A DNA stretch of 64,000 bases, taken from Haloferax denitrificans ATCC 35960. GTDB lineage: Archaea; Halobacteriota; Halobacteria; Halobacteriales; Haloferacaceae. This document shows, piece after piece, positions 1-64,000 of this stretch. The position numbers and the translations under genes were made by a program. How positions within the stretch are numbered: position 1 is the stretch's first letter; each line of letters begins with the position of its first letter. The stretch is taken from positions 186,001 to 250,000 of the forward strand of contig NZ_AOLP01000011.1 of assembly GCF_000337795.1 (NCBI RefSeq), written 5' to 3'. The notes below the pieces were generated by a model, which saw nothing but the letters and a program-made list of their open reading frames with translations, did not search any database and had not been told where the DNA came from.

Positions 1-723
1 GCCACAGTGGATGAGGACGACGATTTGGTCGGCTTCGAGGCCGAACGACTCGGCCACGTCGTCGCGGTAGATGTCCGTGACGCGCTGGACTTCGAGGAAG
101 TGGTTCCCGGAGCCGAGACTGCCGATTTGGTTGCGGCCGCGGTCCTTCGCCTTCTGGGAGACGAACTCGGGACGGGCGTCGTCGCGGAAGCCCTCGTCCT
201 CGCAGTGGGCGAGGTCGTCGTCCGTGGCGTAGCCGGCGTCGACCGCCCAGCGCATCCCGCGGGCGAGGATGTCCTCGATGGTCTCGGCGTCGCCCTTGAC
301 GACGCCGCCGCCGCCGAGCCCCGAAGGAACCGCCTCGAACAGGGCGTCGACGAGTTCCTCCTCGTGGCCCCGGAGGTCCTCGTAGGTGAGGTTCGTCGTC
401 ATCATGCGGACGCCGCAGTTGATGTCGTAGCCGACCGCGCCGGGCGAGATACAGCCGTCCGTGGTGTCGGTCGCGCCGACGCCGCCGACGGGGAAGCCGT
501 AGCCCTGGTGGCCGTCGGGCATGCAGATGGCGTGGTTGGCGATGCCCGGCAGGTGGGTCGCGTTCCGGAGCTGTTCGAGCGTCTTGTCGTCGCCGATGTG
601 GTCGAGCAACGCCTCGGAGGCCAGCACCCGCGCGGGGGCGTTCATCTCGCCCTCCTGCGGAATCTCCCAGACGTGCTCGCGAACTCGTCGCAGTTCGATG
701 TCGCCGAACTCGCGCGTTTCCAT
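1..723 (-). CDS. rtcB: RNA-splicing ligase RtcB (N-terminal part, runs off left edge)
   Basis: This is the first 241 residues of RtcB, the GTP- and Mn-dependent ligase that joins 2',3'-cyclic phosphate and 5'-OH RNA ends during tRNA splicing and repair. The N-terminus has the family pattern: a MPDGHQGYGFPVGGV block at residues 69-83, the metal-binding GYDINCGVR stretch (Asp100, Cys103) and GSGNHFLEVQ around residue 204 with its metal-ligand His. The frame is open to base 1, so the C-terminal half with the guanylylated histidine is outside the window. The start is the ATG at 723. The archease gene lies 102 bp upstream on the same strand, matching the known functional pairing of the two proteins. 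Confidence 0.96.
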   Translation of the reverse strand, partial: METREFGDIELRRVREHVWEIPQEGEMNAPARVLASEALLDHIGDDKTLEQLRNATHLPGIANHAICMPDGHQGYGFPVGGVGATDTTDGCISPGAVGYDINCGVRMMTTNLTYEDLRGHEEELVDALFEAVPSGLGGGGVVKGDAETIEDILARGMRWAVDAGYATDDDLAHCEDEGFRDDARPEFVSQKAKDRGRNQIGSLGSGNHFLEVQRVTDIYRDDVAESFGLEADQIVVLIHCG

Positions 724-825
724 ACCCGGACAATCGACGCGCCGACTCAATAGGATTCCGTCACGCCGCGAGCGTCTGTGGCGCGCGGCGCGACCGTCGG
801 CGACGACGGAGACAAAGCCGACAGC

Positions 826-1236
826 TCACACGTCGAAGACGACGTACGCCTCCCAGCCGGCGTCGGTCTCCGCCAGTCGCATCTCGGAGTAGGTGACGGC
901 CTTCACGTCGCGGGCGTCCACGTCGGCGAAGGGGACGCCGCGCGCGGACGCCTCGACGACCCACTCGTCGCCCGCTCGGCGGACGGTCGCCTCGTGGGCC
1001 GCGGGGAGGACGCCGCGCACGTCGCGCTCGTAGATGAGTTGGTCGAGGTAGTCGAACAACAGCGCCTCGCGGCCCTCCGCGCGGACGGAAAACGAAAAGC
1101 GGTCGCCCGTCTCGGCGGGGTCGTCGCACATCGCGGCGGTGAGCCCGTCGGCGACGGCGGCGAAGACGCCACCGAGGCTCTCGCCGTCGGCCTCGACGGC
1201 CACGTCGGCGGTGTGGTCGCGGAGCGTAAATCCCAT
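826..1236 (-). CDS. archease, RtcB activator
   Basis: A 136-residue archease. Archease promotes multiple-turnover ligation by RtcB by helping its guanylylation. The sequence begins GFTLRDHTADVAVEADG, the family hallmark in which the HTADV aspartate binds metal, and the middle LFDYLDQLIYERD segment is also typical. Length fits the family (about 135-140 aa). It sits directly ahead of rtcB on the minus strand, and they may share a transcript, though the 102-bp gap leaves room for a separate rtcB promoter. A perfect 10-bp inverted repeat (1252-1282) lies just upstream of its start. Identification is secure; co-transcription is inferred. Confidence 0.94.
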   Translation of the reverse strand: MGFTLRDHTADVAVEADGESLGGVFAAVADGLTAAMCDDPAETGDRFSFSVRAEGREALLFDYLDQLIYERDVRGVLPAAHEATVRRAGDEWVVEASARGVPFADVDARDVKAVTYSEMRLAETDAGWEAYVVFDV

Positions 1237-1251
1237 AGCTGAGTGAGTGCG

Positions 1252-1282
1252 GCCGCCGACCCTCGTCCTTTCGGTCGGCGGC
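1252..1282. repeat. perfect 10-bp inverted repeat between divergent genes
   Basis: GCCGCCGACC at 1252-1261 is exactly repeated in inverse at 1273-1282 with an 11-base loop. It starts 15 bp upstream of the archease start codon and about 130 bp ahead of the divergent GNAT gene. It could be an operator or a hairpin in the archease leader; the sequence alone does not decide. Confidence 0.55.
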
Positions 1283-1381
1283 GAGTGTGCGTCGGGGGCC
1301 GCTGACCCGCGCGATTCATGTCGGCAGGCTATCGAGTCGGCCGGCGGCGGCCGCGTCCGGGCGTCCTGACGGACGGTGGAG

Positions 1382-1390
1382 TTATATTCT
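1382..1390 (+). promoter_or_regulatory. TATA box of GNAT gene (leaderless start)
   Basis: The AT-rich TTATATTCT stands in GC-rich DNA and lies about 25 bp upstream of the GTG at 1411. That spacing is the usual TATA-to-start distance for leaderless haloarchaeal transcripts, and it argues against the longer reading frame that opens at 1318. Confidence 0.6.
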
Positions 1391-1410
1391 CGCTCCGGCT
1401 ACGACGGGAC

Positions 1411-1887
1411 GTGAGCGTCAACGTGGAGATGCGGGTCGACGCCCCCGGCCAGCGCGAGTACGCCGAGGAGGCGTGGGACCTGAAAGAGCGGATTCGGGTC
1501 GAAGAAGGCCTCCTGAAACAGCGACGGGGCTTTTTCATGGACGCCTACCGCCGGTCGAACACGTATCTCCTCTACGAGAACGACGCGCTCGTCGCGTTCG
1601 CCTCCACGCGGCGCGACGGCTACATCCTCTTTCTCGCGGTCTCGCCCGACGCCCGCGGCGAGGGCTACGGCAAGCGCCTCGTCGCCGAGGTCGCGAGAGA
1701 ACACCCGGTCGTGACCTGTCACGCCCGGACGACGAACACGAACGCCCTCGATTTCTACGAGCGGATGGGCTTCGAGGTCCGCCGCCGCATCGACAACTAC
1801 TACGAGGACGGCGGGGCCGCGTTCTACCTCCGACTGGGCGAGGAAGCCGGCCTCAGAGAGAAGCTTTCGGAGTTCCTCCGCCGGTAG
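1411..1887 (+). CDS. GNAT-family N-acetyltransferase
   Basis: A 158-residue acetyltransferase of the GNAT superfamily, which moves an acetyl group from acetyl-CoA to an amine; the substrate is not predictable. Motif A, with the acetyl-CoA pyrophosphate loop, is visible as VSPDARGEGYGKRL at residues 77-90, and the C-terminal motif B as NALDFYERMGFEV at 111-123. The frame is open from 1318, but the TATA box at 1382-1390 and the compact domain favour the GTG at 1411 (protein start MSVNVEMRVD). It is monocistronic and divergent from archease. Confident on fold, not on substrate. Confidence 0.85.
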   Translation: MSVNVEMRVDAPGQREYAEEAWDLKERIRVEEGLLKQRRGFFMDAYRRSNTYLLYENDALVAFASTRRDGYILFLAVSPDARGEGYGKRLVAEVAREHPVVTCHARTTNTNALDFYERMGFEVRRRIDNYYEDGGAAFYLRLGEEAGLREKLSEFLRR

Positions 1888-1995
1888 TCGACCGACTGCG
1901 ACCGTTCGACGCCGATTCGAGAGCGGCCGCGCCGGCCTCGCTCCCCCTTGCGCGTATCCTTAATTTTTATTCACTTCCTAGTATATATGGGTGAT

Positions 1996-2964
1996 ATGTA
2001 CATCGGAGTGCTCACCGTCCCACTCGGAGACGAACCCCTCGACGACGCGCTCGACTATCTGTCGGGTATCGGCGTCGACGGCGTCGAACTCGGCGTCGGC
2101 GGCTGGCCCGGCGAGGACCACGTCGACCGAAGCGCCCTCGTCGCGGACGAAGAGGCGCAGGCCGCCCTCCTCGATTCGGTCGAGAGCCGAGACCTGCAAA
2201 TCAGCGCGCTCGCCACGCACAACAACCCGCTCCACCCCGACGAGGAGACGGCCGCCGAGGCCGACACCGAACTCCGCGAGGCAATCGAACTCGCGGACGC
2301 CCTCGACGTGAACACCGTCACCTGTTTCTCGGGGCTCCCCGCCGGCGGCCCGAACGACGAGGTGCCGAACTGGATTACCGCGCCGTGGCCGACCGAGCAC
2401 GCCGACGCCCACGACTACCAGTGGGAGGTCGCCGTCGACTACTGGTCCGACCTCGCCGCGTTCGCCGACGACCACGGCGTCGACATCGCCATCGAGATGC
2501 ACCCAAACATGCTCGTCTACGAGCCGACCGGGATGCTGAAGCTCCGCGAGGCGACCAACGAGCGCGTCGGCGCGAACTTCGACCCCTCGCACCTCTACTG
2601 GCAGGACATCTCCATCACCGACGCGATTCGGTTCCTCGGCGAGGAAGACGCCATCCACCACTTCCACGCGAAGGACACGAAGGTCTACGAGTCCGAGTCG
2701 CGCATCAAGGGCGTCCTCGACACGACCTCCTACGCGGACACCGCCGACCGCTCGTGGCTGTTCCGCTCTATCGGCTACGGCCACGACGAGGGCCACTGGA
2801 AGGACGTGGTGTCGACGCTCCGGATGGTCGGCTACGAGGGCGCGCTCTCCATCGAACACGAGGACGCGCTCACGTCGTCCAAGGAGGGCCTCGAAAAGGC
2901 CGTCGACGTGCTCTCGCGCGCCGTCTTCGAGACGCAACCCGGCGACGCCTACTGGGCGGAGTAA
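1996..2964 (+). CDS. sugar phosphate isomerase/epimerase, AP-endonuclease-2-type TIM barrel
   Basis: A 322-residue TIM barrel of the xylose isomerase-like/IolE superfamily. Such enzymes isomerise, epimerise or dehydrate sugars and inositol derivatives using one or two divalent metals. Metal ligands can be placed at Glu167 (IEMHPN), Asp196 (NFDPSHLYW), His222 or His224 (HHFHAKD) and Glu287 (SIEHED). It starts 32 residues into an open frame; ATG 1987 (MGDMYIG) is an alternative start. A vestigial duplicated gene start and a Gfo/Idh/MocA dehydrogenase follow on the same strand. This isomerase-dehydrogenase pairing is common in inositol or sugar-acid catabolism. The exact substrate is unknown. 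Confidence 0.85.
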   Translation: MYIGVLTVPLGDEPLDDALDYLSGIGVDGVELGVGGWPGEDHVDRSALVADEEAQAALLDSVESRDLQISALATHNNPLHPDEETAAEADTELREAIELADALDVNTVTCFSGLPAGGPNDEVPNWITAPWPTEHADAHDYQWEVAVDYWSDLAAFADDHGVDIAIEMHPNMLVYEPTGMLKLREATNERVGANFDPSHLYWQDISITDAIRFLGEEDAIHHFHAKDTKVYESESRIKGVLDTTSYADTADRSWLFRSIGYGHDEGHWKDVVSTLRMVGYEGALSIEHEDALTSSKEGLEKAVDVLSRAVFETQPGDAYWAE

Positions 2965-2967
2965 TCC

Positions 2968-3141
2968 ATGACTGACTCACTCAAAATCGGCGTCCTCGGC
3001 TACCGCTTCAGGCCCACCTTTTTCCGGTTCGGGGCCGCTTCGCGACCCGCTCACCGCAAAAATCTGGGCCAAAAACTGCCGCGAGACTCGGCCGCCGGCC
3101 TCGCTCGCGGTACTGCACTGGTCACGGAGGCGGCACAATGA
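2968..3141 (+). pseudogene. vestigial 57-codon ORF duplicating the start of the next gene
   Basis: An open frame of 57 codons starts 3 bp after the isomerase stop and its TGA overlaps the ATG of the dehydrogenase (ATGA at 3138-3141). Its first 14 residues, MTDSLKIGVLGYRF, match the dehydrogenase start MTEPLTVGVLGYRF; about 34 of 42 bases agree. After that it departs into unrelated sequence that does not resemble a Rossmann fold. The simplest reading is the stub of a tandem paralogous dehydrogenase gene, deleted and filled by other DNA, that still provides translational coupling. Whether the peptide is made is unknown. Confidence 0.7.
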
Positions 3142-4256
3142 CTGAACCACTCACCGTCGGCGTCCTCGGTTACCGATTCATGGGGAAGGCGCACTCCAAC
3201 GCGCTCGCCCGCCTGCCGATGTTCTTCCCGGACGCGCCCGACGTGGAGCGCTCGGTCATCGTCGGCCGCGACGAGGAGGCGCTTTCCGACGCCGCAGACC
3301 GCTTCGGCTTCGAATCGACGGCGACCGACTGGCGCGACGTGGTCGACGACGTGGACGTGTTCTACAACCTCGGGCCGAACCACCTCCACGCCGAGCCCTC
3401 TATCGCCGCGCTCGAAGCCGGTGCCAGCGTCTTCTGCGAGAAGCCGCTCGCGCCGACGCTCGACGAGGCCGAGGCGATGCGCGACGCCGCCCGCGCGGCC
3501 GACGGCGTCGCCGGCTGTGCGTTCAACTACCGGTTCGTGCCCGCAATCCGGTACGCGAAGCGACTCATCGAGGACGGCGAACTCGGCGAGATTCGACACG
3601 TCCGCGGGCGCTACTTACAGGACTGGCTCGTCGACGCCGACGCGCCGTGGACGTGGCGCATGGACGAAGACGCCGCCGGCTCCGGCGCGCTCGGCGACCT
3701 CGGCGCGCACACGGTCGACCTCGTTCGGTTCCTCGTCGGCGACCGCGCCGGCGACATCGACCGCATCTCGGGCCACCTCCAGACGTTCGTCGACGAGCGA
3801 CCCGTGCCCGGCACGGACGAGTACAGGCCCGTGACCGTCGACGACGCCTACACCGCGCAGGCCGAGTTCGAAAACGGCGCGGTCGGGAGCTTCGAGGCCT
3901 CGCGCTTCGCCGACGGCCACAAGAACGACCACAGCATCGAGATTCACGGCTCCGAGGGAAGCCTGCAGTTCTCGCTCGAACGCCTCAACGAACTGGAGGT
4001 GAAAACCGGCGACGCCCGCGGCTACGAGACGGTTCTCGTCACCGACGAGACGGACCCCTACCTCGACCACTGGTGGCCGCCGGGCCACGTCCTCGGCTGG
4101 GAACACACGTTCGTCCACGAGAACTACGAGTTCCTGTCGGCGGTCGCCGACGGCGGCGACTTTTCGCCGTCGTTCGAGGACGGCTACGAGGTGCAGGCGG
4201 TTCTCGACGCCATCGAGCGCTCCGACGAGGCCGGCGGGTGGGTCAGCCTCGGCTGA
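3138..4256 (+). CDS. Gfo/Idh/MocA-family oxidoreductase
   Basis: A 372-residue NAD(P)-dependent sugar or polyol dehydrogenase. The N-terminal Rossmann glycine motif reads GVLGYRFMGKAHSNA (residues 8-22), the cofactor-side EKP motif is at 101-103 (FCEKPLAP), and the catalytic region GDLGAHTVDLVRF places Asp187 and His191. Length is normal for the family. It follows the TIM-barrel isomerase and its duplicated stub, with start and stop overlapping (ATGA), so translation is probably coupled. Substrate cannot be read from sequence; inositol-, glucose- and sugar-acid dehydrogenases all share this architecture. Confidence 0.9.
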   Translation: MTEPLTVGVLGYRFMGKAHSNALARLPMFFPDAPDVERSVIVGRDEEALSDAADRFGFESTATDWRDVVDDVDVFYNLGPNHLHAEPSIAALEAGASVFCEKPLAPTLDEAEAMRDAARAADGVAGCAFNYRFVPAIRYAKRLIEDGELGEIRHVRGRYLQDWLVDADAPWTWRMDEDAAGSGALGDLGAHTVDLVRFLVGDRAGDIDRISGHLQTFVDERPVPGTDEYRPVTVDDAYTAQAEFENGAVGSFEASRFADGHKNDHSIEIHGSEGSLQFSLERLNELEVKTGDARGYETVLVTDETDPYLDHWWPPGHVLGWEHTFVHENYEFLSAVADGGDFSPSFEDGYEVQAVLDAIERSDEAGGWVSLG

Positions 4257-4307
4257 CGGGTCGAACGGCGAGAAATCGAATCGGACCGCGGGCGACTCGC
4301 CGCCCGC

Positions 4308-5156
4308 TCAGAACTCGATGATTCCCTCGTCGGTGATGACCTCGTCGATGAGGTCGACCGGCGTGGCGTCGTAGGCGGGGTTCTCCAGTTCGATGCCCTC
4401 GACGGGTTCGAGCATGACCTCGCTGGGCGAGCGAATCTCGTTTTCGAAGCGGAAGCCGCCGTCGACGACCTTCGCGCCCGAGCCGACCACCGTGACCGGC
4501 ACGCCGACCTCGTTGGCGGCGGCGACGAGCGGGAACGTCCCGATGCGGTTGTAGAGCGTCTCCTCGACGATGCAGTCCATGCCGATGATGACGCGGTCGC
4601 ACTTCGGGAGGAACATCCCCGACGCGCCGTCGACCATCAGATGCGGTTCGACGTCGTCGATGGCGGCGAGTTCGCGCGCGAACTTCCGGCCGAGGAACCG
4701 CGGGCGGGCCTCCGTCACGTAGGCGGTGAGTTCCGCGCCGTCGGCGACGGCGATTTCGACGGCCTCCATGACCGTCGAGGAGTAGTCGTGGGTGAGGAAC
4801 GTCTGGCCGTCCTCGATGGTCGCGGCCGCCTGTTGGGCGGCGCGGCGCTTGCCCGTCTCGACGGTCTCGACCACGCGGTCGATGGTCGCCAAGGTGAGCT
4901 CCCGCGCCTCGTCGAGGTCGTCGGCCTCGCCTTGGACGCTGTGGAGCACGTCCTGCAGGGCGTTGTACAGCGACGCGTGCGACGGGTTCGCTCGCTTGAG
5001 CGCGCTGACGTTGCGTTCGAGGTCGCGTTCGAACTCCTCGACGGTCGCGTAGTCGCGCTCGGTCAGTTCCGCGAGCGCCCGCGTGGCCTTGACGGCGACG
5101 ACCGAGGAGCTGTGCGTCTGCATCTCGCGAATCTCCTCGATGGTCTCGTCTATCAT
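4308..5156 (-). CDS. eIF2B-alpha / ribose-1,5-bisphosphate isomerase-family protein
   Basis: A 282-residue member of the family that includes eIF2B regulatory subunits, methylthioribose-1-phosphate isomerase and archaeal ribose-1,5-bisphosphate isomerase. An N-terminal helical domain (residues 1-100) is followed by the Rossmann-like phosphate-binding domain. The catalytic Asp of the isomerases is present as Asp194 in GMDCIVEETLYNR. The catalytic Cys, normally in a THC motif, is replaced: residues 122-125 read THDY, with Asp124 at that position. This makes a classical R15P isomerase role in the pentose bisphosphate pathway uncertain. It converges with the dehydrogenase 51 bp away. Confidence 0.85.
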   Translation of the reverse strand: MIDETIEEIREMQTHSSSVVAVKATRALAELTERDYATVEEFERDLERNVSALKRANPSHASLYNALQDVLHSVQGEADDLDEARELTLATIDRVVETVETGKRRAAQQAAATIEDGQTFLTHDYSSTVMEAVEIAVADGAELTAYVTEARPRFLGRKFARELAAIDDVEPHLMVDGASGMFLPKCDRVIIGMDCIVEETLYNRIGTFPLVAAANEVGVPVTVVGSGAKVVDGGFRFENEIRSPSEVMLEPVEGIELENPAYDATPVDLIDEVITDEGIIEF

Positions 5157-5274
5157 ACGAGAACGTCGCCGTATCGTGTGAAAGAGTTTCCGGGAGCGGG
5201 CGACGCCGCCGACACCGTCGCGGTCGCCGTCGCAGGCCAGTCCCGCGTTCGCCTGCGTCGCCCGCGGGTCGGCC

Positions 5275-5577
5275 TCAGTCCTCCACGTCGATGTCGGTGT
5301 CCAACTCGGCTTCGGGGGGCGTCCCGCCGTCGCCCGCGTTGGTCCGCTTTGCGTAGACGAACAGGACGACGGCAGTCACGAACCAGATGACCGCGCCGAC
5401 GCGAATCGCGAACTCGGCGCGCGCTCCCCACGTCTGGAGCCCGGCGTTAATCGAGAGGACCGCGACGATGGGCGAGCCGACGAGAATCGTCGTGACGAAC
5501 GTCATCTGCATGACCCACCCGTAATCGACGCCGTCCGGATTCGAGCGCTCGACTGGTTGCACGGGTAGCAGTATCAC
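5275..5577 (-). CDS. small two-helix membrane protein (DUF5822-like)
   Basis: About 100 residues with two predicted membrane helices (roughly 22-46 and 56-77) and an acidic C-terminal tail (residues 80-100). I associate it with a haloarchaeal conserved family (DUF5822), from memory and with moderate confidence; no function is known. The open frame starts at a GTG (5577), and an in-frame GTG at 5562 is an equally plausible start. It lies upstream of the eIF2B-family gene on the same strand, 118 bp away, and downstream of the pilin-like gene. Confidence 0.65.
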   Translation of the reverse strand: MILLPVQPVERSNPDGVDYGWVMQMTFVTTILVGSPIVAVLSINAGLQTWGARAEFAIRVGAVIWFVTAVVLFVYAKRTNAGDGGTPPEAELDTDIDVED

Positions 5578-5643
5578 GGCGACGGCTAATGCGTGCCGGT
5601 TCCCGCTCGCGGCGCGCGGGTCCGACGCCCCGACCGTCGGCGC

Positions 5644-6150
5644 TCAGCAGGCGGCGCTCGTCGAGGTCGGGTCGGTCGGAATCTCGTAGTCGACGAGGAC
5701 GCTCGACGACCCGTCTTCGTGTTCGATGACGACCCGGTAGTGCTGGCCCGCCTCGCAGATGGGGCGGAGCGCGCTGTCGGAGCCGGCACCGTCGATGTGG
5801 GCGTACTCGCCCGCGGGACCGACCGTCTCGCCGCCGGTCCACACGTCCTCCCACGCGATTCGGTTGTTGGCGTCGTCGGCGACGAACACCTGACTGCCGT
5901 CTTCGATACTGCCGAACTCGTGGGTGATGTTGATGTACGCGCCGTTCGCGCCGTTGCCCGGGCCGTCGGGGTGGTAGGCCACGTCGAACGACACCTGCGG
6001 TTGCGGCTCGGAGAGCACGTCTTCGAACCCCATCACCATCACGCCGACCATCGCGGCGAGGAGGACGACGATGACGACGAGAAGCGAGACGCCGACGACC
6101 GGGGAGATGCCGCGGGACGAGCGGCGGTCGGAGGGTGACAAAGCGGGCAT
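5644..6150 (-). CDS. type IV pilin-like secreted protein
   Basis: A 168-residue protein with a class III signal peptide. A short positively charged leader ends RRSSRG, followed by ISPVVGVSLLVVIVVLLAAM, so the PibD-type prepilin peptidase should cut between Gly14 and Ile15, leaving the hydrophobic helix that packs in the pilus core. The ISPVVG start is the classical haloarchaeal pilin signature. The rest is a beta-rich head of unknown binding partner with two cysteines (one in PICEAGQ, one at the C-terminus) that may pair. No assembly genes are nearby, so it would use pilus machinery encoded elsewhere. A 16-bp palindrome overlaps its promoter. Confidence 0.85.
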   Translation of the reverse strand: MPALSPSDRRSSRGISPVVGVSLLVVIVVLLAAMVGVMVMGFEDVLSEPQPQVSFDVAYHPDGPGNGANGAYINITHEFGSIEDGSQVFVADDANNRIAWEDVWTGGETVGPAGEYAHIDGAGSDSALRPICEAGQHYRVVIEHEDGSSSVLVDYEIPTDPTSTSAAC

Positions 6151-6177
6151 GCGTCGTTCGCACAGGCGCGTTCCTCT

Positions 6178-6193
6178 AAGTAAAGTGTTACTT
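6178..6193. promoter_or_regulatory. palindrome over pilin promoter
   Basis: AAGTAA and TTACTT form perfect 6-bp arms around AGTG, 28-43 bp upstream of the pilin-like start codon. On the minus strand it reads AAGTAACACTTTACTT, and CTTTACTT is at TATA-box distance from the ATG. A bound protein would cover the core promoter, so it is a candidate repressor operator. Confidence 0.5.
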
Positions 6194-6308
6194 CGACCGC
6201 AGGTCGGGCCGACCCGCGTGGACGCCGCGGGCTGACGGTGGCGGCGAGGACTCGCGTTCGGCGACGCGCAAGGGTAACCTGATAACGCAGACCCGCGAAC
6301 GACCTCGC

Positions 6309-7118
6309 ATGGTCACGGTACGGTCCATTCGGGCGAAGGCTGGTAGCGAGCCCATCACGATGCTCACGGCGTACGACGCGCCGACCGCGAGCGTCGTCGA
6401 CGAGGCGGGCGTCGACGTCATCCTCGTCGGCGACAGCATGGGCAACACGGCGCTCGGCTACGACTCGACGCTCCCGGTGACCGTCGAGGACGTGGCGAGC
6501 CGGACCGCCGCGGTGGCGCGCGCGGCCGACGACGCCCTCGTCGTCGCCGACATGCCCTTCCTCTCGGTCGGCGTGGACGAGGCGTCGAGCGTCGAACACT
6601 GCGGCCGGATGCTCAAGGAGGCCGACGCCGACGCGGTCAAACTCGAATCCGGCCCGCACACGGTCGAACTGACCGAACACCTCGTCCGGCTCGGCATCCC
6701 GGTGATGGCCCATCTCGGACTGACGCCCCAGCGCGTCAAGGAGGTCGGCTACGGCAGGCAGGGCACCGACCGCGACGACGCGCGGGAGATTCTCGACCTC
6801 GCGAAGGCCCACGCCGACGCGGGCGCGTTCTCGCTCGTCCTCGAACACGTCCCGGCGAACCTCGCAAAACAGGTCACGGCGGCCATCGATATCCCGACCA
6901 TCGGCATCGGCGCGGGCCCCGACTGCGACGGGCAGGTGCTCGTCGTCGACGACGTGGTCGGCATGAGCGACCGCACCCCGCCCTTCGCGGCCCAGTTCGG
7001 CGACGTGAAATCGGAGATGGAGAGGGCGGTCGGCGCGTACAGAGAGGCCGTCGAGACCGGCGAGTTCCCGGCCGACGAACACAGCCACGTCGAAGACGAC
7101 CTCGACGAACTGTACTGA
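6309..7118 (+). CDS. panB: 3-methyl-2-oxobutanoate hydroxymethyltransferase (PanB)
   Basis: A 269-residue PanB, which transfers a hydroxymethyl group from methylenetetrahydrofolate or an equivalent C1 carrier to 2-oxoisovalerate, making ketopantoate for CoA synthesis. The TIM barrel shows the Mg ligands Asp42 (VGDSMGN), Asp81 (VADMPFLS) and Glu113 (VKLESG), and the general base Glu179 (LVLEHVP). GIGAGPDCDGQVLV is also family-typical. Length fits. It stands alone on the plus strand, divergent from the pilin-like gene; no panC-like or panE-like partner is beside it. Confidence 0.95.
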   Translation: MVTVRSIRAKAGSEPITMLTAYDAPTASVVDEAGVDVILVGDSMGNTALGYDSTLPVTVEDVASRTAAVARAADDALVVADMPFLSVGVDEASSVEHCGRMLKEADADAVKLESGPHTVELTEHLVRLGIPVMAHLGLTPQRVKEVGYGRQGTDRDDAREILDLAKAHADAGAFSLVLEHVPANLAKQVTAAIDIPTIGIGAGPDCDGQVLVVDDVVGMSDRTPPFAAQFGDVKSEMERAVGAYREAVETGEFPADEHSHVEDDLDELY

Positions 7119-7173
7119 GGAGGACCGTCACCGACACCCCCGCTCGCGTCCGGTTGCGGCGACCTGCGACGAC

Positions 7174-7956
7174 CTACGCGACGCGGCGGTCGAGGAACGA
7201 CTTCACGGCCTCGTTGAACGCCGCCGGCCGTTCGAGCATCGCCAGATGCGCGGCGTCCTCGACCGTTTCGAGTTCGCAGTCGGGCATCGTCTCCGCGAGG
7301 TACTCGTGGTACGACGGCGGCGTGAGGCGGTCGTACTCGCCGACGAGCGCGAGCGTCGGAACCGAAATCTCGCCCACCTCGTCGCGCACGTCGAAGGTGT
7401 GACACGACAGGAAGTCTCGGCGGGTGACGGCCTGTCCGGCGTCGTACATCGCCGCTTTCGAGCCCTCGACGAGTCGCTCGTCGTCGGCGTGGAACAGTTT
7501 GTCCTCGCCGTGGAGAAAGGAGACGGCGCGGTCGAAGTCGTCGTCGAGCCAGCTCAGCAGGTCCGAGAGCACGGCGAGTTTCGCGCCCGTGCCCGCGAGG
7601 ACCAGCGCGTCGAGGTCGAGGTCGCGTTCGAGCGCGAGCGTCAGGGCGACCGCGCCGCCGAGGGAGTTGCCGACGAGGACGCTCGCGTCCGTCGCCTCGG
7701 CCACGGCGACCACGTCGTCGACGTAGGCCGACAGCGTCTCGTAGCCGGCGTCGGCGTCCACGTCGTCGCTGTCGCCGTGGCCGCTCAAGTCGAGCGCGAC
7801 CGTCGGGTAGTCGCTCGCGAGGCGGAACTGACCGCGCCAGACGCCGTGGGCGCCGCCGCTACCGTGCACACAGAGGACCGTCGGTCCCTCTCCCCCCGCG
7901 TCGCGGTATCGATAGGCTGTCTCCCGTCCGTGGTGGTCCACCGAAGCCGTCTCCAT
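7174..7956 (-). CDS. alpha/beta-fold hydrolase
   Basis: A 260-residue single-domain alpha/beta hydrolase. The oxyanion-hole HGSGG is at 31-35, the nucleophile elbow GNSLGG puts the catalytic Ser at 98, and the acid and base fit Asp209 (GEYDRLTPP) and His237 (DAAHLAMLE). A lid region lies at about 125-190. The start was set at ATG 7956 because the longer frame to 7983 would need a TTG. It ends 55 bp from panB, convergently. Esterase, lactonase or C-C hydrolase activity are all possible; the substrate is not visible. Confidence 0.85.
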   Translation of the reverse strand: METASVDHHGRETAYRYRDAGGEGPTVLCVHGSGGAHGVWRGQFRLASDYPTVALDLSGHGDSDDVDADAGYETLSAYVDDVVAVAEATDASVLVGNSLGGAVALTLALERDLDLDALVLAGTGAKLAVLSDLLSWLDDDFDRAVSFLHGEDKLFHADDERLVEGSKAAMYDAGQAVTRRDFLSCHTFDVRDEVGEISVPTLALVGEYDRLTPPSYHEYLAETMPDCELETVEDAAHLAMLERPAAFNEAVKSFLDRRVA

Positions 7957-8019
7957 GCCTCGAAACTGGTCGCCGCGGGCCAATAAACCCCCACGCCGGC
8001 ACCGAGTTTCGGCGGCGGG

Positions 8020-8037
8020 GCGAAGCGGCCGCTTCGC
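8020..8037. repeat. perfect 18-bp palindrome
   Basis: GCGAAGCGGCCGCTTCGC reads the same on both strands. It lies 64 bp upstream of the hydrolase start and about 180 bp ahead of the cdc48 operon. It may be an operator of the hydrolase or a very stable hairpin; there is no further support. Confidence 0.45.
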
Positions 8038-8180
8038 GGCCGACCGTGCGGCCCCCTGCCGAGGCCACTAGTTTGACGTTACTCCGCCGCGAACTACACG
8101 GTGAGGCGTGGCGACTGTGAACCGCAATTCGACCGAAACGCGAGATATCGGTGTCGTCACCCGATTTGCTGGGAAAAGAC

Positions 8181-8211
8181 TTATATACTTAAAACGCTAA
8201 CTTTAGGTTAG
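8181..8211 (+). promoter_or_regulatory. cdc48-operon promoter with embedded inverted repeat
   Basis: TTATATACTT at 8181-8190 is a clear TATA box about 30 bp before the ATG at 8219. Between them CTAAC (8197-8201) and GTTAG (8207-8211) form a perfect inverted repeat across a 5-base spacer. Overlapping it, TTAGGTTAGACTTA (8203-8216) resembles the DtxR-type half-site TTAGGTTA. A repressor here would block transcription start. Confidence 0.6.
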
Positions 8212-8218
8212 ACTTACA

Positions 8219-8470
8219 ATGAGCATGCAACAGTTCGCCGGCGGGAACGAGCGGTTCATTCGCCGGTACGAATACGAAGACAGCTGGGTCATCGCGGCCG
8301 ACGTGGGTCTCTCGGAAGACGAGATCGACGTGGACATCGTCGGGTCGACGGCCATCGTCGTGGCCGACACCGGCGACCGCGTGACCGAGACGGAGTTCGA
8401 ACTCCCCGCCGGCGGCGACGCCGACGTGTCGGTTCGAAACGGCGTGCTCACCATCACCCTCACCAAGTAA
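8219..8470 (+). CDS. small Hsp20/alpha-crystallin-like protein ahead of cdc48
   Basis: An 83-residue all-beta protein. Residues 20-83 (YEDSWVIAADVG...VSVRNGVLTITL) follow the alpha-crystallin pattern, including the terminal NGVLTI, which is the usual last strand of small heat-shock domains. There is no long N-terminal arm or C-terminal IXI tail, so it looks like a bare domain. I place it in a haloarchaeal family of unknown function (DUF7127, from memory). Its stop is immediately followed by the cdc48 ATG with no gap, so the two are co-translated. This suggests a substrate adaptor or regulator of the Cdc48 ring; that role is inferred. Confidence 0.75.
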   Translation: MSMQQFAGGNERFIRRYEYEDSWVIAADVGLSEDEIDVDIVGSTAIVVADTGDRVTETEFELPAGGDADVSVRNGVLTITLTK

Positions 8471-10735
8471 ATGAAACTCATCGTCAAACCCCTCAAGCAG
8501 AAGGACGCCGGCCGCGGGCTCGCCGCCATCGACCGAGCCGCGGCCGCGGAACTCGACCTCGAAGGCGGGGATTTCATCCGCATCGACGGTCCGAACGACG
8601 GGACCGCCATCGCCCGCGTCTGGCCCGGCTACCCCGAAGACCAGGGTACCGGCATCATCCGCATCGACGGCCGCCTCCGCCAGCAGGCCGGCGTCGGCAT
8701 CGACGAGCGCGTCGACGTGGAGAAAGCGGACGTGAAGCCCGCAAAGCGCGTCACCATCGCGCTCCCGCAGAACCTCCGCATCGGCGGCAACATCGGGACC
8801 TACATCCGCGACAAGCTCTCGGGCCAGCCGGTCGCGCAGGGCCAGAGCGTCCAGCTCCCGCTGGGCTTCGGCTTCATGAGCGCGTCGAACCAGTCGGTCC
8901 CCATCAAAATCGCGTCGACGGACCCCGACGGGACCGTCGTCGTCACCGACAACACCGAGTTCCAGGTGAGCCAGAAGCCCGCCGAGCAGATTACGGACGC
9001 CGCGCCGGGCGACGACGGCGGCCCCTCCGTCACCTACGAGGACATCGGCGGCCTCGACAAGGAGCTCGAACAGGTCCGGGAGATGATCGAACTCCCGATG
9101 CGCCACCCCGAACTGTTCAAGCGCCTCGGCATCGAGCCGCCGAAGGGCGTCCTCCTGCACGGCCCGCCGGGGACGGGGAAGACGCTCATCGCGAAGGCCG
9201 TCGCCAACGAAATCGACGCCTCGTTCCACACCATCTCCGGCCCGGAGATCATGTCGAAGTACTACGGGGAGTCCGAAGAACAGCTCCGCGAAATCTTCGA
9301 GGAGGCCACGGAGAACTCGCCGGCCATCGTCTTCATCGACGAGATAGACTCCATCGCGCCCAAGCGGAGCGAGGCCGGCGGTGACGTGGAACGCCGCGTC
9401 GTCGCCCAACTGCTGTCGCTCATGGACGGCCTCGACGAGCGCGGCGAAGTCGTCGTCATCGGCGCGACCAACCGCGTGGACGCCATCGACAACGCGCTCC
9501 GCCGCGGCGGCCGCTTCGACCGCGAAATCGAAATCGGCGTGCCGGACCGCGACGGCCGCAAGGAAATCCTGCAGGTCCACACGCGGAACATGCCGCTGAC
9601 CGACGACATCAACCTCGACGAATACGCCGACAGCACCCACGGCTTCGTCGGGGCCGACCTCGAATCGCTGGCCAAGGAGTCGGCGATGCACGCCCTGCGG
9701 CGCATCCGGCCACAGCTCGACCTCGACGCCGAGGAGATAGACGCCGAGGTGCTCGAAGGCCTCAAAGTCACGGAAGACGACTTCAAGCAGGCGCTCAAGA
9801 GCATCGAACCCTCGGCGCTCCGAGAGGTGTTCGTCGAGGTCCCCGACGTGACGTGGGAGGACGTGGGCGGACTCGAACCCACCAAAGAGCGCCTCCGCGA
9901 GACCATCCAGTGGCCCCTCGAATACCCCGAGGTGTTCCAGCAGATGGACATGGACGCCGCCAAGGGCGTCTTGATGTACGGCCCGCCGGGCACGGGGAAG
10001 ACCCTGCTGGCGAAGGCCGTCGCCAACGAGGCGGAGTCGAACTTCATCTCCATCAAGGGCCCCGAACTCCTGAACAAGTTCGTCGGCGAGTCCGAAAAGG
10101 GCGTCCGCGAGGTGTTCAAGAAGGCCCGCGAGAACGCCCCGACGGTGGTGTTCTTCGACGAAATCGACTCCATCGCGACCGAGCGCGGCCGCGACTCGTC
10201 GAGTTCGGGCGTCACCGAGCGCGTCGTCTCGCAACTGCTCACCGAACTCGACGGCCTCGAAGCGCTCGAAGACGTGGTCGTCATCGCGACGACCAACCGG
10301 CCGGACCTCATCGACTCGGCGCTCCTGCGCCCCGGTCGCCTCGACCGCCACGTCCACGTGCCCGTCCCCGACGAGGAGGCCCGCCGCGCCATCCTCGACG
10401 TGCACACCCGCAACAAGCCGCTCGCGGACGACGTGGACCTCGACAGAATCGCGTCGAAGACCGACGGCTACGTCGGTGCCGACCTCGAAGCGCTCGCCCG
10501 CGAGGCGTCGATGAACGCCTCCCGCGAGTTCATCCGGAGCGTCGCGAAAGAGGAAATCGGCGAGAGCGTCGGGAACGTCCGCGTGACGATGGACCACTTC
10601 GAGGACGCCCTCGACGAAATCGGCGCGAGCGTCACCGACGACGTGCGCCGCCGCTACGAGGAAATCGAAGAGCGCTTCCAGAAGAGCGAGGTCGAACGCG
10701 ACCGCGAGACGGAAGTCGGCCGCACCTTCCAGTAA
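8471..10735 (+). CDS. cdc48: Cdc48/VAT-type AAA+ ATPase
   Basis: A 754-residue archaeal Cdc48 (VAT), a hexameric unfoldase that extracts and unfolds proteins, typically for the proteasome. The N-domain (1-190; double-psi barrel plus clam) is followed by two AAA modules. Walker A sequences GPPGTGKT lie at 231-238 and 504-511, with Walker B FIDEIDSI and FFDEIDSI. The D1-D2 linker carries the conserved [10 protein letters not shown]. The C-terminal tail after residue 735 is short and charged and lacks an obvious HbYX proteasome-docking motif (it ends GRTFQ). It is the second gene of an operon with the Hsp20-like protein. Confidence 0.97.
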
Positions 10736-10762
10736 GCGCCCCGCGGTCGTCGCGCACCCGGA

Positions 10763-10769
10763 TATTTTT
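10763..10769 (+). terminator. T-run terminator after cdc48
   Basis: ATATTTTTT about 28 bp past the cdc48 stop is the only T-run in the region. Archaeal RNA polymerase terminates at T-runs, so this is the likely operon end. Confidence 0.55.
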
Positions 10770-10984
10770 TCGAACGCGACCCACCGAGCGACGGCGCGAC
10801 CGTCACGTTCATATCACTCCCGTCTGCTACGTAGTGGTACGCGGTTCTCGGGATACGAAATAATCAACGAGTTCTACGTTTATTTCACCGGAAATGCGGT
10901 GTGTCTCCCGGCGTTTGTAAAGAATGTACTCGGTCGGTAGTTGTCAGTTGGGCGCGAGGGGGCACAGAGTGGCCGGCCGGCCGC
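10770..10984. other. intergenic region without assigned gene
   Basis: This gap between the convergent cdc48 and peroxiredoxin genes holds an AT-richer patch (10850-10890, with ATACGAAATAATCAACG and CTACGTTTATTTCACC) and an 8-bp palindrome CTACGTAG near 10830. No start codon leads to a credible protein, and I see no tRNA-like cloverleaf. A small RNA cannot be excluded. Confidence 0.4.
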
Positions 10985-11449
10985 TCAGCCGTCGAGGTCG
11001 GCGAGGATTTCGTCGGCGTGGCCGTCGGGCGAGACGCCCTCGTAGACCCGTTCGATGGTTCCGTCGGGGCCGACGAGGTAGGAGTTGCGGAAGACGCCGT
11101 CGAACGTCTTGCCGAACATGTTCTTTTCGCCGTAGGAGTCGTACGCCGAGGAGACGCTCCCGTCTTCGTCCGACAGGAGCGTGAACGGGAGGTCGTACTT
11201 CTCGGCGAACGAATCGAGGTCCGAGACGGGGTCGTCGCTGATGCCGAGGACCGTCGCGTCGCGTTCCTCGAACTCGTCCCACGAGTCGCGGAAACCGCAG
11301 GCCTCGGTGGTACAGCCCGGCGTGTCGGCGCGCGGGTAGAAGTAGACCACGACGTGCTCGCCGCGGAAGTCGGACAGCGAGACGAGGTCGCCGTGCTGGT
11401 CGGGCAGTTCGAAGTCGGGGGCGTCGTCGCCGGGTTCGAGCATAGCCAC
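10985..11449 (-). CDS. bcp: thiol peroxidase, Bcp/PrxQ-type peroxiredoxin
   Basis: A 154-residue thioredoxin-fold peroxiredoxin that reduces hydrogen peroxide and organic hydroperoxides. The peroxidatic Cys46 sits in FYPRADTPGCTTEACGFRD, with Cys51 four residues on as the resolving Cys, the atypical 2-Cys PrxQ arrangement. Length and the DLVSLSDFRGEHVVVYFYP core fit. It is monocistronic on the minus strand, 30 bp downstream of GINS, and could be read through from the priS-GINS operon. Confidence 0.93.
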   Translation of the reverse strand: MAMLEPGDDAPDFELPDQHGDLVSLSDFRGEHVVVYFYPRADTPGCTTEACGFRDSWDEFEERDATVLGISDDPVSDLDSFAEKYDLPFTLLSDEDGSVSSAYDSYGEKNMFGKTFDGVFRNSYLVGPDGTIERVYEGVSPDGHADEILADLDG

Positions 11450-11479
11450 CAGTTCAGGCGGCGGGGAGAAGGGTCTTTC

Positions 11480-12460
11480 TCAGTCGAGTCGCTCGGCCGC
11501 GCCGCGCTCGACCAGCGGGTCGGCGTTCGCCGCCGGGAGCGTCACCACGTCCTCGGTGGCGAGGTCGTACTCGCGCTCGTCGACGCCGAGGATGGTCCCC
11601 ACGTCGGCGGTGATGCGCACCGTCTCGCGCTCGTCGGCGAGGCCGGAAAGCGGGTCGTCGTCGGACGGTTCCACCGCGTCGGCGTCCGCCGTCGATGGGG
11701 CCGCGGTCTCCGAGTCGGGTTCGTCCGGCGGAATCGCGGGGTCGGAGTCCGTCGGAGTGGAACCCACGGACTCGGAATCGGCGGAGACCGCGGCGGCCTC
11801 AGTGGCCGGTCGGTCGGCCCCCGTCTGCGTCGCCGACTGCGCGTCCGAGGCGTCGTCGCCGCTCCCGCCGCCCATCGCGTCAGCGAGCACGTCGCCCGCG
11901 GCCGAGTCGGCGGTGGCGGCCTCGGGGGCGCTGGCGTCGGTTCCGGTTCCGGTCGGCGCGGTTTCCGGGTCGGGTTCGTCCGGCGGAATCGCGGGACCGG
12001 AATCGCCGGGCGCGTCCGGTTCCGCGGTCGTCACGTCGGTCGCCGACACGGCGTCGCGCGGGGAGTCGGCGGCCGACACGTCTTCGAGCGCGGACAGCAC
12101 CGTCCCGCGGTTCTCCTCGATGCGGTCGACGAGATCGTCGAACAGCCGCTTTTCCTCGTGGGTCAGCCCGTCCGTCTCGGAGGACATCCCCGCGGCCGCG
12201 AAGCTCGCGGCCTTGACGACCTTGCCGACCCGGCGCTCGTAGATGGAGGTGACGACCTCCTCCGCGGTCTCGATTTCGTCCGTGAGCCGCCGAATCTCCG
12301 GCGAGTAGTGGGTGCCGAGCTGTTCGGCCTTCTCCTCGCGTTTCGCCTTCTGCTCGGCGATGAACTCCGCGACGTCCTCGTAGAACGACTCGCGGAGGTG
12401 CTGTAGGCTGTCTTTCTGTCGCTCCGTCCGAAGCACGCTCCTGAGGTCGTCTACGTTCAT
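11480..12460 (-). CDS. archaeal GINS subunit with long acidic linker
   Basis: A 326-residue GINS51-type protein of the replicative CMG-like helicase, bridging MCM and the GAN/Cdc45-like factor. Helical A-domain residues are 1-130 ([33 protein letters not shown]), and the small B-domain is at the C-terminus (about 275-326, [21 protein letters not shown]). Between them is an unusually long, acidic, low-complexity linker of about 140 residues. It contains the element [13 protein letters not shown] twice, encoded by an exact 27-bp DNA repeat. The start overlaps the priS stop by 4 bp. The assignment rests on both domains and on the priS-GINS gene order. Confidence 0.88.
11714..11740. repeat. 27-bp direct repeat inside GINS gene, copy 1
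   Basis: This copy is identical to 11969-11995 and encodes the C-terminal PAIPPDEPD element of the GINS linker. The flanking bases differ between copies by scattered substitutions. Confidence 0.85.
11969..11995. repeat. 27-bp direct repeat inside GINS gene, copy 2
   Basis: Identical to 11714-11740, 255 bp away and in the same reading frame. It encodes the N-terminal PAIPPDEPD element of the linker. Confidence 0.85.
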
Positions 12461-13614
12461 TCTGTCACCTTCTCGGCTCGACCGCGAGTCATGAGAAACA
12501 CGCCGAGGCTCTCGTCTACCGACTGCACGCCGGAGTCGAGTGTAAAGCTATCGCCGTCGAACTCGACTTCGCCGGGGTCGGTCACTCTCACGGCGATGTC
12601 GCGGCCGCGGAAGCGGTCCGGGACCGCGTCGGACAGGGGGTCGAAGTCGTCGATTTCGTCGCGGTCGAGCGGTTCGACGACGAGTCCAGACCCGCCGTGG
12701 AGGCTCTTTGGGAGCCGAATCAGTCGCTTCGTGTCGGTCGTCACCGGTTCGTCTATCGGCGAGGTCTCGTCTTCCACGGTCTCGTGGGCGAGCGCCTCGA
12801 CCAGCGTCCGGACGCCGGGGCCGCCGGCCTCGACGTTGCCCTCGCGGACGGCGTCGGGGTTGTTGCGGAACGCGCCGAGAATCGTCTTCGCGCGCCCGTC
12901 GCCGATGCCGTCGAGTTCCTTCAGCCGCGAGAGCGCGGCGTCCTCTTCCATCTCCAACAGCGCGTCCACGAACCCGAGGAGTCGCTCGTGGGTTCGCCGC
13001 CCCCATCCGCCTTCGGTCCGGAGGACGCGCTGGGTCGTCGTCCCGTGCTGTCGCGTCTCGATGAGCGCGTCGAAGTCGAGGTCGATGGCGCGGATGTAGT
13101 CGACCACCTCGCGGCGGGCCTCGCTGTCGAGGCCGCGGACCGACTCGTCGCGCACGTGGACGTGATAGCCGCGGCCGCCGGAGAACACCGCCTGCGTCTC
13201 CTCGAAGGCGAAGTCGTCTTCGAGGAGGGAAAGCAGGTCAAGCAGGGCCTCCTTCCCGGCGTCGAGCATGTCGGCGTACCCCGTCGTCTCGGGGTCGACG
13301 CCGGGGAGATGGTCCGCGTCGATGTCGAACACGAGGTCGGCCTCGCGCCAGCCCTTGTCGTCCATCGAGCCCGCGCCGGGGTCCGAAAAGCGGGCCGACG
13401 AGAAGTAGACGTGCCGGGGCGCGCTCCGGGCGAGGTAGTCCGAGAGGTCGCCGAGGTCGAGAAGCGACTGGTGGCGGTGCATCCGCGTGCCGCCGGCCGA
13501 CCACGGGATGACGCCCCACTCTCGCTCGCCCGGGGCGGGCGGGAGCGGAACGTCGGTGCTCCGGTAGTAATCGCCGAAGCGACCTTCGAGGTACTCGCGA
13601 GTGCGCCCGTCCAT
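12457..13614 (-). CDS. priS: DNA primase small (catalytic) subunit PriS
   Basis: A 385-residue archaeo-eukaryotic primase catalytic subunit that makes RNA or DNA primers with PriL, which is not in this window. The metal-binding DxD is VFDID at residues 95-99 (Asp97, Asp99), followed by the nucleotide-binding [10 protein letters not shown] (144-153). [16 protein letters not shown] near the C-terminus is another invariant primase block. It forms an operon with GINS (ATGA overlap at 12457-12460), a conserved archaeal replisome pairing. The start is the ATG at 13614. Confidence 0.96.
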
Positions 13615-13739
13615 ACACCTCGGGTTCCGGAGGCGCGGGTAAAGCGATTACGTCTCCGCGCGTCCGTGGTCGTTTCTCTCACCGCCGAGACGTGCGTATG
13701 CTTATCATTGTCGTTCGTGTACGAACCGGTGTGACCGAC

Positions 13740-14717
13740 ATGGAGTACACCTATCTCGGCGACACCGGCCTCGAAGTCTCGCGGCTCTGTCTGGGCTGTA
13801 TGAACTTCGGCTCCAGCGCGGAGTGGATGATGAACGACAGGCAGGCGAGCCTCGACCTCCTCGACAGCGCGCTCGACGAGGGTATCAACTTCCTCGACAC
13901 GGCGAACGCCTACTCCCGCGGGGAGTCGGAGGAAATCGTCGGCGAGGCCATCGCCGACCGCGACCGCGACGAACTCGCCATCGCGACGAAAGTCTACTTC
14001 CCGATGGGCGACGGGCCGAACAAATCGGGGCTCTCGCGCAAGCATATCATCGACCAGGCGCACGCGAGCCTCGACCGCCTCGGCACCGACTACATCGACC
14101 TCTACCAGATTCACCGCTGGGACGACGGCGTCCCAATCGAGGAGACGCTGTCGGCGCTCGACTACCTCGTCGAGGAAGGACTCGTCAGGTACGTCGGCGC
14201 GTCCACGATGACCTCGTATCAGTTCACGCGGGCGCTGTACACCGCCGACGTGGAGAACCTCGAACGCTTCGCCTGCATGCAACCGGAGTACAACGCGGTC
14301 GACCGCCACGAGGAGGCGAACCTGCTTCCGGTCTGCGAGGGCGAGGGCGTCGGCGTCATCCCGTGGTCGCCGCTCGCGGGCGGCTTCCTCACGGGCAAGT
14401 ACGAGCGCGACGCCGAAGTGCCCGCGGACACGCGCGCGAACTCGGACGAGTACACGTCGGGCCGCTTCACCGACGAGAACTGGGCCGTCCTCGACGCGAT
14501 TCGGTCGCTGGCCGAGGAGAAAGACGCCACGCCCGCGCAGGTGTCGCTCGCGTGGCTCCTCCACAAGCCCGTCGTGGACGCCCCTATCATCGGGCCGCGC
14601 CGGCTCGACCACCTCGAAGAGAACGTCAGCGCGCTCGACGTGGACCTGAGCGACGACGATATCGAGCGAATCGAGGCACCGAAGTCGCCGACGTGGCCCG
14701 CGCCGGGCAAGGACTAA
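13740..14717 (+). CDS. aldo/keto reductase
   Basis: A 325-residue NADPH-dependent oxidoreductase of the AKR superfamily (TIM barrel), close to the YajO/Tas-type group. The catalytic tetrad can be placed at Asp53, Tyr58 (LDTANAYS), Lys84 (IATKV) and His125 (LYQIHRWD). Cofactor-binding residues lie near IGPRRLDHLEENV at the C-terminus. The frame is open to 13692. A TATA-like CTTATC at 13701-13706 would give a leaderless transcript from GTG 13731, whose product would start MTDMEYTYL. I use the ATG at 13740 but cannot exclude 13731. Substrate unknown. Confidence 0.88.
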   Translation: MEYTYLGDTGLEVSRLCLGCMNFGSSAEWMMNDRQASLDLLDSALDEGINFLDTANAYSRGESEEIVGEAIADRDRDELAIATKVYFPMGDGPNKSGLSRKHIIDQAHASLDRLGTDYIDLYQIHRWDDGVPIEETLSALDYLVEEGLVRYVGASTMTSYQFTRALYTADVENLERFACMQPEYNAVDRHEEANLLPVCEGEGVGVIPWSPLAGGFLTGKYERDAEVPADTRANSDEYTSGRFTDENWAVLDAIRSLAEEKDATPAQVSLAWLLHKPVVDAPIIGPRRLDHLEENVSALDVDLSDDDIERIEAPKSPTWPAPGKD

Positions 14718-14797
14718 GGGTCCGGCGACCTATTCTTCATAGACGATAGTTACAGACTTGGGGGCGATTGAATTTCGGAACCGGGTGATTAGTATCA

Positions 14798-14811
14798 TGT
14801 AGTTTACTACA
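14798..14811. promoter_or_regulatory. palindrome upstream of sugar ABC promoter
   Basis: TGTAGTTTACTACA has perfect 6-bp arms (TGTAGT/ACTACA) around TT. It ends 25 bp upstream of the TATA box at 14837, an activator-like position. The TGTAGT core recurs in the palindrome at 14854-14866 and as CTGTAGTTAATC about 20 bp before the second dehydrogenase. Confidence 0.6.
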
Positions 14812-14836
14812 ACAGCGGTAGTGGCCAGCACCAAAA

Positions 14837-14847
14837 CTATAAATAAT
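14837..14847 (+). promoter_or_regulatory. TATA box of sugar ABC operon
   Basis: CTATAAATAAT in an AT-rich stretch about 30 bp ahead of the ATG at 14873 is the core promoter of the transporter operon. Confidence 0.75.
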
Positions 14848-14853
14848 CACTAA

Positions 14854-14866
14854 TTGTAGTGTACAA
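14854..14866. promoter_or_regulatory. operator-like palindrome at transcription start of ABC operon
   Basis: TTGTA and TACAA arms flank GTG, giving TTGTAGTGTACAA just downstream of the TATA box and 6 bp before the start codon. A protein bound here would block initiation. Confidence 0.6.
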
Positions 14867-14872
14867 ACTGTA

Positions 14873-16420
14873 ATGGTTGATGCTGACTCACGCAAGGGCA
14901 AGCGTACTGGCGTCTCTCGACGCAGTTTTGTGAAGGCGGCCGGCGCATCGGGCGTCGCCGTCGGGTTGGCCGGATGCATTAGCACCGGCGGCGGCGACAA
15001 CGGCGGCGGTAACGGCGGCACGGACGCCGACACCGACACGCCGATTAACACCGAAGAGTCCACCGAGGACATCACGCTTCAGTGGGCCGCCGACACCCGC
15101 GTCGCGGAGGCGGAAGCGGAAGTCGTGCAGGCGCTTCGGGACGCGGGCCTCCCGGAGAACATCGATATCGACATCCTCGCCGGCTCGCAGGTGACCGACA
15201 ACAGACAGGCGCAGTATCAGCAGTGGCTCTCCGGCGGTCGCTCGGAGCCGACACTGCTCATGATGGACAGCGGGTGGACGATTCCCTTCATCGCCCGCAA
15301 CCAACTGCAGAACCTCTCGCAGTCGCTCCCCTCGGAGCTGACGTCGACCATCCAAGAGGAGTACTTCGAGGCCAGCGTCTCGACGGCGACGGGGCCGAAC
15401 GGCGACCTCTACGGTCAGCCGCTGTTCCCCGACTTCCCGACGGTCCAGTACCGAAAGGACCTGCTCCGCAACGCGGGCTACACCGACGAGGACTTCTCGA
15501 CGTGGGCGACCGAGTCGATGTCGTGGGAGGACTTTTCGCGCGTCACGCGGGAGGCGCTCGACGCCAACCCCGACATCGAGAACGGCTTCACGTTCCAGGC
15601 GAACGTCTACGAGGGCCTGTCGTGCTGTGACTTCAACGAGTTCATGACCTCGTACGGCGGCGCGTACTTCGGCGGCCGCGAGAACCTGTTCGGCCCCATC
15701 GGTGACCGCCCCATCACCGTCGAAGAGGAGCCGGTCATCAACGCGATTCGGATGGTTCGGACGCTCATCCACGGCGAGGACGACGAGTACGCCCTCGACG
15801 GCATCACCGGCGGTATCTCGCCCGAGGCGGTCCTCCAGTGGACCGAAGACCCGTCCCGACAGCCCTTCACGACCGGCAACGCGGTCATGCACCGCAACTG
15901 GCCGTACTCCATCGTCATCAACGGGGCGGAGCCCTCGGAGGAGAACGACCAGACCGGCTTCGGCGAGGACCTCGGCGTCATGCCGATTCCGTACGGCGTC
16001 ACCGCCGACGAGGCCCAGTACGAGGGCACCGGCGGCCCCGTCGCCGCCCTCGGCGGCTGGCACATGACGATGAACCCGAACTCCTCGGACGCACAGAAGC
16101 AGGCCGCGGTGCAGGTGCTTCGGACGATGCAGACCGAGCAGTTCCAGCTCGACATGTTCCGCATCATCGGCTGGATTCCGCCGCGCCCGTCGCTCCTCGA
16201 ATCCGACCAGGCCGCCGAGGTGCCCATCATCGGCCGCTACCTCGACGCCCTGAAGGTCGCCGGCGAGAACGCGATTCCGCGCCCGGTCACCGTCGTCTGG
16301 CCCCAGCAGTCCGGCCGCATCTCACAGGAGGTCAACGCCGCGTTCGCCCAGGAGAAATCCCCCGAAGACGCGATGTCCGACCTCGCATCACAGCTCGAAC
16401 AGATCGAGCAGAACGCGTAG
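14873..16420 (+). CDS. sugar ABC transporter substrate-binding lipoprotein
   Basis: A 515-residue extracellular solute-binding protein (family 1 type) of a carbohydrate importer. The N-terminus has a Tat signal (SRRSFVKAAG; Arg16-Arg17) and a lipobox LAGC with Cys35, then a Gly/Asn/Asp-rich tether, so the mature protein is a lipid-anchored surface receptor. The remainder is a two-lobed binding fold of normal length. It starts a four-gene operon; the 48-bp gap to the first permease contains no T-run terminator. A TATA box and two palindromes control it. The ligand is not predictable from sequence; a sugar, polyol or glycoside is likely given the neighbouring dehydrogenase and TrmB regulator. 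Confidence 0.92.
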   Translation: MVDADSRKGKRTGVSRRSFVKAAGASGVAVGLAGCISTGGGDNGGGNGGTDADTDTPINTEESTEDITLQWAADTRVAEAEAEVVQALRDAGLPENIDIDILAGSQVTDNRQAQYQQWLSGGRSEPTLLMMDSGWTIPFIARNQLQNLSQSLPSELTSTIQEEYFEASVSTATGPNGDLYGQPLFPDFPTVQYRKDLLRNAGYTDEDFSTWATESMSWEDFSRVTREALDANPDIENGFTFQANVYEGLSCCDFNEFMTSYGGAYFGGRENLFGPIGDRPITVEEEPVINAIRMVRTLIHGEDDEYALDGITGGISPEAVLQWTEDPSRQPFTTGNAVMHRNWPYSIVINGAEPSEENDQTGFGEDLGVMPIPYGVTADEAQYEGTGGPVAALGGWHMTMNPNSSDAQKQAAVQVLRTMQTEQFQLDMFRIIGWIPPRPSLLESDQAAEVPIIGRYLDALKVAGENAIPRPVTVVWPQQSGRISQEVNAAFAQEKSPEDAMSDLASQLEQIEQNA

Positions 16421-16468
16421 AGCAACGTCTTTACCGAGACGTAACAAACATACACGTTATCATTTGAC

Positions 16469-17494
16469 ATGGCTACCGAACAACAATCAGGGGAGACATT
16501 TTCCGACACCCAGCGGAGCGGTCCGTACGCCTCGGCCGTCAACTGGATGGAGTCGCTTTCCGAGACGCAGTTCGCGTACCTGCTTTTGACGCCCGCGCTC
16601 GTCCTCTTGGGGGTAATCGCCGTCTACCCGCTGGTGTCGACGTTCAGCATGTCGCTGTTCGCCGACCAGCTGACGGGGAGCGCGCGGCTCGGCGAGTTCG
16701 TCGGACTGCAGAACTACGTGGACCTGTTCACCGGCGCGCGCAACTACGCGCTCCCGTCGCAGTTCCTCCCGACGTTCTCCTCGGAGTTCCCCTTCGTCAC
16801 GAACATCTACGCCAGCGCGCTCGCGGTGACGCTCATCTTCACCGTCTTCAGCGTGCTGTTCGAAACGCTCATCGGCTTCGGTCAGGCGCTCATCTTAGAC
16901 CAGGACTTCCGCGGGCGGCGGTGGGTCCGCGTCGCCATCATCATCCCGTGGGCCGTGCCCATCGTCATTCAGGGGATGATTTGGTACCTGATGTTCCAAC
17001 CGAACATCGGCTTCCTCGTCGGGACGAGCCAGAATCCGGCGCTGTTGAACCAACTCGGACTCATCGGCACGACGCCGCTTCGGAACACCGCCGACGCGCT
17101 GTTCCTCATCATCGTGGCCGACGTGTGGAAGACCTCGGCGTTCATGGCGCTTCTCATCCTCGCGGGGATGCAGAGCATCGACCGGTCTTTGTACGACGTG
17201 GCGAAGGTCGCCGGCGCGTCGCGCTGGCAACAGTTCAAGCTCATCACCTTCCCGCTCATCCTGCCGACGGTGCTCGTGGCGATGCTGTTCCGCACCATCG
17301 ACGCGATGCGCGTCTACGGCATCATCCAGACGATGGCCGGCTGTCAGACGGTCCCGTCGCTTTCGTGTCTCGTCGTCACGACGTTCAACACGCCGCTGTA
17401 CGGGACCTCGGCGACCGTGGCGTTCGTCACCGCCGGCATCATCGCCGTCGTGGTCTCGGTGTACATCGTGAACTTCGCCAGTGAGGGTCTCTGA
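16469..17494 (+). CDS. sugar ABC transporter permease (MalF-type)
   Basis: A 341-residue inner permease with six or seven membrane helices. The EAA loop that docks the ATPase is LYDVAKVAGASRWQQFKL (about residues 238-255). Its N-terminal soluble tail (1-30) precedes the first helix at about 35-58. It ends one base before the start of the second permease, so translation is coupled. Together they form the heterodimeric channel of the importer. Confidence 0.92.
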   Translation: MATEQQSGETFSDTQRSGPYASAVNWMESLSETQFAYLLLTPALVLLGVIAVYPLVSTFSMSLFADQLTGSARLGEFVGLQNYVDLFTGARNYALPSQFLPTFSSEFPFVTNIYASALAVTLIFTVFSVLFETLIGFGQALILDQDFRGRRWVRVAIIIPWAVPIVIQGMIWYLMFQPNIGFLVGTSQNPALLNQLGLIGTTPLRNTADALFLIIVADVWKTSAFMALLILAGMQSIDRSLYDVAKVAGASRWQQFKLITFPLILPTVLVAMLFRTIDAMRVYGIIQTMAGCQTVPSLSCLVVTTFNTPLYGTSATVAFVTAGIIAVVVSVYIVNFASEGL

Positions 17495-17495
17495 G

Positions 17496-18455
17496 ATGTC
17501 CAGCGAAACCCCGGGAGCCGGCCTCGGCTCCGACGACGACGACATGGAACGCGGGCCGCTCGGCCGTTGGGTCGACTCGGCCATCAAGAACCCCGACAGG
17601 GTCTACCGCGCGATGTTCTACGTGGCGATGCTGTTCTTCCTCGTCACGACGCTGTTCCCGTTCTACTGGCTTCTCGTGCTCGCGCTCACGCCGAACAACC
17701 TCATCGCCAACATGGGGCTCGTGCCGAAGGGGTTCAACCCCGAGGTGTTCGTCGCGATGTTCGAGCGGGTGCCGTTCCACCTGTACATGTTCAACAGCTT
17801 CGTGCTGGGCATCACGACCACCGTGCTCGTGTTGCTCATCGCCAGCCTCGCGGGGTACGTCTTCGGCCGCCTTCGCTTCCCCGGCAAGGGCGTGCTGATG
17901 CTCGGCATCCTCGCCATCAGCTACTTCCCGCCGGCGGCGTTCCTCATCCCGCTTTTCGAGCTGTTCACCGGGAACACGGCGATTAGCATCGGGATGGTGA
18001 CGATATCGACGCCGGACCTGTTCAACACGCCGGCACCGATGGTGTTCCCGTTCAGCGCGCTGTTCCTGCCGCTGTCGATATTCATCCTCACGACCTTCTA
18101 CGGGCAGATTCCCGACGGGTTGGAGGACGCGGCGCGGGTGGAGGGAACGACCCGACTTGGCGCGCTGTTCCGCGTCATCGTGCCGCTTTCGGCACCCGGC
18201 GTGGCGACCGCGGGCGTGCTCACGTTCATCAGCGTCTACAACGAGTTCTTCTTCTCGTTCCTGATGAACAACGGCGAGGCCGACTCGTGGGCCCCCATCG
18301 TCGCGGGTATCCTGAAGTATCAGGGGCAGTTCGACACCCCGTACAACCTGATGGCCGCCGCCTCCATCGTGGGGGTCTTACCCGTGGCTATCCTTGTCAT
18401 CATCGCGCAGGAACGCATCGTGAGTGGACTGACCGCAGGAGCGCTGAAGGAGTAA
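17496..18455 (+). CDS. sugar ABC transporter permease (MalG-type)
   Basis: A 319-residue permease and partner of the preceding MalF-type subunit. The EAA motif is LEDAARVEGTTRLGALFR near residue 208, followed by the usual PLSAPGVATAG. It has an N-terminal cytoplasmic tail rich in Asp, then six helices. The ATG at 17496 lies one base after the previous stop; the longer open frame from 17481 would overlap it. Only 2 bp separate it from the ATPase gene. Confidence 0.92.
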   Translation: MSSETPGAGLGSDDDDMERGPLGRWVDSAIKNPDRVYRAMFYVAMLFFLVTTLFPFYWLLVLALTPNNLIANMGLVPKGFNPEVFVAMFERVPFHLYMFNSFVLGITTTVLVLLIASLAGYVFGRLRFPGKGVLMLGILAISYFPPAAFLIPLFELFTGNTAISIGMVTISTPDLFNTPAPMVFPFSALFLPLSIFILTTFYGQIPDGLEDAARVEGTTRLGALFRVIVPLSAPGVATAGVLTFISVYNEFFFSFLMNNGEADSWAPIVAGILKYQGQFDTPYNLMAAASIVGVLPVAILVIIAQERIVSGLTAGALKE

Positions 18456-18457
18456 TC

Positions 18458-19645
18458 ATGGGAGACGTAACACTCGAACACGTAAGCAAGCACTACGACG
18501 ACGTAACGGCGGTCGACGACATGAACCTCGACATCGACGACGGAGAATTCATCTGTCTCGTCGGTCCGTCGGGGTGCGGCAAGTCGACGACCATGGAGAT
18601 GATAGCGGGCCTCACCATCCCCTCGGAGGGGAAGGTGTTCATCGGCGACCGCGAGGTGACGAACCTCCCGCCGAAGGACCGCGGGGTGGCGATGGTGTTC
18701 CAGAACATCGCGCTGTTCCCCCACATGGACGTCTACGACAACATCTCCTTCGGCCTCCGCCTCCGCAACTACGACAAGGAGGAAATCGAGCGCCGCGTCG
18801 AGCGCGCCGCCGAAATCGTCCAGTTGCAGGGGATGCTCGAACGCATGCCCGACGAGATGTCCGGCGGCCAGCGACAGCGCGTCGCCATCGCCCGCGCCAT
18901 CGTCCGCAACCCCGGCGTCTTCCTGATGGACGAGCCGCTGGCGAACCTCGACGCGAAGCTCCGGGTCCACATGCGGACCGAACTCCAGCGCCTGCACAAG
19001 GAACTGGACACGACCATCATCTACGTCACCCACGACCAGGCGGAGGCGATGACGATGTCCGACCGCATCGCGGTCATCGACTCCGGCCAACTCCAGCAGA
19101 TAGACCCGCCGCTCGTCTGTTACAACGAGCCCGCGAACCTGTTCGTCGCCGGCTTCATCGGCTCGCCCTCGATGAACTTCCTCGACGGCGAAGTCACCGA
19201 AAACGGCTTCGTCTCGACCAACATCGACGTGGAGTTCGACCCCGCCGACCTCGGCGTCGAGCCGGGGGCGGACGTCACGATGGGCATCCGCCCCGAAGAC
19301 GTGTACCTCGTCGGCGACGAGGCGCTCGTGTCGAACCCCAGCCGCCGCATCGACGCCGTCACGGACGTGCTCGAACCGATGGGCGACGAGATATTCGTCT
19401 ACCTGAAGCTCGCGGAGACGACCGAGACGGACCTCGAAGACACCAGCGGCGTCGCCAACGACCAACTGCTGATGAGCGTCGCCCCCGACACCGACATCGA
19501 GGAAGACGAGGACGTGACGGTCCTGCTCGACCGCTCGCGCGTCCACCTCTTCGACACGGAGACGGGCGAGGCCATCAGCCACGGCATCGAGACGACCGTC
19601 CAGACGAGCGGCGCGCCCGGCACGGAAGCCGAAAGCGACGACTGA
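18458..19645 (+). CDS. sugar ABC transporter ATP-binding protein (MalK/UgpC-type)
   Basis: A 395-residue ATPase energising the importer. Walker A GPSGCGKST is at 36-44, the Q-loop FQN at 81-83, the signature MSGGQRQR at 134-141, Walker B VFLMDEP at 154-160 and the H-loop His192 in THDQAEA. Residues after about 240 form the regulatory TOBE/OB domain typical of carbohydrate-type (CUT1) transporters, with a charged insert around 325-355. The start follows the permease stop by 2 bp (18458); the longer upstream frame lies inside the permease gene. Confidence 0.94.
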   Translation: MGDVTLEHVSKHYDDVTAVDDMNLDIDDGEFICLVGPSGCGKSTTMEMIAGLTIPSEGKVFIGDREVTNLPPKDRGVAMVFQNIALFPHMDVYDNISFGLRLRNYDKEEIERRVERAAEIVQLQGMLERMPDEMSGGQRQRVAIARAIVRNPGVFLMDEPLANLDAKLRVHMRTELQRLHKELDTTIIYVTHDQAEAMTMSDRIAVIDSGQLQQIDPPLVCYNEPANLFVAGFIGSPSMNFLDGEVTENGFVSTNIDVEFDPADLGVEPGADVTMGIRPEDVYLVGDEALVSNPSRRIDAVTDVLEPMGDEIFVYLKLAETTETDLEDTSGVANDQLLMSVAPDTDIEEDEDVTVLLDRSRVHLFDTETGEAISHGIETTVQTSGAPGTEAESDD

Positions 19646-19746
19646 CGCGGCCGTACCGCGGCCCGCGTCGGCTCGTCCTCCCTCGCCAGCGCGCGACTCG
19701 AACAGCCCGCACAACGCTTATCGGAGCCACACCACATCACACACCA

Positions 19747-19950
19747 ATGGTCAACGAACTCGGCCTGTTCTACCTCGGCGGGATGACCGTCCTGTTTTTC
19801 TTCTGGGCCTACGGCATCGTCTCGTTCCTGCTCGACCTGAAGAACAAGTTCATCCCGAAGGGCAAGCAGTACCTCCGCGGACGGCGTCGGCTCAAGGAAG
19901 AACAGCGCCGCGAGGAAGAACGCAAGGAGCGAGAAGAACAGCTCTACTGA
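19747..19950 (+). CDS. 67-residue single-helix membrane protein with charged coil
   Basis: A short gene following the ABC ATPase by 101 bp. Residues 4-30 are one hydrophobic helix (LGLFYLGGMTVLFFFWAYGI), then a strongly charged Arg/Lys/Glu tail (residues 31-67, LKEEQRREEERKEREEQ) that should form a cytoplasmic helix or coil. A start at 19747 with TTATCGG upstream near 19720 fits an independent promoter. It resembles other small haloarchaeal anchors, but I recognise no family. It may be an accessory of the transporter or unrelated. Confidence 0.7.
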   Translation: MVNELGLFYLGGMTVLFFFWAYGIVSFLLDLKNKFIPKGKQYLRGRRRLKEEQRREEERKEREEQLY

Positions 19951-20104
19951 CTCGGTTTCGACCCGTGTTCCCCGCCGCATCCGGTTTCGCCGCGCGCCGC
20001 TCGCCACGTCGAGAACGCGACCTGAACGGCGTCTCGCGGTCGATTCCGCCAATTTAGCCCAAAGAACGTGAAACTTAACACCACCTGTAGTTAATCATCG
20101 AATC

Positions 20105-21205
20105 ATGAGTACGGAATCATCGGTCCGAGTCGGCATCGTCGGACTCGGAAACATCGGACACCACCACGCAGACCGCCTCGTCGACCTCGGCGCGACCCTC
20201 GTCGGCGGCCTCGACATACAGGCGGACGCCCGTCGCCGCTTCGCGGAGAAGTACGACGTGAACACCTACGAGGAGAAGTCGGAACTGTTCGCGGAGGTCG
20301 ATGCGGTCATCATCACCACGCCGAACCGCTTCCACGAGGAGTACGCCGTCGCCGCGCTCGACGCGGGCCTCGACGTCCTGCTCGAAAAGCCGCTCGCACA
20401 CTCGCTCGAATCGGCCGAGCGAATCGCCGCGGCGGCCGAGGCGGCCGACGGCTTCTGCATGGTCGGCTTCAACAACCGCTTTGCCAACCCCGTCGAGGTC
20501 GTCCGCCACCACTACGAAGAGGGCCGCTTCGGCGACGTCACCCACGTCGAGGCCAACTACGTCCGCCGCCGCGGCATCCCCGGCCGCGGGTCGTGGTTCA
20601 CCTCCAAGGAAATCGCGGGCGGCGGGTCGCTCATCGACATCGGCGTCCACGCCATCGACCTCGCGCTCTACTTCCTCGACTTCCCCGAGGTCGTCGAGGT
20701 CTCCGGCGTCACCCGCTCGGAGTTCGGCGACCGCGACGACTACACCTTCGTCGAGATGTGGGGCGAGGACGTGGGCCCGGAGGCCTTCGACGTGGACGAC
20801 TCCGCGAGCGCCTTCATCCGCACCGACGAGGGCACGACCATCTCCCTCGAAGTCGCGTGGGCGACGAACCGCCCGACCAACGACGAGTTCTTCCTCCGCG
20901 GCACCGAGGGCGGCGTGCGCTTCGACCGCGCGAGCCACGACCTCCAGTTCTACGAGGACGGCGTCGGCGGCGGCAACCACCTCTCGACGACGGACGTGGA
21001 GACCCAGGACAACGACACCCACAAGACCGAACAGGCGGCGTTCCTCGCGGCCGTCGCCGAGGGCGAACACCCCGGCCGCAACACGGTCGAACAGGGCCTC
21101 GCCGTCCAGCGCGTCATCGACGCCATCTACCGCTCGTCGGAGACCGGCGAGGCGGTCCGCCTCGACGCGGCCGAGACCGAGACCGAGACGCCCCCGGCGA
21201 ACTGA
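20105..21205 (+). CDS. Gfo/Idh/MocA-family oxidoreductase
   Basis: A 366-residue NAD(P)-dependent dehydrogenase, related in architecture to the one at 3138-4256 but clearly diverged. The Rossmann motif is VGIVGLGNIGHHHADR (residues 9-24), EKP at 94-96, and catalytic Asp178 and His182 in SLIDIGVHAIDLAL. It lies in the sugar-transport cluster, 154 bp after the small membrane protein, and probably oxidises the imported sugar or polyol. A CTGTAGTTAATC element about 20 bp upstream shares the TGTAGT core with the ABC promoter palindromes, hinting at common control. Confidence 0.9.
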   Translation: MSTESSVRVGIVGLGNIGHHHADRLVDLGATLVGGLDIQADARRRFAEKYDVNTYEEKSELFAEVDAVIITTPNRFHEEYAVAALDAGLDVLLEKPLAHSLESAERIAAAAEAADGFCMVGFNNRFANPVEVVRHHYEEGRFGDVTHVEANYVRRRGIPGRGSWFTSKEIAGGGSLIDIGVHAIDLALYFLDFPEVVEVSGVTRSEFGDRDDYTFVEMWGEDVGPEAFDVDDSASAFIRTDEGTTISLEVAWATNRPTNDEFFLRGTEGGVRFDRASHDLQFYEDGVGGGNHLSTTDVETQDNDTHKTEQAAFLAAVAEGEHPGRNTVEQGLAVQRVIDAIYRSSETGEAVRLDAAETETETPPAN

Positions 21206-21244
21206 CCACCGCGAACGCACACCCCAAGCCCCACGTCTCACACC

Positions 21245-22045
21245 ATGTCCGTCATCGACTCACTCAGGCGCCCGGAACACACCGGCGAGAACCGCTGTCT
21301 CCCGTGTACCGCCGTCAACGTCGCCATCGTCGTCGCCGTCGGCCTCGCGGTCAGCGTGCTCTCGCCGGTCGCCGGTCTCGCCGTCCTCGTCGGCGGCGCG
21401 CTCTCGGTGTACCTCCGGGGCTACGTCGTCCCCGGAACGCCCTCGTTCGCGCCGCGGTTGGTCGCGGCGGTCGGCCTCGCCGGCGTCTTCGACCACGGCG
21501 GCGAGGGGTCGGCTCCCGACCGGCGCTCGGAATCGCTCGACGCCGACGTCGACCCCGACGCGATGCTGTCGGCGCTCCTGAACGCGGGCGTCCTCGTCGA
21601 AGAAGCAGACGGGCTGTTCCTCGCCGACGACGCCCGCGAGGAGTGGGAGTCGACGATGGCGACGCTCCGGAAGACCACAGACGAGGAACTCGCCGAGGCC
21701 GTCGCCAACGCGGTCCCGTTCGAGGCGGCGGTCGACGCCGAGTTCGGCGGCATCTCGCTCGACGGCCCCTCGATGTCCGTGTGGATTTCGCGGCCGCAGG
21801 CCATCGCGGACGTGGCGACCCTCTACACGGTCGTCGAGCGCGGCGTCGACCCGATGGTCGCGCTCGCGGCCACGGAGCCGATGCGGATGTTCGTCGAGGT
21901 CTGTCCGGACTGCGGCGGCGCAGTCGAGGAGACGACGACGCGCAACTGCTGTGGCGGCACCGCGGGGCTGTACGACTCGCCGGAACACGAGGTGCTCGGC
22001 TGTGCGGACTGCGGCGCGGTCGTCTACGAGTTCCCCGACGAGTAG
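21245..22045 (+). CDS. membrane protein with C-terminal zinc-ribbon-like cysteines
   Basis: A 266-residue protein of unknown function. Two helices lie near residues 25-65, followed by a soluble helical region. The C-terminus carries VCPDCGG, NCCGG and GCADCG, a pattern consistent with a zinc ribbon. A short CLPC pair sits at 18-21 before the first helix. It starts 39 bp after the dehydrogenase stop, on the same strand, and converges with trmB. I do not recognise the family; it could be a cell-surface or assembly factor. Confidence 0.75.
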   Translation: MSVIDSLRRPEHTGENRCLPCTAVNVAIVVAVGLAVSVLSPVAGLAVLVGGALSVYLRGYVVPGTPSFAPRLVAAVGLAGVFDHGGEGSAPDRRSESLDADVDPDAMLSALLNAGVLVEEADGLFLADDAREEWESTMATLRKTTDEELAEAVANAVPFEAAVDAEFGGISLDGPSMSVWISRPQAIADVATLYTVVERGVDPMVALAATEPMRMFVEVCPDCGGAVEETTTRNCCGGTAGLYDSPEHEVLGCADCGAVVYEFPDE

Positions 22046-22105
22046 CCGTCGCTGGCGGGGCACGGCCGAGCGGAAAAGACGAGCGCGGAAACTGACGACG
22101 CGGCT

Positions 22106-23167
22106 TCAGACGATTTCGTCGCGGTTCGGAACCTCGTCGCGGCCGAGCAGAATCTCCTGTCCTTCCACGTCTTCGAGCGCGGCGACCAGCCCGCCGACCT
22201 CGACGACGCCCTCCTCGGTATCGATGTGGAGCGACGCGACCTCCTCCGTGTCCTCGAAGGCCGTCTCGATGACGCGTCCCTCGACCACGATGGGGTCGCC
22301 CGTCTCGATGTCGCGGCCGGAGACGGAGGCGTAGAAGTCGCCGTCTATCTCGCGGATGTCCTTGACGGCCCGGCGGATAGAGGCGTAGCGGCGGGGGAAC
22401 GGCCGGCGCTTGCCGTTGGCGACGATGGTCTCGGCGGTGCTCCAGAGGACGGTCCCGAAGAAGCCGCTGACGAGGAAGCCGAGCGCGGAGCGGTTGAAGA
22501 TGACGCCGTAGCGGTCGCGGTCGTCGCGGAGGGCGTCCTGCGTCGCGTAGATGGAGTACTCGCCGTCGGCGACCGCGAGGACGGGCGAGGTGATGCCGCG
22601 GCGGGCGCGGGCGATGGTCGCCACGTCGAGGTAGTTGAACTCCTCGGGGTCGGGCGCGCGGGAGGCGGGCGTGACGAGCAGGTCGATGCTGACGCCGCTG
22701 TCGATGGCCGCCGCGAGGTCGTCGCGGAAGCGACGGAGCAGGTCGGGCGTCAGCGAGAGCACGAGTTCGTACTCGGCGGCCTCGATGATTTCCTCGATGT
22801 AGCGGAGGATGGTCGACCGCGACTTGACGAGCGAGACGGCCTCGGTGTCGCGGGCGGGGGCGGTGTAGCGCGCCTCCAGTTCCTCGATGAGCTCCTCAAG
22901 CGAGGTCTTGACGTTCGCGAAGGCGTCGTCGGGGTCGACGGCGACGATTTTCATCGGGCGCGACTCGCGGAGCTCGACGAGGCCGCGGTCCGACAGGCTC
23001 CGGACCGTGTCGTACACCCGCGGCTGGGGGATGCTGGTTCGGTCGGCGATTTCGCTCGCCGTCAACTGTCCGTGTTCGAGGACGGCCAGATACGCGTCTA
23101 TCTCGTACTCGCCGAGGTTGAAGCGCTCACCGACTCGCTCCATGGTGAGCCGCAGTTCGTCAGCCAT
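22106..23167 (-). CDS. trmB: TrmB-family sugar-responsive transcriptional regulator
   Basis: A 353-residue regulator. Residues 10-75 form the TrmB winged helix ([41 protein letters not shown], here split for reading), followed by a short coil and the C-terminal sugar-binding TrmB domain. In haloarchaea, TrmB homologues repress or activate glycolytic and gluconeogenic genes according to glucose. The gene lies next to the ABC importer and dehydrogenase. Its promoter holds TACT-N7-GAGTA, the published Halobacterium TrmB site, so autoregulation is likely. ATG 23167 is chosen because the longer frame would include the promoter. Confidence 0.9.
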
Positions 23168-23200
23168 AGTCGTGACGTGTACGGCATCACCTAAATCATT

Positions 23201-23216
23201 TACTGAAATCCGAGTA
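23201..23216. promoter_or_regulatory. TrmB-type operator TACT-N7-GAGTA
   Basis: TACT at 23201-23204 and GAGTA at 23212-23216 are spaced by seven bases, matching the TACT-N7/8-GAGTA consensus known for haloarchaeal TrmB. It ends 34 bp upstream of the trmB start and abuts the AT-rich core promoter (AGTAAATGATTTAG on the minus strand), as expected for autoregulation. Confidence 0.7.
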
Positions 23217-23296
23217 GCACGAAATTCCGAAAACAAGTGGCACAACAGACAGCAGGCCGTCGGTCGACCGTCGCGGGACGGCGGACGGGTCGGCAC

Positions 23297-24037
23297 TCAC
23301 ATGTACATCCGGTCTTCCGGGAGGTCGGCCTCGCTGTCGTGGAGTCGCTCTGCGAGTTCGGCGTAGTACTGCTGGACCTCGGCCGCGAATGACTCCAGCG
23401 GCGAGGAGTCGACGCCGAGGTCGTACACCTCGTTGGCGGCGTCGACGAGGCGGATGGCCGCCTCCACGTCGGGGACCTGCGCGTGGACGGGCGTGACGTA
23501 GACGCCGACGCCGAGGGGCGAGCCGATGCCGCGTTCGACGAGCGCCGCGTTGGTGCCGTCGAAGAACCCCCGTCCCATCGGCGTGATGTCGCTGTCGGCG
23601 AGTCGCGCCTCGCGGTAGTCGTCGGTGGCGATGTAGAACACGCGGTGTTCGTCGGGGCCGTGGGCCATCGGAATCCCCGAGAGGACGGCGAGCTCCTCGA
23701 CCTGATTTCGTTCGGTCCAGTCGAGGATGGCGTTTCCGAACTGCGTGCCGTGGACCGAGGGGACGAACAGTTCGCCGACGAGCACGGTCACGTCGAGGTC
23801 CTCGCGGGAGAACAGCCGCGTGTGGTGTCGGGGGCGACCGTCCTCGAAGGGCGTCACCGCCGGGAGCCCCTCGACGGTGAGGTGGCCGGTCTGTTCGAGG
23901 CCGAGGTGGTCGACGATGAAGTCGACGGCGGTGAGTCCGGCGAGTCCGAACGACGAGAAGCCGCAGAGGAGCGCTCGGCTCGGGGCGGTGTCGTGTGTAA
24001 TCCGGAAGTCGGGACGGGTGGGCGTCGCGTTGGCCAT
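23297..24037 (-). CDS. PAC2-family protein (proteasome assembly chaperone-like)
   Basis: A 246-residue member of the PAC2 / archaeal PbaB-like family. The core includes RALLCGFSSFGLAGLTAVDFIVD near the N-terminus and ELAVLSGIPMAHGPDEHRVFYI in the middle, both typical. Related proteins chaperone proteasome alpha-ring assembly or act as proteasome-binding factors, and several haloarchaeal paralogues have no known role. The start ATG 24037 was chosen over the longer frame (24061). It precedes trmB on the same strand with a 129-bp gap containing the trmB promoter. Confidence 0.85.
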   Translation of the reverse strand: MANATPTRPDFRITHDTAPSRALLCGFSSFGLAGLTAVDFIVDHLGLEQTGHLTVEGLPAVTPFEDGRPRHHTRLFSREDLDVTVLVGELFVPSVHGTQFGNAILDWTERNQVEELAVLSGIPMAHGPDEHRVFYIATDDYREARLADSDITPMGRGFFDGTNAALVERGIGSPLGVGVYVTPVHAQVPDVEAAIRLVDAANEVYDLGVDSSPLESFAAEVQQYYAELAERLHDSEADLPEDRMYM

Positions 24038-24129
24038 ACTAACACTGCGACGCCCCGACACTTAGCCGTTCACCGCGCGCGAATCCCGCAGTAACAACCC
24101 TTTTTTCGCCGCTCCCCGTTGCGGGTTCC

Positions 24130-25332
24130 ATGCACGGAGTCGAGGGGGTCGCCGACGCGTCGGCCGCAGTAGGCGGGGCGCTGACCGCTGTGAGCCACCT
24201 CGCGGTCGCCCCGCTCCAGTCCACGGCGCTCACGCCGCCGACGTTCGTGCCGGAGTACCTCCTGTTCCCGGGGTGGCGAATCATCGTCGCCCTCGTCATC
24301 GCCGCCCTGTCGGTCGGGCTCTCGAAGTACGTCGTCCGCCTGCTCGGTCGTCCGGTCGCCCGGCAGTTCCGCCGTCAGAGCGTCGCCCAGACCGTGCTTC
24401 GAATCGTTCGCCTCGCCATCGTCCTCGTCGGCGTCGGCGTCGGGGCGAACGTCCTCGGCCTCGAACTCGGCGACATCGTCCTCTCGGTGACGGTGTTTTC
24501 GGCGGTGCTCGGTATCGTCCTCGCGCCCATCGTCGGGAGCATCATCAACGGGGTGTTCGTCCTCTCGGACCAGCCGTTCGAAATCGGCGACATGATAGAG
24601 CTCGACGACGGCACGAAGGGCTTCATCGACGAGATAACCCTGAGCTACACGAAGATATTCACCCTCGACAACACCTTTCTCGTGATGTCGAACTCGAACA
24701 TCCGCGACCGCGACGTCATCAACTACTCCGCCGAGGACGAGCGGACTCGCCTGTCGCTCGACGTGCTCGTCACCTACGAGTCCGACATCGACGCCGCCCG
24801 CGACCTCGTCGAGCGCGCCGCCCGCGACTGCGATTCGGTGGTCGAAGGCGGCCCCGACATCCGCATCGGGAGCGCCCGCTACCCGGCGAAGCCGACCGCC
24901 TACATCAACTCCTACGCCGACAACGGCGTCCTCCTGCGGCTCCGCTACTGGGCGCTGAAACCGTACAAAATCGGCCGCATCCAGTCGGAGGTCCAGACGC
25001 GGCTCTGGACGCTCGTCGAGGAGTCCGAGGCGACCGTCGAGTTCGCCTACCCGCACACCCACCTCGTCTTCGACGAGACCAGCGGGAGCCTCCACGTCAC
25101 CAGCGACGAGGCCGCGAACCGGCGTCACGCCACCGCGTCGCCGGCCCCGGGAGCGCCCGTCCAGTCGGTCTCTGACGGAGAGGGCGCTGAAGCCCCGGTC
25201 GATGCGACCGACACGACCGCTCCAACCGCCCCGGCCGACACGACCGACGCGACCGACTCGACGGATACCCCGAGTTCGGCGGACGCGGAGCCAACAGACA
25301 ACGATTCGACAGACGCCGCCGGCGGCGACTGA
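24130..25332 (+). CDS. MscS-family mechanosensitive channel
   Basis: A 400-residue small-conductance mechanosensitive channel-type protein that releases osmolytes on hypo-osmotic shock. Helices lie near 47-65, 90-112 and 117-143; the pore-lining third helix contains FSAVLGIVLAPIVGSIINGVF, followed by the beta-domain start QPFEIGDMIEL. The vestibule extends to about 315. The last 70 residues are an Ala/Thr/Asp-rich acidic tail with no homology, usual in halophile membrane proteins. It is divergent from the PAC2 gene. Confidence 0.9.
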   Translation: MHGVEGVADASAAVGGALTAVSHLAVAPLQSTALTPPTFVPEYLLFPGWRIIVALVIAALSVGLSKYVVRLLGRPVARQFRRQSVAQTVLRIVRLAIVLVGVGVGANVLGLELGDIVLSVTVFSAVLGIVLAPIVGSIINGVFVLSDQPFEIGDMIELDDGTKGFIDEITLSYTKIFTLDNTFLVMSNSNIRDRDVINYSAEDERTRLSLDVLVTYESDIDAARDLVERAARDCDSVVEGGPDIRIGSARYPAKPTAYINSYADNGVLLRLRYWALKPYKIGRIQSEVQTRLWTLVEESEATVEFAYPHTHLVFDETSGSLHVTSDEAANRRHATASPAPGAPVQSVSDGEGAEAPVDATDTTAPTAPADTTDATDSTDTPSSADAEPTDNDSTDAAGGD

Positions 25333-25417
25333 CCGGGAAGCGCCCGAGACGGTCGGCACTGGGGCGGCGTCGAAAACGGAACACCGAACCCGAACCCGAG
25401 AGCCGAGCGTCGCCGGC

Positions 25418-25825
25418 TCAGTCGTCCGCGCGGACGGTGATGACCGTGCAGTCGAGCTTTTCTCGGAGGAACACGTCGATGTCGGGGTCGTCGAGGAACC
25501 GCCGGAGCATCCGCCGCCAGCGGCTGGCCTGTTTCGACCCGATGACGACGATGTCGGCCTCCTCGGCGGCGACCTCTTCGAGAATCGTCTCCTCGACGAG
25601 GAAGCCCCGGCGGACGACGTAGCGCGCGCGGACGAGCGGGCCGAACTCGGCTTCGACCGCCCGCTTGAGTTCGGTCCGCGTCACGCCGCGGTTCGACTGG
25701 TAGAGGTCGACGTGGAGGACCGTCAGCTCGGCGTCGCGCTCTCTCGCGACGCGCACGGCCTCGTCGAGCGTCGCCCGGGAGTGCTTCGAGAGGGGATACC
25801 GAACCGGGACCACGACCCGTGTCAT
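25418..25825 (-). CDS. UspA-domain universal stress protein
   Basis: A 135-residue single UspA domain, beginning with TRVVVPVRYPLSKHSRATLDEAVRVA and including AADIVVIGSKQ-type sequence (EEADIVVIGSKQASRW). The GX2GX9G(S/T) ATP-binding signature is not intact: after IGSKQ there is an Arg-rich stretch (SRWRRMLRRFL). It therefore probably belongs to the non-ATP-binding group or binds another ligand. It is monocistronic and convergent with MscS. Confidence 0.85.
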   Translation of the reverse strand: MTRVVVPVRYPLSKHSRATLDEAVRVARERDAELTVLHVDLYQSNRGVTRTELKRAVEAEFGPLVRARYVVRRGFLVEETILEEVAAEEADIVVIGSKQASRWRRMLRRFLDDPDIDVFLREKLDCTVITVRADD

Positions 25826-25928
25826 ACTCCGAAGCCACTCGCCGGGCGTGCGTGAACCTTTCCCTCTCGGACGGCTTCGCCGGCGGCCGCGTCGTCGTTG
25901 CCCCCGTTTCTCCCTTCCCCTCGCCGCC

Positions 25929-27308
25929 TCAGTCGTCGGCGCGGCTGGCCGACCGGCGCTCGATGCGGCCCTCGACGGCGGCGTCGAAGCCGACCTCGCG
26001 GGCGTAGCGCGCCAGCGCGTCGTGTTGAATCTCGAACTCGCCGACGCGGTGGGCCTGCGTGATGGCCGGGAACTCCTGCGTGCTGTGGAGCAGGTAGTCG
26101 CTCGTGGCGACGGTGTAGCGCGCTTCGGGGTCGATCGGCTCGCCGCCGACGAACGCCTCGACGACCTCGTCGCGGTCGTCGTCCCAGACGATGCGCGCGC
26201 CGCTGACGTGGGCGTGCCACCAGTCGGATTCGCCGAAGCCCATCTCGGCCCCGCGGGCGGCCCCGAACGCCGCCAGGAGCTCCGTGCCGGTCACCTCGGC
26301 GACGACGAGGTGCTCCTCGAAGGGGACGAGGCTCACGAGGTCGGCGTGGGTCACGTCGGGGCCGACGGGCGGGCCGGAGCGGATGCCGCCGCTGTTCTGG
26401 AGTCCCACGTCCGCGCCGGTCGCCCAGCGGTAGGCGTCGGCGATGGCGTTGCCGACGCGGCACTCGCCGGCCGCGACGGTCTCCTCGGCGCGGTCCATCG
26501 GGCGGTCGATGCGGCAGAGCACCTCGTCGAGCCCGGCGGCGTCGACGCGGCCCTCAAGCGCCGCGACGAGTTCCGCGTCAGGGCGGTACTCGGCGGTCCG
26601 GTGGCGGACCGTCTCGATTCGGTCGGCGGCGACGCGGACCTCCCAGACGACGTGGCCGTTCGCGCCGGGGCGAACGATCGGCACGCCGTCGACCGCGTCG
26701 TCGCGCTCGGCGTGGACGTGACCGCCGAGGACGAGGTCCACGTCGCACCGGGCGACGAGTTCGTCGTCGCCGCTCCCGAGGTGCGAGAGCGCCACGACGA
26801 GGTCCGCGCCGTCGGCCCTGAGCGCGTCGGCGGCGTCCGACGCGGCCGCGTAGGGGTCGGCGAAGTCGAGGTCGGTCGCCTCGGGATTGATGGAGCCGGT
26901 CGCGGGGTCGGTGACGCCGAAGAACCCGAGCGTCAGGCCGTCTATCTCGCGGGTCGTCCGCGGGACGCTCCCCTCGGCGGCGGCGAACCGACCGCCGCCC
27001 TCGCCGCGGACGTTGCTCGTGACCCACGTCGGCCGGCTCGCGGCGACGAGTTCCCGGGTCCGGCTCGACCCGTAGTCGAAGTCGTGGTTGCCGAACGTTT
27101 CGAGGTCGGCGTCCACGGCGTCGTAGAAGTCGAGCGCCTGCCCGCCGCGCTCGACGAGCGAGAGGACGCCCGGCGCGGTGTTGTCGCCGGTGCCGACCAC
27201 GAGGGTGTCGTCGCCGTCGAGAGCGCGGACACAGCCCGCGAGACGGCCGGCGCGCTCGGTGTCGTCGAAGACGTTCTCGATGTCGGAGTAGTGGAGGAGC
27301 CGAGGCAT
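25929..27308 (-). CDS. 5'-nucleotidase/2',3'-cyclic phosphodiesterase-like metallophosphatase
   Basis: A 459-residue UshA-type enzyme with an N-terminal calcineurin-like metallophosphatase domain and a C-terminal substrate-binding domain. Metal-binding motifs GTGDN, FGNHDFDYG, ALSHLGSGD and GGHVHAE are present. The usual first DxH motif is altered to HYSDIEN. The substrate loop is LQNSGGIRSG. No signal peptide is evident, so it is probably cytoplasmic, unlike bacterial UshA. The dodecin gene lies 118 bp upstream on the same strand, suggesting that flavin nucleotides could be among the substrates, but this is speculative. Confidence 0.88.
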   Translation of the reverse strand: MPRLLHYSDIENVFDDTERAGRLAGCVRALDGDDTLVVGTGDNTAPGVLSLVERGGQALDFYDAVDADLETFGNHDFDYGSSRTRELVAASRPTWVTSNVRGEGGGRFAAAEGSVPRTTREIDGLTLGFFGVTDPATGSINPEATDLDFADPYAAASDAADALRADGADLVVALSHLGSGDDELVARCDVDLVLGGHVHAERDDAVDGVPIVRPGANGHVVWEVRVAADRIETVRHRTAEYRPDAELVAALEGRVDAAGLDEVLCRIDRPMDRAEETVAAGECRVGNAIADAYRWATGADVGLQNSGGIRSGPPVGPDVTHADLVSLVPFEEHLVVAEVTGTELLAAFGAARGAEMGFGESDWWHAHVSGARIVWDDDRDEVVEAFVGGEPIDPEARYTVATSDYLLHSTQEFPAITQAHRVGEFEIQHDALARYAREVGFDAAVEGRIERRSASRADD

Positions 27309-27426
27309 TCGCTTCTCGAATGTGGCGGCGCGGGCGGATAAGAAGCCGTCGGGACGGCCCGCGGGCGGGCGAGACGGCGCGGAACCGGCGCGGCCGCCAT
27401 CGCCTCGACGCGGGCGAGTTACGCCT

Positions 27427-27639
27427 CTACTCGCCGTCTTTCCCTTCGAGTTCGAACGCGACTTCGACCTCGGCTTGGTACTCCCGCGTCTCGACGGACG
27501 CGAGTTCGACGCCGAGTTCTTTCACTTCGACCCAGTGGACGCCAGCGAGCGTCTCCTCCGCGCGGTTAATCGCGTCGTCGACGGCGGCGTCGAAACTCTC
27601 TGCACTCCGACCGACGAGGGTGATTTTCTTGAACACCAT
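27427..27639 (-). CDS. dodecin, flavin-binding protein
   Basis: A 70-residue dodecin, a dodecameric flavin-storage protein well known from Halobacterium, where it binds riboflavin and lumichrome. The sequence matches across the whole length: [22 protein letters not shown], then [14 protein letters not shown] with Trp36, which stacks on the flavin, and the C-terminal [11 protein letters not shown] strand. It is transcribed with, or just ahead of, the nucleotidase gene on the minus strand. Confidence 0.95.
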
Positions 27640-27767
27640 CTCGTCGGACCCTTCGTCTTACTATCACAAATAATCGTCCCCGACTCGGCGACGAGGCGGT
27701 CGGGGCGGTTGGAGTGGTTGGAGCGGACGAGACGGTCGGAGCGACCCCCGGCGCGTCGTCGCGGGAC

Positions 27768-28574
27768 TCACTCGTCGGGACGGTACGGGCGCGCGGTCTC
27801 GGCCCGCGCCGCGACGAGCGTCCGCCCCCACGCCACGGCCGAGGGGTCGTAGCTCACGACCAGCGCCTCGGGGCCGCCCATGTGGTCGTAGACGACGAGC
27901 GTGACCGAGGCCGTCGTCGGGCGGTTCATCACCACGACGCCGAACTCCGGTTCGTCGTCGACCGCGGACACGCGGACGCCGGCGTCGACTATGGCGTCGA
28001 GGCCGTCGGGATAACGGTTCGAGAGCCAGTCGAGCGACTCCGCAGAGAGCACGAGCGTGGCGCCGTCCCCGAGCCGCATGAACTGTTCGCGCACCTCGGG
28101 CCAGCTACTGAACAGAAACGGGCCGTTGAAGCCGATGACCTCCGTCACCTCGCCGAGGTCGAAATCTATCGAGACCCGCCGTTCCATCGACGTGAGGTCG
28201 CCCGTACAGACGACCGCGTCGCGGAACAGCGAGGGCGGCGGATTGACCGACTCGGGGAGGCGGTCGAGCACCGGTCCCGCGTCGAGCACGTTCGCCATGG
28301 CCCGGAGCGCCTCGTCGTGCGTCTCCAGCGCGACTCGCCCCGCCGTCGTGGCGGCGAACCCGCCGTCCGACCGTTCGACCAGACCGAGGTCGACGAGCCG
28401 CTCGACGGCGCGGTCGACGGTGGACCGAGAGACAGAGAGCGCGCGGACCAGTTCGGCTTTCGATAGCGGCTCCGACGAGAGCGCCTGAAGAATCTGACTG
28501 CGGCGACCGACCGCCTCGAACGCGTCGGCGGCGTCCTCGTCGTCTTCGTCCCCGTCGCCGACCCAACTCGACAT
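27768..28574 (-). CDS. winged-helix transcriptional regulator with C-terminal sensor domain
   Basis: A 268-residue regulator. An acidic leader (1-20) is followed by a wHTH domain (about 20-85: RSQILQALSSEPLSKAEL; SVSRSTVDRAVERL). The middle and C-terminal region (about 120-255) is a mixed alpha/beta domain like those in FilR1-type haloarchaeal regulators, ligand unknown. The start ATG 28574 was chosen because the longer frame runs through the promoter. A TATA-like TATACATTTGTACA lies upstream (about 28592-28605). It is close to, but not co-transcribed with, the next membrane gene. Confidence 0.82.
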   Translation of the reverse strand: MSSWVGDGDEDDEDAADAFEAVGRRSQILQALSSEPLSKAELVRALSVSRSTVDRAVERLVDLGLVERSDGGFAATTAGRVALETHDEALRAMANVLDAGPVLDRLPESVNPPPSLFRDAVVCTGDLTSMERRVSIDFDLGEVTEVIGFNGPFLFSSWPEVREQFMRLGDGATLVLSAESLDWLSNRYPDGLDAIVDAGVRVSAVDDEPEFGVVVMNRPTTASVTLVVYDHMGGPEALVVSYDPSAVAWGRTLVAARAETARPYRPDE

Positions 28575-28675
28575 CGGTATGAACGTCTCAGTCCGTGTAC
28601 AAATGTATATCGGGACTCGGCGAGATTCGGCTACGGTCGGCTGATTGGGTCGGAGTGTCGTTCGCCCCAGTCGTG

Positions 28676-29335
28676 TCAGCGAGCTTCTCTTTCGAGCCGG
28701 CGCTCCAACGCGCCGACCACGTCGGAGAGGTGTGCGGTGCCCCAGACGGCGACGATGACCCCGCCGACGGCGTCGAACACGAGGTCGAGAAGCGTGTCGT
28801 CGAGGCCGTACTGCGTCAGCACCGACCCGGTGCCGGCGAGCGAGGCCGCCCCGGAGATGGCGAACTCGATGACCTCCCAGAAGACGCCGAACGCGAGGAC
28901 GAAAAGCAGGATGAAGACGAACATGAACCGCGGCGGCAGGTAGATGTCCGCCGTGTGCTCGTCGACCGCGCGGACGGTCGCGTAGCCTGCCGCCGCGACG
29001 ACCGACGACGACAGCGCGTGGGTGAGATGGTCCCACCACCAGACGCCCGAGTAGAAGCTCGTCTCCGACCCCGGGAGGCCGACCGTGCCGAGCGCGTGGA
29101 GGAACGCCGCCGAGGAAATCCAGAGCGTCAGCCCGGCGTCCATCGGGATGCGGTAGTCGCGTTCGAGCATCGCCGGGAGGTAGGTCACGCCGAGACCGAC
29201 CAGCGCGTTGACGACGATACCGAAGTTCCCGCGGTCGAGACCGATGAAGACGAGGCCGACGAGGACCACCTGCATCGCCCGCGAGAGCTGGGACTGCCGT
29301 CGCTCGTCGATGCGGAAGTACGAGCGAATCCTCAC
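28676..29335 (-). CDS. multi-pass membrane protein, YjdF/DUF2238-like
   Basis: A 219-residue protein with about six hydrophobic segments. The motif GVWWWDHLTHALSSSVVA (around residues 97-114) and the terminal DLVFDAVGGVIVAVWG (near 181-196) are typical of the YjdF/DUF2238 group, whose function is unknown. Its start overlaps the stop of the upstream membrane gene by 4 bp, so the two are translationally coupled. Confidence 0.7.
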   Translation of the reverse strand: MRIRSYFRIDERRQSQLSRAMQVVLVGLVFIGLDRGNFGIVVNALVGLGVTYLPAMLERDYRIPMDAGLTLWISSAAFLHALGTVGLPGSETSFYSGVWWWDHLTHALSSSVVAAAGYATVRAVDEHTADIYLPPRFMFVFILLFVLAFGVFWEVIEFAISGAASLAGTGSVLTQYGLDDTLLDLVFDAVGGVIVAVWGTAHLSDVVGALERRLEREAR

Positions 29336-30075
29336 GACGACTCACCGCCTTCCGACGCGCGGGCGTCCCCGTCCGCCTCCGCCGCGTCCGACGGCCCGGC
29401 TGTCTCTGCCGCCTCCGCCTCCTCGGCTATCTCCGCCACCTCCTCCGGGAGCCGCTCGCGCGAGCCGGCCCGGCGGCGGAAGTAGTACTCGAACAGCAAC
29501 CCGGCCGCGAGGCCGGCGACGGTGGCGGCGACGAAGTCCCACATCAGCCCGGTCTCGATGACCTCGTCGGGGCGGCCGTTCAACAGCAGGCGCGTGCCGA
29601 GGTAGAGGTCCGAGAGCCACTGGACGACCGCCCAGACGCCCGCGGCGGCCATCGTGGCGATGACGACGAAGAAGACGGCGAAGGAGTGGTTCATCCGGAC
29701 CGGCGTGAACACGTCGAGTTCGACGGCGACGATGAGCGCGATGGCGGCCACCGCGAGATACGTCGAGACGCGGCCGGTAAAGGTCACGCCGCCGATGGTC
29801 TGGCCCCGAACGAGGACGCGAGCGACGAGCGGGAGCGACGCGAGCGCGACGACTTCCCACGGGAGCATCGCTCGCGGCTCGCGGAAGGCGACGGCCGGAA
29901 CGACGGTGACCGCGGCGACGACGGCCGCGAAGCCGCCCCAGACGAGGTCGCCGCCGGTGACGACGCTCCCGACGGCGACGGCGACGAGGAAGCCGACGAA
30001 CAGCCACGCGAGCGCCGCGTTGAGCCGTCTGCTCCGGACGAATCGCGCCAGCTCCGTCTCTGCGGCCTGCGACAT
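29332..30075 (-). CDS. multi-pass membrane protein, coupled to YjdF-like neighbour
   Basis: A 247-residue protein with about seven hydrophobic segments and a Glu/Ala-rich acidic tail (210-247). Near the end of the membrane part, MWDFVAATVAGLAAGLLFEYYFR parallels the DLVFDAVGG element of its neighbour, so the two may be distant paralogues forming a heteromeric complex. Also similar is the MNHSF-containing segment that takes the place of the WWWDHLTHA stretch. Function unknown. Transcribed ahead of the 28676-29335 gene with ATGA overlap. Confidence 0.68.
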   Translation of the reverse strand: MSQAAETELARFVRSRRLNAALAWLFVGFLVAVAVGSVVTGGDLVWGGFAAVVAAVTVVPAVAFREPRAMLPWEVVALASLPLVARVLVRGQTIGGVTFTGRVSTYLAVAAIALIVAVELDVFTPVRMNHSFAVFFVVIATMAAAGVWAVVQWLSDLYLGTRLLLNGRPDEVIETGLMWDFVAATVAGLAAGLLFEYYFRRRAGSRERLPEEVAEIAEEAEAAETAGPSDAAEADGDARASEGGESS

Positions 30076-30131
30076 GCTCGTCCGTTAGCGACGGGTTGAG
30101 AAAACGTTTGGGCGAAGACGCCCCGTTTCGA

Positions 30132-30476
30132 TTACGTGTTCGTGCCGTGAACGACCTCGTAGTCGTTCCCACCACCGTTCGACACGCCGATGATTGCCCA
30201 CTCGTATGGAAGGTCGATACCGCGAAGCCGCTCTCGAAGCGCGCTGATGTGGTCGTCCCACGTCACGAAACAGCGGAACCGATACGGTGTCTCGGTTCCG
30301 CCGTCTGCGAGCACCGGACGGCATTCGGTCGCTTCGCGCGAACTCAGTGCGGTCACGTGGACCGTACGCCACTTGCGTTCGGCCAGCATATCGGTTCCGT
30401 CCCCCGAGACGGAGTAGCCGAGCCGGCCGAATATCGACCGAGCCTCCTGAACCGGAGGCATCGAAGCCTGGGCCAT
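30132..30476 (-). CDS. conserved haloarchaeal protein of unknown function
   Basis: A 114-residue soluble protein (MAQASMPPVQEARSIFGRLGY at the start, trimmed to its first segment here). It has an alternating alpha/beta pattern, with WRTVHVTAL, RFRCFVTWDD and LPYEWAIIGVS strands. I think it belongs to a haloarchaeal DUF family (possibly DUF7116), but this is from memory. It is monocistronic, with lower GC than its neighbours. No active-site motif is evident. Confidence 0.7.
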   Translation of the reverse strand: MAQASMPPVQEARSIFGRLGYSVSGDGTDMLAERKWRTVHVTALSSREATECRPVLADGGTETPYRFRCFVTWDDHISALRERLRGIDLPYEWAIIGVSNGGGNDYEVVHGTNT

Positions 30477-30563
30477 GCACGTCTACGTACACCCGCACTC
30501 CTGATAAAGATTGTCACGGTATACCATACCACTAATTGACGAACGTCGCGCCGAGACCCCCGA

Positions 30564-30812
30564 CTACTCGTGAGCGGCGTCCCACTCCTCGGGTTTGCGG
30601 ACGTTCCCGCAGTTGTTGCACTCGATGCGGGCCATCGTGTCCATCGCGGTGTCGAACGAGTCGCAGTTCCCGCAGAGGTAGCCCCATCGGTTCTCGGCGT
30701 CCTCGGTCGAATAGACGACGTAGAACGGTCCCTTCGAGCCGCGTTCGGCCTCGTCGGTGGCGACGAAGACGGTCTTACCGCTCGATACGGTCTGGGTCTG
30801 AAGTTCGGCCAT
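30564..30812 (-). CDS. small zinc-ribbon protein (DUF5816-like)
   Basis: An 82-residue protein with two cysteine pairs, LCGNC (residues 46-50) and CNNC (65-68), separated by about 15 residues and fitting a zinc ribbon. The N-terminal half forms a beta sheet (KTVFVATDEAERGSKGPFY). I associate it with DUF5816 from memory. The function is unknown; such proteins often bind nucleic acid or partner proteins. It sits 40 bp downstream of the IscA-type gene on the same strand and might be co-transcribed. Confidence 0.75.
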   Translation of the reverse strand: MAELQTQTVSSGKTVFVATDEAERGSKGPFYVVYSTEDAENRWGYLCGNCDSFDTAMDTMARIECNNCGNVRKPEEWDAAHE

Positions 30813-30851
30813 GCCACCGATTCGCGCGCGGGTGGCTTAAGAAATTGGTCC

Positions 30852-31217
30852 CTACGTCCGGAACGACTCGCCGCACCCGCAACTGCTCTCGGCGTTCGGG
30901 TTGTTGACGTGGAAGCCCGCGCCCTGCAGGCCGCCCTCGAAGTCGAGGGTGGAGCCGCCGATGTAGTTCATGCTCGCCGGGTCGACGAACACGCGGAGGC
31001 CGTGCTGTTCGACGACCGTGTCGTCGTCTTCCGGTTCGTTGTCGAAGCGCATCCCGTAGGACAGCCCGGCGCAACCGCCCTGCTGGACGAACAGCCGGAG
31101 TCCGGCCACGTCGGTGTCCATCGACTCGCCTTCGAGGAGGGAGACGGCCTCGTCCGCGGCCGCGGGCGTGACCGTCACCGCCACATCGCCGCCGCCACTC
31201 GCGGATTCCGTGCTCAT
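30852..31217 (-). CDS. IscA/ErpA-type iron-sulfur cluster assembly protein
   Basis: A 121-residue A-type carrier that receives and delivers Fe-S clusters. The three conserved cysteines are visible: Cys49 in QQGGCAGLSYG, and Cys113 and Cys115 in SSCGCGESF. Length and the C-terminal GGxxQGxGFHxNNP block fit IscA/HesB. A start at ATG 31217 was preferred over 31226 because it gives the usual short leader. The downstream small zinc-ribbon gene may be co-transcribed. Confidence 0.93.
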   Translation of the reverse strand: MSTESASGGGDVAVTVTPAAADEAVSLLEGESMDTDVAGLRLFVQQGGCAGLSYGMRFDNEPEDDDTVVEQHGLRVFVDPASMNYIGGSTLDFEGGLQGAGFHVNNPNAESSCGCGESFRT

Positions 31218-31347
31218 ACGCCCCACTATACTGTGGGAACGGATAACTGTGGCGCAGGCGGAACTTCGCGCGCCGCCCCGGTAGGGTGCGACTACCGGGC
31301 GAAAAACGGGGAGAGACGGCTCGAACGGGCCGTTTCGCCCGACTCGA

Positions 31348-32634
31348 CTACTCGTCGAACCGCTCGCGGACGCTCTGGGCGTGGGCGTCGAGGCCCTCCG
31401 CCTCGGCGAGCGTCGTAATCGTCTCCGACAGCTCAGACAGCCCCTCGCGGTCGAGGCGCTGGACCGTCGTCGAGCGGACGAAGTGGTCCACGGAGAGCCC
31501 GCCCTGTCGCTTCGCGCCCCCGCCGGTCGGGAGGACGTGGTTCGTCCCGGAGGCGTAGTCGCCGGCCGCGACGGGCGTGTACGGGCCGAGGAACACGCTC
31601 CCCGCGGAGTCGATGCGGTCCAACAGCGCCTCGTCGTCGTCGGCCTGAATCGTCAGGTGCTCGGCGGCGTACTCCTCGGCGAACAGCACCGCCTCGGACA
31701 TCGACCGCGCGAGGAGGACGCCCGACGCGTCGCCTTCGAGCGCCGCCTCGATGGTCTCCGAACGCTCGCGCTCGCCCGCCTGTCGCTCGACCTCCGCGAC
31801 GACGTCCGCGGCGAGGTCGGCGTCGTCGGTGACGGCGACGACCGACGCGTTCGGGTCGTGTTCGGCCTGCGCGACGAGGTCGGCGGCGACGAACCGCGCC
31901 TCGGCGGTCTCGTCGGCGACGACGAGCACCTCGGAGGGGCCGGCGAGGAAGTCGATGTCAACGTCGCCGCGGACCTCGGCCTTCGCCGCCGTGACCCACT
32001 TGTTGCCCGGCCCGACGACCTTCTGGACGGCCTTCACCGTCTCGGTTCCGTAGGCGAGCGCGGCGATGCCCTGTGCGCCGCCGACCGAGTAGACCGCGTC
32101 CGCGCCCGCGACGTGCATCGCGGCGAGCGTGACGGGGTTCATCGGCTCCGCGGGCGGGGTGGCGACCGCGACGTGTTCGACGCCCGCGACCTTCGCGGGG
32201 ATGACGCCCATCAGGACGCTCGACGGGTAGGCGGCGGTGCCGCCGGGGGCGTAGACGCCCACGCGGTCGAGCGGCCGGTAGCGACGCCCGAGTTCGCGGG
32301 TGCCGCCGTCGCCGAACTCCTCGCGCCAGTCCGCGGGGACCTGCTTTTCGTGGAACTCGCGGACGTTCGCCGCGGCGTCCTCGATGGCCTCGCGCACGTC
32401 GTCGTCGATTTCGTCGTAGGCGCGCTCGGCGGCGTCGGTCACGTCGATGTTGCCGACCTGGACGCCGTCGAACTCGTTTGAGAACTCCCGGACCGCCACG
32501 TCGCCCTCGCGGCGGACCCGCTCGACGATGTCGCGCACGTCGGACCGGACCTCTCCGACGCCGGCGTCCCGCTCGAAGAAGGCGCGGCGGGCGTCGGTGC
32601 CGAGGTCGGCCAGTTCGCGAACCTCGATGTTCAT
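31348..32634 (-). CDS. hisD: histidinol dehydrogenase
   Basis: A 428-residue HisD, the last enzyme of histidine synthesis, which oxidises histidinol to histidine with two NAD+ and a zinc ion. The NAD/PVGPGNKWVT-type block (VVGPGNKWVTAAKAEV), the FLAGPSEVLVVAD segment, and the catalytic Glu-His pair in AEEYAAEHLTIQ are all present, as is the C-terminal FVRSTTVQRL. No other his gene is adjacent, as is common in haloarchaea. The ATG at 32634 follows a short gap from the NRAMP gene. Confidence 0.96.
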   Translation of the reverse strand: MNIEVRELADLGTDARRAFFERDAGVGEVRSDVRDIVERVRREGDVAVREFSNEFDGVQVGNIDVTDAAERAYDEIDDDVREAIEDAAANVREFHEKQVPADWREEFGDGGTRELGRRYRPLDRVGVYAPGGTAAYPSSVLMGVIPAKVAGVEHVAVATPPAEPMNPVTLAAMHVAGADAVYSVGGAQGIAALAYGTETVKAVQKVVGPGNKWVTAAKAEVRGDVDIDFLAGPSEVLVVADETAEARFVAADLVAQAEHDPNASVVAVTDDADLAADVVAEVERQAGERERSETIEAALEGDASGVLLARSMSEAVLFAEEYAAEHLTIQADDDEALLDRIDSAGSVFLGPYTPVAAGDYASGTNHVLPTGGGAKRQGGLSVDHFVRSTTVQRLDREGLSELSETITTLAEAEGLDAHAQSVRERFDE

Positions 32635-32766
32635 ACCCCGGCTTTGCGGCCGGCGCGAAAAGTCGTTGCGGAAGCGGTGGGGCGGCCGCGGGCGGCCGTC
32701 CAACCGCCGGGGGCGGTCACCGAGCCGGCCCCGACGGGGACTCGACGGGCGGCCGCCCCCGCCCGG

Positions 32767-33999
32767 TCACCCGAGGAGCGTCGAGTACAGGAGCCAGCCG
32801 TTCAGGACCACGATAACGGCGATGACGACGCCGAGGACGCCGGTCGTGGTCGCCCGATTGCGGAAGTTCCCCATCAGCGACGCCTCGTGGGTGAACCAGA
32901 GGAGCGGAATCAGGACGAACGGGAGCTCGAAGCTCAGCGCGACCTGCGAGGCGACGAGCACCGACGTGGGGTCGAAGCCCGCGGCGACGATGAGGAGACT
33001 CGGCACGAGCGTGACCGACCGGCGGAGCCAGACGTTGATGTTGAGGTCCAGAAAGCCGTCCATGACGGTCTGGCCGGCCATCGTCGCCACGAGCGACGAC
33101 GAGAGCCCGGCGGCGATGAGCGCGATACCGAACGCGAGGCTCGCGTTCGCCCCGAAGACGCCGGTGAGGGTGACGTACGCCTCTTCGAGCGTCTCGATGC
33201 CCGTCCCCTGAAGCGCGGCGGCGGCGACGATGAGCATCGCGGCGTTCACGAACATCGCGCCGAAGAGCGCGACGACGGTGTCGAGACGCTCCAGATTGAA
33301 GTGGCGGCGGTGGACGGCCTCGGTGTCGCCGTCGGACTCGATGAGCCGGTCGCGGCGGTCCTGGACGATGTACGGATGGAGGTAGACGCTGTGGGGCATC
33401 ACGGTCGCGCCGAGGATGCCGATGGCGACGTACAGCGCCGAGGCGTTCGGCACGGTCGGGACGAGGCCGGACGCGACGGTCGACGCGGTCGGCCTCGCCA
33501 GCGCCATCTCGAAGACGAACGAGAGCGCGATGACGCCGACGAGCGCCATGATGGTGAGTTCGACCCAGCGGAACCCCCGTTTGTGGGCGGTCCGAACGCC
33601 GAGCAGGGCGAACGAGCTCACCGCCGCGAGGACGGCCCCGGCCCACAGCGGCAGGGAGAAGACGAGGCTGAAGCCGATTGCGGCCCCGATGATTTCGGCC
33701 ATGTCGGTGGCGACCATCGCCAGCTCCGCGGCGGCCCACAGGACCACGACGACGGGGCCGGAGAACCGCTCGCGGCAGAGCTGTGCCACGCCCTTCCCGG
33801 TGGCGATGCCGAGTTTGGCCGCGAGCACCTGAATCCCCATCGCCATGACGCTGGCGAGGACGATGACCCACAGCAGGGCGGGGCCGAACTTCGCGCCGCC
33901 CGAGATGTTGGTCGCCCAGTTGCCGGGGTCCATGTAGGCGACGCTGATGATAAAGCCGGGACCGAGATACGAGAGCAGTTCGCGGAGCGAGGTGCGCAT
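32767..33999 (-). CDS. mntH: NRAMP-family Mn(II)/Fe(II) transporter
   Basis: A 410-residue proton-coupled divalent metal importer with about eleven helices. The two metal-site motifs are canonical: MDPGNW (Asp24, Asn27) in helix 1 and VMPHSVYLH in helix 6. It is an ordinary MntH-type protein, in contrast to the diverged relative at 51433. The promoter carries two direct GTCTAAATT repeats, a possible metal-regulator site. It lies 132 bp upstream of hisD, on the same strand. Confidence 0.94.
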   Translation of the reverse strand: MRTSLRELLSYLGPGFIISVAYMDPGNWATNISGGAKFGPALLWVIVLASVMAMGIQVLAAKLGIATGKGVAQLCRERFSGPVVVVLWAAAELAMVATDMAEIIGAAIGFSLVFSLPLWAGAVLAAVSSFALLGVRTAHKRGFRWVELTIMALVGVIALSFVFEMALARPTASTVASGLVPTVPNASALYVAIGILGATVMPHSVYLHPYIVQDRRDRLIESDGDTEAVHRRHFNLERLDTVVALFGAMFVNAAMLIVAAAALQGTGIETLEEAYVTLTGVFGANASLAFGIALIAAGLSSSLVATMAGQTVMDGFLDLNINVWLRRSVTLVPSLLIVAAGFDPTSVLVASQVALSFELPFVLIPLLWFTHEASLMGNFRNRATTTGVLGVVIAVIVVLNGWLLYSTLLG

Positions 34000-34035
34000 C
34001 TCTTACCGCCACCCCGATTGTTCACACATGCAAAC

Positions 34036-34059
34036 GTCTAAATTGTCCATGTCTAAATT
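34036..34059 (-). promoter_or_regulatory. direct repeats in the NRAMP promoter
   Basis: GTCTAAATT occurs at 34036-34044 and again at 34051-34059, 15 bp apart. On the coding strand this places AATTTAGAC repeats around the TATA-like CTATAATTT and the expected transcription start. This is a candidate site for a metal-dependent repressor such as SirR/MntR. Confidence 0.5.
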
Positions 34060-34229
34060 ATAGTTTCGCGTACTCAGTAAAACTGCTGTCGGTCGTTTCA
34101 CACGCGAACCAGAGCCACACCGTCAGTCGGGGGTGCGACGAGCGGCCCGGTGGTGCCCGGAACGCGTCGTCCGCGACCGGAACGACGGGGGACTCCGGCG
34201 CTCGCCTCTCACGACGGGGGTGACGCGAC

Positions 34230-34835
34230 TTACGCCACGTGGCGCTGTTCCGTGTACGTCAGCGTCCGGTCGTCGGTCTCGATGGTCGTCTGGACCGTAA
34301 TCCAGCCGTCGGCCTGCCGAACCGCGAACGCCTCCGAGTACGACAGTTCGACGCGCTTCGTCGTCGTGTACGACTCGCCGGCCGCGAGGTCGCCGACCGC
34401 CTGCGACCCGCGCCAGACCTCGTCGTCCGGGTCGGTGCCGTTGCCGACGAAGATGCGACTGTAGACGGTGATGCCCGTACTGTCTGTGTCCTGCTGGTTC
34501 GTTATCGTGCTCGTCACGTCGCGGCAGGTCTGGCCGCACTTCTCGATGTCGTCGACGACGACGCCGAACGGCGGCACCGATTCCGTCGCGGTCGCGTCGC
34601 CGGCGTCGCTGTCGCCACCGCTACCGTCGTTGCTACCGGTGTCGTTGCCGCCGGTGTCGCCGGTGTCGCTCCCACTGTCGTCGGGCGGCGCGGTCGTCTG
34701 CGTGGGGAACGCTCCGTCGGAGTCGCCGGCGGGGGTGGTGTCGGCGAACGGTCCGACCCCGGTCACGAACGCGGCTACGACACCGGTCGTCAGGAGGGCG
34801 AGAACTGTTGCGGCGGCGAGGAGTGGGTGTCTCAT
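34230..34835 (-). CDS. secreted or membrane-anchored protein of unknown function
   Basis: A 201-residue protein. A hydrophobic N-terminal segment (residues 4-27) acts as a signal or anchor. There is no lipobox Cys at its end. A Gly/Asp/Ser/Thr-rich tether (about 30-85) is followed by a beta-rich domain with paired cysteines (KCGQTCRDV). The C-terminal domain resembles an immunoglobulin-like or transmembrane-associated extracellular fold, but no family is recognised. Isolated between the NRAMP gene and a short secreted protein. Confidence 0.7.
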   Translation of the reverse strand: MRHPLLAAATVLALLTTGVVAAFVTGVGPFADTTPAGDSDGAFPTQTTAPPDDSGSDTGDTGGNDTGSNDGSGGDSDAGDATATESVPPFGVVVDDIEKCGQTCRDVTSTITNQQDTDSTGITVYSRIFVGNGTDPDDEVWRGSQAVGDLAAGESYTTTKRVELSYSEAFAVRQADGWITVQTTIETDDRTLTYTEQRHVA

Positions 34836-34906
34836 AACTGAGTCGGGAACTTATCTTGGACAGCTGTCATTTACCGCGTTGCTCGATACCGTCGGGTCAC
34901 ACTTAG

Positions 34907-35179
34907 TTACGCACCCGAAAAGCCGTTGGCGCGCTCGCTCAGCGAGTCCCCGAGCGACCCGTCGAGGGCCCCGCTCAGGAAGTCGCTCACGAGGTCGTGG
35001 ACGCCCGAGACGAACTCGGGAACCCGGTCGGGGAGTTCGCCGGGCGGCCCCTGCTGGCCGGCCGCGGACGCGGGGGACGATTCGCGTGCGTTCTCGGACG
35101 GTGCGGCGGCGGCGACGCCCGCGGTCGCGACGAGGACCGCGAGCAGGACGCCGACGAGGGAGAGTCTGCGTCGGTTCAT
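34907..35179 (-). CDS. small secreted protein
   Basis: A 90-residue protein with a Sec-type signal (RRRLSLVGVLLAVLVATAGVAAA, trimmed; hydrophobic core about 8-26, likely cut near Ala25-Ala26) and a short acidic, helix-forming mature part (ELPDRVPEFVSGVHDLVSD). No cysteine, repeat or known motif. Function unknown. The two secreted proteins at 34230 and 34907 are on the same strand 71 bp apart and may be co-transcribed. Confidence 0.62.
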   Translation of the reverse strand: MNRRRLSLVGVLLAVLVATAGVAAAAPSENARESSPASAAGQQGPPGELPDRVPEFVSGVHDLVSDFLSGALDGSLGDSLSERANGFSGA

Positions 35180-35306
35180 GGTGAGTCGCTCCGGTCGCCA
35201 CTCGCGGGGCGACGGTCATGAAAAGCGGACACCGTGGCGGGCGTTTTGCGTCGGTTTCGCCGAGTTTCGACGCGGGTTGCGGCGAATTGCCGCCGATTCG
35301 GAGCCG

Positions 35307-36494
35307 TTACTGGTTCAGCGCCTCGCGCATGGCGGCGAAGCCGGCTTCGGGGTCCACGTCCGCGCCCTGCGCCTCCAGCGCCTCGCCGAGGGCCGTCAGG
35401 AGGAACGAGACGTTCTCCGGCCGCGCCGAGTGGCCCATACAGCCGATACGGAAGATGTCGCCCGCGAGCGCGCCGAGGCCGCCGGCGATTTCGAGGTCGT
35501 ACTGTTCGAGCACGTAGTCGATTGCCTCGCCCGCGTCGACGCCGTCGGGGACGAGCACCGCGTTGAGGCTGGGGAGCCAGTAGCCGTCTTCGGGGTTGAG
35601 ACCGAGGCCCATCGCCTCGACGCCGGCTTTCAGCGCGCCCGCGACCCGGCGGTGGCGCGCCCACCGCGCCTCGATGCCCTCTTCGGCGACCAGTCGGAGC
35701 GCCTCGCGGATGGCGTAGACGTTGGTGATGGGCGCGGTGTGGTGGTACGAGCGGTCGTCGCCCCAGTAGCCCTCCAACAGCGACAGGTCGAGGTACCACG
35801 AGCGGGTGGGTTCCTCCCGCGAGAGCACCTTGTCCATCGCGCGGTCGTTGAGCGTCAGCGGGCTCGCGCCCGGCGGGCACGACAGGCACTTCTGCGGGCC
35901 GGAGTAGGCAACGTCGATGCCCCAGTCGTCGACTTCGAGTTCGACCCCGCCGAGCGAGGTGACGGTGTCGGCGACGACGAGCGCGTCGTGGTCGTGGGCG
36001 ATGCTCGTCAGCTCGGGGACGCTCGGCTGTTTCACGCCCGTCGAGGTCTCGGCGTGGACGAACCCGAACACGTCCGGCTGGTACTCGTCGAAGGCGTCCT
36101 GTACGTCCGCGGGGTCGAGCGGCTCGCCCCACGGCGCGTCCACGTGGACGACCTCGCCGCCGGCGCGCTCGGCCATCGACTCCATGCGCCCGCCGAAGTA
36201 GCCGTTCGTCGGGACGAGCATCGTGTCACCCGGTTCGACGAGGTTGCCGATGGCGGCCTCCATCGACGCCGAGCCGGTCCCCGAGACCGGAATCGTCCAC
36301 TTGTTGTCGGTGCGGAACGTGTAGCGCATGAGCTCCTGCACCTCGTTCATGATGTCGATAAACGACGGGTCGAGGTGGCCGACGAGCGGCGTGGACATCG
36401 CGCGGAGCACGCGCGGGTGAACGTCGCTCGGGCCGGGGCCCATCAGCGTTCGATTCGGCGGGGTGAGTTCGCCGACATCGGGTGCATCGGACAT
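35307..36494 (-). CDS. class V aminotransferase, alanine-glyoxylate/serine-pyruvate type
   Basis: A 395-residue PLP-dependent aminotransferase. The Schiff-base Lys202 lies in YSGPQKCLSCPPG, the cofactor-aspartate in VVADTVTSLGG (Asp176), and the N-terminal MGPGPSDVHPRVL is a hallmark of the AGXT/SerC-like group. It probably transfers amino groups between alanine or serine and glyoxylate or pyruvate. A second member is at 47807-48919. The start ATG 36494 follows an AT-rich leader. Confidence 0.9.
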   Translation of the reverse strand: MSDAPDVGELTPPNRTLMGPGPSDVHPRVLRAMSTPLVGHLDPSFIDIMNEVQELMRYTFRTDNKWTIPVSGTGSASMEAAIGNLVEPGDTMLVPTNGYFGGRMESMAERAGGEVVHVDAPWGEPLDPADVQDAFDEYQPDVFGFVHAETSTGVKQPSVPELTSIAHDHDALVVADTVTSLGGVELEVDDWGIDVAYSGPQKCLSCPPGASPLTLNDRAMDKVLSREEPTRSWYLDLSLLEGYWGDDRSYHHTAPITNVYAIREALRLVAEEGIEARWARHRRVAGALKAGVEAMGLGLNPEDGYWLPSLNAVLVPDGVDAGEAIDYVLEQYDLEIAGGLGALAGDIFRIGCMGHSARPENVSFLLTALGEALEAQGADVDPEAGFAAMREALNQ

Positions 36495-36643
36495 GGTCTG
36501 ACTTCACGTGCCACGCAAACCGGCAAAAACGATGTGATTGCGGAACGTCGTGAACTGGCTCTAACCCCGACCCCACCCGTCGGAGTCCGGCCGGCCGACT
36601 GCGCCGACGCGCTCACTCGTCCCGACGGCGCCGACGTGCCAAC

Positions 36644-39600
36644 TCAGCGCGACAGCGCCTGCGCGACCTTCTCTATCGGGTGCGGCGGTCGCCGCGCCGC
36701 GTCGTCCCTGTCTTCGAGTTGCGTCCGGCACGACGCGCCGGGGGCGACCACCTCGTCGCCCGGGCTGTCGTCGACCTGTTCGAACAGGATGTTCCCCATG
36801 GCCTTCGAGAGGTCGTAGTGTTCGGCCTCGTAGCCGAAGCTCCCGGCCATGCCGCAACAGCTCGAATCGAGCGGGTCGACCCCGTAGCCGACCCGCCGGA
36901 GGACGCCCACCGCGTGGTGGTCCTTGTTCAGCGCCTTCTGGTTGCAGTGGCCGTGGTAGGTGAGCGACCCGAGCGCGCCGCCGTCGGCGACCGCCGAGGC
37001 GACGGGTCCGGCCGCGTCGTCGCCGTCGGCCGAGTGCCCGCGAATCGGGAGGTCCTCGTCCAGTCGGTGGGTGTCGAGGAACTCCATGACGCCGTAGGCG
37101 GCCGCGGCGACCGGGGCGACCGCGTCGTCCGGCAGGAGGTCGGCGTACTCGTCTTGGAACATCACCGCGTCCGAGGGCTCGACGAAGACCACCGACCAGC
37201 CGGTTTCGACCGACGGGCGGAGCGTCTCGACGTTGTGGCCAGCGCGCCGCCGCGCGAGGTCGAGGAAGCCGCCGGAGTAGGCCGCGCGACCGCTCGGCTC
37301 GACGCCCTCGGCGAGGCGGACGTGGACGCCGGCGGCCTCCAGCACGCGAACCGCCGCCTTCCCGATTTCGGGCGTGACGTAGTTCGTGTAGGTGTCGGGA
37401 AACAGGAGGACGCGGTGGTCGGCCTCGCTCGCCGGGACGCGGGGCCGTCGCCCGTCCATCCACGATTCGAGCGTGTCGCGGGTGAACGAGGGGAGCGACC
37501 GGTCGGAGGCGACGCCCGCGAGCCGCTCCATCGCGGCCCGCGCGCCCGGTAGCTCGGCCGCCCAGTTCGAGACGGGCGCGAGTGCGCTTCCGACGCCGGC
37601 CAGTCGGTCGATGTTGGCGAACAGGCGCTCGCGGAGCGACGCGCCTTCCTCGGCGTGGTGGGCGTGTTTCACCTCGGCTTTGAGCTTCGCCAAGTCGACG
37701 CCGGTCGGACAGTCGTTCTGACAGCCCTTACAGCCGACGCAGAGGCCGAGGACCTCCTCTTGGAAGCGGTCGGAGTGAATCTCGTCCTCCGGGAGGTCGC
37801 CGCTGATGGCCGCGCGGAGCATGTTGGCCCGCCCGCGGGTCGTCTCGGCCTCGTCCTTCGAGGCGCGGTAGGTCGGACACATCGTCTCCGAGCCGGTCTG
37901 CCGGCAGGTGCCACAGCCGTTGCAGAGTTCGACGAGGTGCGAGAAGCCGCCCTCCCCGTCGAAGTCGAGCGTCGTCGCGGGCTCGATGGACTGGTAGGCC
38001 GCGCCGTACCGGAGGTTCTCGCGCATGTCCGCGCCGACGCCGCGGTCGACGTCCGGGCCGAGGTCGTCGGGGCTGTCGCGGTAGACGACGTTGCCAGGGT
38101 TCATGTGCCACTCGGGGTCGAACGCCGTCTTCAGTTCCTTGAACGCGCCCCAGAGTTCGGGGCCGTACATCTTGGGGTTCCACTCGGTCCGGGCCATCCC
38201 GTCGCCGTGCTCGCCCGAGAAGGCCCCGCGGTGGTCCAACACGAGGTCGGTCACGTCGTCGGTGATGGCGCGCATCGTCTCGATGCCCGCGCCGTCTTTC
38301 AGGTTCAGGATGGGGCGGATGTGGAGCGTCCCCGCGCCGGCGTGGGCGAAGTACGCGGCCGACGTGCCGTGGTCCTCCAGCACGTCCTCGAACGACTGGA
38401 CGTACTCCGCCAACTCCTCGGGCGGGACGCTCGCGTCCTCGATGAACGGGTAGGGCTTCGGGTCGCCCGGCAACGACATGAGAAGCGGTATCGCCGCCTT
38501 GCGGAGCTTCCAGAGGTCGGCCTGCGCCTCGGGCGTGTACGCCTCGATGGCTTCGAACGCGCCGCCGTCGCCGCCGTCGTTGGCGTCGTCCGCCTCCGAC
38601 TCGTCGCCCGCCGCCGGCACGTCGCCAGCCTCCGACCCGTCGCCGCCGTCTCGCAGGAAGTGGTCGTTCGCCTCGCGAATCACCGCCTCGAAGTCGTCGT
38701 GCAGTTCGGAGTCGAACTCCAGCATCAGGGTCGCCGCCGTCCCGTCGGGAATCCCCTCGACGTACTGGGCGTACTCGCTGGACTCGGCGGCCATCCGCAA
38801 CACCTCGTCGTCCATGAGTTCGACCGCGCTGGCGTCGAAATCGAGGGCGTCGGGGACCGCGGCCATCGCCTCGACGAGGTCGTCGTAGGCGTAGAGGACG
38901 AGCGCCGTCTCCTCGGGGACCGTCACGAGCGACACGGTGGCCTCGACGACGACGCCGAGAGTGCCCTCCGCGCCGACGAACAGCTTCGAGAGGTTGACGA
39001 CGGTCTCGCCGTCGTCGTTCTCGGAGACGACCTTGTGGAGGTTGTAGCCCGACACCGACCGCTTGAGGCTCGGATACCGCCGCTCGATTTCCTCCTCGTG
39101 GTCCTCGACGAGTCCGAGGACGGTCCGGTAGAGGGCGGCCTCGCGGTCGTCTTTTTCGACGATGTGGTTCCACTCGTCGCCCCCGACGACCACGTCGCGG
39201 GTGTGGACGACCGACCCGTCCGCGAGGACGACTCGCAACTCCTCGGTGTAGGCGTCGGTGATGCCGTAGCGGACCGAGTGCGCGCCCGTGGAGTTGTTGC
39301 CGATGCCGCCGCCGACCGTCGCGCGGTTCGAGGAGGCGGGGTCCGGCGCGAACTTGAGGCCGTGCTCCGTGAGGCGGTCGTCGAGGTCGTCCTGCACCAC
39401 GCCGGGTTGGACCCGCGCCCGCCGCGCGTCGGGGTCGACGCAGACGATTTCGTCCATGTACTTCGAGCAGTCGATGACGACACAGCCGGGGCCGACGGTC
39501 TGTCCCGCCAGCGACGACCCCGCCCCGCGCGGGAGCACGGGCACGTCGTGTTCGGCGGCCGTCCGCACCGCGGCGCGCACGTCGTCCTCGTCGCGGGGGA

Positions 39601-39844
39601 CGACCACGCCCGCCGGGCGCGCCCGGTAAATCGACCCGTCGGTCGCGTACAGCACCTGCGCGTACTCGTCGAACCGCACCTCGCCGGAGACGACGTCCCG
39701 GAGGTCGGCGGCGAGGTCGGCGTGTTCGGATACGTCGACCACGTCGTAGTCGCGCGACTCCTGAAATCGCTGGAAATCTCCCCGTCTCTCGCCGTTCGTT
39801 TCCGCCGTGATTCGCGTCGCCCGCGGGGGGCCGTCGCCAGACAT
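36644..39844 (-). CDS. FAD-linked oxidase / 4Fe-4S / CCG-domain fusion (D-lactate dehydrogenase-like)
   Basis: A 1066-residue giant oxidoreductase. The N-terminal half (about 60-290) is a PCMH-type FAD-binding domain (LPRGAGSSLAGQTVGPG; RATVGGGIGNNSTGAH), then the FAD-oxidase C-terminal region to about 570. Two 4Fe-4S clusters follow (CNGCGTC...MCP; CVGCKGCQNDCP), then a GlpC-like part with CCG motifs (TYHGHCNQKAL; SSCCGMAGSFG). It probably oxidises D-lactate or glycolate and passes electrons to quinone. A Gly/Asp/Glu-rich insert (near 405-440) interrupts the FAD half. The ATG at 39844 was chosen over the longer frame. Confidence 0.9.
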   Translation of the reverse strand: MSGDGPPRATRITAETNGERRGDFQRFQESRDYDVVDVSEHADLAADLRDVVSGEVRFDEYAQVLYATDGSIYRARPAGVVVPRDEDDVRAAVRTAAEHDVPVLPRGAGSSLAGQTVGPGCVVIDCSKYMDEIVCVDPDARRARVQPGVVQDDLDDRLTEHGLKFAPDPASSNRATVGGGIGNNSTGAHSVRYGITDAYTEELRVVLADGSVVHTRDVVVGGDEWNHIVEKDDREAALYRTVLGLVEDHEEEIERRYPSLKRSVSGYNLHKVVSENDDGETVVNLSKLFVGAEGTLGVVVEATVSLVTVPEETALVLYAYDDLVEAMAAVPDALDFDASAVELMDDEVLRMAAESSEYAQYVEGIPDGTAATLMLEFDSELHDDFEAVIREANDHFLRDGGDGSEAGDVPAAGDESEADDANDGGDGGAFEAIEAYTPEAQADLWKLRKAAIPLLMSLPGDPKPYPFIEDASVPPEELAEYVQSFEDVLEDHGTSAAYFAHAGAGTLHIRPILNLKDGAGIETMRAITDDVTDLVLDHRGAFSGEHGDGMARTEWNPKMYGPELWGAFKELKTAFDPEWHMNPGNVVYRDSPDDLGPDVDRGVGADMRENLRYGAAYQSIEPATTLDFDGEGGFSHLVELCNGCGTCRQTGSETMCPTYRASKDEAETTRGRANMLRAAISGDLPEDEIHSDRFQEEVLGLCVGCKGCQNDCPTGVDLAKLKAEVKHAHHAEEGASLRERLFANIDRLAGVGSALAPVSNWAAELPGARAAMERLAGVASDRSLPSFTRDTLESWMDGRRPRVPASEADHRVLLFPDTYTNYVTPEIGKAAVRVLEAAGVHVRLAEGVEPSGRAAYSGGFLDLARRRAGHNVETLRPSVETGWSVVFVEPSDAVMFQDEYADLLPDDAVAPVAAAAYGVMEFLDTHRLDEDLPIRGHSADGDDAAGPVASAVADGGALGSLTYHGHCNQKALNKDHHAVGVLRRVGYGVDPLDSSCCGMAGSFGYEAEHYDLSKAMGNILFEQVDDSPGDEVVAPGASCRTQLEDRDDAARRPPHPIEKVAQALSR

Positions 39845-39989
39845 TATCACATATAATCGTGCAGGATAGCAAAAACCTGTGTGTGACTCGCCACGTTTGC
39901 CCGAAGCGGTAGTCGTTCGCGGCGGGCCGGCTTCGTCGCACGGGGGCTGAGCGGGGGTTGTACGGGTTCTCACCCGGCTGAGAACCCGG

Positions 39990-40811
39990 CTACTGCGGCG
40001 GGTTCCGGGGGTAGTTCCCGACGCCGGTTCGGAGTTCGCCGTCGGCGGCGACCCAGCCCTGTCGGTCCGCCGGGAGGTCGTAGGCGGCGACGTGGTCGAC
40101 GTACTCGTTGTAGTTCCAGCCGCCGACCCACCACGAGTTCGCGCCGCGGAGTTCGACGCTCACCGAGACGTTCGTCGTCGCGGGGCCGTCGTACTGCACG
40201 AACAGCATCGACTCGTAGTCGTAACACCGGGCGTCGTCGCCCTCGCTCGGCCAGTCGCAGGGGACGAGCCGGGCGTTCTCGCGGGGTTCGAACAGCGGTT
40301 CGGTCCCCTCGGGCGCGAGCGTGTCGATGGACTGGTTCACCCGCACGTCGGCGGACAGGTCTATCGCGTCGTGTTCGACGCGGAGCGTGTCGGAGTCGTT
40401 CCGACTGTACTCGCTCGCCGGAATCGGCTCCCAGCGGACGAGTCGGTCGTTCTCGACGACCGCCCGGTAGTACGTCGGGTCGGCGGGAATCTCGTCGGCG
40501 CGGAGGCGGAGCATCGGCCCGTACTCCGTCTCGGCCACGTCGTACTCCCAGCCCGCCGGAAGCAGGTAGTCGCGGGACTCGACGGCGTCGCCGACGGCCG
40601 AGGAGCCGTCGCTGACGGGAAGCGGGACGAGGACCGTCACGTTCGAAACCGGTTCGTCCGCCGAGACGCGGACGCTGTAGTCGTACTGGCTCCCGTAGGA
40701 GTCGAGAAACGAGAGCCGGCCGAACGCCCAGAGCCCGCCGGCCGCGACCGCGACCACGACGAGCGCGGCGACGACGACGATACCGAGTGTGCGGAAGTTC
40801 ACGGAAATCAC
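39990..40811 (-). CDS. membrane-anchored extracellular protein of unknown function
   Basis: About 273 residues. One N-terminal hydrophobic helix (about 9-33, IVVVAALVVVAVAAGGLW) anchors a large beta-rich extracellular domain with two cysteines (PCDWP; RCYDYES) that may pair. No known family is evident. The translation starts at a GTG; either 40811 or the in-frame GTG at 40802 may be used. It follows the flavodoxin gene by 21 bp on the same strand, so they probably share a transcript. Confidence 0.68.
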   Translation of the reverse strand: MISVNFRTLGIVVVAALVVVAVAAGGLWAFGRLSFLDSYGSQYDYSVRVSADEPVSNVTVLVPLPVSDGSSAVGDAVESRDYLLPAGWEYDVAETEYGPMLRLRADEIPADPTYYRAVVENDRLVRWEPIPASEYSRNDSDTLRVEHDAIDLSADVRVNQSIDTLAPEGTEPLFEPRENARLVPCDWPSEGDDARCYDYESMLFVQYDGPATTNVSVSVELRGANSWWVGGWNYNEYVDHVAAYDLPADRQGWVAADGELRTGVGNYPRNPPQ

Positions 40812-40832
40812 CGGGCGGGTCGCACCGCCCGC

Positions 40833-41408
40833 TCAGACCGCCGCCCCTCCCGCGGCGGTGCCCGCGGTCGAGTCCACGAAGTCGGCGAAGTCGGCGGCGA
40901 ACGTCTCGACTTCGTCCCAGTCGGTGTACTCGTAGTCCCGCGAGGTGTCCGTGTCGCCGGTCGCGCCCTTGGCGATGCGCTTCATCACCATCCGGGTGAG
41001 AAAGCCGTACTCGGAGTACCGAAGCGCGCCCCCGAACGCGGCCATCCGCTCGGGGTGCCAGCCGCTTTCCTCGACGAACTCGTCGATGTACGTCGCGACC
41101 TCGGCGCGGGCGTCCTCGTCGTCGAGCGCCGACGACAGCGACACCTGAAAGAAGCCGTTGGGCCGCGCCTCGATGTCCTCGCGGTGCTCGCGGACGAACG
41201 CGTACACCGGCTTCGAGTGCGCGCCCATGTGAATCGACGACCCGACGAGCACCGCGTCGGCGTCGGCGACCGCCTCGCCGGCGGCGTCGTCGGTGACCGA
41301 CTCGGTCCGCACGTCGTAGCCGTGGGCCGCCAGCGCCATCGCGATGCGCTCGGCTATCTTCTCCGTCTGTCCCTCTCTGCTCCCGTACGCGACGAGTATC
41401 GTTCCCAT
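40833..41408 (-). CDS. flavodoxin-domain protein (HemG-type)
   Basis: A 191-residue flavodoxin-domain protein. The FMN phosphate loop is AYGSREGQTEKIAERIA at the N-terminus, and VGSSIHMGAHSKPVYAFV matches menaquinone-dependent protoporphyrinogen oxidase (HemG) relatives. The GHPERMAAFGGALRY-type sequence (WHPERMAAFGGAL) also fits. Whether it makes heme in this organism is uncertain; haloarchaea usually use siroheme-dependent heme synthesis. The start is ATG 41408. It leads the unknown membrane-anchored gene. Confidence 0.82.
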   Translation of the reverse strand: MGTILVAYGSREGQTEKIAERIAMALAAHGYDVRTESVTDDAAGEAVADADAVLVGSSIHMGAHSKPVYAFVREHREDIEARPNGFFQVSLSSALDDEDARAEVATYIDEFVEESGWHPERMAAFGGALRYSEYGFLTRMVMKRIAKGATGDTDTSRDYEYTDWDEVETFAADFADFVDSTAGTAAGGAAV

Positions 41409-41544
41409 ACAGTTCACCGCGTTCCTGTTAGCTCGCTCACACCATAACGGCAGTCGGCACCTCCCAGTCGCCGGGAATCCGGCCGGACGACGCTCGGAGG
41501 AGGAACTGTTTTGCCCGTCGCCGCATCACTCCAAAATACAACCA

Positions 41545-42189
41545 ATGAATATCTCGATGGGAACCTATCTGGTGACGCAGTCGGACCGCTCCGCCGGGCG
41601 GTCGACCCCCGACGTGGTGCGGGCCGCCGTCGACGGCGGCGTCGACGTCGTTCAACTCCGGGAGAAGCACGCGAGCGCCCGCGACCGCTACGCGGTCGGC
41701 CGCGAGGTCCGCGCCGTGACGGCCGACGCGGGCGTCCCGCTCGTCGTCAACGACCGGGTCGACATCGCGGCCGCCATCGACGCCGACGGCGTCCACCTCG
41801 GCGACGACGACGTGCCCGTCTCGGTCGCGCGCGAGCAACTCGGCGACGACGCCGTCGTCGGCCGGTCGGTCTCGACGGTCGCGGGCGCGAGAGCCGCCGA
41901 GGAAGCCGGCGCGGACTACCTCGGCGTGGGGGCGGTGTTCGCCACGGACACGAAAGACACCGACCCCGAACAGTCCGAAATCGGGACCGAGCGGGTGTCG
42001 GCCATCGCTGAAGCCGTCTCGATTCCGTTCGTCGGCATCGGCGGCGTCACGCCCGACAACGCCGCCGACGTGGTCGCCGCCGGGGCCGACGGCGTCGCCG
42101 TCGTCTCGGCCATCACCGCCGCGGACGACCCCGCCGACGCGACCCGCCGCCTCGCCGCCTCGGTCGTCGCCGGGAGTGACCGCCGATGA
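41545..42189 (+). CDS. thiE: thiamine-phosphate synthase
   Basis: A 214-residue ThiE that joins HMP-pyrophosphate and thiazole phosphate to thiamine phosphate. The pyrophosphate and Mg region shows VVQLREKHAS, VVNDRVDIAAAIDADGVHLG, and the C-terminal FVGIGGVTPDNA and GADGVAVVSAI, all diagnostic. It starts the thiE-thiM-thiD operon. The upstream frame to 41344 is not part of the gene; the start is ATG 41545. The stop overlaps thiM by 4 bp. I see no TPP riboswitch in the leader. Confidence 0.95.
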   Translation: MNISMGTYLVTQSDRSAGRSTPDVVRAAVDGGVDVVQLREKHASARDRYAVGREVRAVTADAGVPLVVNDRVDIAAAIDADGVHLGDDDVPVSVAREQLGDDAVVGRSVSTVAGARAAEEAGADYLGVGAVFATDTKDTDPEQSEIGTERVSAIAEAVSIPFVGIGGVTPDNAADVVAAGADGVAVVSAITAADDPADATRRLAASVVAGSDRR

Positions 42190-43100
42190 GCGGACGAGAC
42201 GGCCCGGACGGCGCGGGTGGACCGGGCGGTTCGGGCGGCGCGGACGGTTCGGACGACGCGACCGGCGCGGGCGGCGTCCCCGACGTGGCGCTGGACGAGG
42301 CGCTCGCCGCCGTCGCGGGCGAGCAACCGCTCATCAACTCGGTCACGAACGACGTGACGGTCAACGACGTGGCGAACGTCACGCTCTACTGGGGCGGCCT
42401 GCCGGTCATGTCCGACGACGAGCGCGAGGTCGGCGACATGGTCGGCATCGCCGACGGCTGTCTGCTCAACATGGGGACCGTGAGCGAGTCGGGCGAGGAG
42501 ACGATGCTGACCGCCGGGCGGGCCGCCAACGAGCGCGGTATCCCGCTCGTCGTCGACCCCGTCGGCGTCGGCGCGACCCCGACGAGAGACCGGGTCGCAG
42601 ACCGCCTCGTCACCGACCTCGACGTGGACGTGCTCAACGGCAACTACGGCGAAATCTCCGCGCTCGTCGGCGACGACGCCGAGGTCCGCGGGGTCGAGTC
42701 GGTCGGCGAGTACGCCGAAATCGCCGCGGCGGCCGTCGAGTGCGCCCGGAAGACCGGCGCGGTCGTCGTCGCCTCCGGCGAGACCGACATCGTCGCCACC
42801 GAGACGGCCGCCTTCGAGGTCGACGCCGGCCACTCGATGATGGGCGCGGTCGTCGGCACCGGCTGTATGCTCGGCGCGACGCTCGCGGTGTTCGCGGCCG
42901 CCGTCGACGACCCGGTTGCGGCGGCGCTCACCGGAACCGCGGCGTACGGACTCGCGGGCGAACTCGCCGCCGAGGGCGCGTTCGGCGACTACCGCGGCCC
43001 GGCCAGCTACAAAATCGCCTTCCTCGACGCGGTCGCGGGGCTCGCGGACGCCTCGACACCAGACATCGTCGACCGAATCGACCGCATCGAGGTGCGATAG
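42186..43100 (+). CDS. thiM: hydroxyethylthiazole kinase
   Basis: A 304-residue ThiM, which phosphorylates the thiazole precursor for salvage. The N-terminus has a Gly/Asp-rich extension (about 35 residues, GPGGSGGADGSDDATGAG) not seen in the bacterial enzyme, then QPLINSVTNDVTVNDVANVTL, trimmed here, the substrate loop. The catalytic GTGCMLGATLA near 222-232 supplies the Cys. Overlaps thiE by 4 bp and is followed immediately by thiD. Confidence 0.94.
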   Translation: MSGRDGPDGAGGPGGSGGADGSDDATGAGGVPDVALDEALAAVAGEQPLINSVTNDVTVNDVANVTLYWGGLPVMSDDEREVGDMVGIADGCLLNMGTVSESGEETMLTAGRAANERGIPLVVDPVGVGATPTRDRVADRLVTDLDVDVLNGNYGEISALVGDDAEVRGVESVGEYAEIAAAAVECARKTGAVVVASGETDIVATETAAFEVDAGHSMMGAVVGTGCMLGATLAVFAAAVDDPVAAALTGTAAYGLAGELAAEGAFGDYRGPASYKIAFLDAVAGLADASTPDIVDRIDRIEVR

Positions 43101-43940
43101 ATGCCGGGGACCCCGCCCGACCCGCAGACGCCGTCGTACGCCCTCACCATCGCCTCCAGCGACTCCGGCGGCGGCGCGGGCATCCAAGCCGACCTGAAGA
43201 CGATGACCCGACTCGGCGTCTACGGCGGGTCGGTCGTCGTGGCCGCGACCGCCCAGAACACCCGCGGCGTCGAGGGCTCGCACGTCCTCCCCGCCGAGTC
43301 GATTCGCGCCCAGTACGAGGCCGTCGCCGACGACTTCGACATCGCGGCCGTGAAACTCGGGATGCTGGCGACGGCCGAGGCGGTCGAGACGGTCGCCGAC
43401 TGCCTCGCCGACTACGACGGCCCGGTCGTCCTCGACCCCGTGATGGTCGCCACCTCCGGCGACAGACTGCTGGCCGAGGACGCCGTCGACGCCTACGACG
43501 CCCTGTTCGCGCGGGCGACGCTCGCCACCCCGAACGCCGACGAGGCCGAGGCGCTGACGGGCGTGTTCCCCGACTCCCCGACGGCCGTCTCCGAGGCCGC
43601 CGACTGGTTCTTCGACCGCGGTGCCGACGCCGTGCTCCTGAAGGGCGGCCACGTCGCCACCGACGGCGACACCGTGGTCGACACGCTCGTCACGCCGACC
43701 GAGACGACGACGTTCGTCAACCCCCGCATCGACGCGACGGCGACCCACGGCTCCGGCTGTACCCTTTCGAGCGCCGTCGCCGCCCGCCTCGCCCGCGGTG
43801 ACGACCTCGCCGACGCGGTCCGCCGCGGCATCGAGTTCACGCGTGCGACCCTCGCCGAACCCGCCGACGTGGGCGAGGGCGCGGGAAGCGTGAACCACCT
43901 CGTCGGCGTCGGCGACGGCTGGACGCCCGACGAGTCGTAA
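43101..43940 (+). CDS. thiD: hydroxymethylpyrimidine/phosphomethylpyrimidine kinase
   Basis: A 279-residue ThiD that phosphorylates HMP and HMP-P. The N-terminal SDSGGGAGIQADLKTM binds substrate, VAVKLGML-type sequence (IAAVKLGML) and VLDPVMVATSGD follow, and the catalytic ATHGSGCTLSSA lies near 215. It is a stand-alone ThiD without the ThiN domain that many archaea fuse to it. It begins the base after thiM ends, the third and last gene of the operon. Confidence 0.95.
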   Translation: MPGTPPDPQTPSYALTIASSDSGGGAGIQADLKTMTRLGVYGGSVVVAATAQNTRGVEGSHVLPAESIRAQYEAVADDFDIAAVKLGMLATAEAVETVADCLADYDGPVVLDPVMVATSGDRLLAEDAVDAYDALFARATLATPNADEAEALTGVFPDSPTAVSEAADWFFDRGADAVLLKGGHVATDGDTVVDTLVTPTETTTFVNPRIDATATHGSGCTLSSAVAARLARGDDLADAVRRGIEFTRATLAEPADVGEGAGSVNHLVGVGDGWTPDES

Positions 43941-44024
43941 GCGACGACCGGCGACCGGCGACCGGCGACGCGGCTCTCCGACGACCGCCACGCCGCTTTT
44001 CCGGCTACGTGTCGTATCGCGAAC

Positions 44025-44822
44025 ATGGTCGACACACCATCATCGAACGCGCTCCGCGCCCGAATCGAGGCCGGCGGCGTCGCGCTCGGCGTCCTCGACA
44101 ACACCTACAGCCCGACGCTCGTGGAGTTCTACGGCGAACTCGGTCTCGACTTCGTCTGGCTCGACCTCGAACACGGCGGCCCCAGCCCGCTCGACTCGGG
44201 TGCGATGGAAGACCTCCTCCGCGCGGCGGAACGAACCGGCATCGAGCCGCTGGTTCGACTCCCGACGACGGACCCCGAGTTCGTCCGGAAGGCCCTCGAC
44301 CTCGGCGTCAGAAACGTCTTCCTCCCGCGCGTGGAGTCGGCCGACGAGGTCCGCGCGGCGGTTCGGTCGGCCCGCTTTACCTACGGCGACGGCCCCGGCG
44401 ACCGCGGCCTCGCGTCGCCCCGCGCCCGCCGGTGGGGCCTCGCAGACGACTACGTCGCGGGCGAGGACCGCGAGACGCTCGTCGGCGTGACCATCGAGAC
44501 CGCCGAGTCGCTTGCGGACCTCGACGCGATTCTCGACGTGCCCGAACTGGGCTTCGTCTTCATCGGACCGTTCGACCTCTCGGTGGCGCTCGGCCACCCC
44601 GGCGAGATAGACCACCCCGACGTGCAGGACGCGGTCGAGCGCATCCGCTCGGCCGCGGTCGATGCCGGGGTCCCCGTCGGCGGCCTCGGCTTCGGCATGG
44701 ACGACGTGAACCAGAAGGCGGAACACGGCTATCAGCTCATCAATCTCGGCAGTACCACCGGCGCGCTCAAGGGCGTCGTCGACGGCTGGCTCGACGACGC
44801 GGCGGTCGACCGCGAGCGGTAG
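44025..44822 (+). CDS. HpcH/HpaI-family aldolase
   Basis: A 265-residue class II pyruvate aldolase. The HpcH/HpaI barrel motifs are visible: WLDLEHGG, RLPTTDPEFVRKALDLG, FLPRVESADE, GVTIETAESL with the metal Glu, and FIGPFDLSVALGHPG with the metal Asp. Such enzymes cleave or form 4-hydroxy-2-oxo acids. The natural substrate is unknown. It starts 84 bp after thiD and is likely independently transcribed. Confidence 0.88.
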   Translation: MVDTPSSNALRARIEAGGVALGVLDNTYSPTLVEFYGELGLDFVWLDLEHGGPSPLDSGAMEDLLRAAERTGIEPLVRLPTTDPEFVRKALDLGVRNVFLPRVESADEVRAAVRSARFTYGDGPGDRGLASPRARRWGLADDYVAGEDRETLVGVTIETAESLADLDAILDVPELGFVFIGPFDLSVALGHPGEIDHPDVQDAVERIRSAAVDAGVPVGGLGFGMDDVNQKAEHGYQLINLGSTTGALKGVVDGWLDDAAVDRER

Positions 44823-44851
44823 CGCCCGCGCCTACCGAGTCGTGTCCGCGG

Positions 44852-45598
44852 CTATCGAGTCGCGTCTGCCCCCGAGTCGGACAGCCGCATCGCCACGCTG
44901 TACATCTCGCCCGCGGACTCCGATTCGACCGCGTCGGCGACGCGCTCGACCTCGGCCGCGAGCCGCTTCCCCATCTCGCCGGGGACCTCCGCCGCCAGCG
45001 ACGCCGCCAGCGACGCGTGCGCCTCGACGTGGCTTTCGGACCACGGCACCGGGTCCAGTAGGGTCAGTTCGCGGTCGAAGCGCCAGCCGTACCCCGAAAA
45101 GAGCGCCCCGAGCGCGTCGGCCGGATAGAACGTCAGCGCGGGTCGCCCGCGGGCCAACTGGCTCGCCGCGTTTTCGAGCGCGAACAACTCCCGAACCGCG
45201 GCGTCGTCGGGGAGCGGTTCGTAGTCGTCGACGACGAGGTGACAGCCGGGCGCGGCGACCCGGGTTAGCTCCCGTGCGACGGCGGCGAGCGACTCGGGAC
45301 CGATGAGGTTGAACAGCCCGTGGGCGGTGACGATATCGACCGAGTCGTCGGCGAGCGGGAGGCTCCGAACGTCGGCCTGAAGCACCGCGGTCCGCGCTCG
45401 GTCCGCGGGCTCGGGTGCCACCCGGTCGCGGACGAGGGCGGCGTGTTCGGGGTCGTTCGTGACGGCGTAGATCCGTTTCGCGCCCGCGTCGAGGAGTCCG
45501 GCGGTCGCGTTGCCGGTCCCCGAACCGGCCTCCAGACAGACCGCGTCGCGGACCGGCCGGTCGTCGAGGGCGGCCGTGACGGTCGTTGGAACGTCCAT
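44852..45598 (-). CDS. class I SAM-dependent methyltransferase
   Basis: A 248-residue Rossmann-fold methyltransferase. Motif I is VCLEAGSGTGNATAGLL (about 18-34), the acidic residue of motif II is in AVTNDPEHA, and motif III region LQADVRSLPLADDSVDIVTAHG. Target unknown. It converges with the aldolase gene and is upstream-adjacent to the aldo/keto reductase on the same strand (40-bp gap). Confidence 0.85.
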   Translation of the reverse strand: MDVPTTVTAALDDRPVRDAVCLEAGSGTGNATAGLLDAGAKRIYAVTNDPEHAALVRDRVAPEPADRARTAVLQADVRSLPLADDSVDIVTAHGLFNLIGPESLAAVARELTRVAAPGCHLVVDDYEPLPDDAAVRELFALENAASQLARGRPALTFYPADALGALFSGYGWRFDRELTLLDPVPWSESHVEAHASLAASLAAEVPGEMGKRLAAEVERVADAVESESAGEMYSVAMRLSDSGADATR

Positions 45599-45638
45599 TG
45601 GCGGCGGGTGGAATCGAGGCGGGAGTCGTCTCGCCTCG

Positions 45639-46523
45639 CTAGTGGTGCAGTTGCTCCGGAACCGGACTCTCGTCGTGGCGGAGGCGCTCGATGAGTGACC
45701 GCTGGGCCGTCTCGTCCATGCCGTTGTACCGCGTCGCGGCGTCGAGGACCATCGCCACGAGCTTCGGGTCGCCCGGCGTGACGACGCTCGTGAGGCCCCG
45801 CGCGGCCGCGAAGTCGAACCGCTCGGCGATTTCGTCCGGGGCGTCGACCGGCTCGTACCAGTTGGCGAACGGCCGGTCCGCCTCGGGGAGGTCGTCGGTG
45901 TCGGGCCACGGCCCGCGGGCGAACGCCTTGATTCCGAGGGTGCCGATGCCGGCCTTCTCGGCCGCCTCGAAGACGCCCTCGTAGTCGTGTTCGTCGTCGC
46001 CCTTGCCGACGACGACGGGGTTCAGCGGGAACATCAGCGTTTCGAGGTCGTCGATGCGGTCGATGGCGTCGCGGATGAGCCCCGGGTTGCCGTGGCTCGT
46101 CAGCCCGATGTGGCCGATTTTCCCCTCGTCTTTCGCCTCGCGGAAGGCCGCGAGCGCGCCGTCGTCGGCCGTGATTTCGTCCAGTTCCGACTCGTATTCG
46201 AGGCCGTGGACCTGATAGAGGTCGATGTAGTCGACGCCGAGGCGGTCAAAGGAGCGGTCGAGCTTCCGTTTCGCGCCCTCGTAGCCCCGCTCTTGGGTCT
46301 TACAGCCGAGGAAGATGTCCTCGCGGTGCTGGCGGAGCTTCGGGCCCAGTTTGAGCTCCGCGTCGCCGTAGGTCGGGGCCACGTCGAAGTGGTTGACGCC
46401 CTTCGAGAGGACGTGTTCGACCATCTGGTTCGCGCCCTCCTGTTCGAGCCAGTTGAGCGCGATAGCGCCGAACGTTGCGATGGTACTCTCGTGGCCGGTG
46501 TCGCCGAGTGCGCGGGTCTGCAT
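45639..46523 (-). CDS. aldo/keto reductase
   Basis: A 294-residue AKR enzyme, unrelated at fine scale to the one at 13740. Catalytic positions fit Asp and Tyr in FDVAPTYGDAE, Lys in FLGCKTQERGY and His in LYQVHGLEYE. The start is ATG 46523 (MQTRALGDTG). It precedes the methyltransferase on the same strand and is divergent from the dioxygenase gene 144 bp away. Confidence 0.87.
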   Translation of the reverse strand: MQTRALGDTGHESTIATFGAIALNWLEQEGANQMVEHVLSKGVNHFDVAPTYGDAELKLGPKLRQHREDIFLGCKTQERGYEGAKRKLDRSFDRLGVDYIDLYQVHGLEYESELDEITADDGALAAFREAKDEGKIGHIGLTSHGNPGLIRDAIDRIDDLETLMFPLNPVVVGKGDDEHDYEGVFEAAEKAGIGTLGIKAFARGPWPDTDDLPEADRPFANWYEPVDAPDEIAERFDFAAARGLTSVVTPGDPKLVAMVLDAATRYNGMDETAQRSLIERLRHDESPVPEQLHH

Positions 46524-46667
46524 ACGTCGAACGTCATCGTCGATGGGGAAAAACGTGTGTCTCGCCGACTCGACTGCCGGGGCCGCGCGAGCGGCGACGA
46601 CGCCGCCGCGACCCGGTAACACTCGCGTCAGCGGATACTCAAGTCCTTGCGGCCCGTAGGACCGTCC

Positions 46668-47657
46668 ATGGCAGACATCACGCCCACCCCCGGCATCCAC
46701 CACGTCACCTGCATCGCGGGCGACCCACAGGAGAACCTCGACTTCTGGGTCGAGACGCTCGGACTCCGCCTCGCCAAGCGCTCCATCAATCAGGACGACC
46801 CCAGCACGTACCACTTCTTCTTCACGGACGCGGAGGGGACGCCCGGCACGAGCATGACGTTCTTCCCGTGGGAGAACCTCTCGCGCGGGAAGGTCGGCAC
46901 CGGACAGGTCTCCCGCACCGCGTTCCGCGTGCCCGAGGGGAGCCTCGACTACTGGGAGGACCGATTCGACGAGTACGGCGTCGACTACGACGACCGAGTC
47001 GAGCGATTCGGCGAGACGGTCCTCCCCTTCAGCGACCCCGACGGCCTCCCGGTCGAACTGGTCGAAGTCGAGATAGCCGACGACGACCCGACCGTCCCGT
47101 GGACCGAGTTCGTCCCCGAAGACGTTGCGATTCGCGGCTTCCACTCCGTGACGCTCTGGCTGGCCGACCCCCAGCCCACCGAAGACCTGCTCGAAACGAT
47201 GGGCTTCGAGCGCGTCGGCACCGAGGAAGCGCAGGGCGACACCCCCGGCGACGAGCGGACGCGGTTCGCCGCGACCGGCACCGTCGGGAAGTACGTGGAC
47301 GTGTTGCCGACCATCGAGAGCAGTCGACAGGGCCTCGGCACGGTCCACCACGTCGCCTTCCAGACGCCGACCGACGAGGACCAAGAGGCGATGCGCAAGG
47401 CCGTCCAGTCGAAGGGCCTGCGCCCGACCGCCCAAATCAACCGCCACTGGTTCCGGTCGGTCTACTTCCGCGAGTTCGGCGGCGTGCTGTTCGAACTCGC
47501 CACGAGCGACCCGGGCTACACCGCCGACGAACCCCTCGACGACCTCGGCGGCCGCCTCGTCCTCCCCGGCGAGTTCGAAGGTCGGCGCGAGCAGATAGAG
47601 GCCGGCCTGACCGACGTGACGGTCCCGCGGGCCGAGTCGGCTGAAGCGGACGACTGA
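46668..47657 (+). CDS. VOC-family ring-cleaving dioxygenase (MhqO-like)
   Basis: A 329-residue protein with two vicinal-oxygen-chelate modules (about 8-150 and 155-310). Predicted metal ligands are a His in GIHHVTCIAG (11 or 12), a His in GTVHHVAFQT and a Glu in GVLFELATS, as in hydroquinone-type MhqO/MhqA dioxygenases. It would protect against quinones or degrade hydroquinones, a presumption from family. Start ATG 46668 was chosen over the upstream frame; the gene is divergent from the aldo/keto reductase. Confidence 0.88.
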   Translation: MADITPTPGIHHVTCIAGDPQENLDFWVETLGLRLAKRSINQDDPSTYHFFFTDAEGTPGTSMTFFPWENLSRGKVGTGQVSRTAFRVPEGSLDYWEDRFDEYGVDYDDRVERFGETVLPFSDPDGLPVELVEVEIADDDPTVPWTEFVPEDVAIRGFHSVTLWLADPQPTEDLLETMGFERVGTEEAQGDTPGDERTRFAATGTVGKYVDVLPTIESSRQGLGTVHHVAFQTPTDEDQEAMRKAVQSKGLRPTAQINRHWFRSVYFREFGGVLFELATSDPGYTADEPLDDLGGRLVLPGEFEGRREQIEAGLTDVTVPRAESAEADD

Positions 47658-47714
47658 GCCTCAGACCTCACGCCGGAGCCGTTTTCCCCCCGCCGACGCC
47701 GCCCGTTTTGCCCC

Positions 47715-47752
47715 GTGTTAACACCCCCTGAGCGACTGCGACGAGTGTCGCA
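47715..47752. promoter_or_regulatory. two palindromes upstream of second aminotransferase
   Basis: GTGTTAACAC (47715-47724) is a perfect 10-bp palindrome, and TGCGAC/GTCGCA (47737-47752) is a perfect hairpin with a 4-base loop. They lie 55-92 bp upstream of the GTG start at 47807. Possible operators; nothing shows which factor would bind. Confidence 0.45.
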
Positions 47753-47806
47753 ATCACAAGTACCATCATCGCCCGCGACGCAGTGGTCCGTATTCAGGTG
47801 GATGAC

Positions 47807-48919
47807 GTGACGGAAAAACGCGAATACAAGGACGACTATCCGGACAAGACGCTGTACATCCCCGGTCCGACCGAGGTGCGCGAGGACGTCATCGCGGAGA
47901 TGTGCCAGCCGATGTTCGGCCACCGGATGGACCGCATGACCGACCTCTATACGACCATCGTCGAGGACACGAAGGAGTTCCTCGGCACGGACAACGACGT
48001 GATGATTCTCACGGGGTCGGGAACCGAAATCTGGGAGTCCTCGACGCTCAACCTCGTCGACGAGAACATCCTCGTGCCGACCTGCGGGAGCTTCAGCGAG
48101 CGCCACGCGAACGTCGCGGAGCGCCTCGGCAAGAACGTCGACCGCATCGAGTACGAGTGGGGACGGGCCATCAAGCCCGAGGACATCCGCGAGGCGCTGG
48201 AGTCCAGCGACAAACACTACGACGTGGTCGCCACCGTGATGAACGAGAGTTCGACCGGCGTCCGCAACCCCATCGAGGAAATCGGTGACGTGGTCGCCGA
48301 GTACCCCGACACCTACTTCGTCGTCGACGCGGTGTCCGCCCTCGGCGGCGACTACGTCGACATCGACGAGCACAACATCGACGTCATCTTCGCCTCGTCG
48401 CAGAAGGCGTTCGCCATGCCGCCGGGACTCGCCATCTGCACCGTCAGCGAGGACGCCTACGAGCGCGAACTGTCGAAGGACTCGGCGTCGTGGTACGGCG
48501 GTTTCCAGCGCGCCCTCGACTACTACGACCGCAAGGGCCAGACCCACTCCACGCCCGCGATTCCCATCATGCTCGCGTACCGCAAGCAGATGAAGTACAT
48601 GCTCGAAGAGGGCCACGAGGGGCGCGACAAGCGCCACCGCGAGATGGCCGAGTACACCCGCGAGTGGGCCTACGAGCACTTCGATATGTTCCCCGAGGAG
48701 GGTTACGAGTCCCAGACCGTCGCCTGCATCGAGAACACGCAGGGCATCGACGTCGCCGCCACCATCGAGGAGGTCAACGAGAAGTACGACATGGCCTTCT
48801 CGAACGGCTACGGCTCCGCGCTCGGCGAGAAGACGTTCCGCATCGGCCACATGGGCGAACACGACGTGGAGTCCATCAAGGCGCTGACCGACGCCATCGA
48901 AGACGTGGCGGACCTGTAG
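47807..48919 (+). CDS. class V aminotransferase (alanine-glyoxylate type)
   Basis: A 370-residue PLP aminotransferase. The start-region YIPGPTEVREDV (substrate binding) is followed by the Asp174 cofactor ligand (VVDAVSALGG) and Schiff-base Lys200 in FASSQKAFAMPPG. It is more diverged from, and not a duplicate of, the enzyme at 35307. Several GTG starts are possible (47783, 47798, 47807); I choose 47807 because GGTGGA sits at ribosome-binding distance and the family starts at that point. Two palindromes precede it. Confidence 0.88.
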   Translation: MTEKREYKDDYPDKTLYIPGPTEVREDVIAEMCQPMFGHRMDRMTDLYTTIVEDTKEFLGTDNDVMILTGSGTEIWESSTLNLVDENILVPTCGSFSERHANVAERLGKNVDRIEYEWGRAIKPEDIREALESSDKHYDVVATVMNESSTGVRNPIEEIGDVVAEYPDTYFVVDAVSALGGDYVDIDEHNIDVIFASSQKAFAMPPGLAICTVSEDAYERELSKDSASWYGGFQRALDYYDRKGQTHSTPAIPIMLAYRKQMKYMLEEGHEGRDKRHREMAEYTREWAYEHFDMFPEEGYESQTVACIENTQGIDVAATIEEVNEKYDMAFSNGYGSALGEKTFRIGHMGEHDVESIKALTDAIEDVADL

Positions 48920-49030
48920 GGCGACTCGCCGCCGTCTCGACGCATCGCGTTCTGTTCAGCCGACTCCGTCCCCGTTTCCGCCGACGGAGCGGGCTTTTTG
49001 TCGTCGCGGGCGTATCTGCGAGTCACGCAG

Positions 49031-49402
49031 ATGCCGCATCTCCAGTTCGACCTCGACTTCGAGGTCACGGCGCGCGAGGCGGACCGATTCGCCAGCGAGA
49101 TGGCCGAGTTGTACGCCGAGCGGATGGACGCCGACACCGACTACGCCGCCGTCAGCGTCCGCGAGGTCCGGGCGATTCACCTCGGCCGGGCGACCGGGGA
49201 CAAGACCGTCGTACTACAGGCCGACATCCGCGCGGGCCGGTCGGCCGAGCGGAAGCGCGACCTCGCCCTCGCGGTCATCGAGGCCGTCGCAGAGCGGTTC
49301 GGCGTGCCGGAGTCGAACCAGAAGGTCGTCTTCACCGAACACGAGGGGAGCCAGATGATGGGCTACGACCGCGTCGGCGACGACTGGTCCGAGTCGGCCT
49401 GA
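49031..49402 (+). CDS. tautomerase-family protein (MIF/4-OT-like)
   Basis: A 123-residue small enzyme of the tautomerase superfamily. The residue after Met is Pro2 (MPHLQFDL), which becomes the N-terminal catalytic proline after Met removal. The MIF-like repeated beta-alpha-beta pattern and KVVFTEHEGSQ near the end fit. Substrate unknown. It overlaps the convergent histidine kinase gene by 40 bp at the 3' ends. The frame opens at 48998; ATG 49031 is chosen because it leaves Pro at position 2. Confidence 0.82.
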   Translation: MPHLQFDLDFEVTAREADRFASEMAELYAERMDADTDYAAVSVREVRAIHLGRATGDKTVVLQADIRAGRSAERKRDLALAVIEAVAERFGVPESNQKVVFTEHEGSQMMGYDRVGDDWSESA

Positions 49403-51309
49403 CCGGGGGCGGTCCGGAGTTCGACCGAGAAGACGGAACCGCAGGGGTTGTTGTCCTCGACCCACACGTCGCCGCCGTACTTCTCGACCAGCGACTGCAC
49501 GAGGTACAGTCCGAGGCCGGTCCCACGGCTCTCCAGTCCCTTTTCGTCCTTGGCGAAAATCGCGTCCTTCCGCTCGTCGGGCACGCCGCGCCCGTCGTCG
49601 GCGATTCGGACCACGACGCGGCCGCCTCCCTCGCGCTCCGCGACGGAGACAGAGAGGCTCGGTTCGCGTTTGTCCGTGTGTTGGACGGCGTTCGTCAGGA
49701 GGTTCCGGAAGACGGACCCGAGCATGTCGTCGGCGAGCACCGCGACCACCGGCAACTCGGCGTCGACCGTCACGCTCGCGTTGGGTGCCATCTCCCGGAG
49801 CGACGCGAGTTCGGCTCTCAGCACGGGAGCCAGCCGGACCGGTTCGATCTCGACGCCCCGCGTGCTCATCATCTCGGCCATGTCTCTGGCCGTCTTCGTC
49901 AGTTCGACCGCGTGGTTCGCCCGCTTCCGCACGATTTCGACGTACTCCCGGGCCTCGTCGTCGGAGACGCGCTCGGCGAGCAGTTCCGCGTAGGCGGTCA
50001 CCAACTGCAGGTCGTTGCGAACGTCGTGGCGGACGACCTGATTCAACACCGCGAGTTCGTCGCGTTGCGTTTCGAGGAGGCGGTTCTGTTCGTGGAGTTC
50101 CGCCTCGTACCACTTCCGCGTCGTGATGTCGCGGGCGACGCTCAGGATGGCCGACTCCCCGCGGTAGGTCACGAGGCTCGAACTGATTTCGACGGGGAAC
50201 TCGCGCCCCGATTTCGTCCGGTGGACCGTCTCGAACACCTGCGTGCCGTCGGTCGGCATCCGGGAGATGAGCCCCGAAATCTCGTCGTCGCTGAGTCCCG
50301 CGTCGATGTCGTGCGGCGTCATCGAGAGGAGTTCGTCCCGCGGGTAGCCGAACAGCCCCACCGCGGTCTCGTTCACGGCGAGGATGCGGTCGTCGGTGCC
50401 GAGGACCCAGACGGTGTCGTTCATGCCGTCGATGAGCTCTTGGTACTCCTCGCGGGCGCGCTTCAGTTGCCGCTCTCGCTTTCGGTGGTCGGTGATGTCT
50501 CGCGAGACGGCGACGACGCCCACGACCTCGCCCGCCACCCGAAACGGCGCGAAGCGGTAGCTCAGCGTCCGCGACTCGCCGTCCGGGGTGACGAGGTCGG
50601 CCTCGCCTTCGAGCGAGTCTATCTCGCCGTCGACGAGTCGCTGATACGGGTCGTCCGGGGAGTCCCTTCGAACCGCCTCGACGAGCGGGCTTCGCTCGCC
50701 TTCGAGCTCGGCCGGCGTCGTCTGGTAGACGTCGGCGAGATAGCCGCTGACGAGTCGGAACCGACCGTCGCGGTCGTACAGGCACGCGCCCTCTCGTATC
50801 TGCTCGAAGACCTCCTCGTAGACGAGCGACGGGTCGAACTCCCCCCGAGCGGGCGGTGCGACCACCCGCTCGACCCGGGCGGCCAGCTCGTCGTACCCCT
50901 CGCGGCCTCGTACTTGGACGTAGTCGGTGACGCCGGCGTCGAGGGCGTCGCTCGCCGTCAGTCCCCGCCTCCCGTCGGCGACGACGAAAAACGGCAGGCC
51001 GAGCGCGCGTCGCCGAACCGCGGCGAGGAAGTCGAGCGTGTCCATCTCCCCCGCGTCGGTCGACGCGATGACACAGTCGAAGGTGGAGTCGGAGCCGGAA
51101 CTGGAGTTGGAACCGGAATCCGAGCCGGAGCCGGAACCGGAACCGAAGCCGGCGTCAGCGCCTTCTAGCCGTTCCAGCGCCGCGGTGGCGGTGCGAACCT
51201 CCTCGACGTCGACCCGTGCCGCGCGCCGACGGACGGCCTCGGTGACCGCCGCCGCGACGCTCGAATCGGCGACGACGAGGAGCCCAATCGTACCGCCACC
51301 ATCGTTCAT
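49363..51309 (-). CDS. PAS-domain sensor histidine kinase with degenerate receiver
   Basis: A 648-residue soluble sensor kinase. An N-terminal receiver-like domain (about 1-150) is interrupted by a Gly/Ser/Asp-rich repeat (51085-51150). The phosphoacceptor Asp seems to be replaced, since DCVIAS has Ser at that place. PAS1 (about 165-275) and PAS2 (about 285-400) follow, then the H-box VVRHDVRNDLQ (His around 432) and the ATPase with NLLTNAVQHTD, ADDGRGVPDE and GTGLGLYLVQ. No membrane helix, so it senses an internal signal. No response regulator is adjacent. Confidence 0.9.
   Translation of the reverse strand: MNDGGGTIGLLVVADSSVAAAVTEAVRRRAARVDVEEVRTATAALERLEGADAGFGSGSGSGSDSGSNSSSGSDSTFDCVIASTDAGEMDTLDFLAAVRRRALGLPFFVVADGRRGLTASDALDAGVTDYVQVRGREGYDELAARVERVVAPPARGEFDPSLVYEEVFEQIREGACLYDRDGRFRLVSGYLADVYQTTPAELEGERSPLVEAVRRDSPDDPYQRLVDGEIDSLEGEADLVTPDGESRTLSYRFAPFRVAGEVVGVVAVSRDITDHRKRERQLKRAREEYQELIDGMNDTVWVLGTDDRILAVNETAVGLFGYPRDELLSMTPHDIDAGLSDDEISGLISRMPTDGTQVFETVHRTKSGREFPVEISSSLVTYRGESAILSVARDITTRKWYEAELHEQNRLLETQRDELAVLNQVVRHDVRNDLQLVTAYAELLAERVSDDEAREYVEIVRKRANHAVELTKTARDMAEMMSTRGVEIEPVRLAPVLRAELASLREMAPNASVTVDAELPVVAVLADDMLGSVFRNLLTNAVQHTDKREPSLSVSVAEREGGGRVVVRIADDGRGVPDERKDAIFAKDEKGLESRGTGLGLYLVQSLVEKYGGDVWVEDNNPCGSVFSVELRTAPGQADSDQSSPTRS
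51085..51150. repeat. imperfect 6-bp tandem repeat in kinase gene
   Basis: The units ggagtc, ggagcc, ggaact and ggaacc alternate for about 66 bp, encoding a Gly-Ser/Ser-Asp-rich linker inside the degenerate receiver domain. This is a simple-sequence tract prone to slippage in steps of two residues. Confidence 0.8.
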
Positions 51310-51432
51310 TACCTATGCCACTCACGTCGGTCGGATAAAAGGACCCGTGCCGACTCCCACGGTTCGAGACGATTACTCGGTTGTAACACCCAGTAGCAAC
51401 ACTTTTGTGACGACCGCCGAGACCACGACGCC

Positions 51433-52792
51433 ATGAGCGAACCCAGACTCGACGTATCGGCGGTGGCGGACGGTGACTGGCGTGGGTACCTCTCGGAGAT
51501 GGGGGCCCTCGTGGGTCGCGGGCGCGGTCGCGGCGGGGCCGGCGACGATGGCGACCGTGCTCACGGCCGGCGCGACGTTCGGTTACGCGATGCTGTGGGT
51601 CGTCGTGCTCTCGGCGGTGCTCGGGGCGTCGGCGCAGTACCTCTCGATGCGGCTCGGACTGCTCACGGAGGACGGCATCGTCTCGGTCGTGGAACGCGAG
51701 CTGGGCGACGGCTGGGCGTGGGTGCTCGTCGCCGACGCGGTGCTGGCCGCGGGGCTGGCTCAGTTGGTCATCATGCAGGGCCTTGCGAACGTGAGCGCGA
51801 CGGTAACCGGCGTCGACGCCCGCGTCTGGGGCGTCGCGTGGGCGGTCGTCCTCGCCGCCGGCCTCGCCGGGCGCGGCTACCGGTTCGTCGAACTCCTCGC
51901 GAAGGGGCTCGTCGCGGCCGTCGTCGTCGCGTTCCTCGCGTCGCTGGTTTTGGTTCCCATCGACCCGGCGGCCGCGGCCGGCGGGCTCGTCCCGCGACTC
52001 CCCGCCGGCGTCGACGGCGCGCTCGTCGCGGCCGGCATCCTCGGCGGTGCGGTCCACATCACGCTCATCACGATGCACTCGTACACGATGCGCGCCCGCG
52101 GCTGGACCACCCGCGACTACGGGCTGGCGACGTTCGACGTGGGCGCGTCGATGCTCGTCGCCTTCGGCGTCTACAGCCTCGCCATCTTCCTCGTCGCCGC
52201 GGGCGTCCTCCACGGTCCCGAGGTGGCCGCGGGCGACCTCACGGCGGTGGCGGCCGCGCAGGCGCTCGGCCCGATTGCGGGCGCGAACGCGCGGTGGCTG
52301 TTCCTCCTCGGCCTCCTCGGCGCGGCCGTCTCCACGCTCGGCGGCAACACCGTCGTCCCGCCGTACCTCGTGGCCGACAAACTCGGCTGGGGGACGGACC
52401 TCTCGGACGGTCGCTACCGCGCGCTCCTCGCGGGGGTGGCGCTGTTCTCCGGCGTCGGCGCGTTCCTCGGCGGCGCGTTTTTCCCGCTTCTCGTGTTGGT
52501 GCTGGCGTTCGGCCTCGTCGGCACGCCGTTCGCCATCGCCGTCGTGCTCGTCTTGCTCAACGGCGACGCGGTCTCGGAGCCGAACTCGACGCTGGCGAAC
52601 CTCGGCGGCGTCGTCCTGTTCGCGGTCACGACGGTTCTCGCCGCGAACTTCGTCCGCTCGCGGGCGCTTTCCGACCTCGGCGACCCGCTTTCGGTGTTCG
52701 TCGTCGTCTTCGCCGCGGCGATGGGAGCCGCGACGCTCGGCCTGCTCGGCAAGTTCGTCCGCGAGGCGGTCGGGCGACCGACCGCGGCCTGA
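51433..52792 (+). pseudogene. divergent NRAMP-like transporter gene, frameshifted near its 5' end
   Basis: The membrane protein body (from about 51505, ending 52792) is an NRAMP relative with about eleven helices, but the canonical metal-site motifs are missing: DPGN is GPATMAT, and the helix-6 MPH is VHITLITMH. The ATG at 51433 opens MSEPRLDVSAVADGDW, continuing to YLSEMG in a different frame. Removing one G from the G-run at 51501-51505 joins the two as LSEMGPSWVAGAVAAGPATM, which is the expected N-terminus. The alternative GTG at 51473 lacks this. Either a real disruption, a sequencing error or a slippage site. Confidence 0.8.
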
Positions 52793-52810
52793 CGGGCGGT
52801 CGTCGCGGCC

Positions 52811-53497
52811 CTACTCGCCGTAGCGGCCCGACGCCCGGTCGTACTTGGAGACCATCGCGACGACGGCGGTCCCGAGTCCGCCCGTCGCGGCCCAGAACTG
52901 CCACGGGAGCGACCCCGAAGAGCCGCCGCTCGGGACGTAGGGGTACGACAGCGACCCCGCCTCGACGATGTCCGCCGACCCGGGCATGAGACCGGACCCC
53001 GGCTCGTTCGGAATCGCGCCCTCCTCGGCCGGCCCACCGGGTTCGCCGCAGACGACCCGACCGACCATCCCGAGTTGCTTGTGCGGGCTACAGAAGTAGT
53101 CGTAGGTCCCCTCGACTTCGAAGGTGTACGAGAAGCTGGTTCCGGCCTCCTCCAAGAGGCCGCTGTCGAAACCGGACGCGTCCGCCGGGATGCGCTGTTC
53201 GGCCTGATTCGACTCGGCGTAGGCCGTCGCGGAGTGGCCGCCGCTTTCGAGGACCCACTCGACGGTGTCGCCGGGGGAGACGTGCAGTCCGACGGGGTCG
53301 AAATAGTACTCCCCATCTTCTGTCACCATCTGGATAGTATGAGTGGTCGAACCGCCGCCGGACGCGCCGCCACCGGCGTCTGTCTCCCCGTCGGAACCGG
53401 CGGTCGAGTTCCCGCTCGACGCCCCGGTAACACCCGTCGACGACCCGAGAACGGCGATTCCACCCGCGATATTTTTCATGAACGTTCGTCTGTTCAT
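52811..53497 (-). CDS. halocyanin-like blue copper protein, membrane-anchored
   Basis: A 228-residue cupredoxin. A Tat signal (NRRTFMKNIAGG) leads to a Gly/Ser-rich linker (30-52), then the plastocyanin-like domain with type 1 copper ligands His88 (SGGHSAT), Cys136, His139 and Met144 (YFCSPHKQLGMVG). A C-terminal helix (about 199-216) anchors it to the outer face of the membrane rather than a lipobox. As a mobile electron carrier it should accept electrons from the divergently encoded bc-type complex. Divergent promoter region of 269 bp. Confidence 0.93.
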   Translation of the reverse strand: MNRRTFMKNIAGGIAVLGSSTGVTGASSGNSTAGSDGETDAGGGASGGGSTTHTIQMVTEDGEYYFDPVGLHVSPGDTVEWVLESGGHSATAYAESNQAEQRIPADASGFDSGLLEEAGTSFSYTFEVEGTYDYFCSPHKQLGMVGRVVCGEPGGPAEEGAIPNEPGSGLMPGSADIVEAGSLSYPYVPSGGSSGSLPWQFWAATGGLGTAVVAMVSKYDRASGRYGE

Positions 53498-53766
53498 AAT
53501 GGTGTTTGAGTTCGTATTACCGCTGATACCGCCTACTACCTGACCGTTCGTATACTATCTTGTAGTTCTGTTGGTTCTCGAACATCCCGAAACAGAAAGA
53601 AAGATAACCGCTCGTCTGAACGCTTACGTGGCATCGTCGCTCCCGCGAATCCGCGGTCGACCCACAGTCGTGGGAGCGTCAATCCGGCAGTAACGATTAG
53701 GTAAACCTATTGGTACATTCATGAAATTCGTGGTGAATCCGACCCGACGTTCGGCGGTGAGAACCG
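53498..53766. other. divergent promoter region, halocyanin and bc-complex operon
   Basis: The gap is AT-rich near the halocyanin start (TATACTATCTTGTAGTTC region, about 53550-53570) and contains the iron-box-like palindrome at 53698-53709, followed by TACATTCA, a TATA-like element about 50 bp ahead of ATG 53767. No small gene is evident. Confidence 0.5.
53698..53709. promoter_or_regulatory. DtxR-like iron-box palindrome ahead of bc operon
   Basis: TAGGTAAACCTA has perfect 5-bp arms, and the wider TTAGGTAAACCTAT matches the DtxR-family consensus TTAGGTTNNCCTAA except for two positions. It is 58 bp upstream of the first gene of the Rieske/cytochrome b operon, so iron-dependent control of this iron-rich complex is plausible. 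Confidence 0.55.
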
Positions 53767-54366
53767 ATGCGGCGTGAAACCGCAGTCATCCTGCTCCTCA
53801 TCGCGGTCGTGCTACTCCCGATGTGGTACGTCGCGCTGACGAGCGGGACCGAGGGCGGCGGTATCGGCGTCGGCACCGGCGCAGAGCCGGTCGCCGTCAA
53901 CACCTCGTCCGACCTCCAGCCCGCGAGCGGCTACCTCCCCGGCCCGGTCGAAGTCGGCGTCAATCAGGCCGGCGTCGTCGCGTGGGTCGCGCTCCTCGGG
54001 ATGGTCGGCGTGATGGTCGGGACGAAGCGGTTCCTCGACCGCATCAGCCACCTCGGCGACTCCGTCGTCGCCGACGGCGGCCGCGCGACCGTCTCCGTCC
54101 CGCCGTACATGGAAACGGAGTCCCGGCGCATCCTCGACTACGTCCCGGCCGTGTCGTCGCGGACCGGACTGCTCGTCGTGGCGCTCCTCTCGTGGGTGGA
54201 CGTGTCGTTCGCCGCCCTCCTCGCGCTGGAGGGGCTCGGCCCGGCGCGGACGCAGTTCCTCGGCACCTACGCCGGGATGCTGTTCCTCTCGCTCGCGCTG
54301 ACCGTCCTCGCGTACACGGCGTACTTCGTCCCGAGCATCACCGTCGCAGAGACCAGAGACCACTGA
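53767..54366 (+). CDS. membrane subunit associated with bc-type complex
   Basis: A 199-residue protein with four predicted helices (about 6-24, 66-86, 131-152 and 165-188) and a short extracellular loop. It begins MRRETAVILLLIAVVLLPMW. No motif for cofactor is seen. It directly precedes the Rieske gene (14-bp gap) and has no independent promoter after that, so it is probably a structural or accessory subunit of the haloarchaeal quinol oxidase. Function inferred from position. Confidence 0.72.
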   Translation: MRRETAVILLLIAVVLLPMWYVALTSGTEGGGIGVGTGAEPVAVNTSSDLQPASGYLPGPVEVGVNQAGVVAWVALLGMVGVMVGTKRFLDRISHLGDSVVADGGRATVSVPPYMETESRRILDYVPAVSSRTGLLVVALLSWVDVSFAALLALEGLGPARTQFLGTYAGMLFLSLALTVLAYTAYFVPSITVAETRDH

Positions 54367-54380
54367 CCATTCGCACAGAT

Positions 54381-55034
54381 ATGAGCAAACGGACCACCGA
54401 CACCGACACTGAGGCCGACACCGACACAGACGCTCCGGACATCCCGCAGAGCGACGACGAACTGACGCGGCGAAACATGGCGAAGCTCCTCGCCGGCATC
54501 GGCGGCGCGGCCGCCATCGGAAGCTTCGGCGTCGACTACGCCGCCGGCCTCCCCGGCAGTCTCGACACCGGAAGCGAGACGCTCTACGTCGAGGGCACGC
54601 GCCTCGTCGACAGGGACGGCAACCCCCTGACCGCCGCCGACGCGCTCTCGACCGACGAGTTCGACAAGATGGACGTCTTCCCGGAGAAGGAAGGCGGCGG
54701 CGCGCTCGTCACCAAGCGCGCGACCACGCTCCTGCTTCGCTTCCCCGAAGACGAGTACGAAGCGCCCACGAACATCGAGGGGACGGCCAAGGGCTACGTG
54801 GCCTACTCGAAGGTCTGCACCCACGAGGGCTGTCTCGTCGCGGGCGAACAGGGCTCCGAGCTCCGGTGTCCCTGTCACGGAAGTCTCTACGACCCCACGA
54901 AGGGCGCGTCCGTGACCGGCGGCCCGGCCTCGCGGGCGCTCCCGCAACTTCCCCTCGGCATCGCCGACGACGAGGACGGGACGCTCCTCCTCGCGACGGG
55001 ACCGTTCGAGGGACCGATCGGGACGGAGGAGTGA
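54381..55034 (+). CDS. Rieske iron-sulfur protein of bc-type complex
   Basis: A 217-residue Rieske protein, N-terminally anchored. A Thr/Asp-rich leader (1-25) precedes a Tat-like RRNMAKLLAGIGG anchor. The two Rieske cluster boxes are CTHEGC (146-151) and CPCHG (163-167), each giving a Cys and a His ligand to the 2Fe-2S cluster. It transfers electrons from quinol to the outside carrier. It is followed immediately by the cytochrome b gene. Confidence 0.95.
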   Translation: MSKRTTDTDTEADTDTDAPDIPQSDDELTRRNMAKLLAGIGGAAAIGSFGVDYAAGLPGSLDTGSETLYVEGTRLVDRDGNPLTAADALSTDEFDKMDVFPEKEGGGALVTKRATTLLLRFPEDEYEAPTNIEGTAKGYVAYSKVCTHEGCLVAGEQGSELRCPCHGSLYDPTKGASVTGGPASRALPQLPLGIADDEDGTLLLATGPFEGPIGTEE

Positions 55035-55035
55035 G

Positions 55036-56469
55036 ATGACGGGAACAGCACCGGACGACGGCTCCGGCGACGACCGACCGGACGTTCGGCCGGACGGCGG
55101 CGAGGCGGACGCCGACCTGCCGGGGACCGACCTGACGGTTCGAACCCACGAGGCGTACCCGAGAAACGCCCTGTTCGACTGGCTGGACCAGCGGCTCGAA
55201 CTGGACCACACGCTCCTCGGCAAGGCGTTCCCGGAGGACAAGTACGGCTCGTTCCTCCTCGGCGAAATCGCGCTTTTCACCTTCGTCATCCTCGGCCTGA
55301 CGGGGACGTTCCTCGGCCTCCTGTACAACCCGGCGGTCAACGCCGTCACCTACGAGGGCAACGCGCTCCAGTACGCCGACACGGAGGTGCCCGCGGCGTT
55401 CGCGAGCGTCCTGCACATCACCTACGACACCACCTTCGGGATGTTCGCGCGCATGATGCACCACTGGGCGGCGTACCTCTTCATCGCCGCCATCGCCCTG
55501 CACATGTTCCGCGTCTTCTTCACGGGCGCGTACCGCAACCCCCACGAGCCGAACTGGTTCATCGGGAGCACGCTCCTTCTTTTCGCCCTCGTGGAGGGCT
55601 TTTTCGGCTACGCGCTCCCCTACGACAACTTCAGCAAGACCGCGACGACAATCGGCTTCCAGATGACCGGCACGATTCCGGTCGTCGGGTCGTTCCTGCA
55701 GTCGCTCGTCTTCGGCGGGGCGTTCCCGGCGGGGGCCGACCAGGTCATCCCGCGGATGTTCTTCCTCCACGTCTTTCTCATCCCGGCCGCGCTGGTCGGC
55801 GCTATCGCCCTCCACATGGCCGTGTTGATGCGGCAGAAACACACCGAACACGCGCCGAGTTCCCGCGGCGAGGGCCGCCCCGACGACGATGACGACAGCC
55901 TCGTCGTCGGAATGCCGCTTTTCCCCCAGCAGTTCCTCGTCTCGACTATCGTCTTCCTCCTGACGGCCGCGACCGTCGCCTTCCTCGCCGGCTTCTTCCC
56001 GGTCCAGCGCATCGCCGCCATCGGCCCGGCGACGCCCACGTCGACGCCCTCGCACGTCGGCCCGGACTGGTTCTTCATGTGGGTGTTCGGCTCGCTGAAG
56101 ATGATGCCCTCGTGGCTCGGCGAGTGGGGCCGGTTCGCCGGCGGCGTCGTCGTCCCCTCGCTCATCATCGGCGTGATGATGGTTTGGCCGCTCCTCGACA
56201 ACCCCGAACACCCGGTCCACTTCACCGCCGACCCGCTCGACCGACCGCTCCAGACGGCCCTCGGCGTCGCGGCCGTCATGCTCATCATCGTCCTCTCTAT
56301 CGACGGGATGCGGGCCACCGTCGCCGCCGTGTTGGGCGTCTCCGACGCCGTCCTCTACCCGTGGCTCGTCGCGCTGACCGTGGGGATGCCGCTTTTCGAC
56401 TTCGCCGTCGTCTACTGGCTCCTCAAACGCCGCAAGCGCCGCAAGAGCCGAACCGGAACCGCCTGCTGA
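55036..56469 (+). CDS. cytochrome b of bc-type quinol oxidase
   Basis: A 477-residue cytochrome b/b6-like protein combining both halves. An acidic N-terminal tail (1-35) is followed by about eight or nine helices. Heme-ligand His pairs fit MHHWAAYLFIAAIALH and, in the fourth helix region, FFLHVFLIPAALVGAIALH. The quinone-site PEWY motif is PDWFF (near 345). A polar insert (RQKHTEHAPSSRGEG) lies between the two halves. One base separates it from the Rieske gene. Confidence 0.94.
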   Translation: MTGTAPDDGSGDDRPDVRPDGGEADADLPGTDLTVRTHEAYPRNALFDWLDQRLELDHTLLGKAFPEDKYGSFLLGEIALFTFVILGLTGTFLGLLYNPAVNAVTYEGNALQYADTEVPAAFASVLHITYDTTFGMFARMMHHWAAYLFIAAIALHMFRVFFTGAYRNPHEPNWFIGSTLLLFALVEGFFGYALPYDNFSKTATTIGFQMTGTIPVVGSFLQSLVFGGAFPAGADQVIPRMFFLHVFLIPAALVGAIALHMAVLMRQKHTEHAPSSRGEGRPDDDDDSLVVGMPLFPQQFLVSTIVFLLTAATVAFLAGFFPVQRIAAIGPATPTSTPSHVGPDWFFMWVFGSLKMMPSWLGEWGRFAGGVVVPSLIIGVMMVWPLLDNPEHPVHFTADPLDRPLQTALGVAAVMLIIVLSIDGMRATVAAVLGVSDAVLYPWLVALTVGMPLFDFAVVYWLLKRRKRRKSRTGTAC

Positions 56470-56506
56470 CCGCACAGCCCGCAACCCACCGAACCCGACT
56501 TCGACT

Positions 56507-56989
56507 ATGAACGTTCCACTCTCGCCCCGCGCGTTCCGCCTCGTCGACGCCGGCTCGAAACTCGTCGGCCTCGTGGCGATAGCCGCCGCGCTCAACGGGG
56601 CCGCGGCTCCGCACTCCCTCGCCGTCGGACTCGTCGGCTTCGTCGTCGGTGTCGGGACCGCGTTCCTCTCGCCCCGCGAGGCCCCGTCCGACGACGACCG
56701 CGGAGACGACTCCGCCTTCGCCTCCGCGACCGACCCCGACGACGGCCTCCCCCGACGGCCGCTCACGAGTCTCGCAAAGCGCCTGTGGCGCAGTCGGCTG
56801 GCCCGGCTGGGCGGCGCGCTCTGGCTCTCGGCGTTCGCCGTCGCGGCCGCCGGCGTCGCCCTTCGAGCCGCCGGCTCGTACCGCCTCGCGGCGACGCTGT
56901 TCGGGGCCTCCGGCCCCCTCGGACTGGTCGGCATCCTCGGCATCGTCGCCGGCGGTGGGTGGCTCGCGCTCGCCTCGCGTCGGGACTGA
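56507..56989 (+). CDS. small membrane protein of bc operon
   Basis: A 160-residue protein with four helices (about 14-32, 35-52, 98-118 and 129-153) separated by a long acidic loop (55-90). It starts 38 bp after cytochrome b, on the same strand, and is probably in the same operon. No cofactor motif. Accessory or assembly subunit is inferred only from position. Confidence 0.65.
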   Translation: MNVPLSPRAFRLVDAGSKLVGLVAIAAALNGAAAPHSLAVGLVGFVVGVGTAFLSPREAPSDDDRGDDSAFASATDPDDGLPRRPLTSLAKRLWRSRLARLGGALWLSAFAVAAAGVALRAAGSYRLAATLFGASGPLGLVGILGIVAGGGWLALASRRD

Positions 56990-57032
56990 TTGCGGCACCG
57001 CGCGCGGCGGTGACCCGCGGGCGAATCAGGCG

Positions 57033-57040
57033 ACTTATTT
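57033..57040 (+). promoter_or_regulatory. TATA box of flippase gene
   Basis: ACTTATTTTC lies about 30 bp upstream of the GTG at 57071, consistent with a leaderless or nearly leaderless transcript from an independent promoter after the bc operon. Confidence 0.55.
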
Positions 57041-57070
57041 TCGACCTCGACAAGCGACAGAGACGCGACA

Positions 57071-58750
57071 GTGCCCTCCGACACATCCGACACCGACGTT
57101 CTCGACGACCGGAGTGCCGACGCCGCCCCCGACTCCGATGCTGACGCCGTCCCCGACGCTGACGCTGTCCCCGCCCCCGACGCCGCCACCGATGTTGACG
57201 CCGATACTGACATCCCCGACGACGAACGCGAGGCGCTGTTGACCATCGGCCACGGCGCGGTCGTCGGCTCGGGCGGACAGTCGCTCCAGCGCGCCCTGAC
57301 GACGGCGACCGAGTACGTCCTCGCACAGGGGTTCGGTCCGGTCGTCTACGGCGTCTACGCGTTCGCGTGGCGAATCGCCCAACTGCTGTTCCGCCTCGTC
57401 AACTTCGGGTCGGTCGGGACGCTCCAGCGGTATCTCTCCGCGTACGACGACGACCCCGCTCGGCAGGGGCGGGTGGTGGGGCTGGCGTATCTGACGACGC
57501 TCGTCGTCGGCCTCGGACTCGCCGCCGGGCTGGTGCTCACGAGCGGGTGGCTCAACGACGCGACGGTGTCACATCCCGACTTCCCGCCGACGATACGCCT
57601 GTTCGCGGCGCTGGTCGTCCTCGTCGGACTGGTGCGGATTCACGCCGGCGTCCTCAGGGCGGTGCAGTCGGCCCGCGGCGAGGTGCTTTTCAACCGCGTC
57701 CTCCGCCCGGCGGTCAAACTGGTCGGTGCCGTGGCCGCGATGGCGCTCGGGTACTCGCTGGTCGGCGTCGCCGCCGCCTTCGTCGTCGGCATGGCCGGAC
57801 TCGTGGTGCTGGGCGTCCCGATGGTCGTCTCGGCGAGCGGCATCCGCCCGTCCGTCGGCGGCCTGCGCTCCGAGGCCCGGCGGTTCTACAACCACTCGGC
57901 CCCCATCGCGCTGAGCAGTCTCGGCAAGGTGTTTCAGAACCGCATCGACGTGATGCTCGTGGGGTTCCTCCTGACCGCGAAGGCGGCGGGCGTCTACAAC
58001 GTGGTGCTCGTGTTGGTGTCGCTGGCGTGGATTCCGCTCCTCTCGTTTAACATGCTCCTCCCGCCGGTCGCGTCGGGGCTCTACGCCGACGACGAGATGG
58101 AGACGCTCAACGCGGTGTACACGGCGGTGACGCGGCTCATCGTCACCTGCGTCGTTCCGATTCTCGCCGTGCTCGCGGTGTACGGGCGGGCGGTTCTCGC
58201 CGCGTTCGGCCCGAACTTCACGGCGGGCTACGTCCCGCTCGTCGTCTACCTCGGCGGCGTCTTAGTCGGGAGCGCCGTCGGCGCGACGGGGTGGCTCCTC
58301 ATGATGACCGACCACCAGTACGCCCGGATGGCGCTCGACTGGCTCTTGGCCGTCCTGAACACGCTCCTCACGTTCGCGTTCGTCCGGGCGTTCGGCCTCG
58401 CCGGCGCGGCGCTCGGCACGGCCGTCGCCATCGCCGTCCAGAACTCGGTGCAGGTCGTGCTCCTTCGCCGCTTCGAGGGGCTGTGGCCCTTCGACGCGAC
58501 GTTTCTCAAGCCCCTCGGCGCGGGCGTCGTCGCCGCCGGCGTCATGCTCCTCGTCCGCGAGACGCTGGCCGGGGCCGGCCCCGGCGGCGTCGTCGCCGTC
58601 ACCGGCGCGATACTGGGCGCGGTGACGTACGTCGTCGCGCTCGTCGCACTCGGCGTCAACGACCGCGACAGACTCGTGGTGACGGCGCTGGCCGCACGGT
58701 ACCGTCGGGCGGTACTCGCGGCTCTCGGCGAGCGGCGTCCCGGCACGTGA
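57071..58750 (+). CDS. polysaccharide/lipid-linked oligosaccharide flippase
   Basis: A 559-residue membrane protein of the MATE/Wzx (MVF) superfamily with about fourteen helices. It opens with an acidic Ala/Asp-rich tail (1-60; repeated DADAVPD elements), then YVLAQGFGPVVYGVYAFAWRIAQLL, split from context here, which is typical of flippases. Such proteins flip lipid-linked glycans for surface glycosylation, as in the S-layer pathway. GTG start at 57071 is supported by the TATA box. No glycosyltransferases are next to it. Confidence 0.85.
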   Translation: MPSDTSDTDVLDDRSADAAPDSDADAVPDADAVPAPDAATDVDADTDIPDDEREALLTIGHGAVVGSGGQSLQRALTTATEYVLAQGFGPVVYGVYAFAWRIAQLLFRLVNFGSVGTLQRYLSAYDDDPARQGRVVGLAYLTTLVVGLGLAAGLVLTSGWLNDATVSHPDFPPTIRLFAALVVLVGLVRIHAGVLRAVQSARGEVLFNRVLRPAVKLVGAVAAMALGYSLVGVAAAFVVGMAGLVVLGVPMVVSASGIRPSVGGLRSEARRFYNHSAPIALSSLGKVFQNRIDVMLVGFLLTAKAAGVYNVVLVLVSLAWIPLLSFNMLLPPVASGLYADDEMETLNAVYTAVTRLIVTCVVPILAVLAVYGRAVLAAFGPNFTAGYVPLVVYLGGVLVGSAVGATGWLLMMTDHQYARMALDWLLAVLNTLLTFAFVRAFGLAGAALGTAVAIAVQNSVQVVLLRRFEGLWPFDATFLKPLGAGVVAAGVMLLVRETLAGAGPGGVVAVTGAILGAVTYVVALVALGVNDRDRLVVTALAARYRRAVLAALGERRPGT

Positions 58751-59003
58751 GGGCCGATAGCGGTTGCGTGGGCGCGCCTTCGGTTTCGTCGCGCTCGCGG
58801 GGCGAACTATTCAGCAGGCGCATCGAAGCCTTCTCCACCGAGGCAATGAGTCATAGCCGAACTAAATTCCTATGTTGAATTTAACAAAATAATCAGCCTC
58901 AGCGCTCGTAAAGCCGTTTATGTCGTTAGTTGGTGTCTTACAACCAAGAGGTTGAATAGGGCAGAGAGCATAGTTAACAAGACTCATGGTTGGGGGGAGG
59001 ACG
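58751..59003. other. AT-rich intergenic region ahead of PKD gene
   Basis: The gap has strikingly lower GC than its surroundings from about 58850 to 58985. It contains TGTTGAATTTAACA (58873-58886, one mismatch from a perfect palindrome), a possible TATA GTTTATGTCG near 58916, and a strong GGAGG ribosome-binding site (58996-59000) three bases before ATG 59004. No protein is evident. Confidence 0.5.
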
Positions 59004-60902
59004 ATGTACAAACTGGGGGTGCTCGCTCTGATACTGTTTCTTGCGGTGGGGACTGTCTCGTCTCAAAACGAGGCGACGGGTCCGCGGTTGGAAGCCTCTG
59101 CGAGGGTTTCGCAGGGCGTCGTCGAAGCAGGGGACACGGTTCGAATCAGCTTCAGCGTGAGAAACGTCGGAGACTCGGCCGAGTCCACGACGTTTTACCT
59201 CCTGTTTCCCGAGTCGAACGGGGGGTTCCCGGATGGATGGGAGATGTCCGACCGGTTCGACGACGGTGGCTCGTGGACCGGACCGGGCGCGTGGTTCCAG
59301 AAAGTACACTGGGACTGGTCCGGCTTGGAGGCCGGTGAGTCGGTCGACCCGTGGATGGAGTTTAGGGTTCCATCGAATGCGAGCGGCGTCCACACGATAA
59401 CGTGGGAACTCGACTACTCGGCTGGCGGCGGGACACAGACCGTCCAAATCGACGTCAGAGAACCCAACACCAAGCCGTCGCCGGAGTTCTCTATCAGTCC
59501 ACAAAGCCCGAAGGCCACACAGTCGATTACGTTCAACGGGTCCGCGTCATCGGACCGTGTCGGTCGTATCGTCGAATACCACTGGGACCTGAATGACGAC
59601 TCGGACTTCGAGTCTTCGGGGCCGGTGGTCCGACACTCGTTTGACTCCCCCGGTCGACACACGGTTCATCTCAGAGTCGTTGATGACCGCGGGGCGAGCG
59701 CGACCCTCTCTCAGCAAGTCGAGGTACGGGAAAACGAGAACCCGACCGTGACGATGCCGCCTCTCTCTCCGACACGCGAGCGCCAGCGTGTTCGAATCGC
59801 TCTCGAAACCGTCGAGGACCCCGACGGTGTCCGGTCGATAGAGTGGGACCTCGACGGTGACGGGGGCGTCGACCGAACAGGTGAAGCGGTGTATTTCAGC
59901 TACGACACGCCGGGTACGTACACCGTCTCAGTCACCGCGACGGACGCGTTCGGTGCCACGACGACGAGGAGCCGAGAAATCGTCGTCGTTGCGAACGAAC
60001 CGCCGACCGCCGAGTTCGAACCGAACGAAACGCGGGCGACGGAACTCGACCCCATACGGTTCGACGCGAGCGCGACGACCGACGACGGCCGCATCGACGC
60101 CTATCGGTGGGACCTGAACTCCGACGGCGAGATAGATGCGGAGGGTGAATCGGTCACCCACGCGTTCGAGACGCCCGGGACGGTCACCGTCACGCTTCAG
60201 GTGGTCGACGACCTCGGTGAGACGGACTCGGCGCGGCGAGAGATTCGCATCGAACCGAACCCGACGCCCACGCCGCGGTACGACCAGTCCCCGGCGAAGG
60301 TCGCGGTCGGGATGACGGTCACGCTGGACGCCTCCTCGTCGACCGACGACGGCTCTATCGAGCGCTACAGCTGGGACCTCGACGGCGATGGCGAGCCTGA
60401 GATGACCGGTCGGACGGTGACGACCCGTTTCAACCGCACCGGCAGGTTCCCCATCTCGCTGTCGGTGACCGACGACAAGGGGGCGACGGCGACCCACGAG
60501 GGCGCCATCACCGTGCGGAGCCTGCCGCGAGCCGACGCCGAGGTCAGCCGGACCAGCGCGACTGTCGGCGATGAGCTGTTCTTCGACGGGCGGAGTTCGA
60601 CCCACGAAGACGGCTCTATCGCCGAGTATCACTGGGATTTCGACGGCGACGGCTCGTTCGAAGCGACGGGCGCGACGACCAGACGCTCGTTCGGGGAACC
60701 GGGGACGCACGTCGTCCGACTGCAGGTCGTCGGCCCCGAGGGGTTCACCGACGAAGACACGGTGAGCATCTCCGTCGCCCCGAGACCACTGTGTGGACAG
60801 AACTGCCGGATTGGACTCGTCACCGCGGTCGCCGTGGTGGCTGGCCTGTTCGTCCTCTGGAGAGTTGTCGAGCACTTCGGGTTCTGGTCTCGGCGAGGGT
60901 GA
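59004..60902 (+). CDS. secreted PKD-repeat surface protein with C-terminal membrane anchor
   Basis: About 632 residues. A signal peptide (YKLGVLALILFLAVGTVSS) precedes a CARDB-like beta domain (to about 165). Then come five PKD/IgG-like repeats of about 88 residues, recognised by recurring WDLNDD, WDLDGD, WDLNSD, WDLDGD and WDFDGD motifs with following G-x-H or G-T-Y/H-x-V/T-L-x-V strands. A C-terminal helix (LVTAVAVVAGLFVLWRVV) anchors it. The ATG at 59004 was chosen for its GGAGG site, over 58986. Two membrane-protein genes follow with minimal gaps. It likely forms an extended stalk outside the cell. Confidence 0.85.
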   Translation: MYKLGVLALILFLAVGTVSSQNEATGPRLEASARVSQGVVEAGDTVRISFSVRNVGDSAESTTFYLLFPESNGGFPDGWEMSDRFDDGGSWTGPGAWFQKVHWDWSGLEAGESVDPWMEFRVPSNASGVHTITWELDYSAGGGTQTVQIDVREPNTKPSPEFSISPQSPKATQSITFNGSASSDRVGRIVEYHWDLNDDSDFESSGPVVRHSFDSPGRHTVHLRVVDDRGASATLSQQVEVRENENPTVTMPPLSPTRERQRVRIALETVEDPDGVRSIEWDLDGDGGVDRTGEAVYFSYDTPGTYTVSVTATDAFGATTTRSREIVVVANEPPTAEFEPNETRATELDPIRFDASATTDDGRIDAYRWDLNSDGEIDAEGESVTHAFETPGTVTVTLQVVDDLGETDSARREIRIEPNPTPTPRYDQSPAKVAVGMTVTLDASSSTDDGSIERYSWDLDGDGEPEMTGRTVTTRFNRTGRFPISLSVTDDKGATATHEGAITVRSLPRADAEVSRTSATVGDELFFDGRSSTHEDGSIAEYHWDFDGDGSFEATGATTRRSFGEPGTHVVRLQVVGPEGFTDEDTVSISVAPRPLCGQNCRIGLVTAVAVVAGLFVLWRVVEHFGFWSRRG

Positions 60903-60905
60903 ACC

Positions 60906-61244
60906 GTGCAGTCAGCGTTCCATCGTCTCGTCGCGGCCTCCTCGACGGAGGTCGTCGTGGGGCTGGCCGACAACTGGCTCAACGTCGTCATCGTGGGCGA
61001 CGTGGTGTTCTTTGTCGGCTGTCTCGGCGCTGTGCTGTGGCTGACCTCCAGTCAGCAGACCTCGGCAGTTGAGACGGCCGTTCTCTTCGTTGCTCTCGGC
61101 GTGGCCGGAGCGGTACTCATAATCGAGGTTCCGGTCGTCCGTGAAGCGGTGAGCGCGGTCGCGTTCGTCTTCGCCCTCGCGCTCCCCATCGGAATCGCGG
61201 TCAGTACCGTCGACCGGCTGATGAAGAGCGATATCAGGTCATGA
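60906..61244 (+). CDS. three- to four-helix membrane protein in PKD operon
   Basis: A 112-residue protein of hydrophobic helices (about 24-46, 55-76, 80-100) starting at a GTG 3 bp after the PKD stop. The ATGA overlap with the next gene (61241-61244) makes translational coupling certain in arrangement. No known family. Confidence 0.65.
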   Translation: MQSAFHRLVAASSTEVVVGLADNWLNVVIVGDVVFFVGCLGAVLWLTSSQQTSAVETAVLFVALGVAGAVLIIEVPVVREAVSAVAFVFALALPIGIAVSTVDRLMKSDIRS

Positions 61245-62134
61245 GCGGGCTCCGAACCGTCCCCCTGATGGAGACCGCGCCGGCACAGATCGGCTACTTC
61301 TTCGACATCTATCCCCGCATCGCGGGACCGGTGATACTCGGGGCGGGTATCGTCGCTCTCATCTGGTGGTACGCGTACGACGTCGAACTCGCGCGCCGCC
61401 GGTGGAGACCGGGATACGGACAGCGATTACTCCTGGCGACGCTTCTCGTCACAGGTGGGTTCGTGGCGGGCGTGGGGTTCTTGGCTCGAGGCGAAATCGT
61501 CTGGCTCTACGCCGCGCTCGTGTTCGTTATCGGCCGCGTGCTTCAGGGGGCCGTCTTCGTCCAGTTCCTCCGGAAGCTCGGAGTTATCCTGGGGCGCGTC
61601 GTCGACGCGGTCTCCGGTGGGGGCGGTGGCGACGGTACCTCAGTCGTCCGTCGCTTCGTCGTGAGCCGGCTCCGACGGTGGGCGTACTTCGGTATCCTCA
61701 CGCTCGTCGCGTTCGGTAGCGCCGCGGTCGCCTTACTGGGCGGGGTGGTCACCGATGCCCCGGCGTTCGAAACGGTCGCGCTCACGTGGACGGTGTTTCT
61801 CGCGATATCGACCCTCGGCACGCTACTGTGGGACCTCCGGTACGCGGCCCCCGACATCCAACGCCTCCCCCTGTTCGGACTCCTCCTCTGTATCGCCGGG
61901 ACGGAGGTCTACGTCTTTGACCTCCCGCCGCAGGTCCGGTCGTTCGCGGCCCCGTACGTCACCGAGTACGCGCCCGTTGTACAGTTCCTCCAACCGATGG
62001 ACTGGGTACTGCTCGCCGTCGGTCAGGCGGCACTCCTCGTCGGAGTCGCGTTCTCCACTGCCGTGCTCTTCTTCGGCCCCACGGACTCCGATGACGAACG
62101 GGAGACCGACGTGGCCCGTCCGGACGCGAAGTAG
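61241..62134 (+). CDS. multi-pass membrane protein in PKD operon
   Basis: A 297-residue protein with about seven to eight helices. A Gly/Asp-rich cytoplasmic loop (SGGGGGDGTS, near 125-134) divides two sets of helices, followed by a basic SRLRRWAYF. The C-terminus is an acidic tail. It overlaps the preceding gene by 4 bp. I cannot assign a family; a transporter, channel or membrane partner of the PKD stalk are all possible. Confidence 0.66.
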   Translation: MSGLRTVPLMETAPAQIGYFFDIYPRIAGPVILGAGIVALIWWYAYDVELARRRWRPGYGQRLLLATLLVTGGFVAGVGFLARGEIVWLYAALVFVIGRVLQGAVFVQFLRKLGVILGRVVDAVSGGGGGDGTSVVRRFVVSRLRRWAYFGILTLVAFGSAAVALLGGVVTDAPAFETVALTWTVFLAISTLGTLLWDLRYAAPDIQRLPLFGLLLCIAGTEVYVFDLPPQVRSFAAPYVTEYAPVVQFLQPMDWVLLAVGQAALLVGVAFSTAVLFFGPTDSDDERETDVARPDAK

Positions 62135-62191
62135 ACTACACGTCACTGGTACAACAGTACACAAATTACATCAGCACACTAATTTCAGAAC

Positions 62192-62569
62192 ATGCCTGTG
62201 AGTATCGACGACTTCGAGTCGGGAAACCTCCCACAGGGACCATCGGTCCCCGAGCAGGTGGTTACGTATCTGTACGCGCACCGCGACCAGGCGTTCACCC
62301 GGTCTGAGATTGCCAGTGCCATCGACGAGAACCCAAACGCAGTCGGAACCGCCCTCTCGCGGCTGAAGGCACGTAATCTGGTTCGGCACCGGGGAGAGTA
62401 CTGGGCAATCACCCCCGACGAAAGCCGCCTCGCTGACGCATACGACCTCCACGTCGCAAGTGAGCGATTGGACGCGAACGATGGCGGCATCGACGCCGAC
62501 GAGTGGGACTCGACGGCCCCGGATACCCCGCATCCGAGTGAACGGGACGTGAGTGAGGACGAGTCATAG
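62192..62569 (+). CDS. winged-helix protein, likely antitoxin/regulator
   Basis: A 125-residue protein with a wHTH domain (about 18-72: VPEQVVTYLYAHRDQAFTRS; AVGTALSRLKARNLV) resembling MarR-type haloarchaeal regulators that sit ahead of PemK/MazF toxins. The C-terminal 50 residues are acidic and low in structure, a candidate toxin-neutralising tail. It is followed without gap by the disrupted PemK-like gene. Antitoxin role is inferred from arrangement. Confidence 0.7.
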   Translation: MPVSIDDFESGNLPQGPSVPEQVVTYLYAHRDQAFTRSEIASAIDENPNAVGTALSRLKARNLVRHRGEYWAITPDESRLADAYDLHVASERLDANDGGIDADEWDSTAPDTPHPSERDVSEDES

Positions 62570-62898
62570 ATGCAACCGGAGCGCGGCGACGTCGCACGGA
62601 GTTCGGACCCGTTCAAACTCGGGACTGGTAGACAGCGTCCGTGGCTAATCGTCAACAACGAGACGCACCCCTTCGACGGCGAACAGTACATCGCAGTCGC
62701 CATCTCGACGAAAGCGTACGACGACTCGCTTGCGCTCTCAGCCGACGTCTGGGAGACTGGCGGTGCCCTCGGGCATCGTACGTCTCCCCATGGGCTGTAC
62801 ACTCTCCACGAAGTGAGGATTTCGTCGCCTGGCAAGGCCGCGTGACGGATGCGTTCGTCGAACAGGTCGTAGCCAAACTGGAGACGTATCTCCGCTGA
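62570..62898 (+). pseudogene. PemK/MazF-like toxin gene with frameshift
   Basis: The first 66 codons (MQPERGDVARSSDPFKLGTG; RPWLIVNNETHPF) match the start of haloarchaeal PemK/MazF-like endoribonuclease toxins. The frame then ends after 91 codons at 62845, but the other frame carries SYVSPWAVHSPRSEDFVAWQG and TDAFVEQVVAKLETYL (split here) to 62898, which is the family C-terminus. One added C in the CCC run at 62766-62768 restores GGAPRASYVSPW. The gene is probably inactive, or the base is a sequencing error. Confidence 0.72.
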
Positions 62899-63120
62899 GG
62901 TAGGATGTCGCCCAGAACACTAACGGCCGGTCTCATCCCGAGGCGGCGTGCCGCGTCGACCGGGAAACCCTCGTGCCGGGCGGTCCGTCTTTCGGGCGCG
63001 GACGTTCCGAAGTACGCCGGCGTCAGCCGGCCAGTAGGTATTGCGCACCCGGGTTCGCCGTGCTGTCATCGCTCCCGAAGCGGGAACACTCGGCCGGGGA
63101 CTTGAGGTACGCACTCGCCT
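62899..63120. other. intergenic region without assigned gene
   Basis: Between the toxin remnant and the lipoprotein gene there is GC-rich DNA with short inverted elements (GCCGGCGTCAGCCGGC near 63012) but no credible protein and no tRNA-like T-arm. The open frames crossing it are shadows of the minus-strand gene. Confidence 0.4.
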
Positions 63121-63564
63121 CTAGCGCGCCGGGGGTGAAACGAGTTCCGACCGGCGGGCGTCGTCGCCGGCGAAGAAGACGGCCCGAAGCCGGACGACCT
63201 GCCCGTCGACGCGGACGTAGTAGCGGCGGTCTTCCGACTTGTCGACCGACGGGAGCGCGTCGAGGTCCTCGCGGAGGGCGTCGTAGTCGCTCAGACAGTC
63301 CGAGATGCTCGACTCGCGGGGGTGACCCTCGGCGGCCGCCTCGACCACCTTCAGCACCCACGGGCTGTTCGCGACCCGCGGGTCGGCGACGTCGACGACG
63401 GTCGCCCCGTCGGGGGCCGACCCGACCAGTTCCCCCCGGAGCATGATTTCGGCCGACGAACAGCCTCGAAGCGACGAACAGCCCGCGAGCCCGCCGGTCA
63501 GCCCGACGCCGACGGCGGCGGCTCCGCGGCGGAGCAGTTGGCGGCGAGAGGGGCGACCGGCCAT
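63121..63564 (-). CDS. Tat-exported lipoprotein of unknown function
   Basis: A 147-residue protein with a twin-arginine signal (SRRQLLRRG) and a lipobox LAGC whose Cys29 would be lipidated. A small beta-rich mature domain follows with ARVANSPWVLKVV-type segments. The start is ATG 63564. No known family. Monocistronic and facing the same way as the geranylgeranyl-reductase-type gene upstream (42-bp gap), so they may share a transcript. Confidence 0.75.
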   Translation of the reverse strand: MAGRPSRRQLLRRGAAAVGVGLTGGLAGCSSLRGCSSAEIMLRGELVGSAPDGATVVDVADPRVANSPWVLKVVEAAAEGHPRESSISDCLSDYDALREDLDALPSVDKSEDRRYYVRVDGQVVRLRAVFFAGDDARRSELVSPPAR

Positions 63565-63606
63565 CGACTGACAGAGATTCGGAGAAACCGATAAGTCTTC
63601 CGTCGG

Positions 63607-64000
63607 CTACAGCGCGTACTCGTCTTCGCGCAGTTGGACGTACTTGCCCTTGCGGTACTTCATTTTCGTCCGCTGGTACTGCGTGGCGAGTTTGGCGGCG
63701 CTGAACCCCGCGCTGAGCTTCGAGGCGCCGAACGCCTTGTAGCCCTCGTCCTTTTCGAGGAGCTTCCGGGCCGCCTTGAACGTCTTGTCCCACTGGGCGG
63801 GGCCGTAGTCGTGGACGATTTCGGCCATGGCGACGTTGCGGAGAATCTCGTCGCCGATGGCGTCCTTCCAGCGCTCGTTGTAGTCGCTCAGGTCGCCCTC
63901 GGCGGCGAGTTCGCCGGCGATGGCTCCCGTCCGGACGGCGACGTGGTCGCCACCCTCGTGGAAGGCGGAGGTCGCGCCCATCGCGCCGCCGGTGACGGCG
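63607..64000 (-). CDS. geranylgeranyl reductase-family flavoprotein (C-terminal part, runs off right edge)
   Basis: The last 131 residues of a GGR-family FAD enzyme. The visible part begins AVTGGAMGATSAFHEGG and continues with VRTGAIAGELAAEG, the FAD-binding C-terminal segment of archaeal digeranylgeranylglycerophospholipid reductases. It would saturate the isoprenoid chains of archaeal lipids or a related isoprenoid. The N-terminal nucleotide-binding fold is outside the window, so the exact paralogue cannot be told. Confidence 0.82.
   Translation of the reverse strand, partial: AVTGGAMGATSAFHEGGDHVAVRTGAIAGELAAEGDLSDYNERWKDAIGDEILRNVAMAEIVHDYGPAQWDKTFKAARKLLEKDEGYKAFGASKLSAGFSAAKLATQYQRTKMKYRKGKYVQLREDEYAL

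Follow-up and report, generated by a model that had tools for sequence, protein, structure and literature searches.

The trmB promoter of Haloferax carries a conserved TrmB-type operator with an uneven distribution among haloarchaea

The window analyzed here, a whole 64-kb stretch of DNA from Haloferax denitrificans ATCC 35960, contains trmB, and the trmB promoter is located in the 129-nt gap between this gene and a PAC2-family gene (Table 1). The trmB product scored 593 bits against the haloarchaeal TrmB equivalog NF047392 (cut-off 500) and contains PF11495 (7.8e-73) and PF01978 (9.2e-22), which correspond to the composition of a haloarchaeal TrmB protein with HTH and sugar domains. It is 100% identical to the TrmB of the nearest named relative, H. 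sulfurifontis.

In the gap, just upstream of a TATA-like TTTA, lies a TrmB-type operator, TACTGAAATCCGAGTA, which reads TACTCGGATTTCAGTA on the trmB strand and sits inside a wider conserved block, GTGCTACTCG-N6-AGTAAA. The preliminary description had placed the operator ahead of the TATA region, and its letters and coordinates proved exact; the agreement with the published TACT-N7-8-GAGTA motif that it had also claimed was confirmed with zero mismatches against the motif as given in the available parts of the sources (PMC4158304, PMC3794607). The operator is placed in a promoter at a functional distance, -49..-34 from the ATG, with the TTTA at -28..-25. The interval from -28 to -25 is the usual place of the TATA box in leaderless haloarchaeal transcripts, and from the position of the TTTA we infer that the trmB transcript would be leaderless.

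Table 1. Features of the trmB locus and sister sites at other Haloferax genes (signed positions are relative to the start codon)
Feature	Position	Strand	Remarks
trmB	22106..23167	(-)	353 aa, haloarchaeal sugar-sensing TrmB (HTH + Regulator_TrmB domain); ATG at 23167, end 22106
TATA-like TTTA	23192..23195	(-)	-28..-25; aligned columns +20..+23 AT-rich
TrmB-type operator	23201..23216	(-)	-49..-34
Second conserved palindrome, AC-N4-TTYCGRAA-N4-GT	23219..23238	(.)	abuts operator
PAC2-family gene	23297..24037	(-)	upstream of trmB
ppsA site	-83..-68		13/13 Haloferax loci
gapII site	about -73..-58		14/14 Haloferax loci
pyk site	-56..-41		9/10 Haloferax loci
gad site	-27..-12		13/13 Haloferax loci
ppc (PF00311) site	-18..-3		13/14 Haloferax loci
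gapI site	-9..+6, over start codon		9/9 located Haloferax loci

Within the window, TACT-N7-GAGTA occurred without a mismatch at this place only, and when one mismatch was allowed, eight matches were found, compared with 2.35 on average over 100 shuffled sequences; three of the shuffles reached eight. Genome-wide, the exact motif gave 9 matches versus 8 for the reversed control, that is, no excess, and the one-mismatch motif gave 369 versus 403. With the motif about as frequent as its reversed control, a lone exact match is little proof; on this point the preliminary description is not borne out as worded, and in this genome an excess of exact matches was discarded as functional proof. Summed over 13 Haloferax genomes, the exact motif gave 179 matches versus 109 in the control, with palindromic sites counted on both strands.

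To describe conservation ahead of trmB, a relaxed operator, ACTC-N7-[AG][AGT]TA, was sought in the last 120 nt upstream of the gene in two sets of loci, one of 80 and one of 126 from 125 genomes picked to cover genera (TrmB matches were obtained in 207 of the 242 genomes searched, and upstream DNA was taken from these 125). The relaxed operator was present in 156 of 206 haloarchaeal loci (76/80 and 80/126), rows that do not represent independent events since both sets overlap in species and the rows are related. Its start was always at -47 to -52, and the number expected by chance was 0.0096 per region under a first-order Markov model of the same regions. The strict motif was found in 60/206 loci (31/80 and 29/126), with a chance of 0.0007 per region under the Markov model. 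Clustering the 156 operator-bearing rows, 139 of them distinct, at 75% identity over 90 nt gave 95 clusters, and in the aligned promoters the operator columns were near-invariant amid random flanks. While ACTC and the final TA were fixed in this alignment through the selection of rows, conserved columns outside the selection included GT ahead of ACTC, G behind ACTC, and AA behind TA. As a positioned, conserved element, the trmB operator is far beyond chance. Two loci of the first set lacking the relaxed form (L056 and L061) have a near form with an AGTG end, and two loci of one genus (L165 and L220; f1 g7) have a different palindrome, shifted to -64/-61.

The operator is real and ordinary in kind, and its distribution is informative. 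With families labeled f and genus groups g, the relaxed site occurred in most genera sampled of f1, the family of the window, and of f4, and elsewhere in f6 g29 (3/3 loci), f7 (3/4), f9 (2/2), and f10 (1/1). It was rare or missing in f3 (2/27), f2 (0/8), and f8 (0/3). None of the six loci of the Haloarcula group (f3 g26), including Har. hispanica ATCC 33960 (L144), and none of the five trmB loci of the Halobacterium group (f2 g23), among which H. salinarum was not identified, had the site, unlike Haloferax; the site is thus not a feature shared with the Halobacterium group. The Haloarcula group was recognized by genome G084, a 12-kb segment of which has 100% identity to a Har. hispanica ATCC 33960 plasmid, and the Halobacterium group by genome G067, for which a 100% match to a plasmid of Halobacterium hubeiense was obtained. 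Among the sequences sampled, the operator is missing from Halobacterium and Haloarcula, the genera on which most TrmB work has been done, yet it recurs in most related genera. A TrmB search at E 1e-60 gave no match in three f1 g4 genomes (G017, G061, and G098) or in two f2 g23 genomes (G003 and G012), and some haloarchaea seem to lack trmB or to carry a highly diverged copy.

According to the available part of the Har. hispanica study, which does not report trmB as autoregulated, TrmB shows no autoregulation in vivo (PMC10817205), and the lack of a trmB site in the Har. hispanica locus fits this. The same source states that Hbt. TrmB binds near its own gene (PMC10817205), for which the Halobacterium sequences examined give no explanation. 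Mapped onto a tree built from 62 TrmB proteins, taken from loci with the whole gene and picked to cover genera, the operator trait required 5 state changes; shuffled labels required 21 on average. The Halobacterium-group rows were placed among operator-bearing rows and the tree suggests operator loss in that group, with the limit that gain and loss are indistinguishable on a tree that is unrooted and quick.

The 13 residues of the recognition helix are identical in the TrmB of the window and in four Halobacterium-group and Haloarcula sequences, which makes a single DNA specificity for Haloferax, Halobacterium, and Haloarcula reasonable. Sister sites were sought at other Haloferax genes as ACTC-N6-GAGT or a near form (chance about 0.01 per gene), the genes being assigned by family search or sequence pattern (gapI and pyk through pattern only). 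Starts were not located for 3/23 gapII, 8/26 gad, 4/20 ppc, 3/12 gapI, and 2/15 fbp loci. A search ahead of the gapII, pyruvate kinase, and PEP synthase genes had been suggested in the preliminary description, and sites were found at all three in Haloferax (Table 1), differing from the strict motif by one or two mismatches. Together with the identical helix, these sites bear out its claim of a conserved DNA specificity. Targets of H. salinarum TrmB are of the same kind: ppsA, gapII, and pyk. Beyond Haloferax, the palindrome form was seen at ppsA (L269, L271, and L275), gapII (L249 and L250), and gad (L335 and L337).

The gad gene encodes a mandelate-racemase family protein (PF02746), which we take from its sequence to be a gluconate dehydratase. 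In this genome it is represented by two nearly identical pieces at contig ends (G000:C18:242224-242778 and G000:C8:1-549; L322 and L342) with different upstream DNA, which stem either from a recent duplication or from a break in the assembly. The ppc gene of this genome has a perfect palindrome, TACTCGAATACGAGTA, at G000:C11:279945-279960 (L293 and L416), approximately 71 kb from trmB and outside the window, and ppc is likely a TrmB-repressed anaplerotic gene, as predicted from this site. The gapI site, TACTCGAACATGAGT, has the start codon within its spacer (L291, L439-L445, and L447), and its conservation proves less because half of the site is also coding; the same TACTCGAACATGAGT stands ahead of another gene in three Haloferax genomes (L436-L438). 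We rejected fbp as a Haloferax TrmB target, since none of the 13 loci (of 15) with a located start had a site, whereas fbp is bound by TrmB in Har. hispanica and is given in the available text as a target common to Hbt. and Har. (PMC10817205).

Likeness to known systems extends to the operator itself. In the parts of the sources available, TrmB operators of H. salinarum (VNG1451C), TACT-N7-8-GAGTA, have a core and spacing like those found here, and the Halobacterium-group regulators have the same recognition helix; the Har. hispanica regulon is likewise described with a 19-bp partly palindromic motif, a position rule, and similar gapII and ppsA sites (PMC10817205). Operators of Thermococcales TrmB, TrmBL1, and Tgr mediate activation or repression depending on position, as proposed here, autoregulation has been proposed for Tgr, and the TrmB operator has a TACT half-site like the haloarchaeal one, although the Thermococcales operators differ in spacing or sequence (TACT-N3-AGTA and TATCAC-N5-GTGATA), as far as that source is available (PMC4158304).

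We consider it probable that the site is an operator for the TrmB encoded by the adjacent gene and gives negative autoregulation, with TrmB binding and the glucose response predicted from sequence comparison. The autoregulation foreseen in the preliminary description is well supported through conservation and stays at the level of a prediction. In the absence of glucose, TrmB would sit on its own operator, and because the downstream half of the operator touches the expected BRE beside the TATA box, bound TrmB would block TBP/TFB loading and limit its own synthesis. Upon addition of glucose, TrmB would be released and trmB would be transcribed more freely. The same TrmB would activate ppsA and gapII when bound well upstream of the TATA box, and repress gad, ppc, and gapI when bound over the TATA/start region. 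In the available parts of published work, a motif overlapping the BRE leads to repression and an upstream motif to activation (PMC10817205, PMC4158304). Applied to glucose-free conditions, this rule predicts that TrmB represses trmB, gad, ppc, and gapI and activates ppsA and gapII. Such a division would fit metabolic sense, with pyk intermediate. Against it counts the pyk site, which lies upstream of the BRE though Hbt. TrmB represses pyk, and the rule has a published exception, HAH_0188, in the portion of the source at hand (PMC10817205). The missing fbp sites in Haloferax, the lack of a genomic excess of exact matches, and the partly coding gapI site likewise weigh against the reading as a whole.

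Repression rather than activation is the sign at trmB that we favor, with some reserve. An operator upstream of the TATA box occupies what the available literature gives as the general activation place for TrmB-family proteins, and TrmB bound just upstream of the BRE/TATA could recruit basal factors and activate trmB. We regard such positive autoregulation as unlikely, since the operator ends at -34 and touches the BRE, unlike the ppsA and gapII sites, and motifs overlapping the BRE belong to repressed genes in the available part of the Har. hispanica study (PMC10817205).

A second conserved palindrome (AC-N4-TTTCGAAA-N4-GT) lies directly upstream of the operator, and its GT is common to the GTGC preceding TACTC. 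In the aligned promoters, strong and symmetric conservation is seen at its columns A, C, TT, CG, AA, and GT. The core form was found in 80/156 operator-bearing promoters versus 3/50 others, and 79 times it lay at one and the same distance, 17 nt. The complete palindrome occurs at three places in this genome, at trmB and at two places inside reading frames, so the case for it rests on conservation at trmB. TTYCGRAA-N4-GTG exceeded its reversed control 18 to 1 genome-wide; this excess was rejected as a sign of a widespread second operator, since most places are within genes. Several of them fall in a common stretch of long coding frames, which we presume to be the histidine-kinase N box. This TTTCGGAAYGCNGTGGAACACGG-like stretch is repeated within such frames (L357, L362, L368, and L370), and its recurrence inflates the counts for the motif. 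The palindrome was also set aside as a BRE for another promoter, as there is no TATA-like sequence behind it.

The adjoining palindrome counts in favor of a rival reading, in which the conserved block would belong to another regulator with a similar palindrome, such as a TrmB paralogue, TbsP, or GfcR, instead of TrmB. Hackley et al. (in Mol Microbiol, 2024) are said to have described TrmB and TbsP in Haloferax volcanii, the same genus and regulator, with gapII reportedly under their joint control. Moreover, GfcR is reported, in the part of the source available, as an activator of gapI and pyk in H. volcanii, both of which bear sites here (PMC11519228). We nevertheless judge this reading quite improbable: the sequence is that of the published TrmB motif, the helix of the adjacent TrmB is the same as in Halobacterium-group and Haloarcula TrmB, and Har. 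hispanica TrmB binds ppsA and gapII according to the available text (PMC10817205). A chance match in conserved promoter DNA, with no regulatory role, would agree with the lack of genome-wide excess of the exact motif and is scarcely credible given the site at one position in most of the loci and the near-invariant columns across the 95 clusters.

If TrmB is the owner of the operator, the second palindrome points to a further factor at the trmB promoter. We tentatively suggest, with more doubt than belief, a two-input switch in which TrmB represses itself and a second regulator acts on the abutting palindrome at a fixed spacing, an arrangement kept in most haloarchaeal families that Halobacterium and Haloarcula would have lost or replaced; if so, the wiring in these two studied lineages would differ from that in most of the class. 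The operator distribution also offers a testable account of the disagreeing reports on TrmB autoregulation, as most sampled haloarchaea have the site and Haloarcula hispanica is without it. Furthermore, the sister sites provide a position-coded list of predicted Haloferax TrmB targets: trmB, ppsA, gapII, pyk, gad, ppc, and gapI. In the literature, as far as available, we found no account of the trmB operator across genera; the H. volcanii TrmB paper was outside this comparison, so these results may be partly published.

In the promoter of the sugar ABC transporter operon of the window (14873-19645), there was no exact operator within 14718-14872. The ABC transporter gene at 14873 is preceded there by half of the second palindrome, TTTCGGAACCGGGTG, at 14773-14787.

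Follow-up and report, generated by a model that had tools for sequence, protein, structure and literature searches.

The bacterial 7TMR-DISM receptors join a seven-transmembrane (7-TM) core to diverse extracellular modules. Among archaea, the nearest analogue of the locus described here is VARTIG of the Thermococcales, which possesses a hypervariable C-terminal Ig domain, is partnered by membrane proteins of 82 COGs, and bears the end motif DNNxxxGG in many, not all, of its members; its authors found no close counterpart outside the Thermococcales (PMC8416519). In haloarchaea, the operons of the Halo_adaptin ESCRT loci encode a membrane protein together with PQQ-like and Ig-like domains (PMC10936438), and the account of archaeal "dark matter islands" presents patchy mobile clusters of uncharacterized membrane and secreted proteins near mobile or defense genes (PMC4158269), a description that the present locus resembles.

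The locus lies in the window (the whole 64,000-nucleotide stretch of Haloferax denitrificans DNA that was analyzed) and consists of three coupled genes encoding a PKD ectodomain protein, a small predicted 3-TM protein, and a larger predicted 7-TM protein, MP2 (Table 1). This triad works somewhat like VARTIG, yet is no member of it. The two share residence on recently acquired islands, a 5' gene for a large Ig-fold surface protein followed by membrane-protein genes, and recombination within the surface protein (PMC8416519). In the triad, however, variation affects the N-terminal portion (head, PKD1, and PKD2) or the entire ectodomain, one fixed 3TM-7TM pair, shared by the six triad lineages, takes the place of variable membrane partners, and none of the six triad ectodomain proteins ends in the DNNxxxGG motif. 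Similarly, the triad shares with the 7TMR-DISM receptors a predicted 7-TM core and diverse extracellular modules, whereas its ectodomain is a separate protein, its 3-TM partner is obligatory, and sequence searches matched no known 7TM family. It differs from the Halo_adaptin ESCRT loci in that no ESCRT-III, Vps4, or CetZ gene was recognized near the triads and in that the outer proteins are secreted and membrane-anchored, and neither the 3TM-7TM pair nor the triad is described in the available portion of the dark matter island account (PMC4158269).

The open reading frames, their 3-bp and -4-bp junctions, the five PKD repeats, and the membrane anchor, all put forward in the original prediction, were confirmed from the sequence and by Pfam, in which the five PKD stretches matched PKD_4 (E 5.5e-72). 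All three genes were intact in 3/3 Haloferax carriers with dN/dS values mostly of 0.1-0.4, and thus were judged to be real genes. The codon at 59004 is ATG, TTG, and GTG across the three carriers, supporting the start at this position; the ATG at 58986 is likewise conserved in all of them. In the ectodomain protein, the head (approximately aa 25-154) precedes the five PKD repeats (approximately aa 155-592), a TM helix (approximately aa 603-620), and the short basic tail. The head had no relative in PDB and gave a weak match to CARDB only (E 0.14), and no CTERM model of NCBIfam, including the archaeosortase signal PGF-CTERM, matched the protein, which ends in the TM helix and basic tail.

Table 1. 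Positions (numbered within the window) and properties of the features discussed, together with the outer proteins of five distant triad loci.
Feature	Position	Strand	Description
Ectodomain protein gene	59004..60902 (alternative start 58986)	+	632 aa; signal peptide, head, 5 PKD, C-terminal TM, basic tail
Small 3-TM protein gene	60906..61244	+	112 aa; GTG start; 3 bp 3' of ectodomain gene; TM number predicted
MP2 gene	61241..62134	+	297 aa; predicted 7-TM, N-out/C-in; 4-bp overlap with small gene
Genomic island	58800..62882	.	~4.1-kb; holds triad and wHTH/PemK-like pair; empty site in G007 and G001
Winged-helix (wHTH) gene	62192..62569	+	Weak HTH matches; TA-like; outside triad, inside island
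PemK-like ORF	62570..62845	+	Sub-cut-off match; frameshifted in window, full length in G177 and G002
Divergent segment	59050..59949	+	Head, PKD1, PKD2; from pairwise divergence and dS
L014 outer protein			PQQ propeller and 1 PKD
L015 outer protein			Two ~100-residue repeats and Thr/Pro stalk
L016 outer protein			PQQ and 2 PKD
L017 outer protein			PQQ-like
L158 outer protein			PQQ and Thr/Pro stalk

Far from co-occurring rarely, the three genes are held by the same 3/15 Haloferax genomes: the PKD protein was accompanied by MP2 in each of these three, and the small protein, searched in 14/15 genomes, was found in both carriers included and was read from the DNA of the third. They reside on a genomic island whose empty site was recognized in G007 and G001, in which 322-342 bp separate the flanking genes, and alignment of the flanks breaks off at ~58800 and is restored from ~62882-62906. 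The GC content was 0.56-0.69 within the island versus 0.64-0.73 in its flanks. At the same site in three other genomes (G011, G003, and G006; loci L129, L130, and L131), a gene for a 560-aa K+-channel-like protein was found between the flippase and Tat-lipoprotein genes, and the island site is a small integration hot spot; a TnpB-like ORF is also present at the site in G003. The polysaccharide flippase gene upstream was rejected as a triad partner, being present in all close congeners irrespective of the island, and the wHTH/PemK-like pair is probably unrelated to the triad.

Within the ectodomain gene, the segment 59050-59949 diverged by ~10% from H. sulfurifontis (G177) and by slightly more (up to ~12%) from H. 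massiliensis (G002), whereas the remainder of the island diverged by only ~1-1.5% between the window genome and these two, PKD3-5 and the TM helix being near identical. The dS was ~0.2-0.3 in the segment versus ~0.02-0.1 downstream, and ~0.02 or less in the membrane pair. This jump in synonymous divergence indicated that the membrane-distal half of the ectodomain gene had undergone recombination. The ectodomain showed no sign of positive selection (dN/dS 0.21-0.25); the distal half was thus exchanged under purifying selection, and diversifying selection is not proven.

For the membrane proteins, the original prediction that no recognized family would apply was borne out in Pfam, NCBIfam, PHROGs, PADLOC, and, by sequence, PDB. 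At curated cut-offs, no family was assigned to any of 22 MP2 members in Pfam or of 30 in NCBIfam, and no profile of a known transporter family matched either membrane protein above cut-off in these two collections. The small protein and MP2 of the window had no match in PHROGs or, by sequence, in PDB, and neither the three window proteins nor five relatives of MP2 matched a PADLOC component model. The small-protein family, scanned together with its relatives, gave scattered sub-threshold matches only (Bax1-I, FUSC, and Oxidored_q2). Profile matches in PDB to K2P channels (E 0.12) and, for the small protein, to NhaA (E 0.05) were taken as chance, and these identities were rejected. Across clades, homology of MP2 was detected by hhalign (99.5%, E 2.8e-22), and a comparison of profiles matched the C-terminal half of the small protein (prob 85.5, E 5.7e-6). 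In MP2, G36, G103, and G220 are invariant, and the polar residues E/Q102, K112, and E222 are conserved.

Transmembrane numbers and topology were predicted. Hydropathy gave six TM helices for MP2; the AF2 model built from 30 sequences (pLDDT 64.5), which contains seven long helices, together with the charge bias indicates seven, with the N-terminus outside and the C-terminus inside. Over the 30 members, loop 3 was net positive in 30/30 and the N-terminus net negative in 25/30. An earlier AF2 model from 7 sequences (pLDDT 39.8) was useless. Foldseek gave no significant match in PDB or BFVD, the best being a GPCR (E 0.47). VIA-align ranked SERINC first (Z 10.1 and 8.7, rmsd 7-8 A); these scores fall below the Z of ~13 at which helical bundles are trusted, and the superposition at Z 10.1 had an rmsd of 7.6 A over 239 residues on a model of pLDDT only 64.5.

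Iterated profile searches identified MP2 relatives in 19/391 haloarchaeal genomes and in 15/146 genomes of one family. No member was found outside haloarchaea in a phylum-wide sample in which 6 candidates per genome were scored, and searches of plasmid and phage collections were likewise negative; in viral_contigs, one contig matched, with the same ORFs as the provirus region of G334. Two first-round matches (L018 and L019) had implausible reading frames and were dropped. At 29/29 MP2 loci read, a coupled membrane gene lies upstream, with gaps of -20 to +6 bp, most often -4; the partner is small (2-4 TM, 69-128 aa) at 26/29 of these loci and larger (6-8 TM) at L073, L075, and L157. The 3TM-7TM pair is an undescribed membrane-protein pair, found here in haloarchaea only.

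A search for the three-gene arrangement in other haloarchaea, as the original prediction had proposed, revealed five distant loci (L014, L015, L016, L017, and L158) at which the order ectodomain, 3-TM, 7-TM is kept with -4-type overlaps and the MP2 proteins are 18-29% identical. Their outer proteins are exported, C-terminally anchored, and encoded directly upstream of the pair, and differ in their repeats (Table 1). The six triad lineages, namely the window and these five, group as a single clade in the MP2 tree (support 92/90) with long branches; the triad operon has thus been retained through changes in its outer part. The TM anchors of L015, L016, and L158 were strongly alike (scores of 71-90 versus 29-34 for shuffled sequences) although their outer parts were far less alike, as docking of the anchor on the core would predict; this likeness is limited to the three related loci, since the window anchor showed no significant similarity to the other triad anchors (p 0.08-0.87). 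Among the 29 loci read, moreover, the pair usually has no adjacent ectodomain gene. Accordingly, the notion of one three-gene unit was upheld by the shared presence in three Haloferax genomes, the same order at five distant loci, and the single MP2 clade, whereas the suggestion that the membrane pair supports the stalk did not hold as a general role, the outer protein being replaceable and absent from most pair loci. Neither outcome that would have refuted the original prediction, rare co-occurrence or a match to a known transporter family, was observed. A general core able to accept various partners is nevertheless more likely than stalk support: what is conserved is the 3TM-7TM pair, which forms the core, and the PKD stalk does not define the system.

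The pair loci often lie on AT-rich islands, in a provirus, or near defense- or kinase-type genes. At L043 (7765-8930) and L080 (IMGVR_UViG_2788499920_000001), the pair is inserted between the terminase genes of a haloarchaeal provirus, and elsewhere its neighbors include genes for an integrase (L044), a TIR protein (L042), a TRIP13-like ATPase (L041), and an NTase-HTH protein (L045). The MP2 proteins of L046, L047, and L069 have a zinc ribbon at the C-terminus, and their genes adjoin a Ser/Thr kinase gene (Pkinase and FHA at L046/L047); further zinc-ribbon, vWA, or FHA-like genes occur in the surroundings. The L159 pair lies near a vWA-kinase gene, and in two related genomes a surface protein gene is convergent to the pair (L072:5627-7495 and L074:8275-10146), PKD and TSP3 repeats being found in L072. 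The conflict and signaling neighbors of the pair may hint at a role of this kind, although haloarchaeal islands are generally rich in such genes.

Based on these observations, we tentatively favor, with slightly less than even confidence, the view that the triad is a mobile surface-recognition complex bearing an interchangeable outer tip on an obligate 3TM-7TM core. In such a complex, the C-terminally anchored outer protein would dock through its TM helix on the 3-TM and 7-TM proteins and would supply the specificity of recognition. The outer module would be exchanged as a PKD stalk, a PQQ beta-propeller, or other repeats, or in part of the stalk by recombination, and the core may transmit or execute the membrane response. 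Since the module is mobile and patchy, and since conflict-type genes neighbor the core on islands and in a provirus, it would most likely serve not in housekeeping but in recognition when other cells or viruses are met. A broader proposal is possible if rather doubtful, namely that the pair is the obligate core of a previously undescribed receptor or conflict system of haloarchaea, carried by mobile elements and a provirus, whose interchangeable partners (outer PKD/PQQ tips in one branch, kinase/FHA signaling in another) would make it a general-purpose device of membrane recognition and response, possibly anti-viral.

An alternative is sensory transduction, in which a receptor-type 7-TM transducer would relay a ligand signal from the outer protein to a cytosolic Ser/Thr kinase/FHA with no role in conflict. 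The predicted N-out/C-in topology of MP2, the plausibility of PQQ/PKD ectodomains as sensors, and the kinase genes beside the zinc-ribbon MP2 and near L159 are consistent with this reading. We consider it unlikely, however, in view of the triad clade, in which no kinase or output domain adjoins the operon, of most other loci, which have no kinase neighbor, and of the insignificant receptor match in Foldseek. Were the PKD protein instead an adhesin of an adhesion or biofilm stalk, which the membrane pair merely inserts, anchors, or stabilizes, the frequency of PKD domains in surface proteins, the upstream flippase gene, and the co-conserved operon would fit; the absence of an adjacent surface protein from most pair loci argues against stalk support as the general function of the pair, and the flippase gene, which genomes lacking the island also possess, does not belong to the unit, which together leave this explanation quite unlikely.

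It is more improbable still that the pair is a channel or transporter moving an ion, lipid, or small molecule, with the outer protein gating it or capturing the substrate. The conserved polar residues in or beside the membrane helices and the top rank of SERINC point in this direction, but the alignment scores and model quality are low, no transporter family was matched, and no ATPase or coupling partner was found. Finally, chance adjacency of three genes without joint function on a mobile island, which also holds the probably unrelated wHTH/PemK-like genes, is scarcely credible and already contradicted by the order and overlaps kept in six diverged triad lineages of one clade in different backgrounds.

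Three unknown ORFs have become a defined, testable module, one lineage of which swaps its outer part; if the triad is a recognition system, it would be a haloarchaeal counterpart of the variable surface modules of the Thermococcales. Owing to the distribution of the triad and the naturally occurring empty site, it can be tested in Haloferax, to which the genetically tractable H. volcanii belongs. As minor observations, the upstream partner of MP2 at L075 and L157 is a 6-7 TM protein of 297-301 aa, followed at L075 by a KaiC/GvpD-like gene, and further copies of wHTH relatives occur at other places in Haloferax.
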